Translations under genes and position numbers: made by a program | The notes under the pieces: model-generated | What the model was told of the DNA's origin: nothing | Database searches by the model: none | What the model saw: only the letters and a program-made list of their open reading frames with translations | Source: Enterococcus mundtii | Lineage (GTDB): Bacteria > Bacillota > Bacilli > Lactobacillales > Enterococcaceae | Direction: 5' to 3' | Assembly: GCF_013394305.1 (NCBI RefSeq) | Contig: NZ_AP019810.1 | Span: forward strand, 1,991,501-2,055,500 | Length of the DNA: 64,000 nt | In this document: in pieces, positions 1-64,000 of the stretch | Numbering within the stretch: the stretch's first letter is position 1 | Layout: each line of letters opens with the position of its first letter

Positions 1-1155
1 GAATCACCAGGGATCAGTATCTACGGAGAAGACCCACGTGGTGGGCTTTTTGAAATCACCTTACCTGAACCCCTTGAAGCAGGATCAAAAGTTCGAATCA
101 GTCACGTAGAATTAACCAGTGGCGAACTGACCGAAGATTTTGACCACCAGATCTTAACAGATACTGTGGAAGTCTTTCCAATCGTCCCTCCGGCACCTGC
201 GAAATTCTCATCTTCTATCATTGGTGAAAATAGTAAAACCATCCAAGGGATTTCAGAAAATAAAGAAGCTGAAGTAACCGCAACGCATAATGGGCAACCC
301 TTTGATACATCAGATGCCACTATCAACGATGAGGGCAGATTCACACTTGATATAAGCGAACTCGTACTACAAGAAGACGATGAAATTCAAATCTTTTTAC
401 GGGATAATGCAGGATCCGCAAAGGCCGCAGAGGTCGTTTCTCCACCTGAAACAAATAATGATCGAGGTAATATCAATCCGGCAACCGAGTTACTGTTTCA
501 TGATGTGACATTTGAACCAGCGACGATTTTAACGGTTGGGAATCTTGGTCCTGTTTCACCGGTAGATCCGATGAATCCAGAAATAGAAGTCGATCCAGAG
601 AATAAACCTGAGCTCGAAGAAGACCAAGGCTTGTTAAGCATAGATTTTGCTTCTCGATTCACATTTGGCCAACAAGCAATTTCTACGCGAACGAAGCGAT
701 ATTATGCGCAACCGCAACGCTTGTTAAATCCGGATGGAACCGTCAATGAGGCTGAAGAGCGACCAAACTATATCCAGATCAGTGATCGACGGCCAGAAGA
801 GGAACGTCACGGCTGGCAATTAGCAGTTACGCAAAACAGTCAATTTACGGATCTACAGGAAAATGAACTAAGAGGGGCACGTTTGTCTTTCACTAACCAA
901 CAATTGGAGTCTATTCACGGAAGTGATGAACCGATGTTGTATAATCAAGACGGTGTTACCTTAATTCCAGGAGAAAAGACTAAACTTCTGACCGCGCTCG
1001 ATGGCCAAGGCGCAGGTACCTGGATCTATCGGTTTGGTGACGGTGAAAGTGCAAGCGAAAGCGTGGCACTTGAAGTTCCTCCAACCGCGAATCCAAGAGC
1101 AAGCACCTATGAAACAACACTCACCTGGGAACTAAGTGTAGTTCCCGATAATTAG
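1..1155 (+). CDS. WxL-domain cell-surface protein (5' end outside window)
   Basis: The reading frame is open from base 1, so the start lies upstream; 384 residues are visible. The C-terminal ~190 residues form a WxL domain: one WxL motif is in 'GWQLAVTQ' (about residue 271) and the second in 'TWELSVV' just before the stop. WxL domains bind peptidoglycan non-covalently and occur in clusters of secreted proteins in enterococci and lactobacilli. The visible N-terminal part is acidic and Ser/Thr-rich with beta-strand-like repeats ('EVFPIVPPAPAKF', 'LRDNAGSAK'), resembling Ig-like or adhesive modules ahead of the anchor. A strong terminator follows at once, so this is the last gene of its transcript. 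Surface location is well supported; ligand unknown. Confidence 0.85.
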   Translation, partial: ESPGISIYGEDPRGGLFEITLPEPLEAGSKVRISHVELTSGELTEDFDHQILTDTVEVFPIVPPAPAKFSSSIIGENSKTIQGISENKEAEVTATHNGQPFDTSDATINDEGRFTLDISELVLQEDDEIQIFLRDNAGSAKAAEVVSPPETNNDRGNINPATELLFHDVTFEPATILTVGNLGPVSPVDPMNPEIEVDPENKPELEEDQGLLSIDFASRFTFGQQAISTRTKRYYAQPQRLLNPDGTVNEAEERPNYIQISDRRPEEERHGWQLAVTQNSQFTDLQENELRGARLSFTNQQLESIHGSDEPMLYNQDGVTLIPGEKTKLLTALDGQGAGTWIYRFGDGESASESVALEVPPTANPRASTYETTLTWELSVVPDN

Positions 1156-1160
1156 TCACA

Positions 1161-1195
1161 AGAAAGAAAAGGGCTGCGGCTCTTTTCTTTTTCTT
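1161..1195 (+). terminator. Rho-independent terminator of the WxL gene
   Basis: A 12-bp stem (1163-1174 with 1179-1190, one G-U pair) closes a TGCG loop and is followed by a T-rich run, 8 bases after the WxL stop codon. Confidence 0.85.
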
Positions 1196-1217
1196 CATAG
1201 AAAGTACAGAAAAAAAT

Positions 1218-2488
1218 ATGCACATTTTATTTGATCATTTAGTCATGGCAGATAAGACGAAACGTTGGCTGCTCTTATTGGCGACGTTAGAAGAAGAGGA
1301 ACATGTTACCGCACAAACCTTAGCTAAACAGACTGGGTTTGGGCGACGGACGATTATTGAGGATATAAAGGTGATCAAGGACTATTTTGGTGAGCGGATC
1401 CATTTGATCGGCGATGAGAAGGGCTATCACTTTTCCTTTCTGAACCCTAAAGGGTATTATGAGGAGAAACAAGCGTTACTAAATGAAGAGAAACTTTTTC
1501 TTTTTGTGGATCAATTGGCTGCGGGAAAGTGTTTAGACAATCAACAGTGGATGGCGTATCTTGATGTGTCGAGTGCAAGCTTCCAACGGATGAAACGGCA
1601 GCTTCAAACGTTATTAACGACCTACTATGGGATAAAAATTGAATCTAAAACCAATCAATTATGGGGCGAAGAAGCGGGGATTCGCCAATTCCTTTATGAT
1701 TTTTATTTCACCTTACCATTGTATCCTAGGTTTCTTTCAGAACATATTCAGGACCTACATCAGGAGAAAGTGGCGATTCAAGACGGACCTTGGCACCTAG
1801 ATCAAACCTTGTTTAATCAATGGCTGAAACTAGCTAAGCAACGAGTCGACCAAGGACATTGCTTACAAGAACAAGTGGCACATAAACAAGCCCAAACAAC
1901 TCTAATCCAGGCTTTGGATCAACAGGTGAGTGTGTTTCTGCCAGGACCAGAAAAAGCTGCGTTGTTTCTTCTCTCGTTAGATGAGAGTCAATTTTTGAAC
2001 CCTTTGACACAACAGGCATTTACCCGCACATTTTCACCTGCGAGTGAGTATGAGTTACCGAAGGTCTGACTTATGGTTTTTTCGAAACACTCCTTTTTTT
2101 AATGGAGGCCTTTTTCCAGCTACCTACACTTGAAGCACCAGAACAAGTGCCGTATGCAAACAGTGATAAACCGTCTCCTTTAGAAGTACTCATGAAACGT
2201 TTTTTAGCTGAGAAGAAAAAATATAGCCAGACGATTTATGTTTCCTATCAGCTAGTAGGACCACGTGCTTTGACACGATGGATCAAACAGGAAGTTGAAA
2301 CGATTTTAAAAAAATCTGGCCTACAGGTGGTGGAAGCTGCCCAAATGAATCCACTGGGACTAGTACGTCATGTACAAATCGTGAATCAACCACAAGCTAG
2401 AAACGCTCGTGAAACGATTGAACTTCCCTATGTACCTAGCAAGGAGAAAATCGATGAAGTGCTCTCTGCATTTTCTGAGTCAAGATGA
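1218..2488 (+). pseudogene. Mga-like transcriptional regulator, frameshifted
   Basis: Two open segments in different frames belong to one Mga-family regulator. 1218-2069 carries the N-terminal winged-helix DNA-binding region ('LAKQTGFGRRTIIEDI', residues ~36-51) and a PRD-like middle. The second segment continues through 'LTYGFFETLLFLMEAFF' and an EIIB-like C-terminal fold to 2488. The second frame has a stop at 2051-2053 and the first stops at 2067-2069, so a single indel between about 2054 and 2067 would rejoin them. The rejoined product is ~420 residues, shorter than the ~490 of the intact paralogue at 2538, so an internal deletion is also possible. An alternative ATG is at 1245. A sequencing error cannot be excluded from one sequence. 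Confidence 0.8.
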
Positions 2489-2537
2489 GTGAACGAGCAT
2501 GAGAGGGAAATATTTGAAAAAGTGAGGGGGAAAAAAA

Positions 2538-4016
2538 TTGCGTGAGTTTCAGATGGCGTTTATTACAAGCGCAGAGGTCAAGCGATGGATGCAGGTGTTA
2601 AGTGTGATGGAACAAGAACGGCGTTTTACGATTGGAGAGCTGAGTGAACGACTGGCTATTTCACAACGTACCTTGATAAAAGATATTCAAGCATTCAAAA
2701 ACCATTTTGGCACAAGCATCGAATTACGTTCGAATTATAGTGGGTATTATTTTGAAGAACGAAATCGTAGGGACTACCAAGAGAAAAAAGAACAACTGTT
2801 GGAAAACGAAGTGTTATTTGAAATCGTGGGAAATGTTTTTTGGGGAAAAGATTTTACAGTGGCTGACTTGGCTCACCAGCACAGTTATGCAGAGAGTACT
2901 TTACGAAGGTTTTTATTAAGAATCCGACCGGTATTAGCTGAGTATGAGTTAACGTTGGCTTTTAACCCAGTCAATTTTTTAGGGGAAGAAGCCAATATCC
3001 GAAAGTTCTTTTTTGATTTTTATTATAGCAGTGAACAAACTCCGTATACAATCCGTCCGCCAGAAGACTTACATACGTTGGTCTTGAACGAACTGTCTGG
3101 CAAATTGGGAAAGTATGAATTGGGTACGGGAATCACGATTTCAGCCTTTTATTACCAGCTTTATATCGCAATGGTCCGAGTTCATCAAAACCATTTTATG
3201 TCCTTACCTGAATGGGTAAAAGTAAGCATTTATCAGGAAAAAGATTTTCAGTTGCTTTATTCTTTACAAGAAAGAATCAAAGATGAATACGAGATCTATC
3301 TATCAAAGGAAGAATTCGCTTGGATCCATTTATCGATTATTTCCAAACGGACGATCCATCGTGTGGACCAAGAACAAACTTTTAACCAACGATTCAACCG
3401 CTGGAAGGATCTTCAATTCATCGTGTCAGATTATCTTTCTGATCCTTTCTTTGAACAATGGGATACGGATACTTTAGAACCGTTTATGACCTCTTTTTTC
3501 ATTTCGCGCTTGATGAATGAAGCAGTGAGTCCAGTGTTGAACAAAGAGCTAGAAGAAATCCATTGGATGGTAAAGAAAAGCGATAAACAGATTTATGAAG
3601 CCCATAAACAATTTCTCTTAAAACATGCCCGAGTACTCAGTTTTTCTGGTCAATATTTTGAAGATATCGTGGTGAGTTTTACGGCATATATGAACTTATT
3701 GTTCCACTATTACCAACCGGTCAAAAAAGTTTTATTTTTATTAGAAGGTGACTACTTAGTGGTTCAATCCATCCGAATGCAGGCACGTGTACTATTAGGG
3801 GAATATCATAAGCTGTTGTTTATGCCGCTTCAGGAATTGACGCCGGAACATTTAAATGATGCACACGTTGATTTGATTGTAACGAACTATCGACCGTACC
3901 TTTTGGATTACGCTCTTGACACGGATTATGTTCTTATGGGCAGTATTCCTACGGCGCAAGATTGGGCAAGAGTCAAGCATCAGTTGAATCCACTGATCGA
4001 TCATGAAACATTTTAA
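2538..4016 (+). CDS. Mga-family helix-turn-helix regulator
   Basis: This 492-aa protein has an N-terminal HTH_Mga/winged-helix segment ('IGELSERLAISQRTLIKDI', about residues 32-50), a central PRD-like region and a C-terminal EIIB-like segment ('VKKVLFLLEGDYLVVQSI'). Mga-type regulators are DNA-binding activators of surface and sugar genes whose PRDs can be phosphorylated by the PTS. The start is taken as TTG at 2538 because GAGGGGG lies 7 bases upstream; ATG at 2553 is the alternative. It directly follows the frameshifted paralogue at 1218 and precedes a broken small gene, and all three point the same way. Target genes are not evident; the upstream WxL protein is a candidate by position only. 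Confidence 0.8.
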   Translation: MREFQMAFITSAEVKRWMQVLSVMEQERRFTIGELSERLAISQRTLIKDIQAFKNHFGTSIELRSNYSGYYFEERNRRDYQEKKEQLLENEVLFEIVGNVFWGKDFTVADLAHQHSYAESTLRRFLLRIRPVLAEYELTLAFNPVNFLGEEANIRKFFFDFYYSSEQTPYTIRPPEDLHTLVLNELSGKLGKYELGTGITISAFYYQLYIAMVRVHQNHFMSLPEWVKVSIYQEKDFQLLYSLQERIKDEYEIYLSKEEFAWIHLSIISKRTIHRVDQEQTFNQRFNRWKDLQFIVSDYLSDPFFEQWDTDTLEPFMTSFFISRLMNEAVSPVLNKELEEIHWMVKKSDKQIYEAHKQFLLKHARVLSFSGQYFEDIVVSFTAYMNLLFHYYQPVKKVLFLLEGDYLVVQSIRMQARVLLGEYHKLLFMPLQELTPEHLNDAHVDLIVTNYRPYLLDYALDTDYVLMGSIPTAQDWARVKHQLNPLIDHETF

Positions 4017-4035
4017 AAGAAGGAAGGAAAAAACA

Positions 4036-4386
4036 ATGCCTACATTTTTTACAAAAGAAGCGTATCTGGAGGGCTTTTAAAGTACCTTTGAAGAGGCAGA
4101 AAAACGAGCAAGTGAAGACCTAAAGGTCTATTTAAACACCCAGATCCAACGATTGGAAACCTTAGTAAGTCAGATCTGTCAGGAGAATTTTTGGAAACTA
4201 TTGCCGGAGATCTTAGGAATCGATGCCAAGATGAGTCTAGTAGTAGATCTGATCGACTTTGATCACTGTTCAGATGTGGAAATCCTTCGAATCGTTGAAA
4301 GTGAATACTCCACCTACTTTAAAGAACTATGTGGGTACAATCGCAGTATGGACCCGAAACATTCCATGATTTTCAATGTAGTATGA
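4036..4386 (+). pseudogene. Small protein gene broken by an in-frame stop
   Basis: ATG at 4036, behind AAGGAAGG, opens a frame that stops after 14 codons (TAA 4078-4080) and then continues in the same frame to 4386 ('STFEEAEKRASEDL...'). A shift near the end would add 'MMDRLLVDYIQELEKLT', which stops at 4435, so a second lesion is likely. The conceptual ~115-residue protein aligns by eye with the intact 123-aa protein at 38467: shared E-x-YL near the start, VSQ, ILGIDA versus LLGIDA, and a similar C-terminal 'Y-x-R/K-E' region. No function is known for either. Confidence 0.6.
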
Positions 4387-4785
4387 TGGATCGATTGCTT
4401 GTGGATTATATTCAAGAACTGGAAAAGCTGACTTAGATGAGGGTGAAGTGAATGGTTGTTTCTTCAAGACTCGTTTTTCAAATTTTTTTAATTTTGTAAT
4501 ATCAGTACCTAATATTTTCCTTTTGTTGAAAAATATAAAGCATTCTCAATGGCTATATTGATTATCGAAAACTATACGAAATCCTTACACAAAAAAATAG
4601 ACGAAATATTACTCTATTTTATGTGCTTTATTTCACAATGTGTTATATATAAAATATAGGAGGATATTATTAGTTAAAAGTTGAAGCCTATATTATTTAA
4701 GGGAGATAAAAACTAAAACAGTTGCTTAGTATATTTGATCGGAAAAGATAGTAATTATAAAATATTTTTAAAGGAGAAAGTAGTT
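4387..4785 (+). other. AT-rich intergenic region before the serine protease
   Basis: Apart from the tail of the broken small gene (to about 4435), this stretch is markedly AT-rich and carries no convincing ORF. A weak promoter-like pair (TTTATT at about 4626, TAAAAT 17 bases further on) and an AGGAGG-like sequence near 4660 not followed by a usable start are the only signals. The base composition hints that the protease and its leader were acquired. Confidence 0.4.
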
Positions 4786-5523
4786 ATGCAGAATAGAAAG
4801 TTTAGAATGTGGAACCTTTTGTTAATCCTATTTTTTATAAACTTTATCAGTTTAAGTCCTATTGTAAGAGCAGACGAAACCAATTTGCATATAAAAGCGA
4901 TACTGCCTAATAATGATAGAACTCAAATAATAGATGCTTCAGTGGAACCTTATCAGTCAGTATGTTTTATTTATGTGAATAATGCTACTCAAGGATCTGG
5001 TGTGGTAGTAGGGAAAAATGCTATCCTGACTAACAGACACGTTGCAAATGCTGCAAATAATGGAGATCCCGCTAATATAAAAGTAAATGCAGCTCGAGTT
5101 TCTAATACTGAGTATAAAGGAACATTCTATGGAGAAGAAATCAAATATAGTCCAGATGGACAAGATTTAGCTATCGTTTATTTAAAACCTAATACAGAGG
5201 GACAGAATATCGGTGACGTTGTAACTCCAGCTAAATATATAAATAATCCCACTACTACAGTTGGAACACCTATCAGAGTTATTGGTTATCCAGGAGATAA
5301 ACCATGGGCTACCATGTGGGAGAGCAAAGGCGTATCTACGACTGAAACAACGAATCGAATTTATTACAATGCTAGTACTTTTGGCGGGAATTCAGGATCA
5401 CCAGTGTTCAATAATCAAAATGAAGTAATCGGAATTCATTTTGGTGCTGTTAGTGGTGAAAATATGGCCGTTCGCTTTAAACCAAGTATTTATGAATTCA
5501 TTAGAGAAAATGTTGAACCTTAA
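4786..5523 (+). CDS. Secreted V8-like serine endopeptidase (S1B)
   Basis: The 245-aa precursor starts with a signal peptide (residues 1-~29, basic start then 'LLLILFFINFISL', probable cleavage after 'VRA'). The mature part has the chymotrypsin-fold triad of the glutamyl endopeptidase family: His in 'TNRHVAN', Asp in 'GQDLAIV', Ser in 'GGNSGSPV'. This resembles V8 protease and enterococcal SprE, though it is shorter than SprE. Start chosen at ATG 4786 with AAAGGAG 9 bases upstream; an upstream in-frame ATG-less extension to 4735 has no binding site. It stands alone, with an AT-rich upstream region and no linked gelatinase. Substrate specificity for Glu is inferred from family. Confidence 0.85.
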   Translation: MQNRKFRMWNLLLILFFINFISLSPIVRADETNLHIKAILPNNDRTQIIDASVEPYQSVCFIYVNNATQGSGVVVGKNAILTNRHVANAANNGDPANIKVNAARVSNTEYKGTFYGEEIKYSPDGQDLAIVYLKPNTEGQNIGDVVTPAKYINNPTTTVGTPIRVIGYPGDKPWATMWESKGVSTTETTNRIYYNASTFGGNSGSPVFNNQNEVIGIHFGAVSGENMAVRFKPSIYEFIRENVEP

Positions 5524-5536
5524 AAAAATGTGATAA

Positions 5537-5563
5537 AAATATTTATTTACAAGATATTTTTTA
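5537..5563 (+). terminator. Weak hairpin after the serine protease
   Basis: AAAAATAT pairs with ATATTTTT across a short loop just downstream of the protease stop, and a T-run follows. All-AT stem, so low stability. Confidence 0.4.
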
Positions 5564-5624
5564 AAGAGCCTATTCATTTTTTATTTCCAGAGCGTACAGA
5601 AAATGACCAAATTTTTATAAAATT

Positions 5625-5652
5625 AGTATACCACCCAGTTGTATGGTATACT
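5625..5652. promoter_or_regulatory. Inverted repeat upstream of the cold shock gene
   Basis: AGTATACCA (5625-5633) and TGGTATACT (5644-5652) are perfect 9-bp arms around a 10-base spacer. TATACT at 5647-5652 or 5664-5669 could serve as a -10, so the repeat probably overlaps a promoter as an operator. The binding protein is unknown. Confidence 0.5.
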
Positions 5653-5775
5653 GAATATAGTGATATACTTTGAAACGTATTAAGAGTGCTATGCTTCCAT
5701 TTATACTCTCCTTTTGCTTATCAAATATTTATTGCAACAAAACGCATACGTAGTGATGCACAAGGAGGAAATAGT

Positions 5776-5976
5776 ATGAATAATGGTACAGTAAAATGGT
5801 TTAATGCAGATAAAGGTTTTGGTTTTATCACCGGAGAGAATGGCCAAGATGTCTTTGCTCATTTTTCTGCGATTCAAGCAGATGGCTACAAGTCTCTTGA
5901 TGAAGGTCAAGCAGTCACCTTTGATACTGAAGAAGGTCAACGTGGCATGCAAGCCGTTAACATTTGCACAGCATAA
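5776..5976 (+). CDS. Cold shock protein (CspA family)
   Basis: This 66-aa single cold-shock domain has RNP1 'KGFGFI' (about residues 13-18) and RNP2 'VFAHF' (about 26-30), with the family start '[11 protein letters not shown]'. Such proteins bind single-stranded RNA/DNA and act as RNA chaperones. ATG 5776 is preceded by AAGGAGG; the longer frame upstream is untranslated leader, which is usual for csp genes. Its own terminator follows, so it is monocistronic. It is one of several csp copies expected in the genome, so no copy name is given. Confidence 0.93.
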
Positions 5977-5987
5977 ATGATTTGTTC

Positions 5988-6018
5988 AACCGTCTCAATT
6001 GCTTGAGACGGTTTTTTT
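5988..6018 (+). terminator. Terminator of the cold shock gene
   Basis: AACCGTCTCAA pairs with TTGAGACGGTT around a TTGC loop, followed by seven T. Confidence 0.92.
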
Positions 6019-6042
6019 AATACTTAAAAAGGGGAGATTATT

Positions 6043-6258
6043 ATGAGTTTTGGAAAGTGGAAACCAATAGAATCATCTATCGAAGGCTTGGCTTTTAAAG
6101 AAAATCAACAGGTGTCATTTAAACATAACAAGAAACAAGTCATCGGAACCATCGTAACTCTGCTAAATAATTCGGCAGTTGTCACTTTAAGCATGGACAA
6201 AGTAACCGCTACTTCAGAAAAAACGGTGATCAATTACAAAAATTTAGTAGCTATCTGA
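6043..6258 (+). CDS. DUF2187 family small protein (YkvS-like)
   Basis: The 71-aa product matches the DUF2187 pattern by eye: a short beta-rich protein with 'NSAVVTLSMD' followed by 'EKTVINYKNLVAI', like Bacillus YkvS. The fold is probably a small SH3/KOW-like barrel; the function is not known. ATG 6043 has AAAGGGGAG at a good distance. It lies 66 bases after the csp stop and behind the csp terminator. The family call is from memory of the pattern and moderately sure. Confidence 0.65.
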   Translation: MSFGKWKPIESSIEGLAFKENQQVSFKHNKKQVIGTIVTLLNNSAVVTLSMDKVTATSEKTVINYKNLVAI

Positions 6259-6336
6259 ATTAAGTGCTACCCGTTAAAAAAGGTACTATTAAATTCACCA
6301 CAGCACTTCCTGATTTGAATAACTTAAATGCGTAGG

Positions 6337-6360
6337 CTCTTACTTTGGTAAGAGTTTTTT
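6337..6360 (+). terminator. Short terminator-like hairpin
   Basis: CTCTTA/TAAGAG (6 bp) with a CTTTGG loop followed by six T, between the DUF2187 gene and the convergent recombinase gene. Confidence 0.55.
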
Positions 6361-6366
6361 AATTGG

Positions 6367-7047
6367 TCAATGATTATTTATCTTTATATAGGCATTCTTA
6401 TTGTTGATTTCATTTTTAATTCTATAAACTGTTTGTCTAGTAATATTGTAGTCTTTTGCAATCTTAGAAATAGCAACGCCATTCTCAAGATCCTCAACGA
6501 TGCTTTTATAAACAAGGCGACGTTGGGGATCTTTTGTATCTGCGCTATATAACTTAGGACGTCCTTTGTAAACACCATTCGCTTTTGCAATCTTAATTCC
6601 TTGTGCCTGGCGTCGTTTGGATTCTTTACGTTCCTGTTCGGCAATCATGGCCAATATTTGAATGATTAAGTCTTTAATGAATTTATCCAGGAGTGGATCT
6701 CCAATTGCTTGCGCCATGATAGGTAGACTAGTAATGATCAGTCGGATGTTATTATTTTTTAGGTAATTAACTGAAGCAATAATTTCATCATAATCTCTCC
6801 CTAATCGATCAATTGCTTCTACAATAAAAGTATCTTGTTCACGTACAAAATCTAAAGCCTTTTGAAAAATTGGCCGTTCTGAAATTGTGGCTCCAGATTG
6901 TTTTTCAATAAAAATTTTTTCTGCTCCAAATTGTTTCATTTCTTCAATTTGGCGTTGTTCATTTTGATCAAGAGAAGAGACTCTAATATATGCAACTTTC
7001 AATTTTTTACCTACTTTCTTGAATCGTTTAAAATACACCCTAATCAT
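6367..7047 (-). CDS. Serine site-specific recombinase (resolvase/invertase family)
   Basis: The N-terminal catalytic domain contains '[17 protein letters not shown]' with the nucleophilic Ser in RVSS, then '[18 protein letters not shown]' and '[11 protein letters not shown]', all typical of small serine resolvases. The C-terminal end is a helix-turn-helix ('[19 protein letters not shown]'). Such enzymes resolve cointegrates or invert DNA at dyad sites. The frame opens with ATG 7047, but TTG at 7002 (just before KVAYIRVSS, with AGTAGGT upstream) would give the usual ~210-aa length and may be the real start. No transposase is adjacent, so it is a stand-alone recombinase, perhaps left by a plasmid or transposon. 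A dyad at 7089-7106 could be part of its site. Confidence 0.85.
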
Positions 7048-7088
7048 ACATTAGAAATCGAGATTTTTCAATGATTGGCTAATGTCTA

Positions 7089-7106
7089 TTTAGGGTACAC
7101 TCTAAA
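7089..7106. promoter_or_regulatory. Imperfect dyad, possible recombinase site
   Basis: TTTAGGGTA/CACTCTAAA is an 18-bp imperfect palindrome (7 of 9 positions) about 40 bp upstream of the recombinase start. A related sequence (AGGGTGTATTTTAAAC on the minus strand) lies at about 7021-7036, at the gene start. Resolvase genes usually sit beside their res site; the assignment is inference. Confidence 0.35.
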
Positions 7107-7222
7107 CGGACATGTGGATAGCAAATTCTACTTATTTCAATCGATGGTTTCTGTTTTCAGGCATACTCCATGAATTGAAACTTTCCCCACGCGCTGTTTT
7201 ATTTCTAAATCCTGGATTTTAA

Positions 7223-7236
7223 TGTTATCGGTAACA
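7223..7236. promoter_or_regulatory. cre-type operator (CcpA or a LacI-family regulator)
   Basis: TGTTATCGGTAACA is palindromic and fits the cre consensus TGWNANCGNTNWCA at every defined position. It lies 77 bp upstream of the GH13 start, consistent with carbon catabolite control. Confidence 0.7.
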
Positions 7237-7261
7237 TGTTTCTGCCTGTTTACTCTTGCTT

Positions 7262-8932
<1,671 letters not shown>

Positions 8933-8943
8933 TGAGTGATAGA

Positions 8944-9056
8944 ATTGCTCAGCTCCGAGAAATAAGTGTGAAGTATCGGAAATTTTTCTTTTCATTTTTT
9001 ATATTTCACACTTATTTCTGGAACACCGTTCATTTGGTTTTAGGTGTGCAAGCTAC
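8944..9056 (+). repeat. Intergenic hairpin repeat, copy A
   Basis: The element starts CTCAGCTCCGAGAAATAAG and ends CTTATTTCTGGAACACCGTTC. AAATAAGTGTGAA pairs with TTCACACTTATTT. Its flanks match copies at 34.5, 39.0 and 56.2 kb. It lies just after the GH13 stop, where it may act as a transcription terminator. Confidence 0.7.
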
Positions 9057-9208
9057 CTAATGTCTCGAGCCTAGTGTTGTATTTTTTTTAGGCTTGGAGA
9101 TATTGAATAAAAAGCTATGTTCTCTTCTTTATGATCAGTCAATGAAATCAAATGATAAAGGCTATGTTAACAAGAGATATAAGATGAAATTTATCAGGTT
9201 TATGATTA

Positions 9209-9237
9209 TTGGTGCACGCTTGTATGTACGTTATACT
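9209..9237 (+). promoter_or_regulatory. Promoter of the decayed toxin-antitoxin locus
   Basis: TTGGTG, a 17-base spacer and TATACT end 28 bases before the antitoxin ATG. A TGTATGTACG dyad in the spacer resembles YefM-type operators. Confidence 0.5.
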
Positions 9238-9264
9238 TAGCAATAAAGAAGGGCGTGAATAGAG

Positions 9265-9507
9265 ATGGAAACGAAGGCTCGTAATCATTTATATAGCTTG
9301 ATTAGGCATGCTGTGGCAGACAATTAACCGGTTGAAATCATCCATTCTAAATGTGAAGAGGAAAGTGTAGTAATCATAAGTAAATCAGATTGGAATGCAA
9401 TTCAGGAAACGCTCTATTTACAAAATACAGGGGTGCTCAATCAGATTAAGCAATACGAAGAGGAAGAAACGGAAGAGTTAGATGAGATTGATTGGGATAC
9501 ATTATAG
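9265..9507 (+). pseudogene. YefM/Axe-type antitoxin, interrupted
   Basis: ATG 9265 opens a frame with an in-frame TAA at codon 21 (9325-9327) and then runs to TAG at 9507. The product matches the YefM/Phd antitoxin family: 'VVIISKSDWNAIQETLYLQ' and an acidic C-terminal tail 'EEEETEELDEIDWDTL' that in functional pairs wraps the toxin. AGAGATGG gives a weak ribosome site. Its toxin partner follows directly and is also broken, so the pair is almost certainly inactive. Confidence 0.75.
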
Positions 9508-9511
9508 AAAT

Positions 9512-9769
9512 AAAAAAAATTACGAAAAAGATCTTACTAAACTTAAGGGAGCTGGGTTACATAAGCAGTTTGATGAATGACTCAAGGTCATTCTAAAGAA
9601 TCCTTTTCAGTCACTGGCACCGTATGAAAAAACTAGTAGGAATTCGTATTACTCAATAAGAATCAACATTAAGCATAGACTAGTTTATAGTGTGGATATT
9701 TTGAGGGAAATAGTAACCATCCTTTCCGTCTGATCTCATTATGAGCGTGGGTTGTTTTTAAATGCGTGA
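9512..9769 (+). pseudogene. YoeB/Txe-type toxin remnant
   Basis: Directly after the antitoxin remnant, one frame reads 'KNYEKDLTKLKGAGLHKQFDE', stop (TGA 9578-9580), 'LKVILKNPFQSLAPYEK', 'YYSIRINIKHRLVYSVD', stop (TGA at about 9734), 'SHYERG'. This is the order of conserved blocks of YoeB/Txe ribosome-dependent endoribonucleases (R-I-N-x-x-H-R-L-V-Y and the final S-H-Y). The second TGA replaces a codon just before the SHY motif. There is no start codon next to the antitoxin stop either. No intact toxin remains. Confidence 0.72.
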
Positions 9770-9927
9770 ACTGAATTGCTCATTGCATGCTATATGAATG
9801 TTTAGATACGACAATGGGGATTTGTCCTTAGTTGTTTTACACCTTCTAAAAACGAATAGATGCTTCTACATATCATTGTATTTTTATAGATGATCATTTG
9901 AACTACATATGAATGCTATTCTCCTCT

Positions 9928-9956
9928 TTGACAAATCAACTAAATCATACTATGAT
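9928..9956 (+). promoter_or_regulatory. Promoter of the MarR gene
   Basis: Consensus TTGACA, 17-base spacer, TATGAT, 25 bases before the MarR start. Confidence 0.8.
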
Positions 9957-9981
9957 ATGTACGCTAACAGGAGGTGTAAAA

Positions 9982-10416
9982 ATGGGGAAATCAATTGAAC
10001 GTTCGTTAGAAGAATGTCTTTTTTTTAGTGTGAAGAAGCTCGATCGAGTATTGAATAAATTAGCTGATGAAGCTTTCAAGAAAACGGGACTTGCACCTAC
10101 TTATGGATTTATCTTACTGATTTTGAAAGAAAAAAACGGTATTCCTCAAAAAGATATCGCGCAGATGTTGTATTCAGCGCCTTCAACGATTGCACGTTTT
10201 GTAGAAAAGTTAGAATATAAAGGCTATGTCAAAACGGTTACAGAAGGACGGTTATCTTTGGTATTTTTAACTGATGAAGGTCGTGAATTTGTCAAAGAGA
10301 TCGACAGTAGTTGGGATGAGTTGCACCACGCATATAAAGTTGTTTTAGGTGCTGCCGAGAGCGAGCGGCTTTCTCAAGAGCTGAATGAAGCGACCAATAA
10401 ATTACAAAAAAAATAA
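9982..10416 (+). CDS. MarR-family transcriptional regulator
   Basis: The 144-aa protein has the winged-helix MarR layout: N-terminal dimerisation helix, 'YGFILLILKEKNGIPQKDIAQMLYSAPSTIARFVEKLEYKG' recognition region (about residues 42-83) and wing 'YVKTVTEGRLSLVFLTDEGREF'. ATG 9982 follows CAGGAGGTG; the frame further upstream covers the promoter. It precedes an NADH:flavin oxidoreductase, a DJ-1-like protein and an aldo-keto reductase. MarR proteins beside such genes usually sense electrophiles or oxidants and repress the operon. No cysteine is present in the protein, which argues against thiol-based sensing and for ligand binding. Confidence 0.88.
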   Translation: MGKSIERSLEECLFFSVKKLDRVLNKLADEAFKKTGLAPTYGFILLILKEKNGIPQKDIAQMLYSAPSTIARFVEKLEYKGYVKTVTEGRLSLVFLTDEGREFVKEIDSSWDELHHAYKVVLGAAESERLSQELNEATNKLQKK

Positions 10417-10433
10417 AATTTTTTAAACATAAC

Positions 10434-10449
10434 AGTTGCATGTACAACT
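10434..10449. promoter_or_regulatory. Candidate MarR operator
   Basis: AGTTGCATGTACAACT is an imperfect 16-bp palindrome between the MarR gene and the oxidoreductase. It overlaps a possible -35 (TTGCAT) of the downstream operon, where a repressor would act. Confidence 0.45.
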
Positions 10450-10512
10450 AATCGTATGGTTAAATAAATACGAGAAAAAATAAGTGACATTCGTCATATT
10501 GGAGGAAGAAGA

Positions 10513-11619
10513 ATGGCAAAATTCAATGAATCAATCACATTTCCATCAGGTAGTGAGCTGAAAAATCGGTTGATGCTATCACCAATGACTACAGAACTTA
10601 GCTTTTTTAATGGGGTAATCACAAAAGACGAGATCGAATACTATGCACAACGCTCAAAAGGATTAGGAGCAGTGATCACTGGTGCAGCAAATGTGCAAGA
10701 CATCGGTAAAGGTTGGCCAGGGGAATTGAGTATCGCCCATGATGAAATGCTTCCTCGTCTAAGCGAGTTAGCACAAGCCATTCAAGGCGAAGGCGCCAAG
10801 GCAATCGTGCAGATCTTCCATGGCGGTCGTATGACAAGCCGTGCGACATTATCAGGAGAACAAACAGTATCTGCTAGTGCGATTCCGGCAGAACGTCCAG
10901 ATGCCGAAACACCTCGGGCATTAAGTGATGAAGAAGTTAGTGAAACGATCCAAGCATTTGGAGAAGCAACACGCAGAGCCATTGAAGCAGGATTTGACGG
11001 AGTAGAATTACATGGTGCGAATACTTACTTGATCCAACAATTCTTTTCTCCTCATTCGAACCGTAGAGAAGACCAATGGGGTGGTTCTTTAGAGAAACGT
11101 TATCATTTTATTGAAGAATTATTGAAATCTGTCTTCCAAGCAGTTGAAACACACGCAACCAAACCATTTATTGTTGGCTATCGTTTTTCACCAGAAGAAT
11201 TTGAAACACCAGGTATCCGTTTTGAAGAAACGATTTGGTTGATGGAACAATTACGTGAAACGAAATTAGACTATCTGCATGTTTCATTGAACACATATGA
11301 TCGTGTGGCTCGTTCTGAGACCTACAACGAAAAATCAATTCTTGAATATGTCCACGAAGCGATTCAAGGGAAAATCCCGTTAGTAGGTGTCGGGAATGTC
11401 CGTAACCGCGAAGATGTCGAGTCTGTGTTAGCTCATGCGGAACTCGTAGCAGTAGGTCAACAAATGTTGGTAGATCCTGAATGGGCGGTCAAATTATTAG
11501 AAGGTCGAGATGCTGAATTTGTGACGAAACCTTTTTCTGAAGCATACAAAGACTTGTATTTACCAAGTCCGTTGTATAATTTTCTTAATCAACGCTATGG
11601 ATCAACCATCAATATATAA
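10513..11619 (+). CDS. NADH:flavin oxidoreductase (old yellow enzyme family)
   Basis: This 368-aa FMN-dependent TIM-barrel enzyme has the OYE signatures: 'LMLSPMTTE' near the N-terminus, 'IFHGGRM' (about 100-106) and the long block 'GVELHGANTYLIQQFFSPHSNRR' (shown in part) around residues 162-184 with the substrate-binding His. It reduces alpha/beta-unsaturated carbonyls and similar electrophiles with NAD(P)H. GGAGG lies before ATG 10513. It starts a three-gene group with the DJ-1-like and aldo-keto reductase genes, behind a MarR gene, suggesting reactive-carbonyl detoxification. Physiological substrate unknown. Confidence 0.9.
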   Translation: MAKFNESITFPSGSELKNRLMLSPMTTELSFFNGVITKDEIEYYAQRSKGLGAVITGAANVQDIGKGWPGELSIAHDEMLPRLSELAQAIQGEGAKAIVQIFHGGRMTSRATLSGEQTVSASAIPAERPDAETPRALSDEEVSETIQAFGEATRRAIEAGFDGVELHGANTYLIQQFFSPHSNRREDQWGGSLEKRYHFIEELLKSVFQAVETHATKPFIVGYRFSPEEFETPGIRFEETIWLMEQLRETKLDYLHVSLNTYDRVARSETYNEKSILEYVHEAIQGKIPLVGVGNVRNREDVESVLAHAELVAVGQQMLVDPEWAVKLLEGRDAEFVTKPFSEAYKDLYLPSPLYNFLNQRYGSTINI

Positions 11620-11635
11620 GAAAGAAGCTGAAAAA

Positions 11636-12313
11636 ATGAAAGTTTTGATTGTTTTGACAAATGTAGAAAAATACGACAGTATCGAGCGTCCAACAGGTTT
11701 ATGGTTAAGTGAATTGACTCATTTTTATGATGTATTAGTCAAAAACAAGATCGAAGCTGATTTTGTTAGCCCGAATGGCGGATACGTACCATTGGAACCA
11801 AAAAGTATAGTAGATATGGACCAAGTGGATTGGACCTATTACCAAGATGAAGACTTTCGTAATCGTGCGTTAGGGCAAACGTTACGTCCGGATGAAGTGG
11901 ACCCAACAGAGTATACAGCGATTTATTATGCCGGTGGACATGGAACGATGTGGGATTTCCCCGGATCAGAAAGATTAGCAGAGATTGGTTCTGCGATCTA
12001 CAAAAATAATGGGATCGTATCAGCGGTTTGTCATGGTGTCGTAGGCTTATTACCTGTTGTTGATGAAAACGGACAGTCCATTTTAGCTGGACGTAAAGTG
12101 ACTGGCTTTAGTAATGAAGAAGAGGAATTAAATGGAACAACGAATAACGTACCATTCCTGACCGAAGATTCATTGAAGGAAAAAGGGGCCGATTATCAGG
12201 CAGGGAAAGCTTTTACTGAAGTTGTTCATACAGATGGGCGTTTATTAACAGGACAAAACCCACAGTCTGCACATTTATTAGGAGAAAAAGTCGTTGCTGA
12301 ATTGACGAAATAA
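11636..12313 (+). CDS. DJ-1/PfpI superfamily protein (Hsp31-like)
   Basis: The 225-aa protein has the class I glutamine amidotransferase-like fold of the Hsp31 branch: Glu26 in 'GLWLSEL', 'YYAGGHGTMWDF' and nucleophile-elbow Cys132 with His133 in 'SAVCHGVVG'. Members act as glyoxalase III (methylglyoxal to lactate) or protein/nucleotide deglycase and chaperone. ATG 11636 is chosen, 16 bases after the previous stop; ATG 11597 would overlap the upstream gene and has no ribosome site. Its place between an OYE and an aldo-keto reductase supports an aldehyde-detoxifying role. Confidence 0.88.
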   Translation: MKVLIVLTNVEKYDSIERPTGLWLSELTHFYDVLVKNKIEADFVSPNGGYVPLEPKSIVDMDQVDWTYYQDEDFRNRALGQTLRPDEVDPTEYTAIYYAGGHGTMWDFPGSERLAEIGSAIYKNNGIVSAVCHGVVGLLPVVDENGQSILAGRKVTGFSNEEEELNGTTNNVPFLTEDSLKEKGADYQAGKAFTEVVHTDGRLLTGQNPQSAHLLGEKVVAELTK

Positions 12314-12336
12314 CGTGGAGTTTGGAGAGAAAATCA

Positions 12337-13200
12337 ATGATGGAAACACGGACCTTGAACAACGGATTGACAATTCCTGTACTTGGATTTGGTGTCTTTC
12401 AAATCTGGGATCAAGAAGAATGTGAGCAAGTCGTTTTAGAAGCGCTGAATGCTGGCTATCGCCTGATTGATACTGCGGCTGTTTATTACAATGAAGAAGC
12501 CGTTGGTCGGGCAATCAAAAAAAGTGGGATTCCAAGAGAAGAGATCACTATTACAACCAAGTTATGGGTCACTGATGCTTCTTACGAGGGCGCATACAAA
12601 GCGTACGAACGTTCTTTACAAAAATTAGGGGTAGACTATATTGATATTTTCTTGATCCATCAGCCTTACAATGATTATTATGGCGCATGGCGTGTCATGG
12701 AAGAACTCTATGATGCAGGAAAAGTAAAGGCAATCGGAGTCTCTAATTTTTCAACCGGTCGTTTGACTGATTTGATTTTGAATCATCGGATCAAGCCAGT
12801 GATCAACCAAATCGAACAACATCCATACCGTCAACAAAAACAACAAAGAGAAACAGCCACTCATTTTGATGTCGTGACTGAAGCGTGGAGTCCCTTCAAC
12901 CAAGGAAAAGATGGGATCTTTGATGAACTAGTTTTAAAGGAATTAGCTGAAAAATACCATAAAACTGTCCCACAAATCATCCTACGTTGGCAAACACAAC
13001 TAGGGATCATCACGATCCCTAAGTCTGTCCATGTGGATCGTATGAAGCAAAATATCGCCATTTTTGATTTCCGATTAACAGAAGAAGAATTAAATTTGAT
13101 TGAACAGCTCGATCAAGCACCAGAGTCGACCGGACCTCGTGAACATCGCACCTTAGTTGAAAATCTGCATAATATCTCCATTGATCAAGCAAAACAGTAA
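12337..13200 (+). CDS. Aldo/keto reductase
   Basis: The 287-aa NADPH-dependent (beta/alpha)8 reductase shows the catalytic tetrad: Asp in 'LIDTAAVYYNEEAVG', Tyr in the same block, Lys in 'TTKLWV' and His in 'FLIHQPYND'. The C-terminal 'IPKSVHVDRMKQN' binds the NADPH 2'-phosphate. It resembles YvgN/YtbE, which reduce methylglyoxal and other aldehydes. GGAGAG sits 8 bases before ATG 12337 (a second ATG follows at 12340). It is the last gene of the MarR-linked group and is followed by a strong terminator. Confidence 0.9.
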   Translation: MMETRTLNNGLTIPVLGFGVFQIWDQEECEQVVLEALNAGYRLIDTAAVYYNEEAVGRAIKKSGIPREEITITTKLWVTDASYEGAYKAYERSLQKLGVDYIDIFLIHQPYNDYYGAWRVMEELYDAGKVKAIGVSNFSTGRLTDLILNHRIKPVINQIEQHPYRQQKQQRETATHFDVVTEAWSPFNQGKDGIFDELVLKELAEKYHKTVPQIILRWQTQLGIITIPKSVHVDRMKQNIAIFDFRLTEEELNLIEQLDQAPESTGPREHRTLVENLHNISIDQAKQ

Positions 13201-13275
13201 ATGATATGCTGATGTGTAAAAAAAGAGAGCATAGAAGCTTGTAGTGTTTCTAAAAAGTAGTTCTTTAATACTTAG

Positions 13276-13316
13276 TGCGGGTAGAAAACAGTCTTGTTTT
13301 CTACCCGCATTTTTTT
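13276..13316 (+). terminator. Terminator of the MarR-linked operon
   Basis: TGCGGGTAGAAAAC pairs perfectly with GTTTTCTACCCGCA (14 bp) around AGTCTT, followed by seven T. Confidence 0.95.
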
Positions 13317-13467
13317 GTTGAAAAACTTAGAAAACTGGGATCATATCATTCTCTAAACAATTGGATAGGAACGAAGTATCAATCAAGATAGATTGGTGTG
13401 TGATTTTAAAGTATAAGGGTGGTACATTTAGTTTTTTCTTTTCTAATCAACCAGCTTTTCTAGCTAT

Positions 13468-13992
13468 CTAATTGACTTGCATGACGATGACTTTGGTGGC
13501 AATAAAGGTATCGCCAACTTGTTGACCATAAAGATTGACGGATCTTTCAAGCTGTAAGTCTGCTCTTGAGCCTTCAACGATTCGAGAGTTTTGAGTTTGT
13601 GCATTATAAATAACGGCTGTAATCTCAGTCTCACTGGTAATAGTAAAGCTTAATTTTTCGTCAGAGGAGACTGCCATATCATAGATCTCATCATCTTCAT
13701 TTTTTTGATAAAATTTTGTGATCTCTAGTTCAAATTGATCACCATTCATAGACACAAGAATCCCAGACTCATCTGCTTGATCAAGTAAATCATTAGCACG
13801 ATCAAAATCTGTTTGCTCGTTGTTGTTTTGCTCATCATCGCCACTTTGACTCGTTTCGGTTTGTTTTTGCGGGGGAGTGATTTGTGCATTGGTGGGGACG
13901 TTGTCATTGTTCACCTGTGACTGGTTGGTGGTAGAACCACAGCCAGTCAATACTATCGCTAAGAAGAGAATGGATAACATTCTTTTTTTCAT
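13468..13992 (-). CDS. Lipoprotein of the MacAB-like exporter operon
   Basis: The 174-aa precursor has a lipoprotein signal 'MKKRMLSILFLAIVLTGCGS' with the lipobox LTGC, so it is anchored at the outer face of the membrane. A Gln/Asn/Thr-rich linker (about 22-60) precedes a beta-rich C-terminal domain ('SFTITSETEITAVIYNAQ') resembling small OB-like or DUF-type lipoprotein domains; I do not recognise a specific family. ATG 13992 has GGAAGG 7 bases upstream, inside the end of the permease gene region. It is the last gene of adaptor-ATPase-permease-lipoprotein and probably assists that exporter. Confidence 0.75.
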   Translation of the reverse strand: MKKRMLSILFLAIVLTGCGSTTNQSQVNNDNVPTNAQITPPQKQTETSQSGDDEQNNNEQTDFDRANDLLDQADESGILVSMNGDQFELEITKFYQKNEDDEIYDMAVSSDEKLSFTITSETEITAVIYNAQTQNSRIVEGSRADLQLERSVNLYGQQVGDTFIATKVIVMQVN

Positions 13993-14008
13993 AAAAACAC
14001 CTTCCTGT

Positions 14009-15214
14009 TTATTCATATCGTAATGCTTCGATTGGTTTTAATTTCGACGCTTTATAGGCGGGTAAATAACCAAAAATAGTACCGATCAGCATCGAAAAAG
14101 TAACACTGATCAAAATAGAAAGCAGAGATATCGTCAGTGGATACTCTAGCAGATTCAGGGCGACCAGACTGATGATCGTGCCTAAAATAATACCAATCAA
14201 TCCACCAATTACTGATAAGACGATTGCTTCTGTCAGGAATTGTTGCAAAATCACTTTTCGTTTGGCGCCTAATGCCTTCTTTAAGCCAATCTCTCTAGTT
14301 CGCTCTGTCACGCTGACCAGCATCGTATTCATGACTCCAATCCCACCGACTAACAAGGAAATACTGGCAATTCCGCCCAATAAAATCATATTTGAACGAT
14401 TGATATCATCAGTCATCTTCTTTACCTCATCATAATTTCGAATGGAAAAAACAAAATCTGATGGTGGGATGCTTTTTGTCAGTTCATGGCTAGCCTGAAC
14501 GACAGCTGATTCTAACACTTCTGCATTCGTAGCCTGAAACAATACCGTTGGCTTTTGATTAAGTTTCCCTTCAACTAGACGTTGGCTATTTCTAGGAATG
14601 AAAACATATTTCCCTGAAAGTTGATCCGTTTCAGACTCTGCGATACCGATGATTCGAAAAGGTGTTCCATTAATCTCAATCAGTTGATTTAAAGGGTTGC
14701 GATACTGAAAAAAAATCTCTGCCAAGTCAGCTGTGATCAGAGCGACTTGTTTTTGTGATTGTAATTCGGTTTCAGTCATTGCTCTACCTTTAAGAATCTT
14801 ATGAGGCATGATTTCAAAGAAACTTCCATCCATTCCTAATACTACGGCATCGGTCTGTCTCTCTCTTTGAAAGACCGGCAAATTAGCTTCATAGAATAAG
14901 CTGACATTCTTGGCATGATCGATAGTCAGTAATTTTTGGAGTTCACCATCTGATATCTGAGGAGAATAGTCAGGTAGCCGATCATTTCTACCATTTTCTC
15001 CGGCAAGAAAGGCACTTCTGGCGTCATATTCGATACGCATCGAATTAGTAGAACCGCCAATCATCTGCTTTTTCATATTTTCAGTATTTCCATTGATAAT
15101 ACTCACAATGGAAATGATTGAAGCAATCCCAACAATGATTCCTAACATCGTCAACAGGGAGCGTAAGCGATGCTGGTAAATCGATTGAATCGCTAACCGA
15201 ATATTTTCTTTCAT
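14009..15214 (-). CDS. MacB-like ABC transporter permease (FtsX domain)
   Basis: The 401-aa protein has one N-terminal membrane helix ('LLTMLGIIVGIASIISIVSI', about 18-38), a large extracytoplasmic MacB_PCD domain (about 40-265) and a C-terminal FtsX domain with three helices beginning at 'LLGGIASISLLVGGIGVMNTM'. The conserved cytoplasmic loop 'ERTREIGLKKALGAKR' contacts the ATPase. Such permeases drive mechanotransmission rather than classic transport and export peptides or toxic compounds. Its start overlaps the ATPase stop by 4 bases, and the operon also contains an adaptor and a lipoprotein. Confidence 0.9.
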   Translation of the reverse strand: MKENIRLAIQSIYQHRLRSLLTMLGIIVGIASIISIVSIINGNTENMKKQMIGGSTNSMRIEYDARSAFLAGENGRNDRLPDYSPQISDGELQKLLTIDHAKNVSLFYEANLPVFQRERQTDAVVLGMDGSFFEIMPHKILKGRAMTETELQSQKQVALITADLAEIFFQYRNPLNQLIEINGTPFRIIGIAESETDQLSGKYVFIPRNSQRLVEGKLNQKPTVLFQATNAEVLESAVVQASHELTKSIPPSDFVFSIRNYDEVKKMTDDINRSNMILLGGIASISLLVGGIGVMNTMLVSVTERTREIGLKKALGAKRKVILQQFLTEAIVLSVIGGLIGIILGTIISLVALNLLEYPLTISLLSILISVTFSMLIGTIFGYLPAYKASKLKPIEALRYE

Positions 15215-15885
15215 TCTTTGACCTCCTCAACAATCAAACCATCTTTTAAAAGAATTTGACGTTTGGCATAGTCAGCAACCTCTTGTTCATGTGTAATCAA
15301 CACAACTGTCTTTCCCATATCATTTAGATTTGCGAATAGGGACATGATTTCATGACTATTGGCTGTGTCTAAGGAGCCGGTCGGTTCATCAGCTAAAATC
15401 ACATTTGCCTCTCCAACCAGTGCCCGAGCAATGGCTACCCGCTGTTTTTGACCACCAGATAATTGATTGATCCTAAAATCGATTCGGTCAGCCAAACCGA
15501 CACTTTCTAAGGCATGAATAGCACGACGTGTTCGTTCCTCTTGCATGACACCGGCATACAAAAGTGGTAAAGCAACATTTTGTAAAACGGACAATTTTGG
15601 CAATAGTTCAAAATTTTGAAAAACAAAACCAATTTTTTGATTGCGAATCTCAGAAAGATCGTCTTCGTCCATTTGACTGGTTATCTTGCCATCAATTAGA
15701 TAGCTTCCTTTTGTCGGTGTATCTAAGCAGCCGATAATATTCATCAAGGTTGATTTGCCCGAACCTGATCGTCCCATGATAGAAACAAACTCCCCATTGT
15801 CAATTGTTAGATTGATTTTATTCAAGACATGGATTTCACCAAGCCCTTGTTGGAACGTTTTACAGACATCAATTAGTTGGATCAT
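15211..15885 (-). CDS. ABC transporter ATP-binding protein (MacB/LolD type)
   Basis: The 224-aa ATPase shows Walker A 'GRSGSGKS' (about 38-45), Q-loop, signature 'LSGGQKQR' (about 141-148), Walker B 'VILADEPTGSLD' and H-loop 'LITHEQ'. This length and signature define the LolD/MacB cytoplasmic subunit. It overlaps both neighbours (adaptor upstream by 17 bases, permease downstream by 4), so the three are translationally coupled and form one exporter. Confidence 0.93.
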   Translation of the reverse strand: MIQLIDVCKTFQQGLGEIHVLNKINLTIDNGEFVSIMGRSGSGKSTLMNIIGCLDTPTKGSYLIDGKITSQMDEDDLSEIRNQKIGFVFQNFELLPKLSVLQNVALPLLYAGVMQEERTRRAIHALESVGLADRIDFRINQLSGGQKQRVAIARALVGEANVILADEPTGSLDTANSHEIMSLFANLNDMGKTVVLITHEQEVADYAKRQILLKDGLIVEEVKE

Positions 15886-17128
15886 TTGTTCTCACATCCA
15901 TTCCTACTTTGACATCATTTGTGGGAAAGACAAGCTCGCTGTCCAAGTCTAGCTCACTTTCTAGCAAATATATTGCTTCATCCATTTCATCTTCGAACAA
16001 CTCTACTTGTTTTTTGCTGATTTTATGATTTTCAACAACATAAATGAAAGGCTTGTCTTCTTCATAGAAAACGAATGATTTTGGCAGCTTGATTTCTGTT
16101 TGGTTTTCTTCGATCAGTTCCACGAAACAATGAGTACCAATGCTTGGTGGGGTTTCACTTTTATCCAAAGCAACTTCAAAGCTGAATTGAGATAAATTTG
16201 GGTTTGCACCTTGTTCTTCCACAACTACTGAAGGTTCTTTCATATCACCAACTCGTGTGATCTGTCCAGTCCATTGCTGACTACCGCCATTACGATCCTT
16301 TAGTTGAACTTTTTGTCCCGGTTCCAGCTGACTGCGACGGAATTCATCTACGGTCCCTTTTAAAAACAGCCGGCTTGTGTCGACGATAGTCATGAAAGGG
16401 GACTCTGGGGCTGCTTCACTCGCATTCATATTCATTTGTCGTTCATCAATATCTTTGACGATTCCGTCAATACCAGCCTCCACGACATCTGAACCATGTT
16501 GTTCTTTGACGGAGTTCAACTCCAATTCTGCTCGTTCTAGTTCTAAGGTTGCATCGCCTATACTATTCTCTGAATTTTGAGCTTCCATCAATAGTTGACT
16601 TTGTTGCATTTCTAATTCATTTTTGCGGTCTTCTAGCGCTTCTTTATCTTCATCCTTTGCGGTAGTTATTTTTTGTTTGGTCTCTTCCAATTGAGTAGTT
16701 ACCTTGTTGTATTGTTCCCATTTCTGGTTTGTTTGTCGCTGGGCTTGTTCTACTGCACTCCTACGGTTTGCAGTGGTTTGCTCTGCTTCCTTAATAGCTA
16801 AAGATCCTTCAGGGTTAGAATAGACAAACAGCGCTTGTCCGGCTTTCACTTGATCTCCCGTCGCAACCTTTTTTTCGACGACTGAGCCTCGCCCGCTATC
16901 TACCTTCACTTCAATGGTTCTCGCCGGTTCAATGACCCCCACCAAGTGAAAGTCATTTCTAGGTTGCAGATCTTGTAAAGATACACGCGTGATAGCTGGG
17001 GCTTCTCGGCGATCAAGCCTTAAAGCACTTGCCCCAGCTGTACTGCCGATAACCAGTAGAGCACCAGTGACCATGATGGCTTTTTTAAAATTTTTTTTAT
17101 GTTTTCTCAAACCTCTCACCTTCCTCAT
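15869..17128 (-). CDS. Periplasmic-adaptor-like (HlyD/YknX) membrane protein
   Basis: The 419-aa protein has an N-terminal membrane anchor (about 15-33), a biotinyl-lipoyl-like half-domain ('VVEKKVATGDQVKAGQALFVY'), a long coiled-coil hairpin (about 115-205, rich in E/Q/K) and a beta-barrel domain. This is the architecture of YknX-type adaptors that pair with MacB-like permeases in Gram-positives. First gene of the exporter operon. A start at ATG 17128 has AAGGTGAG close upstream. The divergent kinase/response regulator pair probably controls it. Confidence 0.86.
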   Translation of the reverse strand: MRKVRGLRKHKKNFKKAIMVTGALLVIGSTAGASALRLDRREAPAITRVSLQDLQPRNDFHLVGVIEPARTIEVKVDSGRGSVVEKKVATGDQVKAGQALFVYSNPEGSLAIKEAEQTTANRRSAVEQAQRQTNQKWEQYNKVTTQLEETKQKITTAKDEDKEALEDRKNELEMQQSQLLMEAQNSENSIGDATLELERAELELNSVKEQHGSDVVEAGIDGIVKDIDERQMNMNASEAAPESPFMTIVDTSRLFLKGTVDEFRRSQLEPGQKVQLKDRNGGSQQWTGQITRVGDMKEPSVVVEEQGANPNLSQFSFEVALDKSETPPSIGTHCFVELIEENQTEIKLPKSFVFYEEDKPFIYVVENHKISKKQVELFEDEMDEAIYLLESELDLDSELVFPTNDVKVGMDVRTNDPTN

Positions 17129-17183
17129 TGGTTAATTGGATGACTACCTTTATTTAAGCACTTCACCTACAAACGTTTTGAAT

Positions 17184-17255
17184 GATTCTCTTAATATATT
17201 CTGAAGATTTCTTAAGAGATATTCTCTATTCGTTGTATCCTCGCTTTGTTATAAT
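17184..17255. promoter_or_regulatory. Divergent regulatory region between exporter and two-component genes
   Basis: Related TTCTTAAG/CTCTTAA blocks occur at about 17185-17194 and 17209-17219 (TCTTAAGA palindrome at 17210-17217), a pattern typical of response-regulator binding. TGTTATAAT at 17248-17255 is an extended -10 for the kinase gene. Confidence 0.45.
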
Positions 17256-17295
17256 CAAGAATGAATGAAGACTATTTATTTGAAAGGAACTTTTC

Positions 17296-18435
17296 ATGCA
17301 TATTAAACATCCTCGCTTTGTTTTTTCCTTTTTAGGCATCTGCTTATTATTAGGAATCGTTTGGCTAATAAAGGAGACAAGAATCATTCACATGGTCATC
17401 GACGATTTTTTTTCAAAATTTGTCATGCAAGAAGTTGTTGGAACGAGTGACGGGGAAGGGGGGACGATTATTGGAAATTTTGTTGATTGGACGATGATCA
17501 AGCAACTCCTATTAGCATTCTCTCTCTTTCTTATTTTTATCGTTTTCTTAATCAACTATTTTATCTATCGCTACTACTCAAGAAAAAAGATTACACAAAT
17601 CGCTGAAGGCATTCAGCCTTTTTTCTCTGGGTCTACGGAAGCTTCGACTAGAAGTATGCCAATCGATAATGAATTGTTAAAAATAAAAAATACGATGAAC
17701 CGAAATGAAACCCTCCTAAAGGAAGAAACCCAACGAACAAAGGACTTGATCACTTATTTGGCTCACGACTTGAAGACACCTTTAGCCTCCGTGATCGGCT
17801 ACCTCAACTTATTATTGGATACAAAGAACTTAACGAACGAACAAATGGCTCAGTCTCTGACTATCGCTCTTGAAAAGTCTGAACGGTTGGAAACACTGAT
17901 GAATGAATTTTTCGATATTACTCGATTCAATCTTCAAGATATCCAATTGTTTAAACGAGAACTTGATTTTGTGTTCTTATTAAAACAAATCCAGGAAGAA
18001 TTTTACCCGTTGTTGAAAGAAAAAGGACAAGAGGTTCGTTATATCGGACCGGAAAGCTTGAAAATTGAAGCTGATAGTGAACAGTTAGCCAGAGTATTGA
18101 ATAATCTATTGAAAAATGCGATCGCCTACGCACCTGAACATACAATGATCACAATGGAACTATCGGTTTCTGAGCATCAAGCAACCTTTATTCTTGCCAA
18201 TCAAAGTGAGCTCATCGAACAAGAGCAGCTGGAAGCATTATTTGAAAAGTTTTATCGCCTTGATCAAGCCCGTTCAACAAAAACCGGCGGTGCGGGACTA
18301 GGTCTAGCGATCGCCAAAGAAATCATTCTGGCTCATCAAGGAACCATTCAAGCTGCCAGCAAAAATAATGAAATCCAGATGTTTGTTACTTTGCCTTTGG
18401 GTAATACAAAAATGAAGGTATCAGAAAGCAACTAA
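17296..18435 (+). CDS. Sensor histidine kinase (VanS-like)
   Basis: The 379-aa kinase has two membrane helices (about 9-28 and 74-95) with a short ~45-residue extracytoplasmic loop, then the phospho-acceptor His157 in 'YLAHDLKTPLAS', N box 'LNNLLKNAIAYAP' and G boxes 'GAGLGLAIAKE'. The DHp and ATPase domains resemble VanS-type kinases. ATG 17296 follows GAAAGGAAC. The gene precedes its response regulator by 23 bases and diverges from the MacAB-like exporter, so it probably senses a membrane-active compound and induces that exporter. No van ligase genes are present, so this is not a vancomycin cluster. Confidence 0.9.
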   Translation: MHIKHPRFVFSFLGICLLLGIVWLIKETRIIHMVIDDFFSKFVMQEVVGTSDGEGGTIIGNFVDWTMIKQLLLAFSLFLIFIVFLINYFIYRYYSRKKITQIAEGIQPFFSGSTEASTRSMPIDNELLKIKNTMNRNETLLKEETQRTKDLITYLAHDLKTPLASVIGYLNLLLDTKNLTNEQMAQSLTIALEKSERLETLMNEFFDITRFNLQDIQLFKRELDFVFLLKQIQEEFYPLLKEKGQEVRYIGPESLKIEADSEQLARVLNNLLKNAIAYAPEHTMITMELSVSEHQATFILANQSELIEQEQLEALFEKFYRLDQARSTKTGGAGLGLAIAKEIILAHQGTIQAASKNNEIQMFVTLPLGNTKMKVSESN

Positions 18436-18458
18436 GTTGAAAAGGACGGTCGATACGA

Positions 18459-19136
18459 TTGGAAAAAATACTTTTAGTTGAAGATGAAAAAGAAATTTCA
18501 GACCTAATTCTCTTTTATTTGCAGAACGAGAATTTTTTAGTAACGACTTGCTCTGATGGGAAATCTGCTCAAACACAAATTGAACAAAATACATTTTCAC
18601 TGGCAATTCTTGACGTGATGCTACCGGACATCTCTGGGTTCGAACTTTGTAAAGAAATCCGAAAAAATCATAAATATCCGATCATCATGTTGACCGCAAA
18701 AACCGAGGAAATCGATAAGATCACAGGATTGACGATTGGCGCAGACGATTATATTACGAAGCCCTTTCGCCCTTTAGAAGTAATTGCCCGAGTGAAGGCC
18801 CAGATTCGGCGATCCACTCAGTACAATGGATTTGATAAACACAAATTGATCGTTAAAGATTTGGTATTAGATGTTGATAAACGAAAATGTTTTTTACAGG
18901 AAGAGGAGCTTTTTCTGACACCAATCGAATTTTCCATCTTAAAATTATTGATGGAACGCCAGGGACAAGTCATCAGCTCTGAAGAAATGTTTCATGAAAT
19001 TTGGGGCGAAAAATATTATACTTCCTCCAATAATACCATCATGGTCCACATTCGAAATTTAAGAGAAAAAATGCATGACACGCACAAGCAGTCTTCCTAT
19101 ATTAAAACGGTTTGGGGCATTGGCTATAAAATTTAA
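18459..19136 (+). CDS. OmpR/PhoB-family response regulator (VanR-like)
   Basis: The 225-aa regulator has a receiver domain with acidic pair 'VEDEKE', phospho-acceptor Asp in 'LAILDVMLPD' (about residue 51), Thr in 'MLTAKTEE' and Lys in 'YITKPFRP', then a winged-helix DNA-binding domain ('LTPIEFSILKLLM' to 'VWGIGYKI'). TTG 18459 is the start, with AAAGGACGG about 10 bases upstream. Paired with the preceding kinase. The order kinase-then-regulator is the reverse of most VanRS pairs. Confidence 0.92.
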   Translation: MEKILLVEDEKEISDLILFYLQNENFLVTTCSDGKSAQTQIEQNTFSLAILDVMLPDISGFELCKEIRKNHKYPIIMLTAKTEEIDKITGLTIGADDYITKPFRPLEVIARVKAQIRRSTQYNGFDKHKLIVKDLVLDVDKRKCFLQEEELFLTPIEFSILKLLMERQGQVISSEEMFHEIWGEKYYTSSNNTIMVHIRNLREKMHDTHKQSSYIKTVWGIGYKI

Positions 19137-19182
19137 AGCTAAGATCAGAAAGCGTGGCATAAGTCAGGCAGTGTATACGCAC

Positions 19183-19238
19183 AAAAACACAAGGGACATT
19201 CGAAAACCAACAAATTTCGAGTGCTCCTTGTGTTTTTA
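19183..19238 (+). terminator. Terminator after the two-component genes
   Basis: AAAAACACAAGG pairs with CCTTGTGTTTTT; an inner CGAAA/TTTCG stem closes the loop. It ends in a T-run. Confidence 0.8.
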
Positions 19239-19411
19239 TCTTCGATGTTTCAACTAATTTTTTTCGTTCTTCTAGTTCAATAGCGTGGCTTAGTGAAAGG
19301 GATTATCTGCTTATTTCCAGCGAGCGTCCACCACGATACCCTTTACTGATTGAAACGTTTTCTAAGAAATGATACTCTAAGGATAACAGATGAAAAAGAG
19401 GAGAATAACAT

Positions 19412-20710
19412 ATGAGGATCGTAATCGTCGGTGGCTCATTTGCGGGCATTCAGACAGCTATTTCTTTGCGCAACGACTGTCCAGAAAGTGAGATAATCAT
19501 TATTGAGAAGCAAGCGCGGATAGGTTTTATCCCGAATAGTGTCAATTTGATTTTAAAAGGGGAATTTCATGAAGAAGCCCATCATTATTGGATCACTAAA
19601 GAGCAATTGACTCAAGAACATCAGATAGCAGTACGGGTAGAAACAGAAGTGACTGCGCTAAACAGCGATAAAAACCAAATCCAATTAAATGATGGGGAAA
19701 TATTGTCTTTCGATTTTCTTGTGATTGCGACAGGCTCACAACAACGCTTCCGTTTTAGTACACAAGAAAACGACACGATTTGGACAATCAAAGATCCTAA
19801 AACTTCGCAACAATTCCAACAACGTATTGGAAATGCAAAAAAAATCGCAGTGGTCGGTGCAGGGCAAGTTGGCTTGGAACTCATCGAAGGATTAGTGAAC
19901 CTGGGAAAAGAACTTCATCTGTACGAAAGCCAATCGACAGTTTTATTCCGATATTTTGATCCAGAGATGATCAAGCCGTTGTATCGCGAGCTGAACAATC
20001 GAGGTATTCGATATTTCTTAAATGAACAAGTACAAGAAATCATTGAAGCAGAACAAACAAAGATCTTCACGGAAAAAAGAAGTGAGACGTATGATTTAGT
20101 CTTGTTAGCAAATTACACCCGACCAGATAATCAATTATGGGAAGAATCCTTGCGATTGAATGATGATGGGACGATCTGGGTAAATGACTACCTGCAAACA
20201 TCCCAGGAAAATATTTATGCTATTGGCGATGCCATCCAAGTAACCTATCGACCAACGCAAGAAAAGATGTACGTGTCTTTAGTCAACAATGCGATTCGAA
20301 CGGCGAAGATCGCCAGTAAAAATATCAGTGGGCAACAAAAGAAGGATTTAGGTACGTATCGTCCAATCGGTAATCACTGGTTCGGACATTATTTTGGGAG
20401 TGTCGGTTTAACAGAAAGCGAAAGTATCTTTTATGCTGGGGAAATCAACACACAATATTTAACCACCAGAGCTTCTGCTGCGAATCAGGAGTTGATCCAA
20501 ATAAAAGTGCTATTGACGGAAGAAGGAAAACTGATTGGCGCGCAATGTCATAGCCAAGCAGTTATTTTCTATCTTTTAGACCGACTGACTTTAGCAGTTG
20601 AGGAAGGATGGACACTCGCAGACCTGGAAGCGCGCGAATTCTTCTTTCAACCAGAGTATCGAGCGCCAACAGCTCTTGTAAAGGTGGTTGATTCTTTCGA
20701 TGAAGATTGA
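19412..20710 (+). CDS. FAD/NAD(P)-dependent oxidoreductase, NADH oxidase-like
   Basis: The 432-aa flavoprotein has an N-terminal FAD Rossmann motif ('IVIVGGSFAGIQTAISL'), an internal NAD motif ('IAVVGAGQVGLELIEGL', about 148-164) and an FAD-contact block 'IYAIGDAIQV'. This is the layout of NADH oxidase/peroxidase and CoA-disulfide reductase. The redox-active Cys of those enzymes (normally about residue 42 in S-x-x-x-C) is absent; the region reads 'IGFIPNSVNLIL', so a peroxidase or disulfide reductase mechanism is unlikely. AGAGGAG precedes ATG 19412. The gene end overlaps the start of an Mga-like regulator, suggesting a functional pair. Confidence 0.82.
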   Translation: MRIVIVGGSFAGIQTAISLRNDCPESEIIIIEKQARIGFIPNSVNLILKGEFHEEAHHYWITKEQLTQEHQIAVRVETEVTALNSDKNQIQLNDGEILSFDFLVIATGSQQRFRFSTQENDTIWTIKDPKTSQQFQQRIGNAKKIAVVGAGQVGLELIEGLVNLGKELHLYESQSTVLFRYFDPEMIKPLYRELNNRGIRYFLNEQVQEIIEAEQTKIFTEKRSETYDLVLLANYTRPDNQLWEESLRLNDDGTIWVNDYLQTSQENIYAIGDAIQVTYRPTQEKMYVSLVNNAIRTAKIASKNISGQQKKDLGTYRPIGNHWFGHYFGSVGLTESESIFYAGEINTQYLTTRASAANQELIQIKVLLTEEGKLIGAQCHSQAVIFYLLDRLTLAVEEGWTLADLEAREFFFQPEYRAPTALVKVVDSFDED

Positions 20711-22160
20711 AGAATTTTTAGAAAAAAAAGAGCAAATCCAAATTGAGATTTTACGAATGCTTGTATTAGAAGGTGGTTCCGCTTCAATCAATGAGTTGCG
20801 CTCCTCTGTGAAATTATCAAAATCTGCCTTCGACCAATATATCGAAGACCTTGAATTGATCGGTCGTATGATGAAAACAAAGATTTCTGTCCGAAAAAAT
20901 GAATTTCAAGTCGTCCTTGAATTAGATGAGCATACGAGTTTAGAAAAAATCATGCTTTTTTTGGTACAACAAAGCGTGAAATATCAGATCTTGACGTATC
21001 TTCTTGAACACCAACAAGCTTCAAGTGTTCGTTTGGCAACAGCTTTTACGATCAGTGAATCCTCTGTCTTTAGGAAAACCAAAGAATTGAATCAGCTATT
21101 GAAAGAGTTCTCTCTACAGATAAAGAATGGACAAATCCAAGGAGAAGAGCTCCAGATCCGTTATTTTTATTATTCCTTATTTCAATTTTTCCCAGAGTCA
21201 CAAAGACCACAGTATTTACAAGATACTCCAGATAAGCGTCCGTTGATAGTAGGATTGGCGCATGTGTTGAATACAACTTTTTCCCCACAATCATCGACAA
21301 AAATTGCGACATGGATCGGTATTACACGGAAAAGGTTACTGTCAGATAAGATGAAGTTTTCTAGTACAAAAGAGAAAAAAGAAATATACCAAGAGGATCA
21401 ACTGTACCAGACCATCCATCCGGTGATTTCCTTATATCTTAGTCGAACAGCAGCTGATGTTACGGCGTATGAGTCGATGATGTTTTATAGTTTTCTCGTT
21501 ACTTTCTCGGTACTGGAGGAAGAGACATTTTATCAATACGAGTTGACTCGTAGCAAAAAGTTACCTACAGCGGTGTTGGATACGTATATTCGAGAAACCA
21601 TGCTGTGGCATTATCGACCAAGGCGTCTAAAAATCAAGGAAGAGAAAACAATTGGGTATCACTTGGCACAAATCAATAATGAGTTATACTTTTTTTCTGG
21701 CTATTTAACCATCTATGATCCGCCACACTTACTCATCCAACAACAACGGATGTTGGGTGATTCGTTGACTCAATTACTTGAACGATTGAAAAAAACGACA
21801 GTCGAACAGCTTCCTATGAAAAAATTGACCAATCAAGTTTTGGATAATCTGATGAGTCAATACGCGAATATTTTGATGATGATCGATTTCTATATTGAAA
21901 AATCTGTGGTTATTGGCATTGATCTACAATCATTACCGATCTATCGGGTTGCTTTCCAACAGTTCTTGATTCGAGAGTTAAAGGGGATCAGCGGGATCGT
22001 GATCGAAGAAGTCCAACCAGAAAAAAGTTATGATTTTGTGATCACCTTCAATCAGGATAAAAAAGGTCAAGAGTACTATTATCTATCGGAGTTTGCTTCA
22101 AGTTATGATATTTTAAGGTTAAAGCAAAAAATCGAGCAAGAAAAAAAAGCCAAAAATTAA
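20700..22160 (+). CDS. Mga-family helix-turn-helix regulator
   Basis: This 486-aa protein has an N-terminal HTH ('GSASINELRSSVKLSKSAFDQYI'), a second Mga HTH ('ASSVRLATAFTISESSVFRKTKEL', about 105-128) and a C-terminal EIIB-like end, matching the Mga/PRD family. ATG 20700 overlaps the stop of the oxidoreductase gene (stop at 20708-20710), so the two are translationally coupled; an in-frame TTG at 20688 lies closer to AAAGGTGG and is the alternative. It is followed by a terminator before the glycerol operon. Possible targets are its partner oxidoreductase or the downstream glp genes. Confidence 0.75.
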   Translation: MKIEEFLEKKEQIQIEILRMLVLEGGSASINELRSSVKLSKSAFDQYIEDLELIGRMMKTKISVRKNEFQVVLELDEHTSLEKIMLFLVQQSVKYQILTYLLEHQQASSVRLATAFTISESSVFRKTKELNQLLKEFSLQIKNGQIQGEELQIRYFYYSLFQFFPESQRPQYLQDTPDKRPLIVGLAHVLNTTFSPQSSTKIATWIGITRKRLLSDKMKFSSTKEKKEIYQEDQLYQTIHPVISLYLSRTAADVTAYESMMFYSFLVTFSVLEEETFYQYELTRSKKLPTAVLDTYIRETMLWHYRPRRLKIKEEKTIGYHLAQINNELYFFSGYLTIYDPPHLLIQQQRMLGDSLTQLLERLKKTTVEQLPMKKLTNQVLDNLMSQYANILMMIDFYIEKSVVIGIDLQSLPIYRVAFQQFLIRELKGISGIVIEEVQPEKSYDFVITFNQDKKGQEYYYLSEFASSYDILRLKQKIEQEKKAKN

Positions 22161-22205
22161 AAAACTGTCAAAAAAAAAGTGAATTGCTATTTTTTTGGCA
22201 GTTTC
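22161..22205 (+). terminator. Terminator after the Mga-like gene
   Basis: AAACTGTCAAAAAAA pairs with TTTTTTTGGCAGTTT (one G-U pair) around a short loop. The T-rich 3' arm makes it a plausible intrinsic terminator. Confidence 0.6.
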
Positions 22206-22236
22206 TACTCCTTAAATAGGTGTACCATAAAAGTAG

Positions 22237-23769
<1,533 letters not shown>

Positions 23770-23785
23770 AGGGAGGGAACACAAG

Positions 23786-25609
23786 ATGTTTTCAAAAAAA
23801 ACAAGACAAGATAACATTGACCACATGAAACAAGAAGAATTAGATCTTTTGATTATTGGGGGCGGAATCACTGGTGCAGGTGTAGCAATCCAAGCAGCTG
23901 CTTCAGGTATTAAAACCGGTTTGATCGAAATGCAGGATTTTGCAGAAGGAACTTCTTCACGCTCAACCAAGTTAGTTCATGGGGGGATTCGTTACCTAAA
24001 AACGTTTGACGTTGAAGTGGTCGCAGATACAGTAGGCGAACGTGCAGTGGTACAACAAGTGGCACCGCATATCCCTAAACCAGATCCGATGTTGTTGCCG
24101 ATTTATGAAGGAGAAGGCGCAACGACATTCAATATGTTTTCTGTAAAAGTAGCGATGGATCTTTATGATAAATTAGCAAAAGTAACTGGAACGAAGTATG
24201 AAAACTATACGTTGACACCTGAAGAAGTTCTTGAACGTGAGCCGTTTCTTAAAAAAGATGGCTTAACAGGTGCCGGTGTTTACTTGGATTTCCGGAATAA
24301 TGATTCCCGTTTAGTGATCGATAATATCAAAAAAGCGGCAGAAGACGGAGCATATCTGGTCAGCAAAATGAAAGCTACCGGTTTTATCTATGAAGGTGAC
24401 CAGATCATCGGAGTCAAAGCGCGTGATTTGTTAAGTGATGAAGTCATTGAGATCCGAGCAAAAGTAGTGATCAACACAAGTGGACCATGGGTGGACAAGA
24501 TCCGTAACCTGAACTTCAAGCGTGCGATCTCACCAAAAATGCGTCCGACAAAAGGCGTCCATTTAGTAGTAGACGCGAAGAAACTGCCTGTGCCACAGCC
24601 TACTTATTTCGATACAGGAAAACAAGATGGTCGGATGGTCTTTGCGATTCCTCGTGAAAACAAAACGTATTTTGGGACAACAGATACCGATTACCAAGGC
24701 GATTTTACAGACCCTCAAGTAACACAGGAAGATGTGGATTACTTACTAGACGTGATCAATCATCGTTATCCAGAAGCAAATATCACTTTGGCTGATATCG
24801 AATCAAGTTGGGCAGGATTACGTCCGTTATTGATCGGCAATGCTGGTTCTGACTACAACGGTGGTGATAACGGTTCGATCTCTGATAAAAGTTTCCGTAA
24901 AGTCGTTGATACGGTGACGGATTACAAAGAAAGCAAGGTATCACGAGTAGAAGTCGAAGATGTGTTGAATCATTTAGAAAGTAGTCGTGATGAAAAAGCA
25001 CCATCCACTGTTTCTCGCGGTAGTTCATTAGAACGTGAACCAGATGGACTAGTTACTTTATCTGGTGGTAAAATCACCGATTATCGCAAAATGGCAGAAG
25101 GCGCGATGAAATTGATCCGTCAACTGTTACAAGAAGAGTATGGTGTAACTGTAAAAGAGATTGATTCCAAGACTTATTCGATCTCAGGCGGCGATTTTGA
25201 TCCGACGAAACAAGAAGAAATGGTCGAAGAATATACAAAAATCGGTGTGGAAGCAGGTCTTGATGAAAAAGATGCTGCATATATCGCAGATTTCTATGGA
25301 ACAAATGCGAAACACATCTTTGAATTAGCAAAAGAAATGAATCCTTATCCAGGATTGACTTTGGCAGAATCTGCGCGTCTGCGTTACGGATTAGAAAACG
25401 AAATGGTCTTAGTTCCAGGTGACTATTTGATTCGCCGTACCAACCATCTACTTTTTGAAAGAGATCAGTTAGATGCCATCAAACAACCGATCATTGATGC
25501 GATTGCTGCATACTTTGAATGGACAGACGAAGAAAAAGAACGTGAAACACAACATTTAGAGCAACTGATCGCTGAGTCAGACTTACGTGACCTGAAAGGA
25601 GAAAAATAA
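23786..25609 (+). CDS. glpO: Alpha-glycerophosphate oxidase
   Basis: This 607-aa FAD enzyme oxidises glycerol-3-phosphate to dihydroxyacetone phosphate using O2 and releases H2O2. It has the FAD motif 'LDLLIIGGGITGAGVAIQ' (about 14-31), 'GTSSRSTKLVHGGIRYL' and C-terminal DAO-type domain. Length and the extra ~50-residue insert (about 395-420, 'SSRDEKAPSTVSRG') match the soluble oxidases of enterococci and streptococci rather than the membrane GlpD dehydrogenases. GGGAGGG lies before ATG 23786, 16 bases after glpK. Works with glpK and glpF. Confidence 0.96.
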   Translation: MFSKKTRQDNIDHMKQEELDLLIIGGGITGAGVAIQAAASGIKTGLIEMQDFAEGTSSRSTKLVHGGIRYLKTFDVEVVADTVGERAVVQQVAPHIPKPDPMLLPIYEGEGATTFNMFSVKVAMDLYDKLAKVTGTKYENYTLTPEEVLEREPFLKKDGLTGAGVYLDFRNNDSRLVIDNIKKAAEDGAYLVSKMKATGFIYEGDQIIGVKARDLLSDEVIEIRAKVVINTSGPWVDKIRNLNFKRAISPKMRPTKGVHLVVDAKKLPVPQPTYFDTGKQDGRMVFAIPRENKTYFGTTDTDYQGDFTDPQVTQEDVDYLLDVINHRYPEANITLADIESSWAGLRPLLIGNAGSDYNGGDNGSISDKSFRKVVDTVTDYKESKVSRVEVEDVLNHLESSRDEKAPSTVSRGSSLEREPDGLVTLSGGKITDYRKMAEGAMKLIRQLLQEEYGVTVKEIDSKTYSISGGDFDPTKQEEMVEEYTKIGVEAGLDEKDAAYIADFYGTNAKHIFELAKEMNPYPGLTLAESARLRYGLENEMVLVPGDYLIRRTNHLLFERDQLDAIKQPIIDAIAAYFEWTDEEKERETQHLEQLIAESDLRDLKGEK

Positions 25610-25610
25610 A

Positions 25611-26327
25611 ATGAATGCAGACATGACCCAAATCATGGGGGAATTTATTGGAACGATGATTTTGATCCTTTTAGGGGACGGCGTATGTGCAGCAGTGAAT
25701 TTAAACAAAAGTAAAGCGCAAGCCTCCGGTTGGATCGTCATTGCATTTGGTTGGGCAATGGCTGTTACGATGGCAGTATTTATTTCAGGATTCATGGGAC
25801 CCGCTCATTTAAATCCTGCGGTGACACTTGGGATGGCAATGACAGGGGCAATCGGTTGGAATTTGGTTTTCCCATTCATCATCGCGCAATTACTAGGTGC
25901 AATCGTCGGTGCGGTACTTGTTTGGTTATCTTATTTGCCACATTGGTCAGCAACAAAGGATCAAGGGGCAATCTTAGGAACCTTTGCGACTGGACCAGCC
26001 ATCCGCAACTATCCTGCTAACTTTATTACAGAGTTGATCGGTACGTTCGTTTTAGTCTTAGGACTATTGGCATTTGGCCAAACAGAATTTGCGGGTGGAA
26101 CAAATGTCTTTGCTGTTGGAGGATTGATTTTAGCTATCGGGTTATCACTAGGTGGTTCAACAGGATATGCGATCAATCCAGCTCGTGATCTAGGTCCACG
26201 TATCGCTCATGCGATTTTACCAATCGCTAATAAAGGTGGTTCTGACTGGGGTTATTCATGGGTACCGATTGCAGGACCAATGGTTGGTGCAATCGTCGCA
26301 GTAGGTATGTACACGTTGATGGTTTAA
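25611..26327 (+). CDS. glpF: Glycerol uptake facilitator
   Basis: The 238-aa aquaglyceroporin has six membrane helices and the two half-helix motifs: 'AHLNPAVTLGM' and 'AINPARDLGPR'. Asp after the second NPA-R marks a glycerol channel rather than a water channel. AAAGGAG precedes ATG 25611, which begins one base after the glpO stop codon, so the two are coupled. Last gene of the operon; a strong bidirectional terminator follows. Confidence 0.96.
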   Translation: MNADMTQIMGEFIGTMILILLGDGVCAAVNLNKSKAQASGWIVIAFGWAMAVTMAVFISGFMGPAHLNPAVTLGMAMTGAIGWNLVFPFIIAQLLGAIVGAVLVWLSYLPHWSATKDQGAILGTFATGPAIRNYPANFITELIGTFVLVLGLLAFGQTEFAGGTNVFAVGGLILAIGLSLGGSTGYAINPARDLGPRIAHAILPIANKGGSDWGYSWVPIAGPMVGAIVAVGMYTLMV

Positions 26328-26352
26328 TGAAATAAATTTTCTATATTAAAAT

Positions 26353-26397
26353 AAATGGTTCTCTTGGTCGTTATTCACAAACCAAGAGAACCATTTT
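26353..26397. terminator. Bidirectional terminator between glpF and fucO
   Basis: AAATGGTTCTCTTGG (26353-26367) pairs perfectly with CCAAGAGAACCATTT (26382-26396), flanked by T-rich sequence on the plus strand, between convergent genes. Confidence 0.93.
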
Positions 26398-26439
26398 TAA
26401 TTGATCAGTCAAGTCGTAACAACAAGAGAGTCGATAAAC

Positions 26440-27591
26440 TTACATCAAGCTTTGATAGATGTCAATGATCTCTGACACGTTCGTTTCTCTTGGATTTCCT
26501 GGGGTACAGACATCATTGAACGCATCTTCAGCAATTTTTGCAATATCCGCTTCTTTGACACCTAGTTCGGAGATCGTCGCAGGGATGCCAACTTTCTTCG
26601 ATAAAGCGTCAATCGCTTCACAAGCGGCATCACGAATATCTTGGATGGAACGAGATTCTGCGTCTTTAATGTTCAGTGCCTTCGCGATTTCTCGATATTT
26701 ATTGCCTGTAAACTCTTTATTGTATTTCATGACCGTTGGTAATAAGGCAGCGCAAGCGACACCGTGGGGGATGTCATACCATGCGGATAATGGATGAGCC
26801 ATTCCATGCACAAGACCTAAACCAACATTTGAAAAACCCATTCCTGCAAGGTACTGTCCTAAAGCCATATCTTCTCGACCTTTTGGATCACCATTCACGG
26901 AATCGGCTAAACTACGACCGATAATCTCAATGGCTTTGAGATGGAACATATCACTCATTTCCCATGAACCTTTCGTGATCAATCCCTCGATAGCATGAGT
27001 CATCGCATCCATCCCAGTTGCCGCACACAAGGCTTTCGGCATGCCCATCATCAAATCACTGTCAACAAAGGCAACGATTGGAATATCATGAGGATCAACA
27101 CATACAAATTTACGAGAACGCTCTTTGTCAGTGATCACATAGTTGATCGTGACTTCAGCGGCCGTACCAGAAGTCGTCGGAACAGCTAAGATCGGCAAGC
27201 TTGGATGTTTTGTATCTGCCACACCTTCTAGACTACGGACATCAGAAAACTCTGGATTCGTTACGATAATTCCAATGGCTTTGGCTGTGTCGATCGGCGA
27301 ACCTCCGCCAATTGCCAGGATCACATCCGCTTTTGCTTCTTGAACGAAAGTCACGCCCTCTTTGACATTCTCGATCGTTGGATTAGGTACGATACCGTCG
27401 TAGATTTCATAAGCAATCTCTGCCTCATCTAATAAGGTGGTGACTTTTGCTACGACACCGATTTTATGCAGCTCTTTATCGGTGATCACAACTGCTTTTT
27501 TGAAATTTCTTGCATGAAATTCCGTTGGGATAGCTGCAATAGCCCCTTTTCCATGATAGGATGTTTCATTTAAAATCATTCGATTTGCCAT
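26440..27591 (-). CDS. fucO: Lactaldehyde reductase (iron-containing alcohol dehydrogenase)
   Basis: The 383-aa group III alcohol dehydrogenase reduces L-lactaldehyde, made by RhaD, to 1,2-propanediol with NADH. Visible: NAD-binding 'ILAIGGGSPIDTAKAIG', and the iron ligands in 'GMDAMTHAIEG' (Asp, His), 'GLVHGMAHPLSA' (His) and 'YDIPHGVACA' (His). Length equals E. coli FucO. It is the last gene of the rhamnose operon, 5 bases after the acetyltransferase gene, so it serves the rhamnose pathway here; fucose genes are absent from the window. Confidence 0.92.
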   Translation of the reverse strand: MANRMILNETSYHGKGAIAAIPTEFHARNFKKAVVITDKELHKIGVVAKVTTLLDEAEIAYEIYDGIVPNPTIENVKEGVTFVQEAKADVILAIGGGSPIDTAKAIGIIVTNPEFSDVRSLEGVADTKHPSLPILAVPTTSGTAAEVTINYVITDKERSRKFVCVDPHDIPIVAFVDSDLMMGMPKALCAATGMDAMTHAIEGLITKGSWEMSDMFHLKAIEIIGRSLADSVNGDPKGREDMALGQYLAGMGFSNVGLGLVHGMAHPLSAWYDIPHGVACAALLPTVMKYNKEFTGNKYREIAKALNIKDAESRSIQDIRDAACEAIDALSKKVGIPATISELGVKEADIAKIAEDAFNDVCTPGNPRETNVSEIIDIYQSLM

Positions 27592-27596
27592 TTGAT

Positions 27597-28238
27597 TTAC
27601 TCTCCTTTAGGTAGGTCGGTTTCAGAAATTATATATTCTGATGGATAACGCAGTTTTTTGAAATAATAGGTGCGATCCTTTTTATTGAATGTTCGCACCA
27701 CATGACAAGGATTTCCTACTGCTAAAGAATTAGCTGGGATATCCTTCGTGACGACACTTCCAGCTCCAATCACTACATGATCACCGATTGTCACCCCGGG
27801 CAGTATGGATGTATTTGCACCGATCCAGACGTTGTCGCCGATCGTAACAGGCGCCCCAAATTCTGCTTGGTACTCTTGACGTAAAACAGGATCTAAGGCA
27901 TGGCCGGCTGTGTAGATCCCCACATTTGGAGCAAGTAAGACATCCTTACCAATCGTGATCGGAGCAACATCAAGTAACGTGCAATTATTATTGGCTAAAA
28001 AGTTTTCTCCAACGGTGATGTTGATTCCATAGTCGCAATGAAAGGGTTGTTCAACAAAGAGTTTGTCCCCAGTTTGCTTGAACATTTTTTTGATCAATTG
28101 CTGACGCTCAGATAATTTTCGAGGATGGATATGATTGAATTCATAAAGGAGATCTCTCGTGACCAAACGAAGCTGCAATAATTCTTCATCTTGACGATAG
28201 ACCTCACCAGCAATCATTTTTTCGACATTGGATTTCAT
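27597..28238 (-). CDS. Sugar O-acetyltransferase (LacA/Maa type)
   Basis: The 213-aa left-handed beta-helix enzyme has the hexapeptide repeats ('APNVGIYTAGHALDP', 'ITIGDNVWIGANTSILPGV', first residues approximate) and the catalytic His in 'TAGHALDP'. Family members transfer acetyl from acetyl-CoA to maltose, glucose or galactosides, often to detoxify non-metabolised sugars. ATG 28238 follows GAGGTG; a GTG at 28250 is the alternative. It sits between rhaD and fucO in the rhamnose operon, which is unusual; a role in acetylating excess rhamnose or a by-product is only a guess. Confidence 0.87.
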   Translation of the reverse strand: MKSNVEKMIAGEVYRQDEELLQLRLVTRDLLYEFNHIHPRKLSERQQLIKKMFKQTGDKLFVEQPFHCDYGINITVGENFLANNNCTLLDVAPITIGKDVLLAPNVGIYTAGHALDPVLRQEYQAEFGAPVTIGDNVWIGANTSILPGVTIGDHVVIGAGSVVTKDIPANSLAVGNPCHVVRTFNKKDRTYYFKKLRYPSEYIISETDLPKGE

Positions 28239-28255
28239 TTTGCACCTCACGATTG

Positions 28256-29080
28256 TTAATCGTTCAAATAGCCAGCACGTGGGACAACCCTAAACGCATC
28301 AGCCAGTAATTTCAAATTGTCATCTTCTAACGTTTGTTTGATTCCACCTTGGGCCATGACGATCGTATAGACTTGGGCAGCTTTTTCAGCTGTTTCGATC
28401 AAACCAAATGTTTCATCCATATCTTTTCCAGAACCATAGATTCCATGTTGTGGCCAAACGACTAAACGGGTTTCTTTCATTTTTGCGGCAGTTGCTTCGC
28501 CGATTTCATTCGAACCGGGAACTAACCATGGAATGACCGAGATACCTTCTGGAAAGACAACTAAGCACTCTGTACACATTTGCCATAATGTACGAGTCAA
28601 TTCGCGTTCAGAAAGTGGATGGCTAAAAGTCATGGCTAACAAGTGTGTTGCGTGACAATGCATGACGATGCGGTTATCTGGATCGACACTTAATCGAGCG
28701 ATATGGCTCATGAAATGACTTGGTAACTCAGAAGTCGGAACAGCATCAGGGCTTAATCCCCATAAAATGTCGATCGCATGACCATCTCCGGTCACACGGA
28801 TCAATCCAAGATTTTCTTCTGGCTCTGCCTGTACATTTTTAAAATATTTTCCAGACCCTGTCACTAAGAAATACCTTCCGGCTAATTGTTGGGCATCAAA
28901 TGGCAACGGCAGTGTTCGTAAAACTTTCGTAGGGTCGATAAAAGGTAAGACTTGTGCTTCTTCTAATAAGTAGGTGATATTCCCACCATTACGTTCATCC
29001 CATCCTAGGCGGTACATATTGGTTGTTGCTTGAATCATCTCTTGTACAAATGGAGCAGTGAGCATCGCTGATTTTTTCAC
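28256..29080 (-). CDS. rhaD: Rhamnulose-1-phosphate aldolase
   Basis: The class II aldolase cleaves L-rhamnulose-1-phosphate to DHAP and L-lactaldehyde. GTG 29080 with AGAGGTC upstream gives 274 residues, exactly the E. coli RhaD length, and puts the zinc ligands His141 and His143 ('MHCHATH') at the same numbers. 'WDERNGGN' near residue 25 is another family block. The open frame further upstream (to 29164) lacks homology. It follows rhaA after a ~370-bp gap holding two hairpin repeats. Confidence 0.95.
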   Translation of the reverse strand: MKKSAMLTAPFVQEMIQATTNMYRLGWDERNGGNITYLLEEAQVLPFIDPTKVLRTLPLPFDAQQLAGRYFLVTGSGKYFKNVQAEPEENLGLIRVTGDGHAIDILWGLSPDAVPTSELPSHFMSHIARLSVDPDNRIVMHCHATHLLAMTFSHPLSERELTRTLWQMCTECLVVFPEGISVIPWLVPGSNEIGEATAAKMKETRLVVWPQHGIYGSGKDMDETFGLIETAEKAAQVYTIVMAQGGIKQTLEDDNLKLLADAFRVVPRAGYLND

Positions 29081-29207
29081 GAGTGAGACCTCTTTTCTTT
29101 TTCTGATGAATAGAAAGAACATGTAGTATGTGGTTATTTTGTAAATCAACAGAAAGAACCTCAAAATCAGTTAGACGGATTCTCGAAGGCTTCTGTTGAT
29201 AGGTGAA

Positions 29208-29340
29208 GGGCTTTTTTTACAACTTGATAGATAGTGTTCATGAAGCAACACTTCGGTCATAAGCCAGAAAAATCAAAAATGAACCAGCCATTTTCGATTT
29301 TCTATTTTACTGCTCAGGTCAGAGCGCTTCTTTCACAACC
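29208..29340 (-). repeat. Intergenic hairpin repeat, rha copy 1
   Basis: First of two tandem copies in the rhaA-rhaD gap. It pairs GAAAAATC...ATG with CAT...GATTTTC around about 29290, with outer arms GAAGC and GCTTC. Its GTGTTC block recurs 118 bp later in copy 2. It is more degenerate than copy 2. On the minus strand it carries the family end block GAACAC. Confidence 0.55.
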
Positions 29341-29461
29341 TGTGATAAACGGTGTTCGAAAGCCAGCTCCTTCAATATTAAGTCAAAAATCGAAAAAATA
29401 TGAGGAACTATTTTCTCGATTTCCGTCTTAATACTCGGAGCTAAACGGCTTTCTCACAACC
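29334..29461 (-). repeat. Intergenic hairpin repeat, rha copy 2
   Basis: A ~100-base imperfect hairpin: GAAAGCC, CTCC, TATTAAG and AAATCGA on the left pair with TCGATTT, CTTAATA, GGAG and GGCTTTC on the right. Minus-strand reading gives GGTTGTGAGAAAGCC, then TTAGCTCCGAG, later TTGAAGGAGCT and CGAACACCGTTTATC, the same blocks as the copy at 56.2 kb. Its outer GGTTGTGA contains the rhaA stop codon. Confidence 0.65.
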
Positions 29462-30710
29462 TCTTACTTTGTACGTCTTTTTCGTATTGTAGGACTTCTT
29501 GGTACCAGTCCATGCCTACTGGGACGTTGTTGATTTCACAGAAGTAATTCCAAACGTCGGCGTATGGGAAGTCTTTTAATTCTTCAGTGAAGGCTAAGCG
29601 TTTGGTGAAGTCGAAGTTTAGTTCGGCTTGTTTTAATTCTTCGATTGGTTCAAGCATGGCTTTTAACAATGCCTTTTGCGTATTTCTTGTGCCGATTGCC
29701 CATGCGGCGATCCGGTTGATGGTTGCGTCAAAGAAATCGAGTCCGATCGCTGTTTTTTCAAGTAAATGATTGCGGACTAATTCTTTGCCGATTTCTTGTA
29801 ATTCATCATCCATGATCACAACATGGTCTGAATCCCAACGCACAGGACGAGAGACGTGGAGCATGATCCCTTTTGAGAATAAGGCTAAAGACGAAAGTTT
29901 ATTGGAGATGACTTCAGTTGGATGGAAGTGTCCTGCGTCTAGGCAGATCAATTTGTTACGTGTCAATCCATAGCCCATATAAAATTCGTGTGAACCTACT
30001 GTGTAAGCTTCGGCACCAAGTCCAAATAGTTTGGATTCTACGGCATCTTGTGTATATTCTTCGTTGAGTTCTTCTGAGAAAATCTCATCTAAAGATTCCA
30101 TCAACCGTTGGCGTGGAGATAGGCGGTCGATTGGATTGTCTTTCATTCCATCAGGCATCCAAAAATTATCGATACATGTTTGTCCGATTTCTTTTCCCAT
30201 ATACTCGGCGATTTTACGAGCGCGTTTCCCATGTTCGATCCAGTAATCCCGTACTTCTTTGTCTGGATGAGCAAGTGTCAAGCCATCTTTCATCATTGGG
30301 TGAGAGAAGAAGGTTGGATTGAAATCAAGACCGATGCCTTGTTCTTTTGCCCATGCGACCCATTTCTCGAAATGTTTTGGTTCGATCTCATTTAAATCGA
30401 CCGGTTCGTCTGTATCTAGATACATGGCATGTAAATTCAATTTATGATTCCCAGGAATCAATGAGAAAGCTTTTTCTAAATCTTGGCGTAATTGGTCCGG
30501 CGTATGTGCGGCTCCAGGATAGTTTCCTGTAGCCATGATGCCACCTGTTAATTCTCCATCTGGTGTCAAGAAACCTTTGACATCATCGCCTTGCCAACAG
30601 TGCATCGAAATCTTCACTTCTGCGAGTTTCTGCAAGACCTCCTCAGTATCGACACCGATACTCGCATATTTTGCTTTGGCTTCTTCATAACGTTCTTTGA
30701 CATTCATCAT
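29454..30710 (-). CDS. rhaA: L-rhamnose isomerase
   Basis: The 418-aa TIM-barrel enzyme interconverts L-rhamnose and L-rhamnulose using Mn2+. Family blocks seen: 'ISMHCWQGDDVKGF' near residue 33, 'NLHAMYLDTDEPVD', 'GLDFNPTFFSHP', 'CLDAGHFHPTE' (metal ligands Asp and His) and 'SRPVRWDSDHV'. Length is one less than E. coli RhaA. GGAGAG precedes ATG 30710. It lies between rhaB (15 bases upstream) and rhaD. Confidence 0.97.
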   Translation of the reverse strand: MMNVKERYEEAKAKYASIGVDTEEVLQKLAEVKISMHCWQGDDVKGFLTPDGELTGGIMATGNYPGAAHTPDQLRQDLEKAFSLIPGNHKLNLHAMYLDTDEPVDLNEIEPKHFEKWVAWAKEQGIGLDFNPTFFSHPMMKDGLTLAHPDKEVRDYWIEHGKRARKIAEYMGKEIGQTCIDNFWMPDGMKDNPIDRLSPRQRLMESLDEIFSEELNEEYTQDAVESKLFGLGAEAYTVGSHEFYMGYGLTRNKLICLDAGHFHPTEVISNKLSSLALFSKGIMLHVSRPVRWDSDHVVIMDDELQEIGKELVRNHLLEKTAIGLDFFDATINRIAAWAIGTRNTQKALLKAMLEPIEELKQAELNFDFTKRLAFTEELKDFPYADVWNYFCEINNVPVGMDWYQEVLQYEKDVQSKRL

Positions 30711-30725
30711 ATTGAATCTCTCCTT

Positions 30726-32177
30726 TTATATTAAAAATTCTTTATATCTAGCAAGTGCTTGTGTCATTTCCTCGGTATGTCGAGGGTGAAAAGTGGCTAA
30801 TGAAACAGAATCTCTGATCGCTTCACGCGCCAGTTGCAACGTACCGTAGCCGTTCGTTGCAATCATTTGGACCATTAGATTGCCAATAGCGGTCGCTTCA
30901 TCTGGTCCTGCTTCGACTTCGATATTGCAAATATCGGCTGTCAGCTGATTAAGGAAGGTATTATTTGAACCCCCACCGACGATGTGTAAATGATGAAATT
31001 CTATTCCGGTGATCCGTGCTAAGTTCTCTAGTTCGACAGCGTAGCATAGAGCTAAATTGTCATAGATACAGCGAGCCAGCTGACCAGGGGTTTGAGGGAT
31101 AGATTGGTTTGTTTCTTTACAATAATCTTGTAATTCTTGAATCATATTTTGGGGATTCAAGAAACGTGGGTCGTTGACATTGATCAATTGTTGGAAAGGC
31201 GCTTCCTGTTCTGCCAGTTCTGCCAATTCAGCAAAACTATAGGCACCATCTTGCAAACGAGCAACTTCTTGGATCAACCACATACCCATGATATTTTTTA
31301 AGAAGCGAATGGTTCCTTGCACACCCCATTCATTTGTAAAGTTAGCTTCAAATGCTTCTTTTGTTGAAATGCCTTCAGGAATCTCTACACCCATCAACGA
31401 CCAAGTGCCTGAACTGATGTATGCCCAATCTTTGCCAGTCGCGGGTGTGCCGACAACTGCTGAAGCAGTGTCGTGAGAAGCAATCGTGATAAAGGTCGCT
31501 TTTGGCAGATCATATGTCGGAAATTGGGCAGTTTGTAATTCGCCTAGAATCTGTCCAGGCTCGGTGATTCGTGGGAAAAGCGAAGCGTCGATGCCTAGAA
31601 CAGCTAAAATATCTGAGTCCCATTTCCGAGTTTCTAAGTTCAGAAGCTGCATAGTAGACGCATTAGTCTTTTCGGTGACTGCTTCTCCAGTGAAGAGGTA
31701 ACCGAGTAGATCAGGCATCAATAACAAACGATGGGCATTTATTAACGTTTCTTTTTCTTCAACAAGTAATTGAAACATCGTGTTGAATGGTTGCATTTGG
31801 ATACCTGTTTTTTGGTAAAGTTCATCTAGTGGCATGTTTTGTTCAAATTGTGGGATGGCTTCTTTCGTTCGCTCATCACGATAGCTCGTCGGGGCGTCGA
31901 TCAAATGACCATCAACATCAAGCAAGCCATAATCGACACCCCAAGTATCGATGCCGACATAACATTCTGCGATACCTTGTTGCTTGGCTTTTTCCAAACC
32001 TTTTAAGATTTCAGTGACTAGATGTGTGAGCGGCCACTTTGCGACACCATCGATTTTTTCAAATCCATTTTTGAAGCGATGGACTTCCTGTAAGTCAAAA
32101 CGGCCTAATTCATTAAGATTGGCATGGATCAAACGACCACTTGAAGCGCCAATATCGATAGCAAGATAATTCATCAA
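30726..32177 (-). CDS. rhaB: Rhamnulokinase
   Basis: The 483-aa FGGY-family kinase phosphorylates L-rhamnulose. It starts 'YLAIDIGASSGRLI' (ATP loop), with 'VGIDTWGVDYGLLD' (about 72-85, catalytic-region Asp), 'ASHDTASAVVGTPA' and 'HIVGGGSNNTFLNQLTAD' near the C-terminus. AGGAGG lies before ATG 32177. Second gene of the rhamnose operon, after the MFS transporter. Confidence 0.96.
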   Translation of the reverse strand: MMNYLAIDIGASSGRLIHANLNELGRFDLQEVHRFKNGFEKIDGVAKWPLTHLVTEILKGLEKAKQQGIAECYVGIDTWGVDYGLLDVDGHLIDAPTSYRDERTKEAIPQFEQNMPLDELYQKTGIQMQPFNTMFQLLVEEKETLINAHRLLLMPDLLGYLFTGEAVTEKTNASTMQLLNLETRKWDSDILAVLGIDASLFPRITEPGQILGELQTAQFPTYDLPKATFITIASHDTASAVVGTPATGKDWAYISSGTWSLMGVEIPEGISTKEAFEANFTNEWGVQGTIRFLKNIMGMWLIQEVARLQDGAYSFAELAELAEQEAPFQQLINVNDPRFLNPQNMIQELQDYCKETNQSIPQTPGQLARCIYDNLALCYAVELENLARITGIEFHHLHIVGGGSNNTFLNQLTADICNIEVEAGPDEATAIGNLMVQMIATNGYGTLQLAREAIRDSVSLATFHPRHTEEMTQALARYKEFLI

Positions 32178-32214
32178 AATTCCTCCAATTTGTTTTTACT
32201 TGAATCAATGAAAA

Positions 32215-33393
32215 CTAGACTTCATTTGGGAGTGGCTTCTTTTTAAAAGTAAGGAGAAGAAAAAGAATACCTAAAACGGTCATCAAAATGCAGCCATTGA
32301 TAAAAATATTTTGTAAAGCATCAGAACCGATACCGAATCTTTCTAAAAGTCGATGTCCATAGGGTGAAACAAAGTTACCGATATTTGCTAGAACGAGAAT
32401 AAAGGAAGTGGTGCTTGCTTTTGCTACTTGCGGAACTGAACGAGTAGCATCATTGAAGATGTAGGGAACGAACAGAGCAAAGGCGATACCGTTCAGTGCA
32501 GCCCCAACACCGATCATAAATAAATGATTGGCTGTCAAGATGAGGAATAAGCTTGCTGCCATGATGAAAAAAGAAATAGGCAACGTCCATCGTTTCAATC
32601 CTTTGTAAATCAACCCGAATAAGAAACCAGCAACCATGTTAGCAATCTGCATAAAAGAAAGAAGCGTTCCGGCATCTGATTCTGTTCCTAGATTTTCAGT
32701 CACGATGAAGGTCGAAAGCTTAACGACAACGATCATGTAGAAAATACAGAGAAAGAAGATCAAAATGCCATACATGAGAGTAGTCGGACGGAGTGTTCCT
32801 TTTTGTGCTGTTTCTTTTTTAAAGGTGGAGTTTTGTTTTTTCTTTGGCGGTTCAGGGACGAAAGCCATAAATAAGAAAATGATCGGAATGGTGATCAAGT
32901 AAACTAAGAATGCTTTTTGCCAGCCAAAAGTGAGGAGACGTCCGGCAGTGAAGGTCATGACTGCAGCTCCTAAACCTTGAAAGGCGGATTGGAAGCCAAT
33001 CAAGGTGGCAGCTTCTTCGCCTTCAAAAAATTCGCTGATCATACTGACTGCCAACGAGTTGAAGAGACCAAAGCCCGCACCTAATGCTGCGCGGGAGATC
33101 ATCAATAAATAGAAGTTGGCAGTGAAGACAGGTAACACGCCAGCAACTCCAGCAAGCAACAACCCAAGTAAGACAGTTTGTTTCTGTCCGATGGCTTTGG
33201 CAATCAAACTACTCAAAGCAATAAAAATCACAACAGTTAGTTGAGGAATGGTCATCAGTAGTTCGACGGATGAAGCCGATTGATCATTGAAGTAGCCTAA
33301 CATCATCGGTAAAGCGGATGCGATAGCAGTATTTGACGTTAAAACTAAGGAAATGGATAACAGCGACAGTTTCATCAACCAAGTCTTTCTCAT
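32215..33393 (-). CDS. MFS transporter, probable L-rhamnose permease
   Basis: The 392-aa protein has about twelve hydrophobic helices and the MFS inter-helix motif region 'LIAKAIGQKQTVLLG' after helix 2. ATG 33393 has GGAGG 9 bases upstream. As first gene of the rhamnose operon, and with no other transporter linked, it is the likely rhamnose importer; this replaces the RhaT proton symporter of enteric bacteria. Substrate is inferred from position only. Confidence 0.85.
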   Translation of the reverse strand: MRKTWLMKLSLLSISLVLTSNTAIASALPMMLGYFNDQSASSVELLMTIPQLTVVIFIALSSLIAKAIGQKQTVLLGLLLAGVAGVLPVFTANFYLLMISRAALGAGFGLFNSLAVSMISEFFEGEEAATLIGFQSAFQGLGAAVMTFTAGRLLTFGWQKAFLVYLITIPIIFLFMAFVPEPPKKKQNSTFKKETAQKGTLRPTTLMYGILIFFLCIFYMIVVVKLSTFIVTENLGTESDAGTLLSFMQIANMVAGFLFGLIYKGLKRWTLPISFFIMAASLFLILTANHLFMIGVGAALNGIAFALFVPYIFNDATRSVPQVAKASTTSFILVLANIGNFVSPYGHRLLERFGIGSDALQNIFINGCILMTVLGILFLLLTFKKKPLPNEV

Positions 33394-33431
33394 AGCTTGT
33401 TCCTCCAGATGAAGATGTATTTGTTGCACTC

Positions 33432-33460
33432 ATCATATCTTGTAACCCTTTTCACAACAA
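33432..33460 (-). promoter_or_regulatory. Promoter of the rhamnose operon
   Basis: On the minus strand TTGTTG, 17 bases, TATGAT, ending 38 bases before the transporter start. The ~120-bp divergent gap should also hold the AraC activator sites. Confidence 0.65.
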
Positions 33461-33515
33461 TGTCAGTATGTTACTATATTGGTGTCAAATTTACATATCA
33501 AGGGGGAGTAAAACG

Positions 33516-34496
33516 ATGAATCCGTTTGTACAAAAGATCTTTCTGCCGTATACACCCGAAGAGTTAGAACAGCGAAAGACGGGGCAATGGATCAAGGAAT
33601 TTGAAGGAGAAAACTTAGACGAACAAGACCAGCAATTCAAATTAGACGATCACCATCTTTTTCAAGAAAATAATATTTTGATTCGCCAACATCGACGCTT
33701 CGCTCATTATCCACTACATTCCCACCATTTTTTAGAATTCAATTATATGTATTGCGGTACTTCAGAACAGATCGTCAACGGTCTGCCAATCACTTTGAAA
33801 GAAGGACAATTATTACTTTTAGATACAAATAGTCGCCATGAACTGATGCCTTTGGGTGAACATGATATTTTGCTGAATTTCTTATTCAAAACGAATGATA
33901 TCAATATCAATCTTCTGAAAAAAATCGATCATCGCAGTGGGGGATTGACCTATAATTTTTTAATGAACGCCATTTTAGAACCTGGCTATAATGAGACCCA
34001 TCTTTTGTTAAACTTATCAAAACAACCAGAGATCCAAGTCACCTTGGATCAAATGATCCTCGAATATTTTTCAAAAAAACATCTAGGAAATGAAATCATG
34101 AATGCTTTTTCACAAGTGTTATTTTTACAGCTTTCTAGAGTCTATCACTCCCAATTAGCAAAAATATACAAAAAAGATGGACAAAGCAACTTAATGATCA
34201 AAATTCTGCAACGGATCGAAAGTGACTATCGAACATTGAACCTAAAAACATTGGCAGATGAGTTAGGGTATAATCCAAATTATCTGTCTAATTTGATCAA
34301 ACAACAGACTGGGAAATCCTTCAAACAATTGATTACGAACCAACGCTTACATGAAGCACAGGATCTAATTTTAGCTACCCGCTTCTCGATTGAGGAGATT
34401 GCGGCCAATGTAGGTTTTTCCAATAAGACACATTTTTACAAAAAATATCGAGAATATTTTGGGGATACGCCAATCGCCATTCGCAAACAACGTTGA
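33516..34496 (+). CDS. AraC-family activator of the rhamnose operon
   Basis: The 326-aa protein has an N-terminal cupin-type sensor ('HYPLHSHHFLEFNYMYCG', about 65-82) and a C-terminal double HTH ('LKTLADELGYNPNYLSNLIK' and 'IEEIAANVGFSNKTHFYKKY'), as in RhaS/RhaR. AGGGGGAG lies before ATG 33516. It diverges from the rhamnose operon, so L-rhamnose-dependent activation is the natural role. Which of RhaR or RhaS it corresponds to cannot be decided; there is only one such gene here. Confidence 0.9.
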   Translation: MNPFVQKIFLPYTPEELEQRKTGQWIKEFEGENLDEQDQQFKLDDHHLFQENNILIRQHRRFAHYPLHSHHFLEFNYMYCGTSEQIVNGLPITLKEGQLLLLDTNSRHELMPLGEHDILLNFLFKTNDININLLKKIDHRSGGLTYNFLMNAILEPGYNETHLLLNLSKQPEIQVTLDQMILEYFSKKHLGNEIMNAFSQVLFLQLSRVYHSQLAKIYKKDGQSNLMIKILQRIESDYRTLNLKTLADELGYNPNYLSNLIKQQTGKSFKQLITNQRLHEAQDLILATRFSIEEIAANVGFSNKTHFYKKYREYFGDTPIAIRKQR

Positions 34497-34518
34497 GGAC
34501 GTGGGCGATACATAAAAA

Positions 34519-34705
34519 AAACAACTGCGAAGGGAGTGAGACATTAGTTCTCCCCCCACCTATAACCGAATAAACGGCGGGAACAGAAGTAACCTCTTCG
34601 AAAAATAAGGCGCCATCCACAAAAATTTGAAAAACAATTTTCGTGGATGGCGCCTTATTTCTCGAGGCTGAACACTTCTGTCCCGACCTCAGATCGCAGT
34701 TGTTT
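34519..34705 (-). repeat. Intergenic hairpin repeat, copy B (bidirectional terminator)
   Basis: Outer arms AAACAACTGCGA (34519-34530) and TCGCAGTTGTTT (34694-34705) enclose the element; the inner stem pairs AATAAGGCGCCATCCAC with GTGGATGGCGCCTTATT. Read on the minus strand it has the family blocks ACAGAAGTGTTCAGC, CGAGAAATAAG and CCGTTTATTCGGTTATAGG. It lies between convergent genes and both ends carry T- or A-runs. Confidence 0.8.
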
Positions 34706-34709
34706 TTTG

Positions 34710-35090
34710 TTAATTTAAAGCAGTTAGAACATTATTTGGTACTTGATTTTCATTGATCGTCGTTGGCCCAGAGGTTACTCGTTTTTGGCTGACCTCTGCT
34801 TTGACATAACTATTAGGTTCTAACGGTGTTGGATTTTCTGAAGCAATCGTATAAGGCAATTTGATTGTTTTGCCATCCTTAGTAACAAAGGATAATTCAT
34901 AGTCATACGCTTTCCAATCCCACATTTTTTCGCCGCTATCATTTCGTGCATCTTTCAAAGGTGGAACCTTTTCCGGTACTTTTGCGTAGGCAACTTGGCT
35001 ATTGTAGGTCTGATCATAATATTGATAACCTTTGTAGCCACCAAACAATAACAATAAGAGAGCAATTGCTCCAATCAATTTTTTCATCAT
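34710..35090 (-). CDS. YxeA-like (DUF1093) secreted or membrane-anchored protein
   Basis: The ~126-aa protein has one N-terminal hydrophobic segment (about 3-20, signal peptide or anchor) and a C-terminal OB-like region: 'YDYELSFVTKDGKTIKLPY', 'LEPNSYVKAEVSQKRVTSG' and 'NQVPNNVLTALN', fitting the YxeA/DUF1093 pattern. Function unknown. ATG 35090 is chosen because AAAAGG lies 6 bases upstream; ATG 35096 would abut it. Monocistronic, convergent with the rhamnose regulator. Confidence 0.72.
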   Translation of the reverse strand: MMKKLIGAIALLLLLFGGYKGYQYYDQTYNSQVAYAKVPEKVPPLKDARNDSGEKMWDWKAYDYELSFVTKDGKTIKLPYTIASENPTPLEPNSYVKAEVSQKRVTSGPTTINENQVPNNVLTALN

Positions 35091-35216
35091 ATCCATCCTT
35101 TTATGTTTCTTGATATATCCAATTATCGCCGATTGATACAGTGTTTGAAAATCGAAAAACGTGACAATTTTGAAATATTATTAAAATAATACCATTCAGA
35201 CTCGTTCAGTATCTGT

Positions 35217-35245
35217 TTGACATTCTGGCAACCGCTTGCTATAGT
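35217..35245 (+). promoter_or_regulatory. Strong promoter of the MutS2-like leader
   Basis: Perfect TTGACA, 17-base spacer, TATAGT. The expected start (about 35252) is ~250 bases before the next ORF. Confidence 0.82.
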
Positions 35246-35251
35246 AAAAAA

Positions 35252-35501
35252 GAAAAATAAATAAAACCTAGATGAACGAGGTATTTTGATGAGTGTAGTA
35301 GGTATCTAATCGAGTAAGTTGAATAACCAATAAAGCAGTAGGCTTATTTGGTGTGCTTATAGATGGTACCTGTCTGAAACATTTCTTGTAATCAAATCAA
35401 GGGGAGGACATGTCTTATTTTAGCTGTGTCCTGCCCTTTTATTCTATTTTAGGTCTTTATTTATTTTGGGGACAGGTATCTCTTCAAGAAAAGGAGAGAA
35501 T
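35252..35501 (+). ncRNA. Structured leader or small RNA upstream of the MutS2-like gene
   Basis: No credible ORF lies between the promoter and 35502. Segment 35364-35373 (GGTACCTGTC) can form a 10-bp helix (one G-U) with GACAGGTATC at 35471-35480, which would enclose the terminator hairpin at 35399-35440. AGGTATCT occurs at 35300-35307 and again at 35474-35481, so the same middle segment could pair with either copy. This looks like an attenuator, or a ~190-base small RNA ended by the terminator. No known riboswitch class was recognised. Confidence 0.5.
35399..35442 (+). terminator. Terminator inside the MutS2-like leader
   Basis: AAGGGGAGGACA pairs with TGTCCTGCCCTT (11 pairs, one G-G mismatch) and is followed by TTTTATTCTATTTT. 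Confidence 0.82.
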
Positions 35502-37418
35502 ATGAATCATACAATCAAACAATTACAATTTGAACAAATCAGAAAAGAAGTGATTGCCCGAGCAATCGGAGATCACACGAAAGAACGTCTGGCAGAAATG
35601 TCAATCCCGACAAATCTTCAGACCGTAGAAACAAGACAAACAGAAACGAAAGAAGCCCGTACGATTTTAGAAAGTAGCCAGCACGTGCCCTTTATGGGGC
35701 TAACACGAATTGTGGCATTAACTGACCAAGTGAAAAAAGGCTTGATCTTAACCCCCGCTGAATTGATTGAATACGCTGATTTTTTGAGAAGCAGTCGAAT
35801 GATCACTCGCTTCTTTGAAAAAAACCAATATCAAACGCCATTACTGTATGCGTACAGTAAAAATCTACCGGATCTTCAAGCGGTGGAGGACTTAGTTTAT
35901 GAACAAATCAAGAACCAACAAGTCGCAGATGAAGCATCAAAAAATCTACGTAAAGTACGAAAACAAATCCAAACGGTAGAAAAAGAAATCCAAGATCGTT
36001 TGCTAAAATTCTTGCGTCATCCTGGGAATAAAGAAATGATCCAAGAAGCGATGATCGTTCAAAAAGGGGAACACGCAACGATCCCTATCAAAGCGAGTTA
36101 TAAAAATAAAGTAGCCGGAACGATCATTGAACAGTCGAATAAAGGTACGACGGTATTCATCGAACCAACAGCAGTCGCTAAAGCAAGCGCACAACATCAA
36201 TTATTGAAAGCAGAGGAAATTGCTGAAGAATATCAGATTCTAGCAAGTTTGACTGGGGCATTAGCTGAAAATGAACAGGCAATCGATCAAATCATCGAAA
36301 CGGTCACCGTTTTCGATATTATTTTCGCACGTGGGAAATACAGTAGAGAGATCAATGGCATCACACCTATCATCAATAAATCAGAACGCATCCATCTGAA
36401 ACAAGCGAGACATCCACTGTTATCAGAAAAAGCTGTGCCCTTAGATTTTGATTTGGGTGCAGAATATCGTGGATTAGTGATCACAGGTGCAAATGCTGGT
36501 GGGAAAACAGTTGTTTTGAAAACAGTCGGATTGCTGACGTTGATGGCAATGTTTGGTCTGCAAGTACCAGCAAAAGATGGGACAGAGCTTGCCGTATTCG
36601 ACGAAGTTTTTGTCGATGTCGGCGATCAACAAGATTTAGCGGATGCATTGAGTACTTTTTCTGGGCATATGCAAAATATCGCACAGATTTTGAATAAAGT
36701 GGGTAGAAATACCCTAGTTTTACTTGATGAGATCGGTAGTGGAACAGAACCAACGGAAGGGGCAGCTTTAGCAATCGCCATCATGTCTGCAATGTATGAG
36801 AAAGGTGCGCTGATGGTTGCAACGACCCATTACGGCGAAATCAAAGAGTTTGCGGAACGACATGAAGATTTTGTGCCGGCAGCAATGGCTTTTGACCGAG
36901 AAGCCTTACAACCAAAGTATCAATTACAGGTAGGAAAAACAGGGGAAAGCCAAGCATTGTGGATCGCTAAAAAAATGCAAATGTCAGAGGACTTGATCCA
37001 ACAAGCTCAGCAGTATCTTTCTACGAAAGACTATTCAAGTGAAAAACGCTTATTCAAACAACAAGTGAAGACGCAAGAAGTCAAGAACGAAGAAAAGGTT
37101 TTATTTTCAAAAGGGGATCGGGTATATGCCACCCAATACAAAAAAGAAGCATTAGTCTTTGAAGACACTGGCGAAGAGACGATCGTGATTTTTGTCGATA
37201 ACCAAAAAGAAACGGTCCTTCGACAGCGTGTCCTTTTAAAAATGAGAGCAGAAGAACTTTATCCTGTAGGCTATGAGATCGATCAGCTATTTACAGATTT
37301 TAAAACGAGAAAATGGGAACGAGATATCGAACGAGGTTCAAAAAAAGCCCACAAAAAATTATTAAAAGAAACCCGTCAGCGTCAGGCTGCACGAAATGGA
37401 AACTCCGAAAAAACATAA
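35502..37418 (+). CDS. MutS2-like ATPase without Smr domain
   Basis: The 638-aa protein shares the core of MutS2: a helical clamp region, Walker A 'TGANAGGKTVVLKTVG' (about 326-341), Walker B 'LVLLDEIGSGTEPTEG' (about 403-418) and 'VATTHYGEIKEF'. The C-terminal KOW-like/basic tail ends without the Smr nuclease domain, so it is ~150 residues shorter than true MutS2/RqcU (~785 aa). It is a paralogue, possibly acting on branched DNA or stalled ribosomes without cleavage. AAAGGAGAG precedes ATG 35502. It lies behind a promoter and a leader terminator, so expression may be attenuated. Confidence 0.85.
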   Translation: MNHTIKQLQFEQIRKEVIARAIGDHTKERLAEMSIPTNLQTVETRQTETKEARTILESSQHVPFMGLTRIVALTDQVKKGLILTPAELIEYADFLRSSRMITRFFEKNQYQTPLLYAYSKNLPDLQAVEDLVYEQIKNQQVADEASKNLRKVRKQIQTVEKEIQDRLLKFLRHPGNKEMIQEAMIVQKGEHATIPIKASYKNKVAGTIIEQSNKGTTVFIEPTAVAKASAQHQLLKAEEIAEEYQILASLTGALAENEQAIDQIIETVTVFDIIFARGKYSREINGITPIINKSERIHLKQARHPLLSEKAVPLDFDLGAEYRGLVITGANAGGKTVVLKTVGLLTLMAMFGLQVPAKDGTELAVFDEVFVDVGDQQDLADALSTFSGHMQNIAQILNKVGRNTLVLLDEIGSGTEPTEGAALAIAIMSAMYEKGALMVATTHYGEIKEFAERHEDFVPAAMAFDREALQPKYQLQVGKTGESQALWIAKKMQMSEDLIQQAQQYLSTKDYSSEKRLFKQQVKTQEVKNEEKVLFSKGDRVYATQYKKEALVFEDTGEETIVIFVDNQKETVLRQRVLLKMRAEELYPVGYEIDQLFTDFKTRKWERDIERGSKKAHKKLLKETRQRQAARNGNSEKT

Positions 37419-37480
37419 TAACAGATTCACAATGGCATACGAAGGATTGGAAGAGCTCGCAATAAAAAACCGACAATTAA

Positions 37481-37509
37481 TTGGTTCCACGTGGAAAGTA
37501 CGGTAAAAT
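37481..37509 (+). promoter_or_regulatory. Promoter with palindromic operator
   Basis: TTGGTT, 17 bases, TAAAAT, ending 32 bases before the next start. TTCCACGTGGAA at 37485-37496 is a perfect 12-bp palindrome in the spacer, ideally placed for repression. Confidence 0.6.
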
Positions 37510-37541
37510 AGATGAAATGACATTTTGGGAGTTGTTAAGTA

Positions 37542-38093
37542 ATGAATGGAGCATCTGATTGGCGAAAAGAAATTCGCACGATTCCGAATCTACTATCGAT
37601 TATAAGAATTCTTTTATTGCCTTTTTATTTGTATTTTATGAGTAAGCAAGCTTTCTATCTGGCTGGATCGATCATCCTCTTTTCAGGAGTCACAGACTTT
37701 TTAGATGGATATATCGCCCGAAGATTCAATCAGATCACAGAACTTGGAAAAGTTCTTGATCCAATCGGTGATAAGTTGACCCAATTGGTCTTAATCATCT
37801 CCATGGCATGGGAACGTCCGTATATCTGGCTCGTTTTAGCTTTATTTATTGTGAAAGAAGCATTTATGCTGATTGCTGGGATCGTTGCTTTGCGTAAACA
37901 GGTCAAATTAGATGGAGCAAAGTGGTATGGTAAATGGGCGACAGCTGTGATTTATGTAGGGATGATCCTGTTATTGCTTTTCCCAACGATTCCTGAAGGA
38001 TGGGTCATGGTGATATTTGCAATCATTACCTACAGTTTGGCTCAGTCCTTTGTTTTATATGCTTTGGAGTATCGTAAACTACTGAAGCGCTAG
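37542..38093 (+). CDS. CDP-alcohol phosphatidyltransferase (PgsA-like)
   Basis: The 183-aa membrane enzyme carries the full family motif D-x2-D-G-x2-A-R-x8-G-x3-D-x3-D in 'DFLDGYIARR' and 'GKVLDPIGDKL' (about 51-78), which binds metal and CDP-diacylglycerol. Five or so hydrophobic helices follow the expected pattern. Closest to PgsA (phosphatidylglycerophosphate synthase), but a cardiolipin synthase-type activity is possible. Since pgsA is normally linked to cinA/recA, this is probably a second copy. It has its own promoter with a palindrome. Confidence 0.85.
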   Translation: MNGASDWRKEIRTIPNLLSIIRILLLPFYLYFMSKQAFYLAGSIILFSGVTDFLDGYIARRFNQITELGKVLDPIGDKLTQLVLIISMAWERPYIWLVLALFIVKEAFMLIAGIVALRKQVKLDGAKWYGKWATAVIYVGMILLLLFPTIPEGWVMVIFAIITYSLAQSFVLYALEYRKLLKR

Positions 38094-38167
38094 GTAGTTT
38101 GGTGTATCTTATTGTTGTAACAGCGAATGAGAAGAGTACCGTTGCAATTTAAGTGAAGAATTTATCG

Positions 38168-38209
38168 AAAATCAATCGAAGTCAAAACTGGCTGAGATTG
38201 ATTTTTTTT
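38168..38209 (+). terminator. Terminator after the phosphatidyltransferase gene
   Basis: AAAATCAATC pairs with GATTGATTTT and is followed by T8; loop of about 18 bases. Confidence 0.78.
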
Positions 38210-38466
38210 AGTTTAAGATAAAAAAAATCAACTGAATGCAAAAAAATAGCTGGTAATATGCCGAAGCATAGACGTAGCAATGATTCAAGAGTAAATATTT
38301 CAAGGAGTTAGGCAATATGTGAAGTTGAAATTACACAGAGAAGACTATATGATTTTATTATAATCTATTCGAGAAACAGGTAGTTCACAAAAAATAAGAT
38401 CGATTCAATCAGTCATATGTACATATTTTAGGTTTTACTATCAATCATCAGAAGGAGAGGTAATTT
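38210..38466 (+). other. Intergenic region before the unknown 123-aa gene
   Basis: AT-rich with no ORF and no clear promoter. A good ribosome site (AGAAGGAGAGG) ends it, so the promoter of the 123-aa gene must lie within. Confidence 0.3.
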
Positions 38467-38838
38467 ATGAATTTATCGAATATTCAATCTAGTGAAGAAT
38501 ACTTAAAACATTATAGAGAATTTATGGAAAACTGTTTTTCCATCAACTATCCACTTTTAGCTTCTTTTTACAAAGAACTTCATCATCGTTTTTTAGAGGT
38601 CGTCTCTCAAAAGGACGGACCTGTGTTTGAACAATTACAAGAGCTGTTGGGGATCGATGCACAGCTACAGATACTTTACGAAATGGCGGAATGTATCGAA
38701 TCGTTGAAATTAGAAATGAATGAAGAGAAAATCATTGAAATGATCAAGAGAGATAGCTTTTCTTTTTATAGAGAACGGATAGGGTTAACGAAGAAAGATC
38801 CTATTCCGCGCGGATTGATCTATCTGAGTGAAAAATAG
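38467..38838 (+). CDS. Hypothetical protein, 123 aa
   Basis: I do not recognise a family. The protein is mostly helical by composition, without signal peptide or membrane helix, so cytoplasmic. 'FEQLQELLGIDAQLQILYEM' (about 60-79) matches 'WKLLPEILGIDAKMSLVVDL' in the broken gene at 4036, and the ends also align, so both belong to one small family. AGAAGGAGAGG before ATG 38467 is a strong ribosome site. Stand-alone gene, with a terminator upstream and a hairpin repeat downstream. The four-helix look recalls bacteriocin immunity proteins, but nothing in the context supports that. Confidence 0.7.
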   Translation: MNLSNIQSSEEYLKHYREFMENCFSINYPLLASFYKELHHRFLEVVSQKDGPVFEQLQELLGIDAQLQILYEMAECIESLKLEMNEEKIIEMIKRDSFSFYRERIGLTKKDPIPRGLIYLSEK

Positions 38839-38947
38839 CCAGTCAATCTTACAGCTATTTCTCTATCAAGGGAAAAGATTCGACATAGTTTTTAATACAC
38901 ATAATCAGCGACTGTTTGTTTAGTAGAACATCTCTTTTGTCCTATTC

Positions 38948-38975
38948 TTGTGATAATTATCATGTATTCTAGTAT
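38948..38975 (+). promoter_or_regulatory. Orphan promoter-like sequence with Fur-like palindrome
   Basis: TTGTGA, 16 bases, TAGTAT. TGATAATTATCA (38951-38962), a perfect palindrome resembling half of a Fur-type box, overlaps the -35. No gene follows on this strand, only repeat copy C. Confidence 0.35.
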
Positions 38976-39000
38976 GGATTGGATTTTAATATACAGAAAA

Positions 39001-39103
39001 GCTGTGACCTAAGTGTTCAGCCCTGAGAAATAAGCGTGAAACCCAGAAAATTCCTCTTGGAATTTTTGAGGTCTCACGCTTATTTCTGAAGGAGCTACTT
39101 CAC
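39001..39103 (+). repeat. Intergenic hairpin repeat, copy C
   Basis: Blocks AAGTGTTCAGCCCTGAG, AAATAAGCGTGA and CTTATTTCTGAAGGAGCTACTTC match the copy at 56.2 kb. AATAAGCGTGA pairs with TCACGCTTATT, and AAAATTCC with GGAATTTT at the tip. It lies between convergent genes and lacks the family's distal CCGTTTATTCGG block. Confidence 0.75.
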
Positions 39104-39104
39104 A

Positions 39105-40052
39105 TTATCGCCAAATAATTACTGGATCTTCTGCTTCCACGATCCTGTCACTCTGGGATAAGAGAAAATCTACTGCGGAGGCGCCGATTTTTTTAGGGGA
39201 GAAATCAATAGTTGAAAAGGCTAATATCTCACTATATGGTAGATTTCCTTCACCTATGACAGTGAAATCTTTTTTATGAATGAATCCTGCCTGTTTCATT
39301 CCTGAAATTACACCGGCTGCTGTATCATCGCCATTGACATAGATTACCTCTGGAATAGAGGCGAGAGTTGTGATCTCTATTGCGAACGCATAGCCATCTG
39401 CATAGGTTTCGATACCAGTGAAATAGTTTTTTCCTTCAATCGCTTTTCCAAAATACATTTCATAAGCAGTCAATTTGTTTTTTGTGGTCTGGCTTTGTGA
39501 GGCACTGCGTTTAGTAGTAAAGATGACCCTGGAAATACCACGGGTATGCAGGGTAAGAAACAATTGATCATACACTTTTTTTCGATCTGGATAAATCATG
39601 GCAAGGTCGTCATTGTCCATCTTTTCAGTTGAGACGATTTTTCCTTTGAAGCGAAGAGGTTCAAGTAGTTCATCAATTTTTGTTCGTGACGTCAGAATAA
39701 GACCGTCGATCATTTTTTGCTCTAGTAATGTGTAATAGTGACTCTCCGTCTCCTTTTCATAATAAGTAGGAAGTAATAATACTTGATACCCTTTACTTTT
39801 TGCCTGATACAAGATACTGTCCACCAACTGATTATAACAAGAACTGTTGTTAGGCAAGGTAACACCTAAAGTATAGGTTTCTCCTTTACTCAATTTTACA
39901 GCATTGCCGTTCACCACATAGTTCGTCTCTTCAATAACGGATTGGACTTTTTTTCGTAAATCATCGGATACGTAACGGTCATTATTTATCACTCTGGAAA
40001 CGGTAGATTTGGATACTCCTGACATTTTTGCGATCTCTCGAATCGTAACGAT
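39105..40052 (-). CDS. LacI-family transcriptional regulator
   Basis: N-terminal HTH 'TIREIAKMSGVSKSTVSRVI' and hinge, then a periplasmic-binding-protein-like effector domain ('YTLGVTLPNNSSCYN', 'VIYVNGDDTAAGV'). The expected start lies just before TIREIA, and GGAGG (40061-40065) is ideally placed for a codon at 40052-40050, but that codon is ATC, not ATG. The nearest upstream in-frame ATG (40136) would add 28 unrelated residues and overlap the divergent phosphatase gene. Either ATC is used, or the start was lost by one base change. It diverges from a HAD phosphatase with a perfect palindrome between them, so it likely controls that gene. Confidence 0.75.
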   Translation of the reverse strand: MVTIREIAKMSGVSKSTVSRVINNDRYVSDDLRKKVQSVIEETNYVVNGNAVKLSKGETYTLGVTLPNNSSCYNQLVDSILYQAKSKGYQVLLLPTYYEKETESHYYTLLEQKMIDGLILTSRTKIDELLEPLRFKGKIVSTEKMDNDDLAMIYPDRKKVYDQLFLTLHTRGISRVIFTTKRSASQSQTTKNKLTAYEMYFGKAIEGKNYFTGIETYADGYAFAIEITTLASIPEVIYVNGDDTAAGVISGMKQAGFIHKKDFTVIGEGNLPYSEILAFSTIDFSPKKIGASAVDFLLSQSDRIVEAEDPVIIWR

Positions 40053-40072
40053 GGGATTTTCCTCCTTTTCTC

Positions 40073-40103
40073 TTGACTTGGGACGCGTCCCAGTAGGTAT
40101 ACT
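40073..40103 (+). promoter_or_regulatory. Promoter and operator of the HAD phosphatase gene
   Basis: TTGACT, 19 bases, TATACT. The spacer holds TGGGACGCGTCCCA (40079-40092), a perfect 14-bp palindrome with central CG as in LacI-family operators. The divergent LacI-type protein is the obvious ligand. Confidence 0.68.
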
Positions 40104-40125
40104 TTTTCTGAAAGGTGGTAATGGA

Positions 40126-40941
40126 ATGACAATCAAAATGATCGCTGTAGATATGGATGGTACATTTTTGAATGATCAAAAGAAATACAATGAAGAACGC
40201 TTTAAGAAACTTTTTGACTTACTACAGGAAAAAGAAATAAAGTTTGTTGTAGCAAGTGGAAATCAATATTTCCAGTTGCGTTCATTCTTCCCTGATCTTT
40301 ATAAAAGTATAGCATTCGTAGCAGAAAATGGGGCAAATATTTTAATTGGTGAAGACCATGTGTACAATGCAGAATTACGTCCTGAAAAAATCGTTCAGAC
40401 ATTAGATGTATTGGAAGAGTTAGCGCCCATGAACTTGATCTTATGTGGGAAACAGAGTGCCTATCTCTCTAATACGGTTTCTAAGGAATTGTTTGAACGT
40501 GCAAGTTTTTACTACCCGAAGCTTGAAAAGGTAGAAGACCTGTATACGTTAGCTAAGGGAGAAGAAACGATTTTCAAGTTTGCTTTATCCTTCAATGAGC
40601 AAGAAGTGGCAGAAAAACTAACTGCCTTAAAGCATTCTTTAGGAGAGGGATTGATACCGGTCTCTAGTGGTCATGGAGATATCGATTTGATCATCCCTGG
40701 TGTCCACAAACTAAACGGGTTACGCTTGTTAGGCAAAAAATGGGGAATCAACGAGGATGAGATTGCTACGTTTGGCGATAGCGGGAATGACTTTGAAATG
40801 ATCCAACAGATCAAGCACAGTTTTGCTATGGAAAATGGACAGCCCAAGATCAAAGAAGCAGCTACGACGATTATCGGATCAAATAATACAGAGGCTGTAC
40901 TCGATACGATCCAAGCAATTGTAGAAGGGAAATATACGTAA
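40126..40941 (+). CDS. Cof-type HAD phosphatase
   Basis: The 271-aa HAD-superfamily IIB hydrolase begins 'KMIAVDMDGTFLNDQKKY' with the two catalytic Asp in D-M-D-G-T, then 'VVASGNQYFQ' (motif II), a Lys-containing cap and 'ATFGDSGNDFEMI' (motif IV). Such enzymes dephosphorylate sugar phosphates, FMN or PLP. AAAGGTGG lies 9 bases before ATG 40126. It is divergent from a LacI-type regulator with a shared operator, suggesting a sugar-phosphate substrate. Natural substrate unknown. Confidence 0.88.
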   Translation: MTIKMIAVDMDGTFLNDQKKYNEERFKKLFDLLQEKEIKFVVASGNQYFQLRSFFPDLYKSIAFVAENGANILIGEDHVYNAELRPEKIVQTLDVLEELAPMNLILCGKQSAYLSNTVSKELFERASFYYPKLEKVEDLYTLAKGEETIFKFALSFNEQEVAEKLTALKHSLGEGLIPVSSGHGDIDLIIPGVHKLNGLRLLGKKWGINEDEIATFGDSGNDFEMIQQIKHSFAMENGQPKIKEAATTIIGSNNTEAVLDTIQAIVEGKYT

Positions 40942-40954
40942 CTTAGTGGTGGCA

Positions 40955-41090
40955 AATTACCGAAACATTGAGCTATAAGAAATAAGGCATCATCCACGAA
41001 AATTGTTTTTCAAATTTTTGTGGATGATGCCTTATTTTTCAAAGAGGTTCCATTTGTTTCCGCCGTTTATTCGGTTTTAAGTAGTGTGAG
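40955..41090 (+). repeat. Intergenic hairpin repeat, copy D
   Basis: AAATAAGGCATCATCCAC pairs with GTGGATGATGCCTTATTT (perfect 18 bp), with AAAATTG/CAAATTTTT at the tip; CCGCCGTTTATTCGGTTTTA follows. Between convergent genes. Its stem resembles copy B (GGCGCCATCCAC) but with matched changes on both arms. Confidence 0.78.
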
Positions 41091-41107
41091 ATAGAAACTT
41101 GCTGCGT

Positions 41108-41368
41108 TTATTTTTTGATGATCATATTGATGGCTTGTTCCATTTTTTTTGCTTGTTCCTCCACACTGTTTTCTGGATGCTCCAAGCAGTTTTTTAAATT
41201 TTCGGCAACGATCATCCCCATGACACGATCAATACTCGAACGAACAGCGCTTAATTGTGTAATGATATCCATGCACTCTTTTTCCTCGTCAATCATTTTT
41301 TGGATACCACGAATTTGTCCTTCTGTACGTCTCAAGCGATTTAGAATTGTTTTGTTGTCAATAGTCAT
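41108..41368 (-). CDS. cstR: CstR-type persulfide-sensing repressor
   Basis: The 86-aa four-helix CsoR-superfamily protein has Cys32 ('KECMDII') and Cys61 ('KNCLEHPE'), matching the Cys31/Cys60 pair of staphylococcal CstR; the copper-binding His of true CsoR is not at the expected place. CstR is derepressed when persulfides cross-link the two thiols. ATG 41368 gives a 7-base spacing from GGAGG; ATG 41371 is also possible. It diverges from a rhodanese and a CoA-disulfide reductase/rhodanese, the classic CstR targets, and two operators lie between. The gene name is by this combined evidence. Confidence 0.85.
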   Translation of the reverse strand: MTIDNKTILNRLRRTEGQIRGIQKMIDEEKECMDIITQLSAVRSSIDRVMGMIVAENLKNCLEHPENSVEEQAKKMEQAINMIIKK

Positions 41369-41392
41369 CATAGAACCTCCCACTCTTTTTTT

Positions 41393-41423
41393 GCAAATAA
41401 TACCCTATATAGGTATTATTTGC
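41393..41423. promoter_or_regulatory. CstR operator 1
   Basis: GCAAATAATACC (41393-41404) and GGTATTATTTGC (41412-41423) are perfect 12-bp arms around CTATATA, just upstream of cstR. The TACC...GGTA core recurs in operator 2. Confidence 0.75.
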
Positions 41424-41464
41424 AAATGAAAACTGCAACTTTTTGAAATTAAAAGTTTTAATGG

Positions 41465-41512
41465 TTGACATAATCACATTTATCGTGTTGAATATACCCC
41501 AGTAGGTATATT
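41465..41512 (+). promoter_or_regulatory. Promoter and CstR operator 2
   Basis: TTGACA at 41465 begins the promoter (the -10, perhaps TTGAAT at 41488, is weak). AATATACC (41491-41498) and GGTATATT (41505-41512) are perfect 8-bp arms around CCAGTA and would overlap the -10 and start site. Confidence 0.72.
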
Positions 41513-41539
41513 TTTCTAAAAAAAGAGGAGAGAATGAAA

Positions 41540-41851
41540 ATGGGATTATTTCAACTTAGTCAATCAATAACAGTAAAGGATTTGCAAGATAAATTAAAAG
41601 AAAACATCCAATTGATCGATGTTAGAACACCGTCTGAATACCGAGGTGGGCATATTAAGCAAGCGGAAAATATTCCTTTACACCGTATTAGTACGTATAA
41701 TGGGGATAAACAAGCACCAGTATACGTTATTTGTCAGTCAGGAATGCGTAGTAAGCAAGCGACGAAAGAATTAAAAAATCTTGGTTATCAGGCAATCAAT
41801 ATTCGTGGCGGGATGAATCAATGGTTTGGGGAAAAGATTGGAGGAAGATAA
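41540..41851 (+). CDS. Rhodanese-domain sulfurtransferase
   Basis: The 103-aa single rhodanese domain has 'LIDVRTPSEYRGGHI' and the active-site loop 'VICQSGMRS' with catalytic Cys at about residue 65, which carries sulfane sulfur as a persulfide. ATG 41540 is chosen for its spacing from GAGGAG; ATG 41534 is nearly as likely. It is 3 bases upstream of the CoA-disulfide reductase/rhodanese gene and divergent from cstR, so it belongs to the persulfide detoxification operon. Confidence 0.9.
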   Translation: MGLFQLSQSITVKDLQDKLKENIQLIDVRTPSEYRGGHIKQAENIPLHRISTYNGDKQAPVYVICQSGMRSKQATKELKNLGYQAINIRGGMNQWFGEKIGGR

Positions 41852-41854
41852 AAA

Positions 41855-43510
41855 ATGAAATTTGTGATAATTGGCGGTGTTGCTGGAGGGATGTCTGCGG
41901 CCACTCGTTTAAGACGACTGCAAGAAGATGCAGAAATCGTTGTTTTTGAAAAAGGGCCCAATGTTTCTTTTGCTAATTGTGGCCTTCCTTACTATCTTTC
42001 TGGTGAAATCGATGAAAGAGAAAAGCTCTTGATCCAAACACCTGAAAGTTTAGCTGCACGCTTTCGTCTGGACGTTCGAGTGAAGCATGAAGTCACAGCG
42101 ATTTTTCCAGAAACAAAAGAAGTGGAAGTTTCTCATGGAGAGGAATCCCGCAAAGAAACGTATGATGCCCTTTTGCTTTCTCCAGGAGCTAAACCCTTTA
42201 TACCTGAGATCACAGGCTTGTCTGAGGCAAAAAATGTATTTACTGTGAGAAATGTTCCAGATGTTGATGCTATCATGGAAAAATTAGAGGAACAACCTCG
42301 TAAAGTGGTAGTTATTGGCGCCGGTTTTATTGGGATCGAAGTAGCAGAAAATCTAAAAAAGCGTGGATTGGATGTAACGATCGTCGAACGGACTCCGCAA
42401 GTCGTACCGACGTTGGATGAAGAGATGGCTTCTTTTGTACAAAAAGAATTAGAAAATAATGATGTTCAAGTTTTAACAAATTGTGCTGTTACTAGTTTTG
42501 AAGAACAAGGAAACATGCTTCGTCTAGAAAATGGCGAAATGTTAGAGTCAGATTTGACGATTCTTTCGGTGGGAGTCCAACCAGATAGTCGCTTAGCTGA
42601 GATGGCAGGTTTAACGTTGGGATTACGTGGCGGTATCGTTGTGGATGAGCATTATCAAACAAGTGATTCGGCAATCTTTGCAGTAGGAGATGCGATTGTC
42701 GTGAAACATCAAATCACGAAGGAACCTGCATTGATTTCTTTAGCTTCGCCTGCGAATCGACAAGGACGACAAGCTGCTGATAACATGGCTGGGCGGCCAC
42801 GCCTGAATCAAGGCAGCCTTGGAACGGCTATTGTTCGAGCATTTGGTCAGACAGCTGCCTCCACAGGTATCACTGAACGACAAGCAAAAAAAGCAGGTTT
42901 ATCTTTTCAAGTCCTCCATGCTTCAGGTAAAGATCATGCTGGCTATTACCCTGGTGCAACGGACTTGTTGTTGAAATTGATCTTCCATCCGGAAACTGGG
43001 GAAATCTATGGAGCTCAAGGAATCGGTCAAAAAGGGATAGATAAACGAATCGATATTCTTGCGACAGCCATTAAAGGGCATTTGACAGTCTTCGACCTGC
43101 CAGAGTTAGAACTGACTTATGCACCGCCTTTTGGTTCAGCGAAAGATCCAGTAAATATGCTAGGCTATATTGCGATGAATGTCATCGAAGGATTGAGTGA
43201 GATGATACAGTGGCATGAATTGCCAGAAGAATTAGCACATGGGAAACAATTGCTTGATGTTCGGAATAAAGAAGAGTGGCAGAATGGTTATTTCCCAGAG
43301 GCCATTCATATTCCTTTATCTGAATTACGTCAACGATTGGACGAATTGGATAAAGAGCAAGAATATATCGTCAGTTGTCATAGTGGATTACGTAGCTACT
43401 TAGCAGAAAGAATCTTGAAACAAGCGGGATTCACTGTGAAAAATTTAGATGGCGCTTTTTCTCTGTACCAAGCCGTCAGACCAGATGAATTATGCTATCC
43501 TCAAGGGTAG
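41855..43510 (+). CDS. CoA-disulfide reductase with rhodanese domain
   Basis: The 551-aa fusion has FAD motif 'FVIIGGVAGGMSAATRL', redox Cys42 in 'SFANCGLPYYLSG', NAD motif 'VVVIGAGFIGIEVAENL' (about 150-166), dimerisation domain and a C-terminal rhodanese (about 460-551) with Cys508 in 'IVSCHSGLRS'. Such CoADR-RHD enzymes reduce CoA persulfide or polysulfide with NADH. AGGAAG lies before ATG 41855. Coupled to the small rhodanese and under CstR operators, it forms the reductive half of the module. Confidence 0.93.
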   Translation: MKFVIIGGVAGGMSAATRLRRLQEDAEIVVFEKGPNVSFANCGLPYYLSGEIDEREKLLIQTPESLAARFRLDVRVKHEVTAIFPETKEVEVSHGEESRKETYDALLLSPGAKPFIPEITGLSEAKNVFTVRNVPDVDAIMEKLEEQPRKVVVIGAGFIGIEVAENLKKRGLDVTIVERTPQVVPTLDEEMASFVQKELENNDVQVLTNCAVTSFEEQGNMLRLENGEMLESDLTILSVGVQPDSRLAEMAGLTLGLRGGIVVDEHYQTSDSAIFAVGDAIVVKHQITKEPALISLASPANRQGRQAADNMAGRPRLNQGSLGTAIVRAFGQTAASTGITERQAKKAGLSFQVLHASGKDHAGYYPGATDLLLKLIFHPETGEIYGAQGIGQKGIDKRIDILATAIKGHLTVFDLPELELTYAPPFGSAKDPVNMLGYIAMNVIEGLSEMIQWHELPEELAHGKQLLDVRNKEEWQNGYFPEAIHIPLSELRQRLDELDKEQEYIVSCHSGLRSYLAERILKQAGFTVKNLDGAFSLYQAVRPDELCYPQG

Positions 43511-43748
43511 AACTTGAGGGTGTGACCGACGAGCTTTGTAAGGGAAGTAGTAAGCTTGGATGATCGTTTTTCTATTTTTAGAACTTGGCGCTTTTTTAGG
43601 CTATTTTTTTGAAGGATAGGAGCTGACGAATGACAAAACTCCAACCTTTCATCGATACAACTAGACAGAATACGTCAATTGTTTATAGGCGATTCCTCAG
43701 TTTTTTTCTATAATGAACAACTAGTGAAAATGAAAGGGGATGGCAGAG

Positions 43749-44531
43749 ATGCACAAAATGAAAAAAGTACTTTTTGCTGCACTGATCGCCAGCAGTTTCT
43801 TTCTTTGTCAGACAGTCAGGGCAGATTCAAGTCAGCCACCATCAGAAACCAGTGAGTCACAGATCCAGGAGAGTCAGGAGCCACTAGACTCGTCACATAC
43901 ACCTCCTAACGAAGCTGATCCATCAGATTCGACTCGCTGGGAGAAGTTGGAGCAACAACGTAAAGAATTGGAAGATACGTTGGAACAAGCGAAACAACAA
44001 CTTATCGAAAAACAAAAGGAAATCGATCAAACAGTGAACGATTTAGCAAATCAAGCAGTGAGTGATCGCGATGAGTTAGCTGAGAAAATAGCTGAAGAGC
44101 GAGAAAAAGCCGAATTAGCAAAACAAAAAATAGCATCTGCGACCCAACGGACAACCGAAGTACAAACGGAATTGCAAGATTTAGCAACGTCTACGGTTGC
44201 GTCAGTGGATCAGACACAAGCGGATATTCAAGCAGCTCGTACGGAAATCCATGAAAAAGCAGCAGAAGCTCAAGCGGCAATGGCCGATTTCGAAGCAAGA
44301 AAAGCGGATTTGTCTGCCAGTATCGAAAGAATCAAGGCGACCTTACATTCCGCCGGAAAACGGTCGGTAGAAGCGGGGACAGTTACTAAAACAGAAACAA
44401 AAGTAGTGGAAGAACAACCCGCGAAGACATTACCAAAAACGGACGATCGCCGGTCAATTTATTTGTCAGTGATTGGTAGCTTGTGCTTGCTGGTTGTTTT
44501 TGTCGGTGCTGTGTATCAAAAAAGAGTTTGA
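43749..44531 (+). CDS. Coiled-coil surface protein with LPKTD sorting-like signal
   Basis: The 260-aa precursor has a signal peptide (to about residue 26, 'VRA'), a Ser/Pro/Glu-rich stretch, a long coiled coil (about 65-215, heptads rich in E/K/Q/A) and a C-terminal sorting-like end: 'LPKTD', a hydrophobic helix and 'QKRV'. Sortase A normally needs Gly (LPxTG); Asp at that place is unusual, so anchoring may use another sortase or be lost and leave a membrane-anchored protein. ATG 43749 is chosen since AAAGGGG abuts the ATG at 43740. Single gene with its own terminator. Function unknown. Confidence 0.8.
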   Translation: MHKMKKVLFAALIASSFFLCQTVRADSSQPPSETSESQIQESQEPLDSSHTPPNEADPSDSTRWEKLEQQRKELEDTLEQAKQQLIEKQKEIDQTVNDLANQAVSDRDELAEKIAEEREKAELAKQKIASATQRTTEVQTELQDLATSTVASVDQTQADIQAARTEIHEKAAEAQAAMADFEARKADLSASIERIKATLHSAGKRSVEAGTVTKTETKVVEEQPAKTLPKTDDRRSIYLSVIGSLCLLVVFVGAVYQKRV

Positions 44532-44557
44532 GTGTGATATCTCAAACTCTTTTTTTG
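44523..44557 (+). terminator. Terminator after the coiled-coil surface protein
   Basis: AGAGTTTGAG pairs with CTCAAACTCT (10 bp) followed by seven T; the 5' arm includes the stop codon. Confidence 0.92.
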
Positions 44558-44702
44558 TTGTTTGAAAATAACGGATTGATTATTGGTATATATTTATTTT
44601 GAAAAATAAATGGTCGGATAATAGATTTTTCCGTTCGTTTTCGTTGCTTTTACTGGTTTTTTAAATGTATTCAATCAATGCTTCCTATTTTTTTGGATAA
44701 AT

Positions 44703-44743
44703 GGTATACTCGTTTTATTGTTTTTAGATATTTTCTAGAAAAT
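44703..44743 (+). promoter_or_regulatory. nagE promoter and palindromic operator
   Basis: TGGTATACT (extended -10 at 44703-44710, weak -35) is followed by ATTTTCTAGAAAAT (44730-44743), a perfect 14-bp palindrome just after the expected start, a typical repressor site. A CGCTC/GAGCG hairpin lies further down the leader at about 44763-44778. Confidence 0.5.
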
Positions 44744-44801
44744 TTACAAAAATAACGATAAACGCTCTTTCACGAGCGGAGAGAAAATAGGAGTGGAAAG
44801 A

Positions 44802-46796
44802 ATGAAAGCATATATGCAACGAATGGGTCGCTCATTGATGTTGCCAGTAGCAGTCTTACCAGCGGCTTCTTTACTGGTTGGTCTTGCGAATTGGTTCGTA
44901 GGAGTAGGCATCAGTAATGCGGGAACGACCTTCTTAATGAATGCGGGGCTAGCGATTCTTAACCATCTTGCCTTATTGTTTGCGGTGGGTTTGGCATTGG
45001 GAATGTCAAAAGACAAAGATGGATCAGCTGCTTTGGCAGGATTGGTCGCTTACTTGATCCCTCAAACCGTTTTATCTGCGGATTCAGTACAAGGATTATT
45101 GCATCTGGGAGATCTCACTGAAGTCAATCCGGCTTTCAATACAATGGATAACAATGTATTTGTTGGAATCGTGGCAGGATTAGTCGCTGCTGCGATGTAT
45201 AATCGGTTTAGCCAAGTGAAATTACCTATGGCCTTATCATTTTTTAGTGGGAAACGCTTAGTTCCGATCATGTCTGCCTTGAGCATGTTGGTTATTTCTG
45301 CGATATTATTATTTATTTGGCCAACTGTTTATGATGTACTGGTTTCCTTTGGGAAGGGGATTTCTCAATTAGGGTTTGTCGGTGCAGGACTATACGGTTT
45401 CTTCAATCGTTTATTGATTCCAACAGGCTTACATCATGCACTGAATTCTGTTTTTTGGTTCGATGTGGCAGGTATCAATGATATTGGAAACTTTTTAGCT
45501 GGACAACAAGCGTTAGATAGTGGAAAAGCAATAATTGGGCAAACCGGTATGTATCAAGCTGGGTTTTTCCCAGTCATGATGTTCGGTTTACCTGCTGGGG
45601 CCTTTGCTATTTATCAAAGTGCACGTCCAGAAAAGAAAAAACAAGTCGCTTCTTTGATGCTAGCAGCCGGTTTTGCTGCGTTCTTTACAGGTGTGACTGA
45701 ACCATTAGAATTTTCATTTATGTTTGTGGCGTGGCCGTTGTATGTTATCCATGCCATTTTTACAGGAATTTCATTAGCAATCAGTGCCTTTTTCCATTGG
45801 ACAGCTGGTTTTGCTTTTAGCGCTGGTTTTGTGGATTACTTTTTGTCGTTGCAGAATCCAGTCGCCAATCAACCATTGATGTTGCTCGTTCAAGGAGTAT
45901 TTTTTGCAGCTATCTATTATTTTGGCTTCCGCTTTGCCATCAACAAGTTCAATTTGATGACACCAGGAAGAGAAACAGAAATTGGCGAAGAGACACCTGA
46001 TATTGCTACGGGAACTAATGAATTTAGCCAACTAGCTGCGGTGATCTATGATGCACTAGGTGGAAAAGAAAATGTAAAAGCAATCGACAATTGTACGACA
46101 CGCTTGCGTCTGCAGGTAAAAGACACAGCAAAAGTAAATCAAGAAGCGATTAAACAAACTGGTGTCCCAGGGGTAAAAGTAATTGATCAAACAAATATTC
46201 AAGTCATTGTAGGCACACAGGTCCAATTTGTAGCAGACGAAATGACGAAACTCCAACAAGGTAGTAAGGTAGCGCAAGAGACCGCTCAATCAATTTCTCA
46301 CCAAGATGTGCCGGTTTCTGCTTCAAAGACAAGTAAGGAAACATTTGAACTCTATGCACCGGCGCTCGGTAAAATCATTCCGATCACTGAAGTCGGCGAT
46401 CCTGTTTTTGCAGAAAAAATGATGGGTGATGGCTATGCAGTCCTGCCGGAAGCAAAAGAAATATTTGCACCAATCAATGGAACGATCACTAGTATATTTC
46501 CAACGAAACATGCACTGGGGATCGAAACAGATAATGGGCTTGAAGTGTTGGTGCATATGGGAATCAACACGGTTGATTTACAAGGAGAACCCTTCACTCT
46601 TTATGTCAAACAAGCACAACGAGTGGAACGAGGTCAATTATTGGCAGTTGTTGACTTAGCGATGCTAGAAAAAGCAGGCAAACAAACAGATATGATCGTT
46701 GTATTTACAAATAGTGAGAAAGTTGAAAGTCTAACCATTGAAAAAAGACCGCTGGTTGAGGCGAATGAGGTGATTGGACAAGTCCAGTCATTGTGA
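44802..46796 (+). CDS. nagE: PTS N-acetylglucosamine permease, EIICBA
   Basis: The 664-aa protein has the domain order IIC-IIB-IIA. IIC (about 1-385) contains 'LLIPTGLHHALN' and 'GVTEPLEFSFMF'. IIB has phospho-Cys431 in 'NCTTRLRLQV', and IIA has phospho-His585 in 'VLVHMGINT'. The IIC region matches NagE (GlcNAc) rather than PtsG, so it imports N-acetylglucosamine as the 6-phosphate. ATG 44802 has GGAGTGG 5 bases upstream; GTG 44793 overlaps that site. Single-gene unit with a palindrome near its promoter and a bidirectional terminator after it; nagA/nagB are not here. Confidence 0.9.
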   Translation: MKAYMQRMGRSLMLPVAVLPAASLLVGLANWFVGVGISNAGTTFLMNAGLAILNHLALLFAVGLALGMSKDKDGSAALAGLVAYLIPQTVLSADSVQGLLHLGDLTEVNPAFNTMDNNVFVGIVAGLVAAAMYNRFSQVKLPMALSFFSGKRLVPIMSALSMLVISAILLFIWPTVYDVLVSFGKGISQLGFVGAGLYGFFNRLLIPTGLHHALNSVFWFDVAGINDIGNFLAGQQALDSGKAIIGQTGMYQAGFFPVMMFGLPAGAFAIYQSARPEKKKQVASLMLAAGFAAFFTGVTEPLEFSFMFVAWPLYVIHAIFTGISLAISAFFHWTAGFAFSAGFVDYFLSLQNPVANQPLMLLVQGVFFAAIYYFGFRFAINKFNLMTPGRETEIGEETPDIATGTNEFSQLAAVIYDALGGKENVKAIDNCTTRLRLQVKDTAKVNQEAIKQTGVPGVKVIDQTNIQVIVGTQVQFVADEMTKLQQGSKVAQETAQSISHQDVPVSASKTSKETFELYAPALGKIIPITEVGDPVFAEKMMGDGYAVLPEAKEIFAPINGTITSIFPTKHALGIETDNGLEVLVHMGINTVDLQGEPFTLYVKQAQRVERGQLLAVVDLAMLEKAGKQTDMIVVFTNSEKVESLTIEKRPLVEANEVIGQVQSL

Positions 46797-46809
46797 AGCG
46801 TGTGTGAGT

Positions 46810-46862
46810 AATAAACGAGTGGAGGCCCTAGAAATTTGGCGGGTCTTCACTCGTTTATTTGT
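46810..46862. terminator. Bidirectional terminator between nagE and the YbjQ gene
   Basis: AATAAACGAGTGGAGGCCC pairs with GGGTCTTCACTCGTTTATT (a few G-U or mismatched pairs) between convergent genes. Confidence 0.88.
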
Positions 46863-46872
46863 TTTGATTTTA

Positions 46873-47193
46873 TTAAACCAATCGAACAGCCGTCCCGCTA
46901 CAAGTGACCATCAACATCCCATTATCTGAACCTAAGACTTCATAATCCATCTTCATCCCGATGATCGCATTTGCGCCAAGTGCTTCTGCGCGTTGCGCCA
47001 TTTCAGCTAATGCTTCTTCTCTTGCTGTCAATAATTCCCCTTCATAACTTTTTGAGCGTCCGCCAAAAACGTTACGAATCCCTGCACCTAAATCTTTTAA
47101 GACGTTGATTCCCGTAATGACTTCACCAAAAACAATTCCCTCATAAGACTCAATGACTTGATGTTCTACGCTATTTGTTGTTGTAATGATCAT
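46873..47193 (-). CDS. YbjQ family (UPF0145) protein
   Basis: The 106-aa protein has the family pattern: '[18 protein letters not shown]', '[29 protein letters not shown]' (only parts shown) and '[11 protein letters not shown]'. UPF0145 proteins form pentamers; their role is unknown, with suggestions of metal binding. ATG 47193 is used, with AAAGGAG 8 bases upstream. Single gene, convergent with nagE. Confidence 0.9.
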
Positions 47194-47386
47194 TTTGATC
47201 ACTCCTTTCTTTAAGGAAAGTATAGCAAATATCTCTTTTTAGTCCTATCTTTATCTTCACATAAATAAAAAAACTATCGTTCATTATATCGCATTATTTC
47301 CATTACCCATAGGAGTTGATATATACTTAATATAGTATAAAGAAAACCCTTACAAAAAGGGTGCTGAACTGAAGGAGGGGAATTCG

Positions 47387-47785
47387 TTGAAGAAAAGTAT
47401 CTTATTGCTTTCTCATAGTAAGAAGGTCACAGACGGCATCAAAGAGATGATTGAACAAATGCAACAAACCGATGACGTAGAAGTATTATCACTTGGCGGA
47501 ATCGAAGAGGGAGAACTCGGTTCTGATCCGATGAAGATCGTTGATGCCGTCAATCAATCAGCCGATTCAGCTGCTTATTTTGTCTTTGCTGATCTTGGTA
47601 GCGCAGTGATGAATTCAGAATTGGCAAAAGATTTATTGGAGGAAGCCCAACAAAAAAACTACTACTTGGTGGATGCCCCCTTAGTAGAAGGAGCCTTTGC
47701 AGCTGCTATTACAGCAGGGACAACCGACAATATCGAACAAATCATAGAAGAAGCACGACAAGCAGGGAAGAAAGGGTGGATGTAA
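47387..47785 (+). CDS. dhaM: PTS-dependent dihydroxyacetone kinase, DhaM subunit
   Basis: The 132-aa EIIA-Man-like protein receives phosphate from HPr on His10 ('LLLSHSKKV') and passes it to ADP bound on DhaL. It is a single IIA domain, without the HPr and EI extensions of E. coli DhaM, as usual in Firmicutes. TTG 47387 is the start (GGAGGGG 6 bases upstream). First of dhaM-dhaK-dhaL; the order M-K-L is as in enterococci, but no glycerol dehydrogenase gene precedes it here. Confidence 0.92.
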   Translation: MKKSILLLSHSKKVTDGIKEMIEQMQQTDDVEVLSLGGIEEGELGSDPMKIVDAVNQSADSAAYFVFADLGSAVMNSELAKDLLEEAQQKNYYLVDAPLVEGAFAAAITAGTTDNIEQIIEEARQAGKKGWM

Positions 47786-47786
47786 A

Positions 47787-48770
47787 TTGAAAAAAATCAT
47801 GAACGAACCTGGGGATATCGTAGAAGAAATGCTAGAAGGGATCGTAAAGAGTTATCCAGAGCTAGTACATCGTGTAGAAGATTCTCGTGTAATTGCGAAA
47901 AATCAGTTGAACGAACAAGTCGGGTTAGTTTCTGGAGGTGGTAGTGGACATGAACCAGCTCACGCAGGTTTTGTTGGAGATGGTATGTTAAGTGCAGCAG
48001 TTTTGGGGGATGTTTTTACCTCACCGACACCTGATCAAATCCAACTAGCGATCAAAGAAGCGGACCAAGGACAAGGTGTGTTATTGATCATCAAAAACTA
48101 TACTGGAGATATATTGAATTTTGAAATGGCAAAAGAGTTAGCTGCTATGGATGAAATTGACGTCGAAGAAGTAGTGGTCGATGATGACATCGCGGTAGAA
48201 AACAGCACGTATACGGCAGGGAAGCGTGGCGTAGCGGGGACTATTCTTGTCCATAAGATTTTAGGAGATGCTGCCAAAAATGGCGCGAGCTTGACTCAAC
48301 TGAAGGAATTAGGAGAGCGAGTGGTTGCTGCGACCAAAACAATTGGTGTCGCATTACGGGCTGCGACTGTCCCAGAAGTAGGGAAGCCTGGCTTTGACCT
48401 AAATGAAGACGAAATCGAATACGGTGTAGGGATTCATGGCGAACCAGGTTATCGTCGAGAAAAACTGCAACCCTCTAAATTGTTAGCGAAAGAGTTAGTC
48501 ACGAAAATTTTGAGTGAATATACTGAAAAACCAAAAGAAGTCGGTGTCTTAGTGAATGGGATGGGTGGTACACCATTGATGGAACAATTTGTATTCATGA
48601 ATGATGTGTTAACGTTGTTGAATGAAGAACAGGTGGATGTTACTTTCCATAAAGTCGGTGATTTGATGACTTCATTGGATATGCAGGGACTATCATTAAC
48701 AATGGTTGACTTAACAGAAACCACTTGGAAAGAAGCTTTAACAAGTCACGTAGAAACGATTGCATGGTAA
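47787..48770 (+). CDS. dhaK: Dihydroxyacetone kinase, DhaK subunit
   Basis: The 327-aa subunit binds dihydroxyacetone covalently on His217 ('GIHGEPGYRRE') and has the 'VSGGGSGHEPAHAGFVG' block (about 50-66) and 'KNYTGDILNF'. It transfers phosphate from DhaL-ADP to form DHAP. TTG 47787 is the start, with AAAGGGTGG upstream, one base after the dhaM stop, so the genes are coupled. It provides an alternative to glpK/glpO for glycerol carbon. Confidence 0.96.
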   Translation: MKKIMNEPGDIVEEMLEGIVKSYPELVHRVEDSRVIAKNQLNEQVGLVSGGGSGHEPAHAGFVGDGMLSAAVLGDVFTSPTPDQIQLAIKEADQGQGVLLIIKNYTGDILNFEMAKELAAMDEIDVEEVVVDDDIAVENSTYTAGKRGVAGTILVHKILGDAAKNGASLTQLKELGERVVAATKTIGVALRAATVPEVGKPGFDLNEDEIEYGVGIHGEPGYRREKLQPSKLLAKELVTKILSEYTEKPKEVGVLVNGMGGTPLMEQFVFMNDVLTLLNEEQVDVTFHKVGDLMTSLDMQGLSLTMVDLTETTWKEALTSHVETIAW

Positions 48771-48784
48771 AGGATGATGAAAAA

Positions 48785-49390
48785 ATGAAGTTGACGGTAA
48801 AAGAGATCCAAGCTTGGCTTAACCGCTTTGCTGAAGAGATCAAAGAGAAAAAAGCGTACCTAAGTGATTTAGATACCCCCATTGGCGATGGGGATCATGG
48901 GAATAATATGGGAAGAGGTGTGACAGCCTATGAAGCAGCTTTTCAACAGGAGGCACCTGACACTATCAGTGATACCTTCAAGATGTTTTCTATGGCAATG
49001 ATTTCCAAAGTAGGAGGCGCCTCGGGTCCTCTTTACGGTTCTGCGTTTATGAATTTGATGAAAGCAACAAAAGGAGTAGAGCAGATCGATTCACAAGAAC
49101 AATTAGGTGAGTTCATCCGTGAAGGAGCGAACGGCATCCAAGCAAGAGGAAAAGCGGAACAAGAAGATAAAACCATGTTAGATGTTTGGTTCCCTGTAGC
49201 TGAAGCACTAACCGCAGGGAATCTTACGAAAGAAGTAATTGAGCAGGCAAAAGAACACACAGCAGGATTAGTCGCGAAAAAAGGACGTGCTTCTTATTTA
49301 GGTGAACGTTCAATCGGACATATTGATCCTGGTGCGGCATCTAGTGCCATCTTGTTTACTACGTTATTAGAAATAATCGACGAAATATAA
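48785..49390 (+). CDS. dhaL: Dihydroxyacetone kinase, DhaL (ADP-binding) subunit
   Basis: The 201-aa helical-barrel subunit keeps ADP as a cofactor. The Mg-ADP ligands are in 'DTPIGDGDHGNNMGRG' (about 32-47), with 'GGASGPLYGSAFM' and 'RASYLGERSIGHIDPGA' completing the site. ATG 48785 is used; AAAGGA lies 10 bases upstream. Last gene of dhaMKL, followed by a hairpin repeat. Confidence 0.95.
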   Translation: MKLTVKEIQAWLNRFAEEIKEKKAYLSDLDTPIGDGDHGNNMGRGVTAYEAAFQQEAPDTISDTFKMFSMAMISKVGGASGPLYGSAFMNLMKATKGVEQIDSQEQLGEFIREGANGIQARGKAEQEDKTMLDVWFPVAEALTAGNLTKEVIEQAKEHTAGLVAKKGRASYLGERSIGHIDPGAASSAILFTTLLEIIDEI

Positions 49391-49391
49391 A

Positions 49392-49525
49392 AAAAGTTGG
49401 ATAGAAGGATCTAACCTCGATAAATCAGGCGCCATCCACAGTGGTTTTAACCTTATGTGGATGACGCCTTTTTTAAAACCATTATTTTTTGGTCCGTCCT
49501 TTATCCTGTTTAAGGTGAGACAAGT
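49392..49525 (+). repeat. Intergenic hairpin repeat, copy E
   Basis: AGGCGCCATCCACA pairs imperfectly with TGTGGATGACGCCT; CCTCGATAAATCAGG matches the CGAGAAATAAGG block of copy B. The distal block is decayed. It lies between dhaL and the convergent truncated surface gene, where it should terminate both. Confidence 0.65.
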
Positions 49526-49534
49526 GGTTGTTTG

Positions 49535-50512
49535 TTAGATATTCCCAATGCCACCGCCCAATTCTGGACGATTGATTTCATCAACCACTGAGACTGTTAC
49601 CGTTTTTTCGACTCTTGGATCTTCTGTTACGCCAAATGTCACGGCAAATTCGCCAGTTTTGTTTGCTTCAATCGAGGAATGCTTCACGTAAACATTTGCC
49701 TTTTGTCCAAGGAGAGTCACGGCATTTGCGCCGGTTGCTTGGATCAGTGAGAGGTCATCCGTTTGACCTAACTGGACAGTTGCATCGAATGCTTGCAAAA
49801 AGAATCTGGAAGGAACGTAGTTATCCGAAGTGACGGTAAGATTGACAGTTTTAGTAAATAAACTTGAGTCTCCTTTGAGACCGAATGTAACAGTGTAATT
49901 TCCTGGCTCAAACTTGATTGTGGAGTGTTTGATTTCTACAGGCAAGGAATGTCCTAAAATATCAGTTGCCTTGGCATCAGTCATGATGATCAACGTTTGT
50001 TCGTCCAATTGGTCGATCGAGACAGTAGCATCCGATGCGTCGACAAAGTAAAGATTTTCTTGCTCGTTCCCTGCGTCATTAGTAACTGTGACTTGGACTG
50101 TCTTACGGATCTTTGGTTCTTCTTTGATCCCTAAAACGATTTGATACGTACCAGGGGTATCATTCACTACATTTGATTTCTTGATCACAACATCTACTGG
50201 AGAGCCGCCAGAAGTCAGCGCTTGCGCATTTGTTGCTTGAAGGGTAGCTGCTTCATCTACTTGCCCCACCGGAACCGTTGCATCCTCAGCAGTTAATTGA
50301 TAAATACCATAAGTCGGACAGTCTTCAAGTTTATCGACGATAGTGACTGTGATCTCTTTTTCTACTGAAGACATGATGGTCGTGCCGATCGTTGCTTGAT
50401 AGATGCCTGGAGTGTCTTGTACATTGGCTGACTTGATGATCGGAGGGACTTCTACGCCAATTGAATTTGTGATGCGGGCATGAGAGGCTGTTTGAGTTAT
50501 TAACGTAACGAC
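49535..50512 (-). pseudogene. 5'-truncated Ig-like repeat surface protein
   Basis: Four tandem repeats of ~75-80 residues are visible, each with a pattern like 'TLxxTxAxAxxxxGxxVxVxIKxS' then 'PGxYxVTFGxxxDPxVxKTVxVxV'. They resemble the LapB/Ig-like modules of large LPxTG adhesins. The first repeat extends upstream of the first ATG (50374) to about 50512 ('LITQTASHARITN'), with no start codon, ribosome site or signal peptide; a stop lies further up. The C-terminus ends 'ELGGGIGNI' with no sorting motif. This is an internal fragment of a bigger gene, so probably not expressed. Confidence 0.72.
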
Positions 50513-50681
50513 AATTATGTAATTAAAGAAAAAATGGTGCGTGCAATAAGAAGAACATTTTTCAACAGATTGAGCAATGGAATCAATAAAGGCTTCTTCA
50601 ATTCAATCGATTTCCGCTTAGTTCAAGATTAAAAAACGATGTTATTTTTTGTCGTTCGAATGATCAAGAAAAATTTTTTTG

Positions 50682-50710
50682 TTGACAAAAAAAACAGTGC
50701 GTTCTAAGAT
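50682..50710 (+). promoter_or_regulatory. Promoter of the tyrS T-box leader
   Basis: Consensus TTGACA, 17 bases, TAAGAT. Confidence 0.82.
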
Positions 50711-50957
50711 AGGAGATAGATGAATAAGGAATTAGACGATGAATAAAACGAAGTAGTGGATAAAGCCAATGTTTCAGAAAGCTAGTGGTTGCTGTGAACT
50801 AGTACATGCTTTAGCGCGAATTACATTTTAGGAGTCTATGGCATGAAGCCACGCGACAGCGTTAAATGTTAGAGAGATATGTTTGGAAAACAAACATATA
50901 ATTTGGGTGGTACCGCGAATTTTCGTCCCTTGACTTGATTGTCAAGGGATTTTTTTG
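50711..50957 (+). promoter_or_regulatory. Tyrosine T-box riboswitch
   Basis: The ~245-base leader ends with the T-box GGGTGGTACCGCG (50905-50917) and a terminator (50926-50957: TCCCTTGAC with GTCAAGGGA, then T8). The specifier region GAACTAGTACATGC has the Tyr codon TAC at 50803-50805. Uncharged tRNA-Tyr should stabilise the antiterminator and allow tyrS transcription when tyrosine is short. Confidence 0.94.
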
Positions 50958-51029
50958 TTGTCTGCCCGGTAATAAATGACATGCTGGCAGGGACCTGCTT
51001 TCATAAAAAAAGATATGGAGGGAAATGTT

Positions 51030-52286
51030 ATGAATATTATTGATGAATTAACTTGGCGTGATGCCATTAACCAACAAACCAACGAAGAAAGACTTCGCGA
51101 GCTTGTTGAAGAAAAGAGTATCTCGCTTTACTGTGGTGTCGATCCAACAGGAGATTCGATGCATATTGGGCATTTGATCCCGTTCATGATGATGAAAAGA
51201 TTCCAATTAGCAGGGCATCATCCATACATCCTGATTGGTGGAGGAACTGGAACGATCGGTGATCCAAGTGGACGGACAAGCGAACGTGTTTTACAAACGA
51301 TGGAACAAGTCCAACATAATGTGGATGCATTATCGAACCAAATGCGCAAACTTTTTGGGAAAGATGCCAATATTACATTTGTGAACAACTATGACTGGTT
51401 ATCAAATATTTCTTTATTAGAATTTTTAAGAGACTACGGAAAAAACTTCAACATCAATACGATGTTAGCGAAAGATATCGTGGCAAGTCGTTTGGAAGTC
51501 GGAATTTCATTTACCGAATTTACTTACCAAATCTTGCAATCGATCGACTTCTTGCACTTACACAGAACATACGATGTGCAATTACAGATCGGTGGAGCTG
51601 ACCAATGGGGAAACATCACTGCTGGTTTAGATCTGATCCGTAAATTGGAAGGACCAGAAGCGGAAGCCTTTGGGTTGACGATCCCATTAATGCTAAAAGC
51701 AGATGGAACAAAGTTCGGAAAAACTGCCGGTGGTGCAATCTGGCTAGACCCTGAAAAAACATCCCCTTACGAATTCTACCAATTCTGGTTGAATCAAGAT
51801 GATCGGGATGTTGTGAAATACTTGAAATTCTTTACTTTCTTATCACAAGAAGAAATCAATGAATTAGCGAAAAAAGTGGAGACAGAACCTGAAAAACGTG
51901 AAGCACAACGCCGTTTGGCAGAAGAAGTGACACGTTTTGTCCACAGCGAAGAAGACTTACAAGAAGCGCAAAAAATCACAGCTGCATTGTTCTCTGGAAA
52001 TATCAAAGAACTAAATGCGTCAGAAATCGAACAAGGCTTTGGAAACATGCCGAATGTAGAGATTTCAAGTACCCCTGAAAATATCGTGGAACTACTTGTT
52101 TCCACAAAAATCGAGCCATCAAAACGTCAAGCGCGTGAAGATGTGTCGAACGGAGCTATAAGTATTAACGGTGATCGCGTAACCGATTTAAATTTTGTCA
52201 TTGATCCAGCTACAGAATTTGATGGTAAATTCGTAGTGATCAGAAAAGGGAAAAAACGCTACTTTTTGGCCAAAGTAGTTGATTAG
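51030..52286 (+). CDS. tyrS: Tyrosyl-tRNA synthetase (TDC-cluster copy)
   Basis: The 418-aa class I synthetase has 'YCGVDPTGDSMHIGHL' with the HIGH motif (about 44-47), Tyr-binding 'TYQILQSIDFLHL' and 'GGADQWGN', KFGKT-type motif 'GTKFGKT' and a C-terminal S4 RNA-binding domain. GGAGGG lies before ATG 51030. It follows the tyrosine T-box and precedes tyrDC and tyrP, as in other enterococcal TDC clusters, where this synthetase is induced by tyrosine shortage. A second housekeeping tyrS may exist elsewhere. A terminator separates it from tyrDC. Confidence 0.95.
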   Translation: MNIIDELTWRDAINQQTNEERLRELVEEKSISLYCGVDPTGDSMHIGHLIPFMMMKRFQLAGHHPYILIGGGTGTIGDPSGRTSERVLQTMEQVQHNVDALSNQMRKLFGKDANITFVNNYDWLSNISLLEFLRDYGKNFNINTMLAKDIVASRLEVGISFTEFTYQILQSIDFLHLHRTYDVQLQIGGADQWGNITAGLDLIRKLEGPEAEAFGLTIPLMLKADGTKFGKTAGGAIWLDPEKTSPYEFYQFWLNQDDRDVVKYLKFFTFLSQEEINELAKKVETEPEKREAQRRLAEEVTRFVHSEEDLQEAQKITAALFSGNIKELNASEIEQGFGNMPNVEISSTPENIVELLVSTKIEPSKRQAREDVSNGAISINGDRVTDLNFVIDPATEFDGKFVVIRKGKKRYFLAKVVD

Positions 52287-52388
52287 AATTTAGTAATTTT
52301 TTACCTTGTAAAAGGTCTATTCCATTACAAAATTCCAATTTTTGAAACTTATCCTAATAGTTACGCCGGTTGTCGTTAATACAATCAT

Positions 52389-52427
52389 GAGGAGAGAATT
52401 TACATTTGTAAATTCCCTCCTTTTTTT
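52389..52427 (+). terminator. Terminator between tyrS and tyrDC
   Basis: GAGGAGAGAATTTACA pairs with TGTAAATTCCCTCC (small internal loop) and is followed by seven T. Confidence 0.85.
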
Positions 52428-52503
52428 AATTTTTATCAATTGTACCAACAATTCAAACAATTAAAAGCATTAAAATGAAATGAGAAAAATAGGAAAAGTG
52501 ATA

Positions 52504-52532
52504 TTTACAGAAATAAAAAACAGGTGTAATCT
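52504..52532 (+). promoter_or_regulatory. Probable promoter of tyrDC-tyrP
   Basis: TTTACA, 17 bases, TAATCT with TG one base before, 44 bases ahead of tyrDC. Matches independent regulation of tyrDC-tyrP from tyrS. Confidence 0.5.
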
Positions 52533-52576
52533 AAGCCTCGACAAAATTTAAAAAATTATTTTAGGAGGGTTTCTAA

Positions 52577-54451
52577 ATGGAATCAAAGGTAAATGATTTA
52601 AATTTGAATGCACTATTCATTGGAGACAAAGCAGAGAATGGCCAAATCTATAAAGCTTTGTTAAATGAATTAGTGGACGAGCACTTAGGATGGCGTCAAA
52701 ATTATATGCCACAAGATATGCCGATCATTACGCCGGAAGAAAAAAGCAGTGAAAGCTTCGCGCACACGATCAATAAAACAAAAGACGTGTTAGCTGAAAT
52801 CTCTACGCGGATGCGTACACACTCTGTCCCATGGCATAATGCAGGTCGTTATTGGGGTCATATGAACTCTGAAACATTGATGCCATCATTATTAGCCTAT
52901 AATTTTGCGATGCTATGGAATGGAAATAACGTCGCATATGAATCTTCTCCAGCAACAAGTCAAATGGAAGAAGAAGTCGGAATGGAATTTGCTACATTGA
53001 TGGGGTACAAAAATGGCTGGGGCCATATCGTTGCAGATGGCTCATTAGCAAATTTAGAAGGTCTTTGGTATGCGCGCAACATCAAATCATTGCCACTTGC
53101 AATGAAAGAAGTGGCACCTGAATTGGTTTCAGGTCAAACAGATTGGGAATTGATGAATCTTTCAACTCGGGAAATCATTGATCTGTTAGATCAAGTGCCA
53201 GAAAAAATCGATGAGATCAAAGCACATTCTGCACGCAGTGGAAAACATCTTCAACAATTAGGTAAATGGTTAGTCCCACAAACAAAACACTATTCATGGT
53301 TGAAAGCAGCAGACATCATTGGTGTCGGACTAGATCAAGTGATTCCAGTGCCTGTGGATCACAACTACCGCATGGACATCAAGGAACTTGAAACAATCAT
53401 TCGTGAATTGGCTGCTGAACAAACACCGGTTTTAGGTGTCGTTGGTGTCGTTGGTTCTACTGAAGAAGGGGCAATCGATGAAATCGATAAAATCGTTGAA
53501 TTACGTCGCAAGCTAGAAAAAGAAGGCATTTATTTCTACCTACACGTAGATGCAGCTTATGGTGGTTACGGACGTGCGATCTTCCTTGATGAGAACAATG
53601 AATTCATCCCATTTGATCAATTAAAAGAAGTACACGCAAAACATCATGTCTTCACAGAAAATAAAGATTATCTTTTAGAAGAAGTACACCGTGCATATCA
53701 AGCAATTGAAGAAGCAGAATCAGTGACGATTGATCCACATAAAATGGGCTATGTTCCTTACTCTGCTGGAGGTATCGTGATCCAAGACATTCGTATGCGT
53801 GATGTGATCTCTTACTTTGCAACCTATGTATTTGAAAAAGGAGCAGATATCCCAGCATTGCTTGGTGCCTATATTTTGGAAGGATCAAAAGCCGGAGCAA
53901 CTGCCGCAAGTGTTTGGGCAGCGCATCACGTACTACCGCTTAATGTGACTGGTTATGGTAAATTGATGGGAGCATCGATTGAAGGCGCACATCGTTTCTT
54001 CCACTTCTTGAACAATTTAACCTTCAAAGTGGGCGATAAAGAAATCGAAGTTCATCCATTGACTTATCCAGATTTCAATATGGTTGATTATGTATTCAAA
54101 GAAAAAGGGAATGACGATCTGGTAGCGATGAATCAGTTGAACCATGATGTGTATGACTATTCTTCTTATGTCAAAGGAAGCATCTATGGCAATGAATTCT
54201 TGACATCTCATACAGACTTTGCAATTCCAGATTATGGCAATAGCCCACTTCAATTTGTAAAACAATTAGGATTTACAGAGGAAGAATGGGAACGTGCTGG
54301 AAAAGTCACAGTCTTACGTGCCAGTGTCATGACGCCGTATATGAATAAAGCAGAACATTTTGAAGAATATGCAGAAAAAATCAAAGCAGCGCTTCAAAGT
54401 AAATTAGAAAAAATCTATGCAGATCAGTTAGTGGCAAACGAAACAAAATAA
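52577..54451 (+). CDS. tyrDC: Tyrosine decarboxylase
   Basis: The 624-aa group II PLP decarboxylase converts tyrosine (and more weakly phenylalanine or DOPA) to tyramine and CO2, consuming a cytoplasmic proton. PLP Lys389 lies in '[16 protein letters not shown]', with '[13 protein letters not shown]' (Asp for the pyridine nitrogen) and '[11 protein letters not shown]' upstream. Length and the N-terminal extension match enterococcal TyrDC. AGGAGGG precedes ATG 52577. Works with the antiporter TyrP to raise internal pH and generate membrane potential. Confidence 0.97.
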
Positions 54452-54478
54452 ACGTAAATATTATGATGAGTGAAGAGA

Positions 54479-54540
54479 AAGCAAGTAGAATGAGCGCTCA
54501 TTTCTCGTTCGAAACGAATAAAGAATGAGCCTCCTTTCTC
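54479..54540 (+). promoter_or_regulatory. Large imperfect hairpin between tyrDC and tyrP
   Basis: GCTCATT/AATGAGC with inner CTCGTT...AACGA pairing and flanking GAAAG/CTTTC, about 25 bases after the tyrDC stop, ending CTCCTTTCTCTT. No long T-run, so it may be a partial terminator or mRNA stabiliser. Confidence 0.45.
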
Positions 54541-54695
54541 TTATCAAATCTTTCATGTTGGAGTGCCTTTGAAGCTTGATGATCCAAGCAAAAAATACTC
54601 AAAGCACAAGTTGACCATACGTTTGCTTTTATTTGCTGTTAATGAAAAGTTTCAAAGACACGCCTATTTATTTCTTAATAAGGAGAGTGTCAAAA

Positions 54696-56114
54696 TTGAG
54701 TAAAGCTCAAGTAAGTAAAATGGGGCTAGGGACATTCATTGGTTTGACCATGGCGCTATGTGCCACTGTTCGTAGTATCCCAACATTGTCAGCTGTTGGT
54801 TGGACATTGATTTTTTACACGATTTTTGCCGTCTTGTTTTTTGCTGGACCCATTTCAATGATTTCTGGTGAATTATCAACGATGCTGCCGCAAGAAGGAG
54901 GCCCGCAACTTTGGGTCAAAACAGCTCTAGGTAGTAAATGGGGATTTGTCGTTGCATGGTTGCTTTGGGTGCAAATGTTCCCAGGAATGGTCATGGTCGC
55001 TTCTACCTTAGGTCCATTGTTAGGGAATACGTTTGGGAACGCCGCTCTTGGCAACAATCACTACTTCGTTTTAGGGTGTATCTTGGTCATTTACTGGATC
55101 ATCACCTTGCTCAACTTGAAGTTTGACATGGCGAAAGTTGGTGGGAATATTGGTGTTTGGTTGGGTGTTTATATTCCTGTGGTGATCATGTTTGTTTTGG
55201 GGATATTAGCGTTTTTCAAAGTGGGACTTGTTTCAAACGGCTATTTGGGGGATTTTTCATGGTCGAAAGCATTGCCTGATCTACAACACAGTGATTCATT
55301 GAAATATTTGGCAGGGATCACATTTATTTTTGTGGGAATCGAAATGAGCTCAGTGTATATGCCTCGTTTGAAAGAGGCAACGAAGAACTATACTAAAGGG
55401 GTCTTTATTGCATTGATCGGACTAGTTTTATTGAATGTCATCAACGCCTTGTTTGTTGCAAATGTCGTACCAGAAGGAAGAATGGAATTGGCAAACATCA
55501 CACAACCAGTATTGATCTATTGTGATATTTTAGGATTGCCAACGATCATCGGTAATATCTTCAGCTTTATGGTCTTTATTGGTGTGTTATTACAATTGTC
55601 TGCTTGGGTAACTGGACCTTCTAAAACGATCATCCAAGTAGCACGTGAAGGATTCTTGCCACCAAAATTTGGCTTCCATAAAGAAAATGAATATGGTGTT
55701 TCAAGAAATGTGGTATTGACGCAATCAGTAGTTATTTCCCTCTTTGCGTTACTTTATGGCGTCATGGATGATGTAAGTGCGGTCTTTCTTACATTGACGA
55801 ATGCAACAACAGTGATTTATTGCATCGTATATCTCTTGATCGCCATATCTTTAGTGAAAATGAGAAATAGCCATCCAGAATTGCCTCGTCCTTATCGAAT
55901 CGGTAAAAAAGGAAATGGCTTTGCGTGGCTGGTTAGCTGTATGCTGATGTTGGCAATTATCGCCGTTGTTGTTTCAACGTTAGGAACTTCAACATTAGCG
56001 GATGCATTGCTTGTTGCGGTCATCGCAATCGTGATGTTCGTTATTCCGCTGATCATCAATCGCGTGAAGAAAGCAACTTGGTTGACTGAAGTTGAAGCAG
56101 ACTTAAAAGAATAG
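54696..56114 (+). CDS. tyrP: Tyrosine/tyramine antiporter (APC family)
   Basis: The 472-aa membrane protein has about twelve hydrophobic helices and the amino acid-polyamine-organocation pattern ('KMGLGTFIGLTMALCATVRS' near the start, 'GPISMISGELSTMLPQEGGP'). Immediately downstream of tyrDC, it exchanges external tyrosine for tyramine. TTG 54696 is chosen: GGAG about 10 bases upstream and the usual ~470-residue length; the frame upstream has no ribosome site. nhaC, which follows in some clusters, is not here; a repeat and malR follow. Confidence 0.93.
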   Translation: MSKAQVSKMGLGTFIGLTMALCATVRSIPTLSAVGWTLIFYTIFAVLFFAGPISMISGELSTMLPQEGGPQLWVKTALGSKWGFVVAWLLWVQMFPGMVMVASTLGPLLGNTFGNAALGNNHYFVLGCILVIYWIITLLNLKFDMAKVGGNIGVWLGVYIPVVIMFVLGILAFFKVGLVSNGYLGDFSWSKALPDLQHSDSLKYLAGITFIFVGIEMSSVYMPRLKEATKNYTKGVFIALIGLVLLNVINALFVANVVPEGRMELANITQPVLIYCDILGLPTIIGNIFSFMVFIGVLLQLSAWVTGPSKTIIQVAREGFLPPKFGFHKENEYGVSRNVVLTQSVVISLFALLYGVMDDVSAVFLTLTNATTVIYCIVYLLIAISLVKMRNSHPELPRPYRIGKKGNGFAWLVSCMLMLAIIAVVVSTLGTSTLADALLVAVIAIVMFVIPLIINRVKKATWLTEVEADLKE

Positions 56115-56140
56115 TGGGGGGACTCCCTCTTAGAGAATAT

Positions 56141-56315
56141 AAAACAACGAGGTTGTGACAGAAGTGTTCAGCTCCGAGAAATAAGCGTGAAACCCCGAAA
56201 ATTGTTCTTCAAATTTTTGGGGTTTCACGCTTATTTCTGAAGGAGTTACTTCTGGAACACCGTTTATTCGGTTCTAGGGGATGCAAGATAACTCATATCC
56301 TGGGCTCGTTGTTTT
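56141..56315 (+). repeat. Intergenic hairpin repeat, copy F (best-preserved)
   Basis: Outer arms AAAACAACGAG (56141-56151) and CTCGTTGTTTT (56305-56315) enclose blocks ACAGAAGTGTTCAGC, TCCGAGAAATAAG, then the inner stem GCGTGAAACCCC/GGGGTTTCACGC with AAAATTG/CAAATTTTT, then TTATTTCTGAAGGAG, ACTTCTGGAACACCG and TTTATTCGGTTCTAGG. It lies 27 bases after the tyrP stop and likely ends that operon. Confidence 0.82.
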
Positions 56316-56556
56316 TCTTAAAAAATCAAGAGCAAAAAATAGAGCCGTCTCAACTTTTGGCGAAGTAGACGTGCTCTAATGCTCTATCGATGCTATCTGC
56401 TTTGAACGGACTACATGGGGCATGTTAATGCATGCCTCTTTAACCACATTTTAAGAGATTTTTAGAAAGAATAGAAGAGATTTCTTTTTTTGCTTATTTC
56501 TAGTTAAATACAAATGTGGACTTATCGTTAGTGGATCAGTTGATTACTAGTAAAAT
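56316..56556. other. Intergenic remainder after tyrP
   Basis: No ORF. Contains an AGAGCCGTCT/AGACGTGCTCT hairpin (about 56342-56378) and a GGGGCATG/CATGCCTC dyad (about 56417-56434). Confidence 0.35.
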
Positions 56557-56607
56557 AAATAGCAAAGTATCTTTTGTCCGAAGACAAGATGCTTTGCTAT
56601 TTTTGTT
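56557..56607. terminator. Terminator of the mal operon (bidirectional)
   Basis: AAATAGCAAAGTATCTT pairs with AAGATGCTTTGCTATTT (one mismatch), flanked by T-rich sequence on both strands, 24 bases beyond the malR stop. Confidence 0.85.
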
Positions 56608-56630
56608 TGATTTGCCTAGGAATGGATGCC

Positions 56631-57647
56631 CTATTCTTCTTTCAATGGAACGACCGTTTCGCGTTTGATCAAACGATGGGGGATCACTAAACGTACACCA
56701 TTGCTAACTTCTTCATGGATCAGTTCTTGTAATTTTTGCATCGCGACTCGACCTAACTCAGAGATATCGATGTCGATACTTGTTAAGTAAGGATGCATCA
56801 ATGTAGAAAAAATCGAGTTATTGAAGCTGATCATCGAAAGGGTTTCCGGGATGATATAGCCATACATTTGGGCGAGTTGCATCGTGCGTAAAGCAAAAAT
56901 ATCATCGATAACAACTAGCGCTGTCGCTTCAGCTTTTTTTAAGATCGTGTCAAAATCCAAGTAATCTTCAGCCTGTTCCAAGGTCACACTTGGATGGGCG
57001 TTCAGTCCTGCTAACATCATCGCTTTTTGATAACCGAAATAGCGTTCAAAGTATAAACTTTCATGTGTTGTATTGGTCACGAAAAGAATATTTTTATGGC
57101 CATTATCGATCAAAAATTCGGTGGCTTGCTTTCCTAACAGTTGATTGTCGTTATCAATGTAGATGATTTCGTTCTCATGATGGTATGGTTGTCCGATCAG
57201 TGTGAACGGAATCTGTTGTTCATAAAGATAATCGATGACTGGATCGTCACTATCGGAGTAGACTAGGATAAAACCATCAACTTGTTTTTGTAAATGCATC
57301 CGCTGAACGTTCTCTAATAAGACGTCGAAACTTTTTGCGGTAGCAATAGCTGTTGTCACACCGTGATGTCGTGCTTCTTCGTTGATTGCTTCCATGATTT
57401 CTAAATAAAACGGGTTGCCAAGACGCTCTTTGGAATCGAGTGGTGGAAGAATGACACCTACAGCGCTTGATACACGTTTACCAAGATTTCTCGCTGTGAT
57501 ATTGGGGACATATCCTAGTTCATCCATGATTTTTCGTACTTTCTTTTTCGTTGTTTCGGAAATACTTGGATGGTCGTTGATCACGCGAGAAACAGTAGAT
57601 GTCGCTACGCCTGCTTTTTTTGCAACATCTTTCACTGTAATTGCCAT
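56631..57647 (-). CDS. malR: LacI-family maltose repressor
   Basis: The 338-aa repressor has the HTH 'TVKDVAKKAGVATSTVSRVI' (residues 4-23), hinge 'YVPNITARNLGKR' and a sugar-binding core ('FILVYSDSDDPVIDYL', 'ALVVIDDIFALRTMQL'). Clustering with maltose phosphorylase, beta-PGM, mutarotase and a maltose PTS identifies it as MalR. The operators are the near-identical CGCAACCGGTTGCG-type palindromes at 61709 and 61920. It is the last gene of the operon, so it likely regulates itself. Confidence 0.9.
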   Translation of the reverse strand: MAITVKDVAKKAGVATSTVSRVINDHPSISETTKKKVRKIMDELGYVPNITARNLGKRVSSAVGVILPPLDSKERLGNPFYLEIMEAINEEARHHGVTTAIATAKSFDVLLENVQRMHLQKQVDGFILVYSDSDDPVIDYLYEQQIPFTLIGQPYHHENEIIYIDNDNQLLGKQATEFLIDNGHKNILFVTNTTHESLYFERYFGYQKAMMLAGLNAHPSVTLEQAEDYLDFDTILKKAEATALVVIDDIFALRTMQLAQMYGYIIPETLSMISFNNSIFSTLMHPYLTSIDIDISELGRVAMQKLQELIHEEVSNGVRLVIPHRLIKRETVVPLKEE

Positions 57648-57711
57648 AAGTTAAATCACCTTTCTTTTTCATCGTCCATCGTCTTGTTGAAACCAAGTTA
57701 AATAAAACTGG

Positions 57712-58722
57712 TTAAGTGAATGTACTAAATTCATAAGTTGTTTGGCTGACACGTTCTTGTCCAGGGCGTAGCGTAATCGAGCCAAACTCCGGGAAATGAA
57801 CGATATCTGGTATTTCTTGTGGTTCGATCGCTAAGCCAAAATGAGAATGCATGTTTTGACCGTTGATCTGTAAATCTGCATCGAACCCAGTTGTAGAAAA
57901 TAATACCATACTTTTGTTCGTAGTTGCTATATTCATTTGGCGACCGGAAGCTTCTTCTGATAAAGTTAAGCTATTTTTGGTGAGTTTAGGCGTATTTAAT
58001 AAAAAAACGTCATCAAGACCTGAAGGATACTTGGATAAAATCTCTGTCAGTGTATTTGGTTCTTGAAAATTGATGGGTAAGTCCGCTTTGTCTAGTGTTT
58101 CCCCTGTAGGTAATTTGTCATGATCCAAAAGTAACAAGCTATCTAATTGAATCTGGAGTTGATGGGAATCAATATCACGTTTTCCATTTCCAGATAGATT
58201 GAAATAGGCATGGTTTGTCGGGTTGCAAATCGTTTCTACTACACTGTTAGCTTTAGTGATCATCACTAGTCTATTTCCTTCTAATTGATAGGTCACAGTC
58301 GCGGTGATTGGTCCAGGATAACCTGAAAATGTATCTTTTAAATAAAAGACGACACCCACTGCTTGAGGTGATTTGAATACTTCTACCTCCCAAAACTGAA
58401 AGGACCAGCCGTTTGTTCCGCCGTGGATATGATGGTTGCCATTATTTTTTTCTAGTTGGTGAGGGCCCCATTCACCATTTCTGATCCTACCTGCCACTGG
58501 ACCAACCGTTGCACCGAAAAAACTATAATCAGATAAAACATCTTGAAGATTGTCGTAAGAGAGTAAGATATTTTCCATTTGTCCAAATCTATCTGCTGTG
58601 AATATTTGATGCAAGCGAGCGCCATAATTGAGAAGAACGACTTCTAGCTCGTCGTTCTTCAATGTGATTTTTTTTAGATTTGTTTGTTTGATGGGGAGGA
58701 CAGAGATGCTTGGTTCAGACAT
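57712..58722 (-). CDS. Aldose 1-epimerase (mutarotase)
   Basis: The 336-aa GalM-family enzyme interconverts alpha- and beta-glucose. Landmarks: '[10 protein letters not shown]', 'VAGRIRNG', '[13 protein letters not shown]' (active-site His), '[10 protein letters not shown]' and catalytic Glu in '[12 protein letters not shown]'. Its start overlaps the beta-phosphoglucomutase stop by 8 bases. Maltose phosphorylase releases glucose and beta-glucose-1-phosphate; mutarotase speeds entry of the free glucose into glucokinase. Known as MalM in some enterococcal operons. Confidence 0.9.
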
Positions 58723-59380
58723 CTTTGCGCCAAACGTGTTGTAGATAGTCGAGTGTTAACGAAGACGTATCAGCGACGATCGGAATGTCCTCCCCAAGAT
58801 CTTCCTTGCGTCCAACTCCTACAGGATAAGCACCACTTGCGATGATCGCTTGGATGCCTGCTTTTGCATCTTCAATACCTAAACAATCAGTCGCCTCGAA
58901 TCCGATTTCTTTGGCTGCTAATAAAAAGATATCAGGGGCGGGTTTGCCACTTGCTACTTTGCTAGGATCAGCAATCGCATCAAAGTAATCTGTTAGTTGC
59001 ATTTTATCTAGTAATAATGGTCCGTTTTTACTAGCAGAAGCCAAGGCGATCTTGATGCCAGCTTTCTTTAATTCTGTTAATAAAGGAACAATACCCGGAA
59101 ATACGTCTGTTGGCGTGATTTCTTGGATCATTTCTAGATAATACTCATTTTTACGTTTAGCTAAAGCAGCGAATTCTTCGTTTGAAAAGTCATTTTCTTT
59201 CTTGCCATAAGCAAGAAGCAATGTTAATGAATCTTCTCGGCTGACTCCTTTTAATTGTTCGTTGAAATTTCGGTCGATTGAAATCCCGATTTCTTCACCA
59301 AGTTTTTTCCAGGCGCGATAATGGAATTCTGCTGTGTCGGTGATGACACCGTCTAAATCAAATAGGACACCTTTAAACAT
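58715..59380 (-). CDS. pgmB: Beta-phosphoglucomutase
   Basis: The 221-aa HAD-superfamily mutase converts beta-glucose-1-phosphate to glucose-6-phosphate. Nucleophile Asp8 and acid/base Asp10 are in '[20 protein letters not shown]', at the same numbers as L. lactis beta-PGM; 'LASASKNG' (Ser) and '[11 protein letters not shown]' (Mg ligands) follow. ATG 59380 gives the best spacing from AAAGGA. It overlaps maltose phosphorylase upstream by 8 bases, so both are translated together. Also called malB in enterococci. Confidence 0.93.
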
Positions 59381-61667
59381 GTGCATCGTCCTTTCTTAAT
59401 GGAATCGTCAATTGATCTGTTAGCTCTTGTGCTTGTCCATACACAGTCAATTCCAGTGCCTCACCATTCAGTAATGTAAAGGTGACTTGTTCATCAGAAA
59501 CAGCGATGAAAATCAAGCGACCGCGGTAATTGATATGGAAAGAATAGGCATTCCATGTGTTTGGTAAAAATGGTGCAAAAGATAATTCGCCATGGGCGGT
59601 TTTCATTTGTGCAAAACCTTGAACGATCGCTAGCCAACTACCTGTCATTGACGTGATGTGCAAACCATCTTCCGTATCATTGTTATAGTTATCCAAATCT
59701 AAGCGAGCAGTACGTTGGTACATTTCGACCGCTTTTTCTTCCAAGCCAAGTTCAGCAGCTAAAATCGCGTGGATACTTGGAGAAAGAGAAGATTCGTGAA
59801 CGGTCATCGGCTCATAGAAATCAAAGTTCCGCTGTTTTTCTTCTTTGGTAAATTCTTCATTGAAGAAATAGATGCCTTGTAACACATCCGCTTGTTTAAT
59901 GAAGCAAGAACGCAAGATCTTATCCCAAGACCATTTTTGGTTCAATGGCAATTCGCTAAGTGGTAAATCCGAAACTGGCATCAAATCTTTGTCTAGGAAT
60001 GTATCATGTTGGACAAAAATTCCTTGTTCCTCATCGATCGGGTAGTACATGTTTTCGACAATATCTGCCCATTTTGCTAATTCTTCTTCGCTGATTTCAA
60101 TTGTTGTTTCTTCTTTGAACGCTAAATAATTTTCACGAGTATAACGAAGGACCCAAGCAGCAATCGTGTTCGTGTACCAATTGTTATTGATATTGTTTTC
60201 GTATTCATTTGGACCAGTCACGCCGTGGATCATATACTTGTTTTGACGTTTGGAGTAATGGACACGATCCGCCCAGAAACGAGCAATCTCAGCCAATACT
60301 TCAAGTCCTTCATTTTTCAGATAAGAGGTATCGCCGGTATAATTTGTATAATTGTAGATCGCGTAAGCAATCGCACCGTTACGATGGATCTCTTCAAAGG
60401 TGATTTCCCACTCATTGTGGCACTCGACACCTGTAAAGGTCACCATTGGATAAAGCGCGCCTTTCAATCCTTGTTGTTGGGCATTGTGGATGGCTTGTGG
60501 TAACTGATTGTGACGGTATTTCAATAAATTTTTTGTGACTTCTGGGTCAGCTAATGCTAGATATAATGGCACGGCGTAAGCTTCTGTGTCCCAGTATGTC
60601 GCACCACCGTATTTTTCGCCAGTGAAGCCTTTTGGTCCAATGTTCAACCGTTCGTCTTCTCCGTAATAAGTAGAGAACAATTGGAAAAGATTGAAACGGA
60701 TGCCTTGTTGCGCTTCATCGTCGCCTTCGATCACTACGTCAGCCAATTCCCACCGTTTTGCCCAAGCAGTCGTTTGTTCTTTTTTGGCTTCATCATAATG
60801 AGTAGTTAACTGATCAAATTCATCCATAAGTGTTGCCACTTGTTGTGCTTCAGGGATATCACGACTTGTCAAAACCAAGACTTCTTTATCCACGACCACA
60901 GGATCATTTGGTGTTAGATCATACGAGAATACACCTTGTAACGCTAATGTTTGTTCTTCAAATATAGGTGTTGTTTCTTTGCCGTTGATAAAATGACGCA
61001 TGCCTGCAGTGACGGTGAATTGCTCAATGTCAAATGCATTAGGAATGGTCTTCGTTGTCAAATAACCGATCGAGTCTTTTGTGCCACGGTCGGTCTGATT
61101 CCAGAAATGCTCATCGTAGTTACTATCTTCATTTTGGACATTTCCATCCAGTTTCGAAACAAATTTTACAGTGGCAGAGCCGGCGATCAATTCAACCTTT
61201 ACACGAATATAAGCCGCTTCGCTTTTAACAATACTCAAGAAACGTTCAAATGAGAAACGGACTTTATTTGTAGCTGTCGTAATCGCAAACTGACGAGACA
61301 AGACCCCGTTTTTCATATCTAATTCCCAAGAGAAATCTTCTGGATCTAGTGAAGCTAAGTCAATCAATTGGTCGTTGATGTAAATATCCATTGCAATAAA
61401 GTTGACTGCATTGATGACTTTTCCAAAGTATTCAGGATAGCCGTTTTTCCACCAACCTACACGAGTTTTGTCAGGGTACCAGATACCGGCTAAATAAGTG
61501 CCTTGGTGATGATCGCCAGAGTACGTTTCTTCGAAGTTTCCACGCATTCCCATGTAGCCGTTCCCAATACTTGTCAATGACTCTTGTAAACGTAAGTTTT
61601 CTTTATCTAATGTTGTCGTGCTGATTTTCCAAGGGTCGATCTGGAATAAGCGTTTGATTTGTTTCAT
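59373..61667 (-). CDS. malP: Maltose phosphorylase (GH65)
   Basis: The 764-aa glycoside hydrolase family 65 enzyme splits maltose with phosphate into glucose and beta-glucose-1-phosphate. Domains in order: N-terminal beta-sandwich (to ~270), (alpha/alpha)6 barrel and C-terminal beta-sheet. General acid Glu488 is in '[13 protein letters not shown]', matching Glu487 of L. brevis maltose phosphorylase. Trehalose or kojibiose phosphorylase are relatives, but the maltose PTS context supports maltose. GGAGG precedes ATG 61667. First gene of malP-pgmB-mutarotase-malR; divergent from the PTS gene. Confidence 0.92.
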
Positions 61668-61701
61668 GATTCTCCTCCTAAATGTTTCATTTCTTAGGTT
61701 T

Positions 61702-61731
61702 ATAATAAACGCAACCGGTTGCGTCAGTCAA
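61702..61731 (-). promoter_or_regulatory. malP promoter with MalR operator
   Basis: On the minus strand TTGACT, 18 bases, TATTAT. The spacer contains ACGCAACCGGTTGCGT (61709-61724), a perfect 16-bp palindrome typical of LacI-family operators. Confidence 0.82.
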
Positions 61732-61882
61732 TAGTAAACTGATAAATACTCAATCTTTTTTATTGGCGAACACTTCGCAAGGGGATAGAAAGCATCATTG
61801 CCCTAATATTTCTTTATAGTTCTTATTATATTAGCTGTATCATACTTTTGGATAAAAAAATAAATAAAATAAAAATAAAGCA

Positions 61883-61935
61883 TTTACAAAAAAAGGAATA
61901 ACCTCTATAATACGGATTAACGAAACCGATTGCGT
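61883..61935 (+). promoter_or_regulatory. PTS maltose gene promoter with MalR operator
   Basis: TTTACA, 17 bases, TATAAT (61906-61911), then ACGAAACCGATTGCGT (61920-61935), which matches 14 of 16 bases of the operator at 61709 and covers the start site. Confidence 0.82.
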
Positions 61936-61951
61936 AAAGGAGAGATAGAAA

Positions 61952-64000
61952 TTGAAGAAAATGTTTAGTTTTGATTTTTGGCAGAAATTTGGAAAGGCTT
62001 TAATGGTCGTTGTAGCAGTTATGCCAGCTGCTGGATTAATGATCAGTATCGGGAAATCGATCCCATTGATCAACCCGAACATGGCAGCACTTGTCACTAC
62101 GGGTGGCGTTCTTGAAAGTATTGGTTGGGCAATTATTGGGAACTTGCATTTATTATTTGCATTAGCGATAGGTGGTAGTTGGGCAAAAGAACGAGCAGGT
62201 GGTGCATTCGCTGCCGGAATCTCGTTTGTTTTGATCAATCGGATCACAGGAGCAATCTTCGGGGTCACAACAGAGATGTTAGCAAACGAAGACGCCTTCA
62301 CACATACGTTGTTCGGTACACGAATCATGGTGAAAGGATTCTTTACGAGTGTCTTAGAAGCTCCTGCATTGAACATGGGGGTATTCGTAGGGATCATCGC
62401 TGGGTTCGTCGGTGCGATGGCTTATAACAAATACTATAACTACCGTAAATTACCAGATGCACTTTCTTTCTTTAATGGGAAACGATTTGTTCCTTTTGTA
62501 GTGATTCTTTGGTCAACGATCGTAGCTCTTATTTTGGCAGCAGTTTGGCCAGCTATTCAAGCAGGAATCAACAACTTTGGTTTATGGATTGCACAATCGC
62601 AAGATAGCGCACCAATTTTAGCACCATTTTTATATGGAACATTAGAACGGTTATTACTACCTTTTGGTTTACACCACATGTTGACGATTCCAATCAACTA
62701 TACGCAATTAGGTGGAACATATGAGATTTTATCTGGCGCACAAGCCGGTACACAAGTATTTGGTCAAGATCCACTATGGTTAGCTTGGGCAACTGACTTA
62801 GTGAACCTGCGAGGTGCAGGAGACATGGCACAGTATGAATTCGTCTTGAACAATTGGACACCGGCACGTTTCAAAGTCGGTCAAATGATTGGTTCTTCTG
62901 GTATTTTGATGGGGATGGCGCTTGCGATGTATCGCAATGTCGATCCAGACAAAAAAGCAAAATACAAATCCATGTATTTCTCAGCTGCTTTAGCTGTCTT
63001 TTTAACAGGGGTAACAGAACCACTAGAATTTATGTTTATGTTTGCGGCAGTTCCACTGTATGCAATCTATGCAGTGATCCAAGGAGCAGCTTTTGCGATG
63101 GCGGATATCTTACCGTTGCGTGTCCACTCCTTCGGGAATATCGAATTATTGACGCGAACACCATTAGGGATCAAAGCAGGACTTGGCGGCGATTTGATCA
63201 ACTTCGTCATCTGTGTCATTCTCTTTGGCGTAGTCACTTATTTCTTAGCAAACTTCTTGATCAAGAAATTCAATTTTGCGACACCAGGACGTAACGGGAA
63301 CTATGATAGTGACAGTGAAGAAACAACCACTGGCACGACAACAGGAGCGGCGGATCAACAAATTATCCAAATCATCCATTTATTAGGTGGAAAAGAAAAT
63401 ATCAAAGACGTGGATGCTTGTATGACGCGTTTACGTGTAACAGTGGCAGATCGAGGTAGAGTTGGTTCAGAAGACGCGTGGAAACGTGCTGGCGCAATGG
63501 GCTTGATCGTCAAAGACAATGGTGTCCAAGCAGTTTATGGGCCAAAAGCAGATGTGTTAAAATCAGATATTGAAGATTTGTTGCAATCAGGCGCAGATAT
63601 TCCTGAACCACAAATCAAAGAAGTCGTGATGGAAAAAGAAACAGCGACAGCAGCATTAGGGATCGAAAAAGAATTGTACGCAGTAGCCAAAGGAGAAGTG
63701 ATTGCTTTAGCAGCGGTCAATGATCCAGTATTCTCACAAAAAATGATGGGTGACGGTTTTGCAGTCATTCCTGAAACAGATACGATCACTGCTCCAGTAA
63801 CGGGTAAAATCGTTAGCGTATTCCCAACGAAACACGCCATCGGGATGGAAACAGCTGAAGGCGCAGAAGTACTGATCCACATGGGAATCGATACTGTCCA
63901 AATGGCGCAACCCGCATTTGAAGTATCTGTGAAAGAAGGACAAGAAGTCACACCAGGCATGCCGATTGCACGCATGGATCTTGCAAAAGTCAAAGAACAA
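61952..64000 (+). CDS. malT: PTS maltose permease EIICBA (3' end outside window)
   Basis: 683 codons are visible, open to the window edge. IIC comes first ('ALMVVVAVMPAAGLMISIGK', 'LLLPFGLHHMLTIPINY', 'GVTEPLEFMFMF'), then IIB with phospho-Cys490 ('DACMTRLRVTV') and IIA with phospho-His643 ('VLIHMGIDTV'). This is the glucose-superfamily architecture of the enterococcal maltose PTS MalT. It may import maltose or maltose-6'-phosphate forms used by maltose phosphorylase after dephosphorylation. TTG 61952 is the start (AAAGGAGAG upstream; ATG 61961 is less well spaced). Divergent from malP and sharing its repressor. Confidence 0.9.
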   Translation, partial: MKKMFSFDFWQKFGKALMVVVAVMPAAGLMISIGKSIPLINPNMAALVTTGGVLESIGWAIIGNLHLLFALAIGGSWAKERAGGAFAAGISFVLINRITGAIFGVTTEMLANEDAFTHTLFGTRIMVKGFFTSVLEAPALNMGVFVGIIAGFVGAMAYNKYYNYRKLPDALSFFNGKRFVPFVVILWSTIVALILAAVWPAIQAGINNFGLWIAQSQDSAPILAPFLYGTLERLLLPFGLHHMLTIPINYTQLGGTYEILSGAQAGTQVFGQDPLWLAWATDLVNLRGAGDMAQYEFVLNNWTPARFKVGQMIGSSGILMGMALAMYRNVDPDKKAKYKSMYFSAALAVFLTGVTEPLEFMFMFAAVPLYAIYAVIQGAAFAMADILPLRVHSFGNIELLTRTPLGIKAGLGGDLINFVICVILFGVVTYFLANFLIKKFNFATPGRNGNYDSDSEETTTGTTTGAADQQIIQIIHLLGGKENIKDVDACMTRLRVTVADRGRVGSEDAWKRAGAMGLIVKDNGVQAVYGPKADVLKSDIEDLLQSGADIPEPQIKEVVMEKETATAALGIEKELYAVAKGEVIALAAVNDPVFSQKMMGDGFAVIPETDTITAPVTGKIVSVFPTKHAIGMETAEGAEVLIHMGIDTVQMAQPAFEVSVKEGQEVTPGMPIARMDLAKVKEQ

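Follow-up and report, generated by a model that had tools for sequence, protein, structure and literature searches.

An abundant enterococcal intergenic repeat is probably an IS1182-type MITE that replaces host terminator hairpins

Two reports on Enterococcus faecalis V583 describe intergenic repeats that are relevant here, the Efa elements of 2006 (PMC1590033) and the Efa-1 family of 2008, which is 163 bp long, has 65 copies, 18 of them complete, and forms two adjacent stem-loops (PMC2267715). The available parts of these two texts give neither the ends of the repeat nor a mobile origin or a target. In staphylococci, IS1272 and TnSha1 are described, in the text accessible to us, as replacing or cutting hairpins, several of them confirmed terminators, in both orientations (PMC5678879, PMC4923244). 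MITEPye1 of Paracoccus yeei has IS1182-like TIRs of 18 bp and no transposase gene, and folds into a long stem; it differs from the repeat studied here in being flanked by direct repeats and in having one to three chromosomal copies, and the available text makes no mention of terminator replacement (PMC11578231). RUP, BOX and SPRITE of Streptococcus pneumoniae are likewise small intergenic repeats able to insert into one another, a likeness drawn by description only; SPRITE is terminator-like, and hairpin replacement is described for none of the three in the portion available (PMC10969869).

Here we report on a family of intergenic hairpin repeats in a 64-kb window (the whole stretch of DNA analysed, G000:C1:1991501-2055500, where G000 is the genome of the window). 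We consider it very probable that these repeats are a non-autonomous MITE, ~160 bp long here and 170 bp in its E. faecalis form, belonging to a subgroup of IS1182, which replaces host terminator hairpins. The element resembles IS1272 and TnSha1 in its target, a hairpin and often a terminator, in the whole or partial loss of the stem-loop, in the lack of a target duplication and in its occurrence in both orientations, the comparison being one of insertion behaviour as described and not of end sequences. It differs from them in gene content and size: according to the accessible text, IS1272 and TnSha1 contain either a transposase gene, in an IS of ~1.9 kb, or a passenger gene, whereas the element here is 160-170 bp long, gene-free and far more numerous. 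The copies in the window and their surroundings, as located by the covariance model R1, a window-free profile, a matrix of IS ends or folding, are the following:

56149..56307, forward strand: best preserved element, with the 5' TIR at 56149, the long hairpin, the conserved CCGTTTATTCGG and the 3' tail
56305-56307, forward strand: CTC, the 3' TIR of this element, which ends the 3' tail
56143..56151, forward strand: left half of the outer stem, AACAACGAG, its final 3 bases being the element end; base-paired to the right half on folding
56305..56317, forward strand: right half of the outer stem, CTCGTTGTT, with T-run, its initial 3 bases being the element end
34532..34690, reverse strand: subtype 2 element (GGCGCC stem) with convergent ORFs on both sides (R1 and IS-derived matrix)
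34516..34530, forward strand: terminator half AAAAAACAACTGCGA, left of the 34532..34690 element (fold)
34694..34708, forward strand: terminator half TCGCAGTTGTTTTTT, right of the 34532..34690 element (fold)
29345..29463, reverse strand: tandem array, first of two modules (R1 and window-free profile)
29219..29341, reverse strand: tandem array, second module, decayed (R1 and window-free profile)
8936..9045, forward strand: shortened copy, 3 bp past ORF 7301-8932 (R1)
38998..39124, forward strand: copy that overlaps ORF 39105-40136 (reverse strand) at its 3' end and has a 3' part not alignable to the family (R1)
40949..41082, forward strand: subtype 2 copy with decayed 5' end and convergent ORFs on both sides (R1)
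49394..49516, forward strand: strongly decayed copy between convergent ORFs (R1 33.5 bits, window-free model 27.1 bits)

A preliminary description of this DNA had counted at least eight copies in both orientations. All eight were recovered by a profile built from 16 copies in the rest of the genome, with no window copy included, as modules at 56149, 34690 (reverse strand), 40959, 39001, 29463 (reverse), 8936, 29341 (reverse) and 49399. Their scores range from 27.1 to 135.3 bits, while the highest score in 20 random 64-kb sequences of first order was 10.7 bits. R1, which was partly built from window copies, recovers the identical eight modules, with weak scores for 49394 (33.5 bits) and for the second tandem module at 29242 (26.9 bits). 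Of the positions listed there, 29208 and 29334 form a single tandem pair, leaving seven intergenic loci. All seven abut or overlap an ORF 3' end (≤35 bp), and five of them lie between convergent ORFs. The recurrent flanks are as described. The interval 56141..56315 first given for the best copy does hold an element, but with other boundaries: the element is 56149-56307, and the remainder includes part of the outer stem on its left side. R1 scores this copy at 159.6 bits (56149-56279), the matrix derived from IS ends places its ends at 56149 (forward) and 56307 (reverse), and the fold z for 56130-56330 is -11.7.

A covariance-model search of the whole genome, as the preliminary description had proposed, went far beyond the eight copies. 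R1 gave at least 147 matches in G000 (E ≤ 0.01; 150 of 2992 candidates scored), merging into at least 123 loci, and at least 150 matches in G004, merging into at least 115 loci. The claim of a structured intergenic gene-end family that occurs in both orientations and is widespread in enterococci is upheld, with a match in at least 72 of 99 Enterococcaceae genomes (E ≤ 1e-6; 34 candidates per genome scored). In a sample of the order, at least 32 of 199 genomes have a match, at least 12 of them outside Enterococcaceae (17 candidates scored), and BLAST found the element in 67 plasmid records, 56 from Enterococcus and 6 from Lactiplantibacillus. Many of the matches in G000 and G004 belong to tandem arrays, which repeat every 119-120 bp. 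Three to five such modules follow one another at G000:C1:1076071-1076439, G004:C1:2035008-2035498 and G004:C1:3219652-3220256; at places that are likely orthologous, compared without alignment, G000 and G004 apparently differ in array size, and in tandem arrays the following module begins at the position of the single copy's tail hairpin.

An exact 20-base piece of the element was present in 35 stretches in genome contigs. Thirty of these belong to Enterococcus sp. BWB1-3, which suggests a recent burst; the other five are from E. rivorum, E. mundtii and uncultured Enterococcus. (The stretches L046-L080 are thus mostly from this one genome.) As none of the exact matches came from E. faecalis, we turned to the plasmid collection for a 747-kb record of this species. 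On this record of 747,526 bases R1 gave 16 matches at ~12 sites, four of the matches being opposite-strand echoes. All eight copies measured are 170 bp long, with a long hairpin and a second, adjacent one, and with the ends GAGGTCGGGACAG and GAGCGTGGGACA or close to them; the sole site with annotation lies behind a PTS gene. The published Efa and Efa-1 repeats, as far as the available text describes them, are likewise from E. faecalis, intergenic, near gene 3' ends and made of paired adjacent stem-loops, at 163 bp vs 170 bp here, and Efa-1 has 65 copies in the V583 genome vs ~12 sites in the 747,526 bases searched here. Matched by species, size, double hairpin and place against the published description, the E. 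faecalis form fits the Efa/Efa-1 repeat, and we take it to be Efa-1. The preliminary remark that no name was known for the family is accordingly not supported.

We compared orthologous sites between G000 and G004, which are 95.8-99.9% identical across the main aligned blocks of the window, at 17 candidate loci, with junctions judged by eye. Seven loci were resolved, meaning that both flanks align and one genome is without the element. At all seven, the free allele has a terminator-like hairpin and the other allele has the element in that position, and no target duplication is visible at any of them. In the filled alleles, the stem-loop or its upper part is gone and its A-tract/T-tract base is retained. 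At 1011547, the free allele CAAAA-ACCCGAGAATAATTTTTTTATTCTCGGGT-TTTGCG corresponds to the filled allele CAAAA-GAGGTCGGGAC...CAGACAC-TTTGCG; a point against the reading preferred here is that free hairpins at this site reach 5 to 10 bits in the element profile. At 592730 the replacement is limited to the hairpin top, and at 882025 the hairpin of the free allele has an element-like loop and may be an element remnant. Nine of the 17 loci have one or both flanks that do not align in the stretches compared (G000 1948738, 2441201 and 388958; G004 496052, 3278201, 1758860, 1284175, 1732316 and 1711309). At 595089, G000 and G004 carry different copies, that is, copies have been exchanged, and at the window locus 34519 the element of G004 is inverted relative to that of G000, between similar terminator halves.

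Given that stem-loop replacement is known for IS1272, a member of the IS1182 family, and for TnSha1, we searched the genus for PF13751. The search revealed two kinds of IS1182 ends in Enterococcus, designated subgroups A and B. The ends of subgroup B include GAGCTTGGGACATAAGTCC and GGGGCTGTGACATAAGTCC, and three of its proteins exceed the NCBIfam cut-off for IS1182 (NF033551). The ends of the element are GAGGTTGTGACAGAAGTG and, reversed, GAGCCTGGGACATTAGTG. An end matrix was made from 15 distinct ends of 10 subgroup-B IS copies, none from this genome; it excluded six loci without ends found, as well as L194 and L199, in which the best ends were of a different type (GGGGCTGACCC). Over 127,964 window positions, element ends take rank 1 (34532), 3 (56149), 4 (34690) and 6 (56307) of this matrix, so that four of the six best positions are the ends of the two best-preserved window copies. 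The other six window modules are older or cut, and their ends are absent from the 14 best positions listed. The TIRs are imperfect, the 5' end scoring below the 3' end, and the 5' end of the E. faecalis element is equalled by 17 background positions. Rank 2 falls at 19148, the start of a stretch that matches the right end of a subgroup-B IS (L165/L186/L187) at 72% over 90 columns:

19148..19240, forward strand: probable decayed end of a subgroup-B IS1182, the presumed partner family, directly past ORF 18459-19136

A search of this genome revealed no intact subgroup-B transposase; besides the probable end at 19148 it turned up one short remnant, L215 (57% over 61 aa). The subgroup-B protein query has matches in 34 of the 99 family genomes, a few of which are subgroup A (e.g. 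in G004, 28% identity), and set against the at least 72 of 99 genomes with the element this makes the pairing of IS and element a loose one. The element itself has no room for a gene, at 159-160 bp in all six G000 copies measured. The resident intact IS1182 copy L156 was rejected as a direct partner, as its ends (CAGACTGTAGACAAA) do not fit the element; the end of L157, TTTGTCTACAGTCTG, is of the subgroup A kind.

Some observations concern the IS copies themselves. Subgroup-B IS adjoin half elements (18-19 bits) in L163 (half element 131-172, IS 182-2000) and in L184 (half element 3200-3249, IS 1384-3191), an arrangement as if the IS had inserted into the element's own hairpin. Copies of subgroup A, with the ends CAGACTGTAGACAAA or one change from them, are 1506-1538 bp long. 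Direct repeats of 18-33 bp, spanning all or most of a terminator-like palindrome, were seen in 10 of the 14 subgroup A copies with both ends found (L156, L158, L160, L161, L162, L164, L169, L170, L173 and L181), as in that branch of the Wan et al. 2017 model in which the entire stem-loop is duplicated. L159, L178, L180 and L183 have no direct repeat; hairpins lie beside most of their ends (by eye), and L178 and L183 resemble a recombined inverted pair.

Hairpins might also be exchanged without a transposase, if stem-loops and A/T tracts recombined or gave rise to template switching and palindrome-templated repair kept the arms matched. The inverted copy at 34519, the swapped copies at 595089, the tandem arrays of 119-120 bp period and the failure to find an intact cognate transposase in this genome would all suit such an exchange. 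We nevertheless regard it as improbable, considering that the ends of the element match IS1182 inverted repeats, that IS1272 and TnSha1 are already described as hairpin replacers, and that copies are present on plasmids of other genera.

The architecture of the element was derived from an alignment of 32 hand-picked copies from the window, G000, G004 and other genomes, with tandem copies excluded (A1). A long hairpin is followed by the conserved CCGTTTATTCGG and then by the 3' tail with an additional small hairpin. The variable stem of the long hairpin comprises ~10 bases, its partner arm mostly matches (in this helix 94.8% of cells are paired, and 94.4% overall), and two subtypes can be told apart by their stems, CTCC/GGAG vs CCTC/GAGG. 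Consistent with the earlier remark that differing stems are matched by their partner arms, 21 of 40 pairs show a double compensating change. The covariation score was 0.388 vs 0.144 (sd 0.009) for column shuffles and vs at most 0.098 with partners slid, with the caveat that kinship among copies can by itself exceed column shuffles. This stem covariation may reflect upkeep of a palindrome at the DNA level rather than selection on RNA.

The whole element is enclosed by an outer stem that is copy-specific in sequence, for example AACAACGAG/CTCGTTGTT at 56143-56313 and CAACTGCGA/TCGCAGTTG around 34532-34690. This outer stem with its T-run, already pointed out in the preliminary description, proved to be real when flanks were swapped among the 77 arrays with both ends: own flanks paired better on average, with a mean of -9.18 vs -7.67 (sd 0.26) for permuted ones (0 of 5000 permutations). 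Per array, the own pair was the best in its row in 7 of 77 cases and in the lower half in 26 of 77, a thin effect that is expected if many old stems are mere A/T tracts. The outer gene-end stem mostly seems to be the remnant of a host terminator overwritten by the element.

None of 90 element groups lies inside an ORF of ≥80 aa (ORFs mostly within an element excluded). By ORF context, 29 groups are convergent, 49 codirectional and 7 divergent, with 5 at stretch edges, and 56 of the 78 groups with a neighbouring ORF 3' end are within 60 bp of that end. A T-run follows 57 of 77 arrays vs 34% of 2098 overlapping element-free intergenic window stretches, and an A-run lies ahead of 30 of 77 arrays vs 12% of random window stretches. 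T-runs, A-runs and gene-end positions together indicate that the element is mostly a larger hairpin sitting on a terminator base. A stem followed by a T-run behind a gene is the signature of an intrinsic terminator, and on the strength of position and T-runs the element probably serves as one, in agreement with the use first proposed for it. Unpublished data cited in the available text of the 2006 report suggest that Efa RNA may stabilise mRNA (PMC1590033), a role different from termination yet compatible with it.

Covariation, gene-end placement and T-runs would also be expected of a functional RNA family, that is, a REP/BOX-like terminator or RNA processing site which owes its conservation to its structure and its spread to ordinary descent and duplication only. 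Such a family is very unlikely in our view, as the presence of the element varies among neighbouring species at orthologous sites, where the free alleles have other hairpins, as its mobile ends are recognisable, and as the covariation could equally stem from DNA-level palindrome repair. The likeness to REP/BOX elements offered in the preliminary description accordingly gives way to the anatomy and insertion behaviour of an IS1182 MITE; we abandoned kinship with REP/BOX once IS1182 was indicated by both the empty sites and the ends. The sizes differ as well, REP/BIME being a palindrome of 20-40 bp in the text available (PMC3733652) and the element 159-170 bp.

The direction of change could be read at one site and was more complex at others. 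At 1011547 the homologous hairpin is kept in G004, G008 and G011 and the element is in G000 only, and this is the one cleanly polarised gain of an element. At 1166395, for which 16 genomes were searched and 14 inspected, 9 of the 14 have a plain terminator; G000 and G008 have a common element replacing it, and G006 has an element in the opposite orientation. Two counter-cases are found at this locus: in G005 and G003 the element adjoins an intact plain hairpin that it has not replaced. G009, one of the nine, apparently has an element fragment next to its terminator. In three of four flanks G004 is a closer match to G000 than is G008, and the sharing of the element by G008 and G000 at 1166395 and 882025 therefore requires recombination, parallel insertion or loss. 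This sharing, with G004 free, and the element-like loop at 882025 could point to the reverse direction, an ancestral element replaced by short hairpins, which is the least probable of the alternatives and highly unlikely in view of the single hairpin common to three relatives at 1011547 and the predominance of plain terminators at 1166395.

Together, the IS-like imperfect TIRs, the lack of a gene, presence and absence at orthologous sites, both orientations and the gene-end sites make an IS1182-type MITE with IS1272-like, hairpin-replacing insertion the most likely explanation. A DDE transposase of the IS1182 family, acting in trans, would cut both the element and the target hairpin, and the element would then be joined to the hairpin stump, in line with what Wan et al. 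2017 proposed for stem-loop replacement. Being a large hairpin placed on the old stem base and T-run, the element could take over as the terminator, often a bidirectional one. Such a takeover would keep the cost to the host low, so that copies could accumulate, as in the two genomes counted, each of which has >100 sites. The element's own hairpins may serve as targets as well, and tandem arrays as well as swapped or inverted copies would follow from this. With less assurance, we lean towards a broader reading, namely that one MITE family took over a sizeable share of host terminators as a standard two-way terminator module, in the form of cassettes that can be flipped or swapped, and that two branches of IS1182 in one genus attack a common type of target in contrary ways, one replacing the hairpin and the other duplicating all or most of it.

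In the literature searched, which included PMC7724050 and mostly lay outside subscription journals, the accessible text connected neither IS1182 nor the replacement of terminators with the enterococcal repeat. The IS1182-type origin of the Efa/Efa-1 repeat is thus likely to be new, as would be the takeover of terminators at >100 sites per genome, two genomes counted. A probable origin is thereby supplied for a repeat family that was reported without one in 2006 and 2008, and hairpin-replacing transposition is extended from the staphylococcal IS1272 and TnSha1 to a very abundant MITE. If true, host terminators have been handed to a selfish element, illustrating how a mobile element can grow numerous by landing where harm is small. 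Near-identical genomes in which an orthologous terminator either has or lacks the element provide a natural experiment, and the family cautions that stem covariation in intergenic repeats does not necessarily reveal a selected RNA.

Finally, we searched the window with Rfam. Around 56133-56358 there were sub-threshold matches, mainly with models of miRNAs and other hairpins, which we regarded as fortuitous. Nothing in the window exceeded the gathering score except a T-box elsewhere, an ordinary leader at 50730-50933 (RF00230, 114 bits) that precedes ORF 50976-52286.
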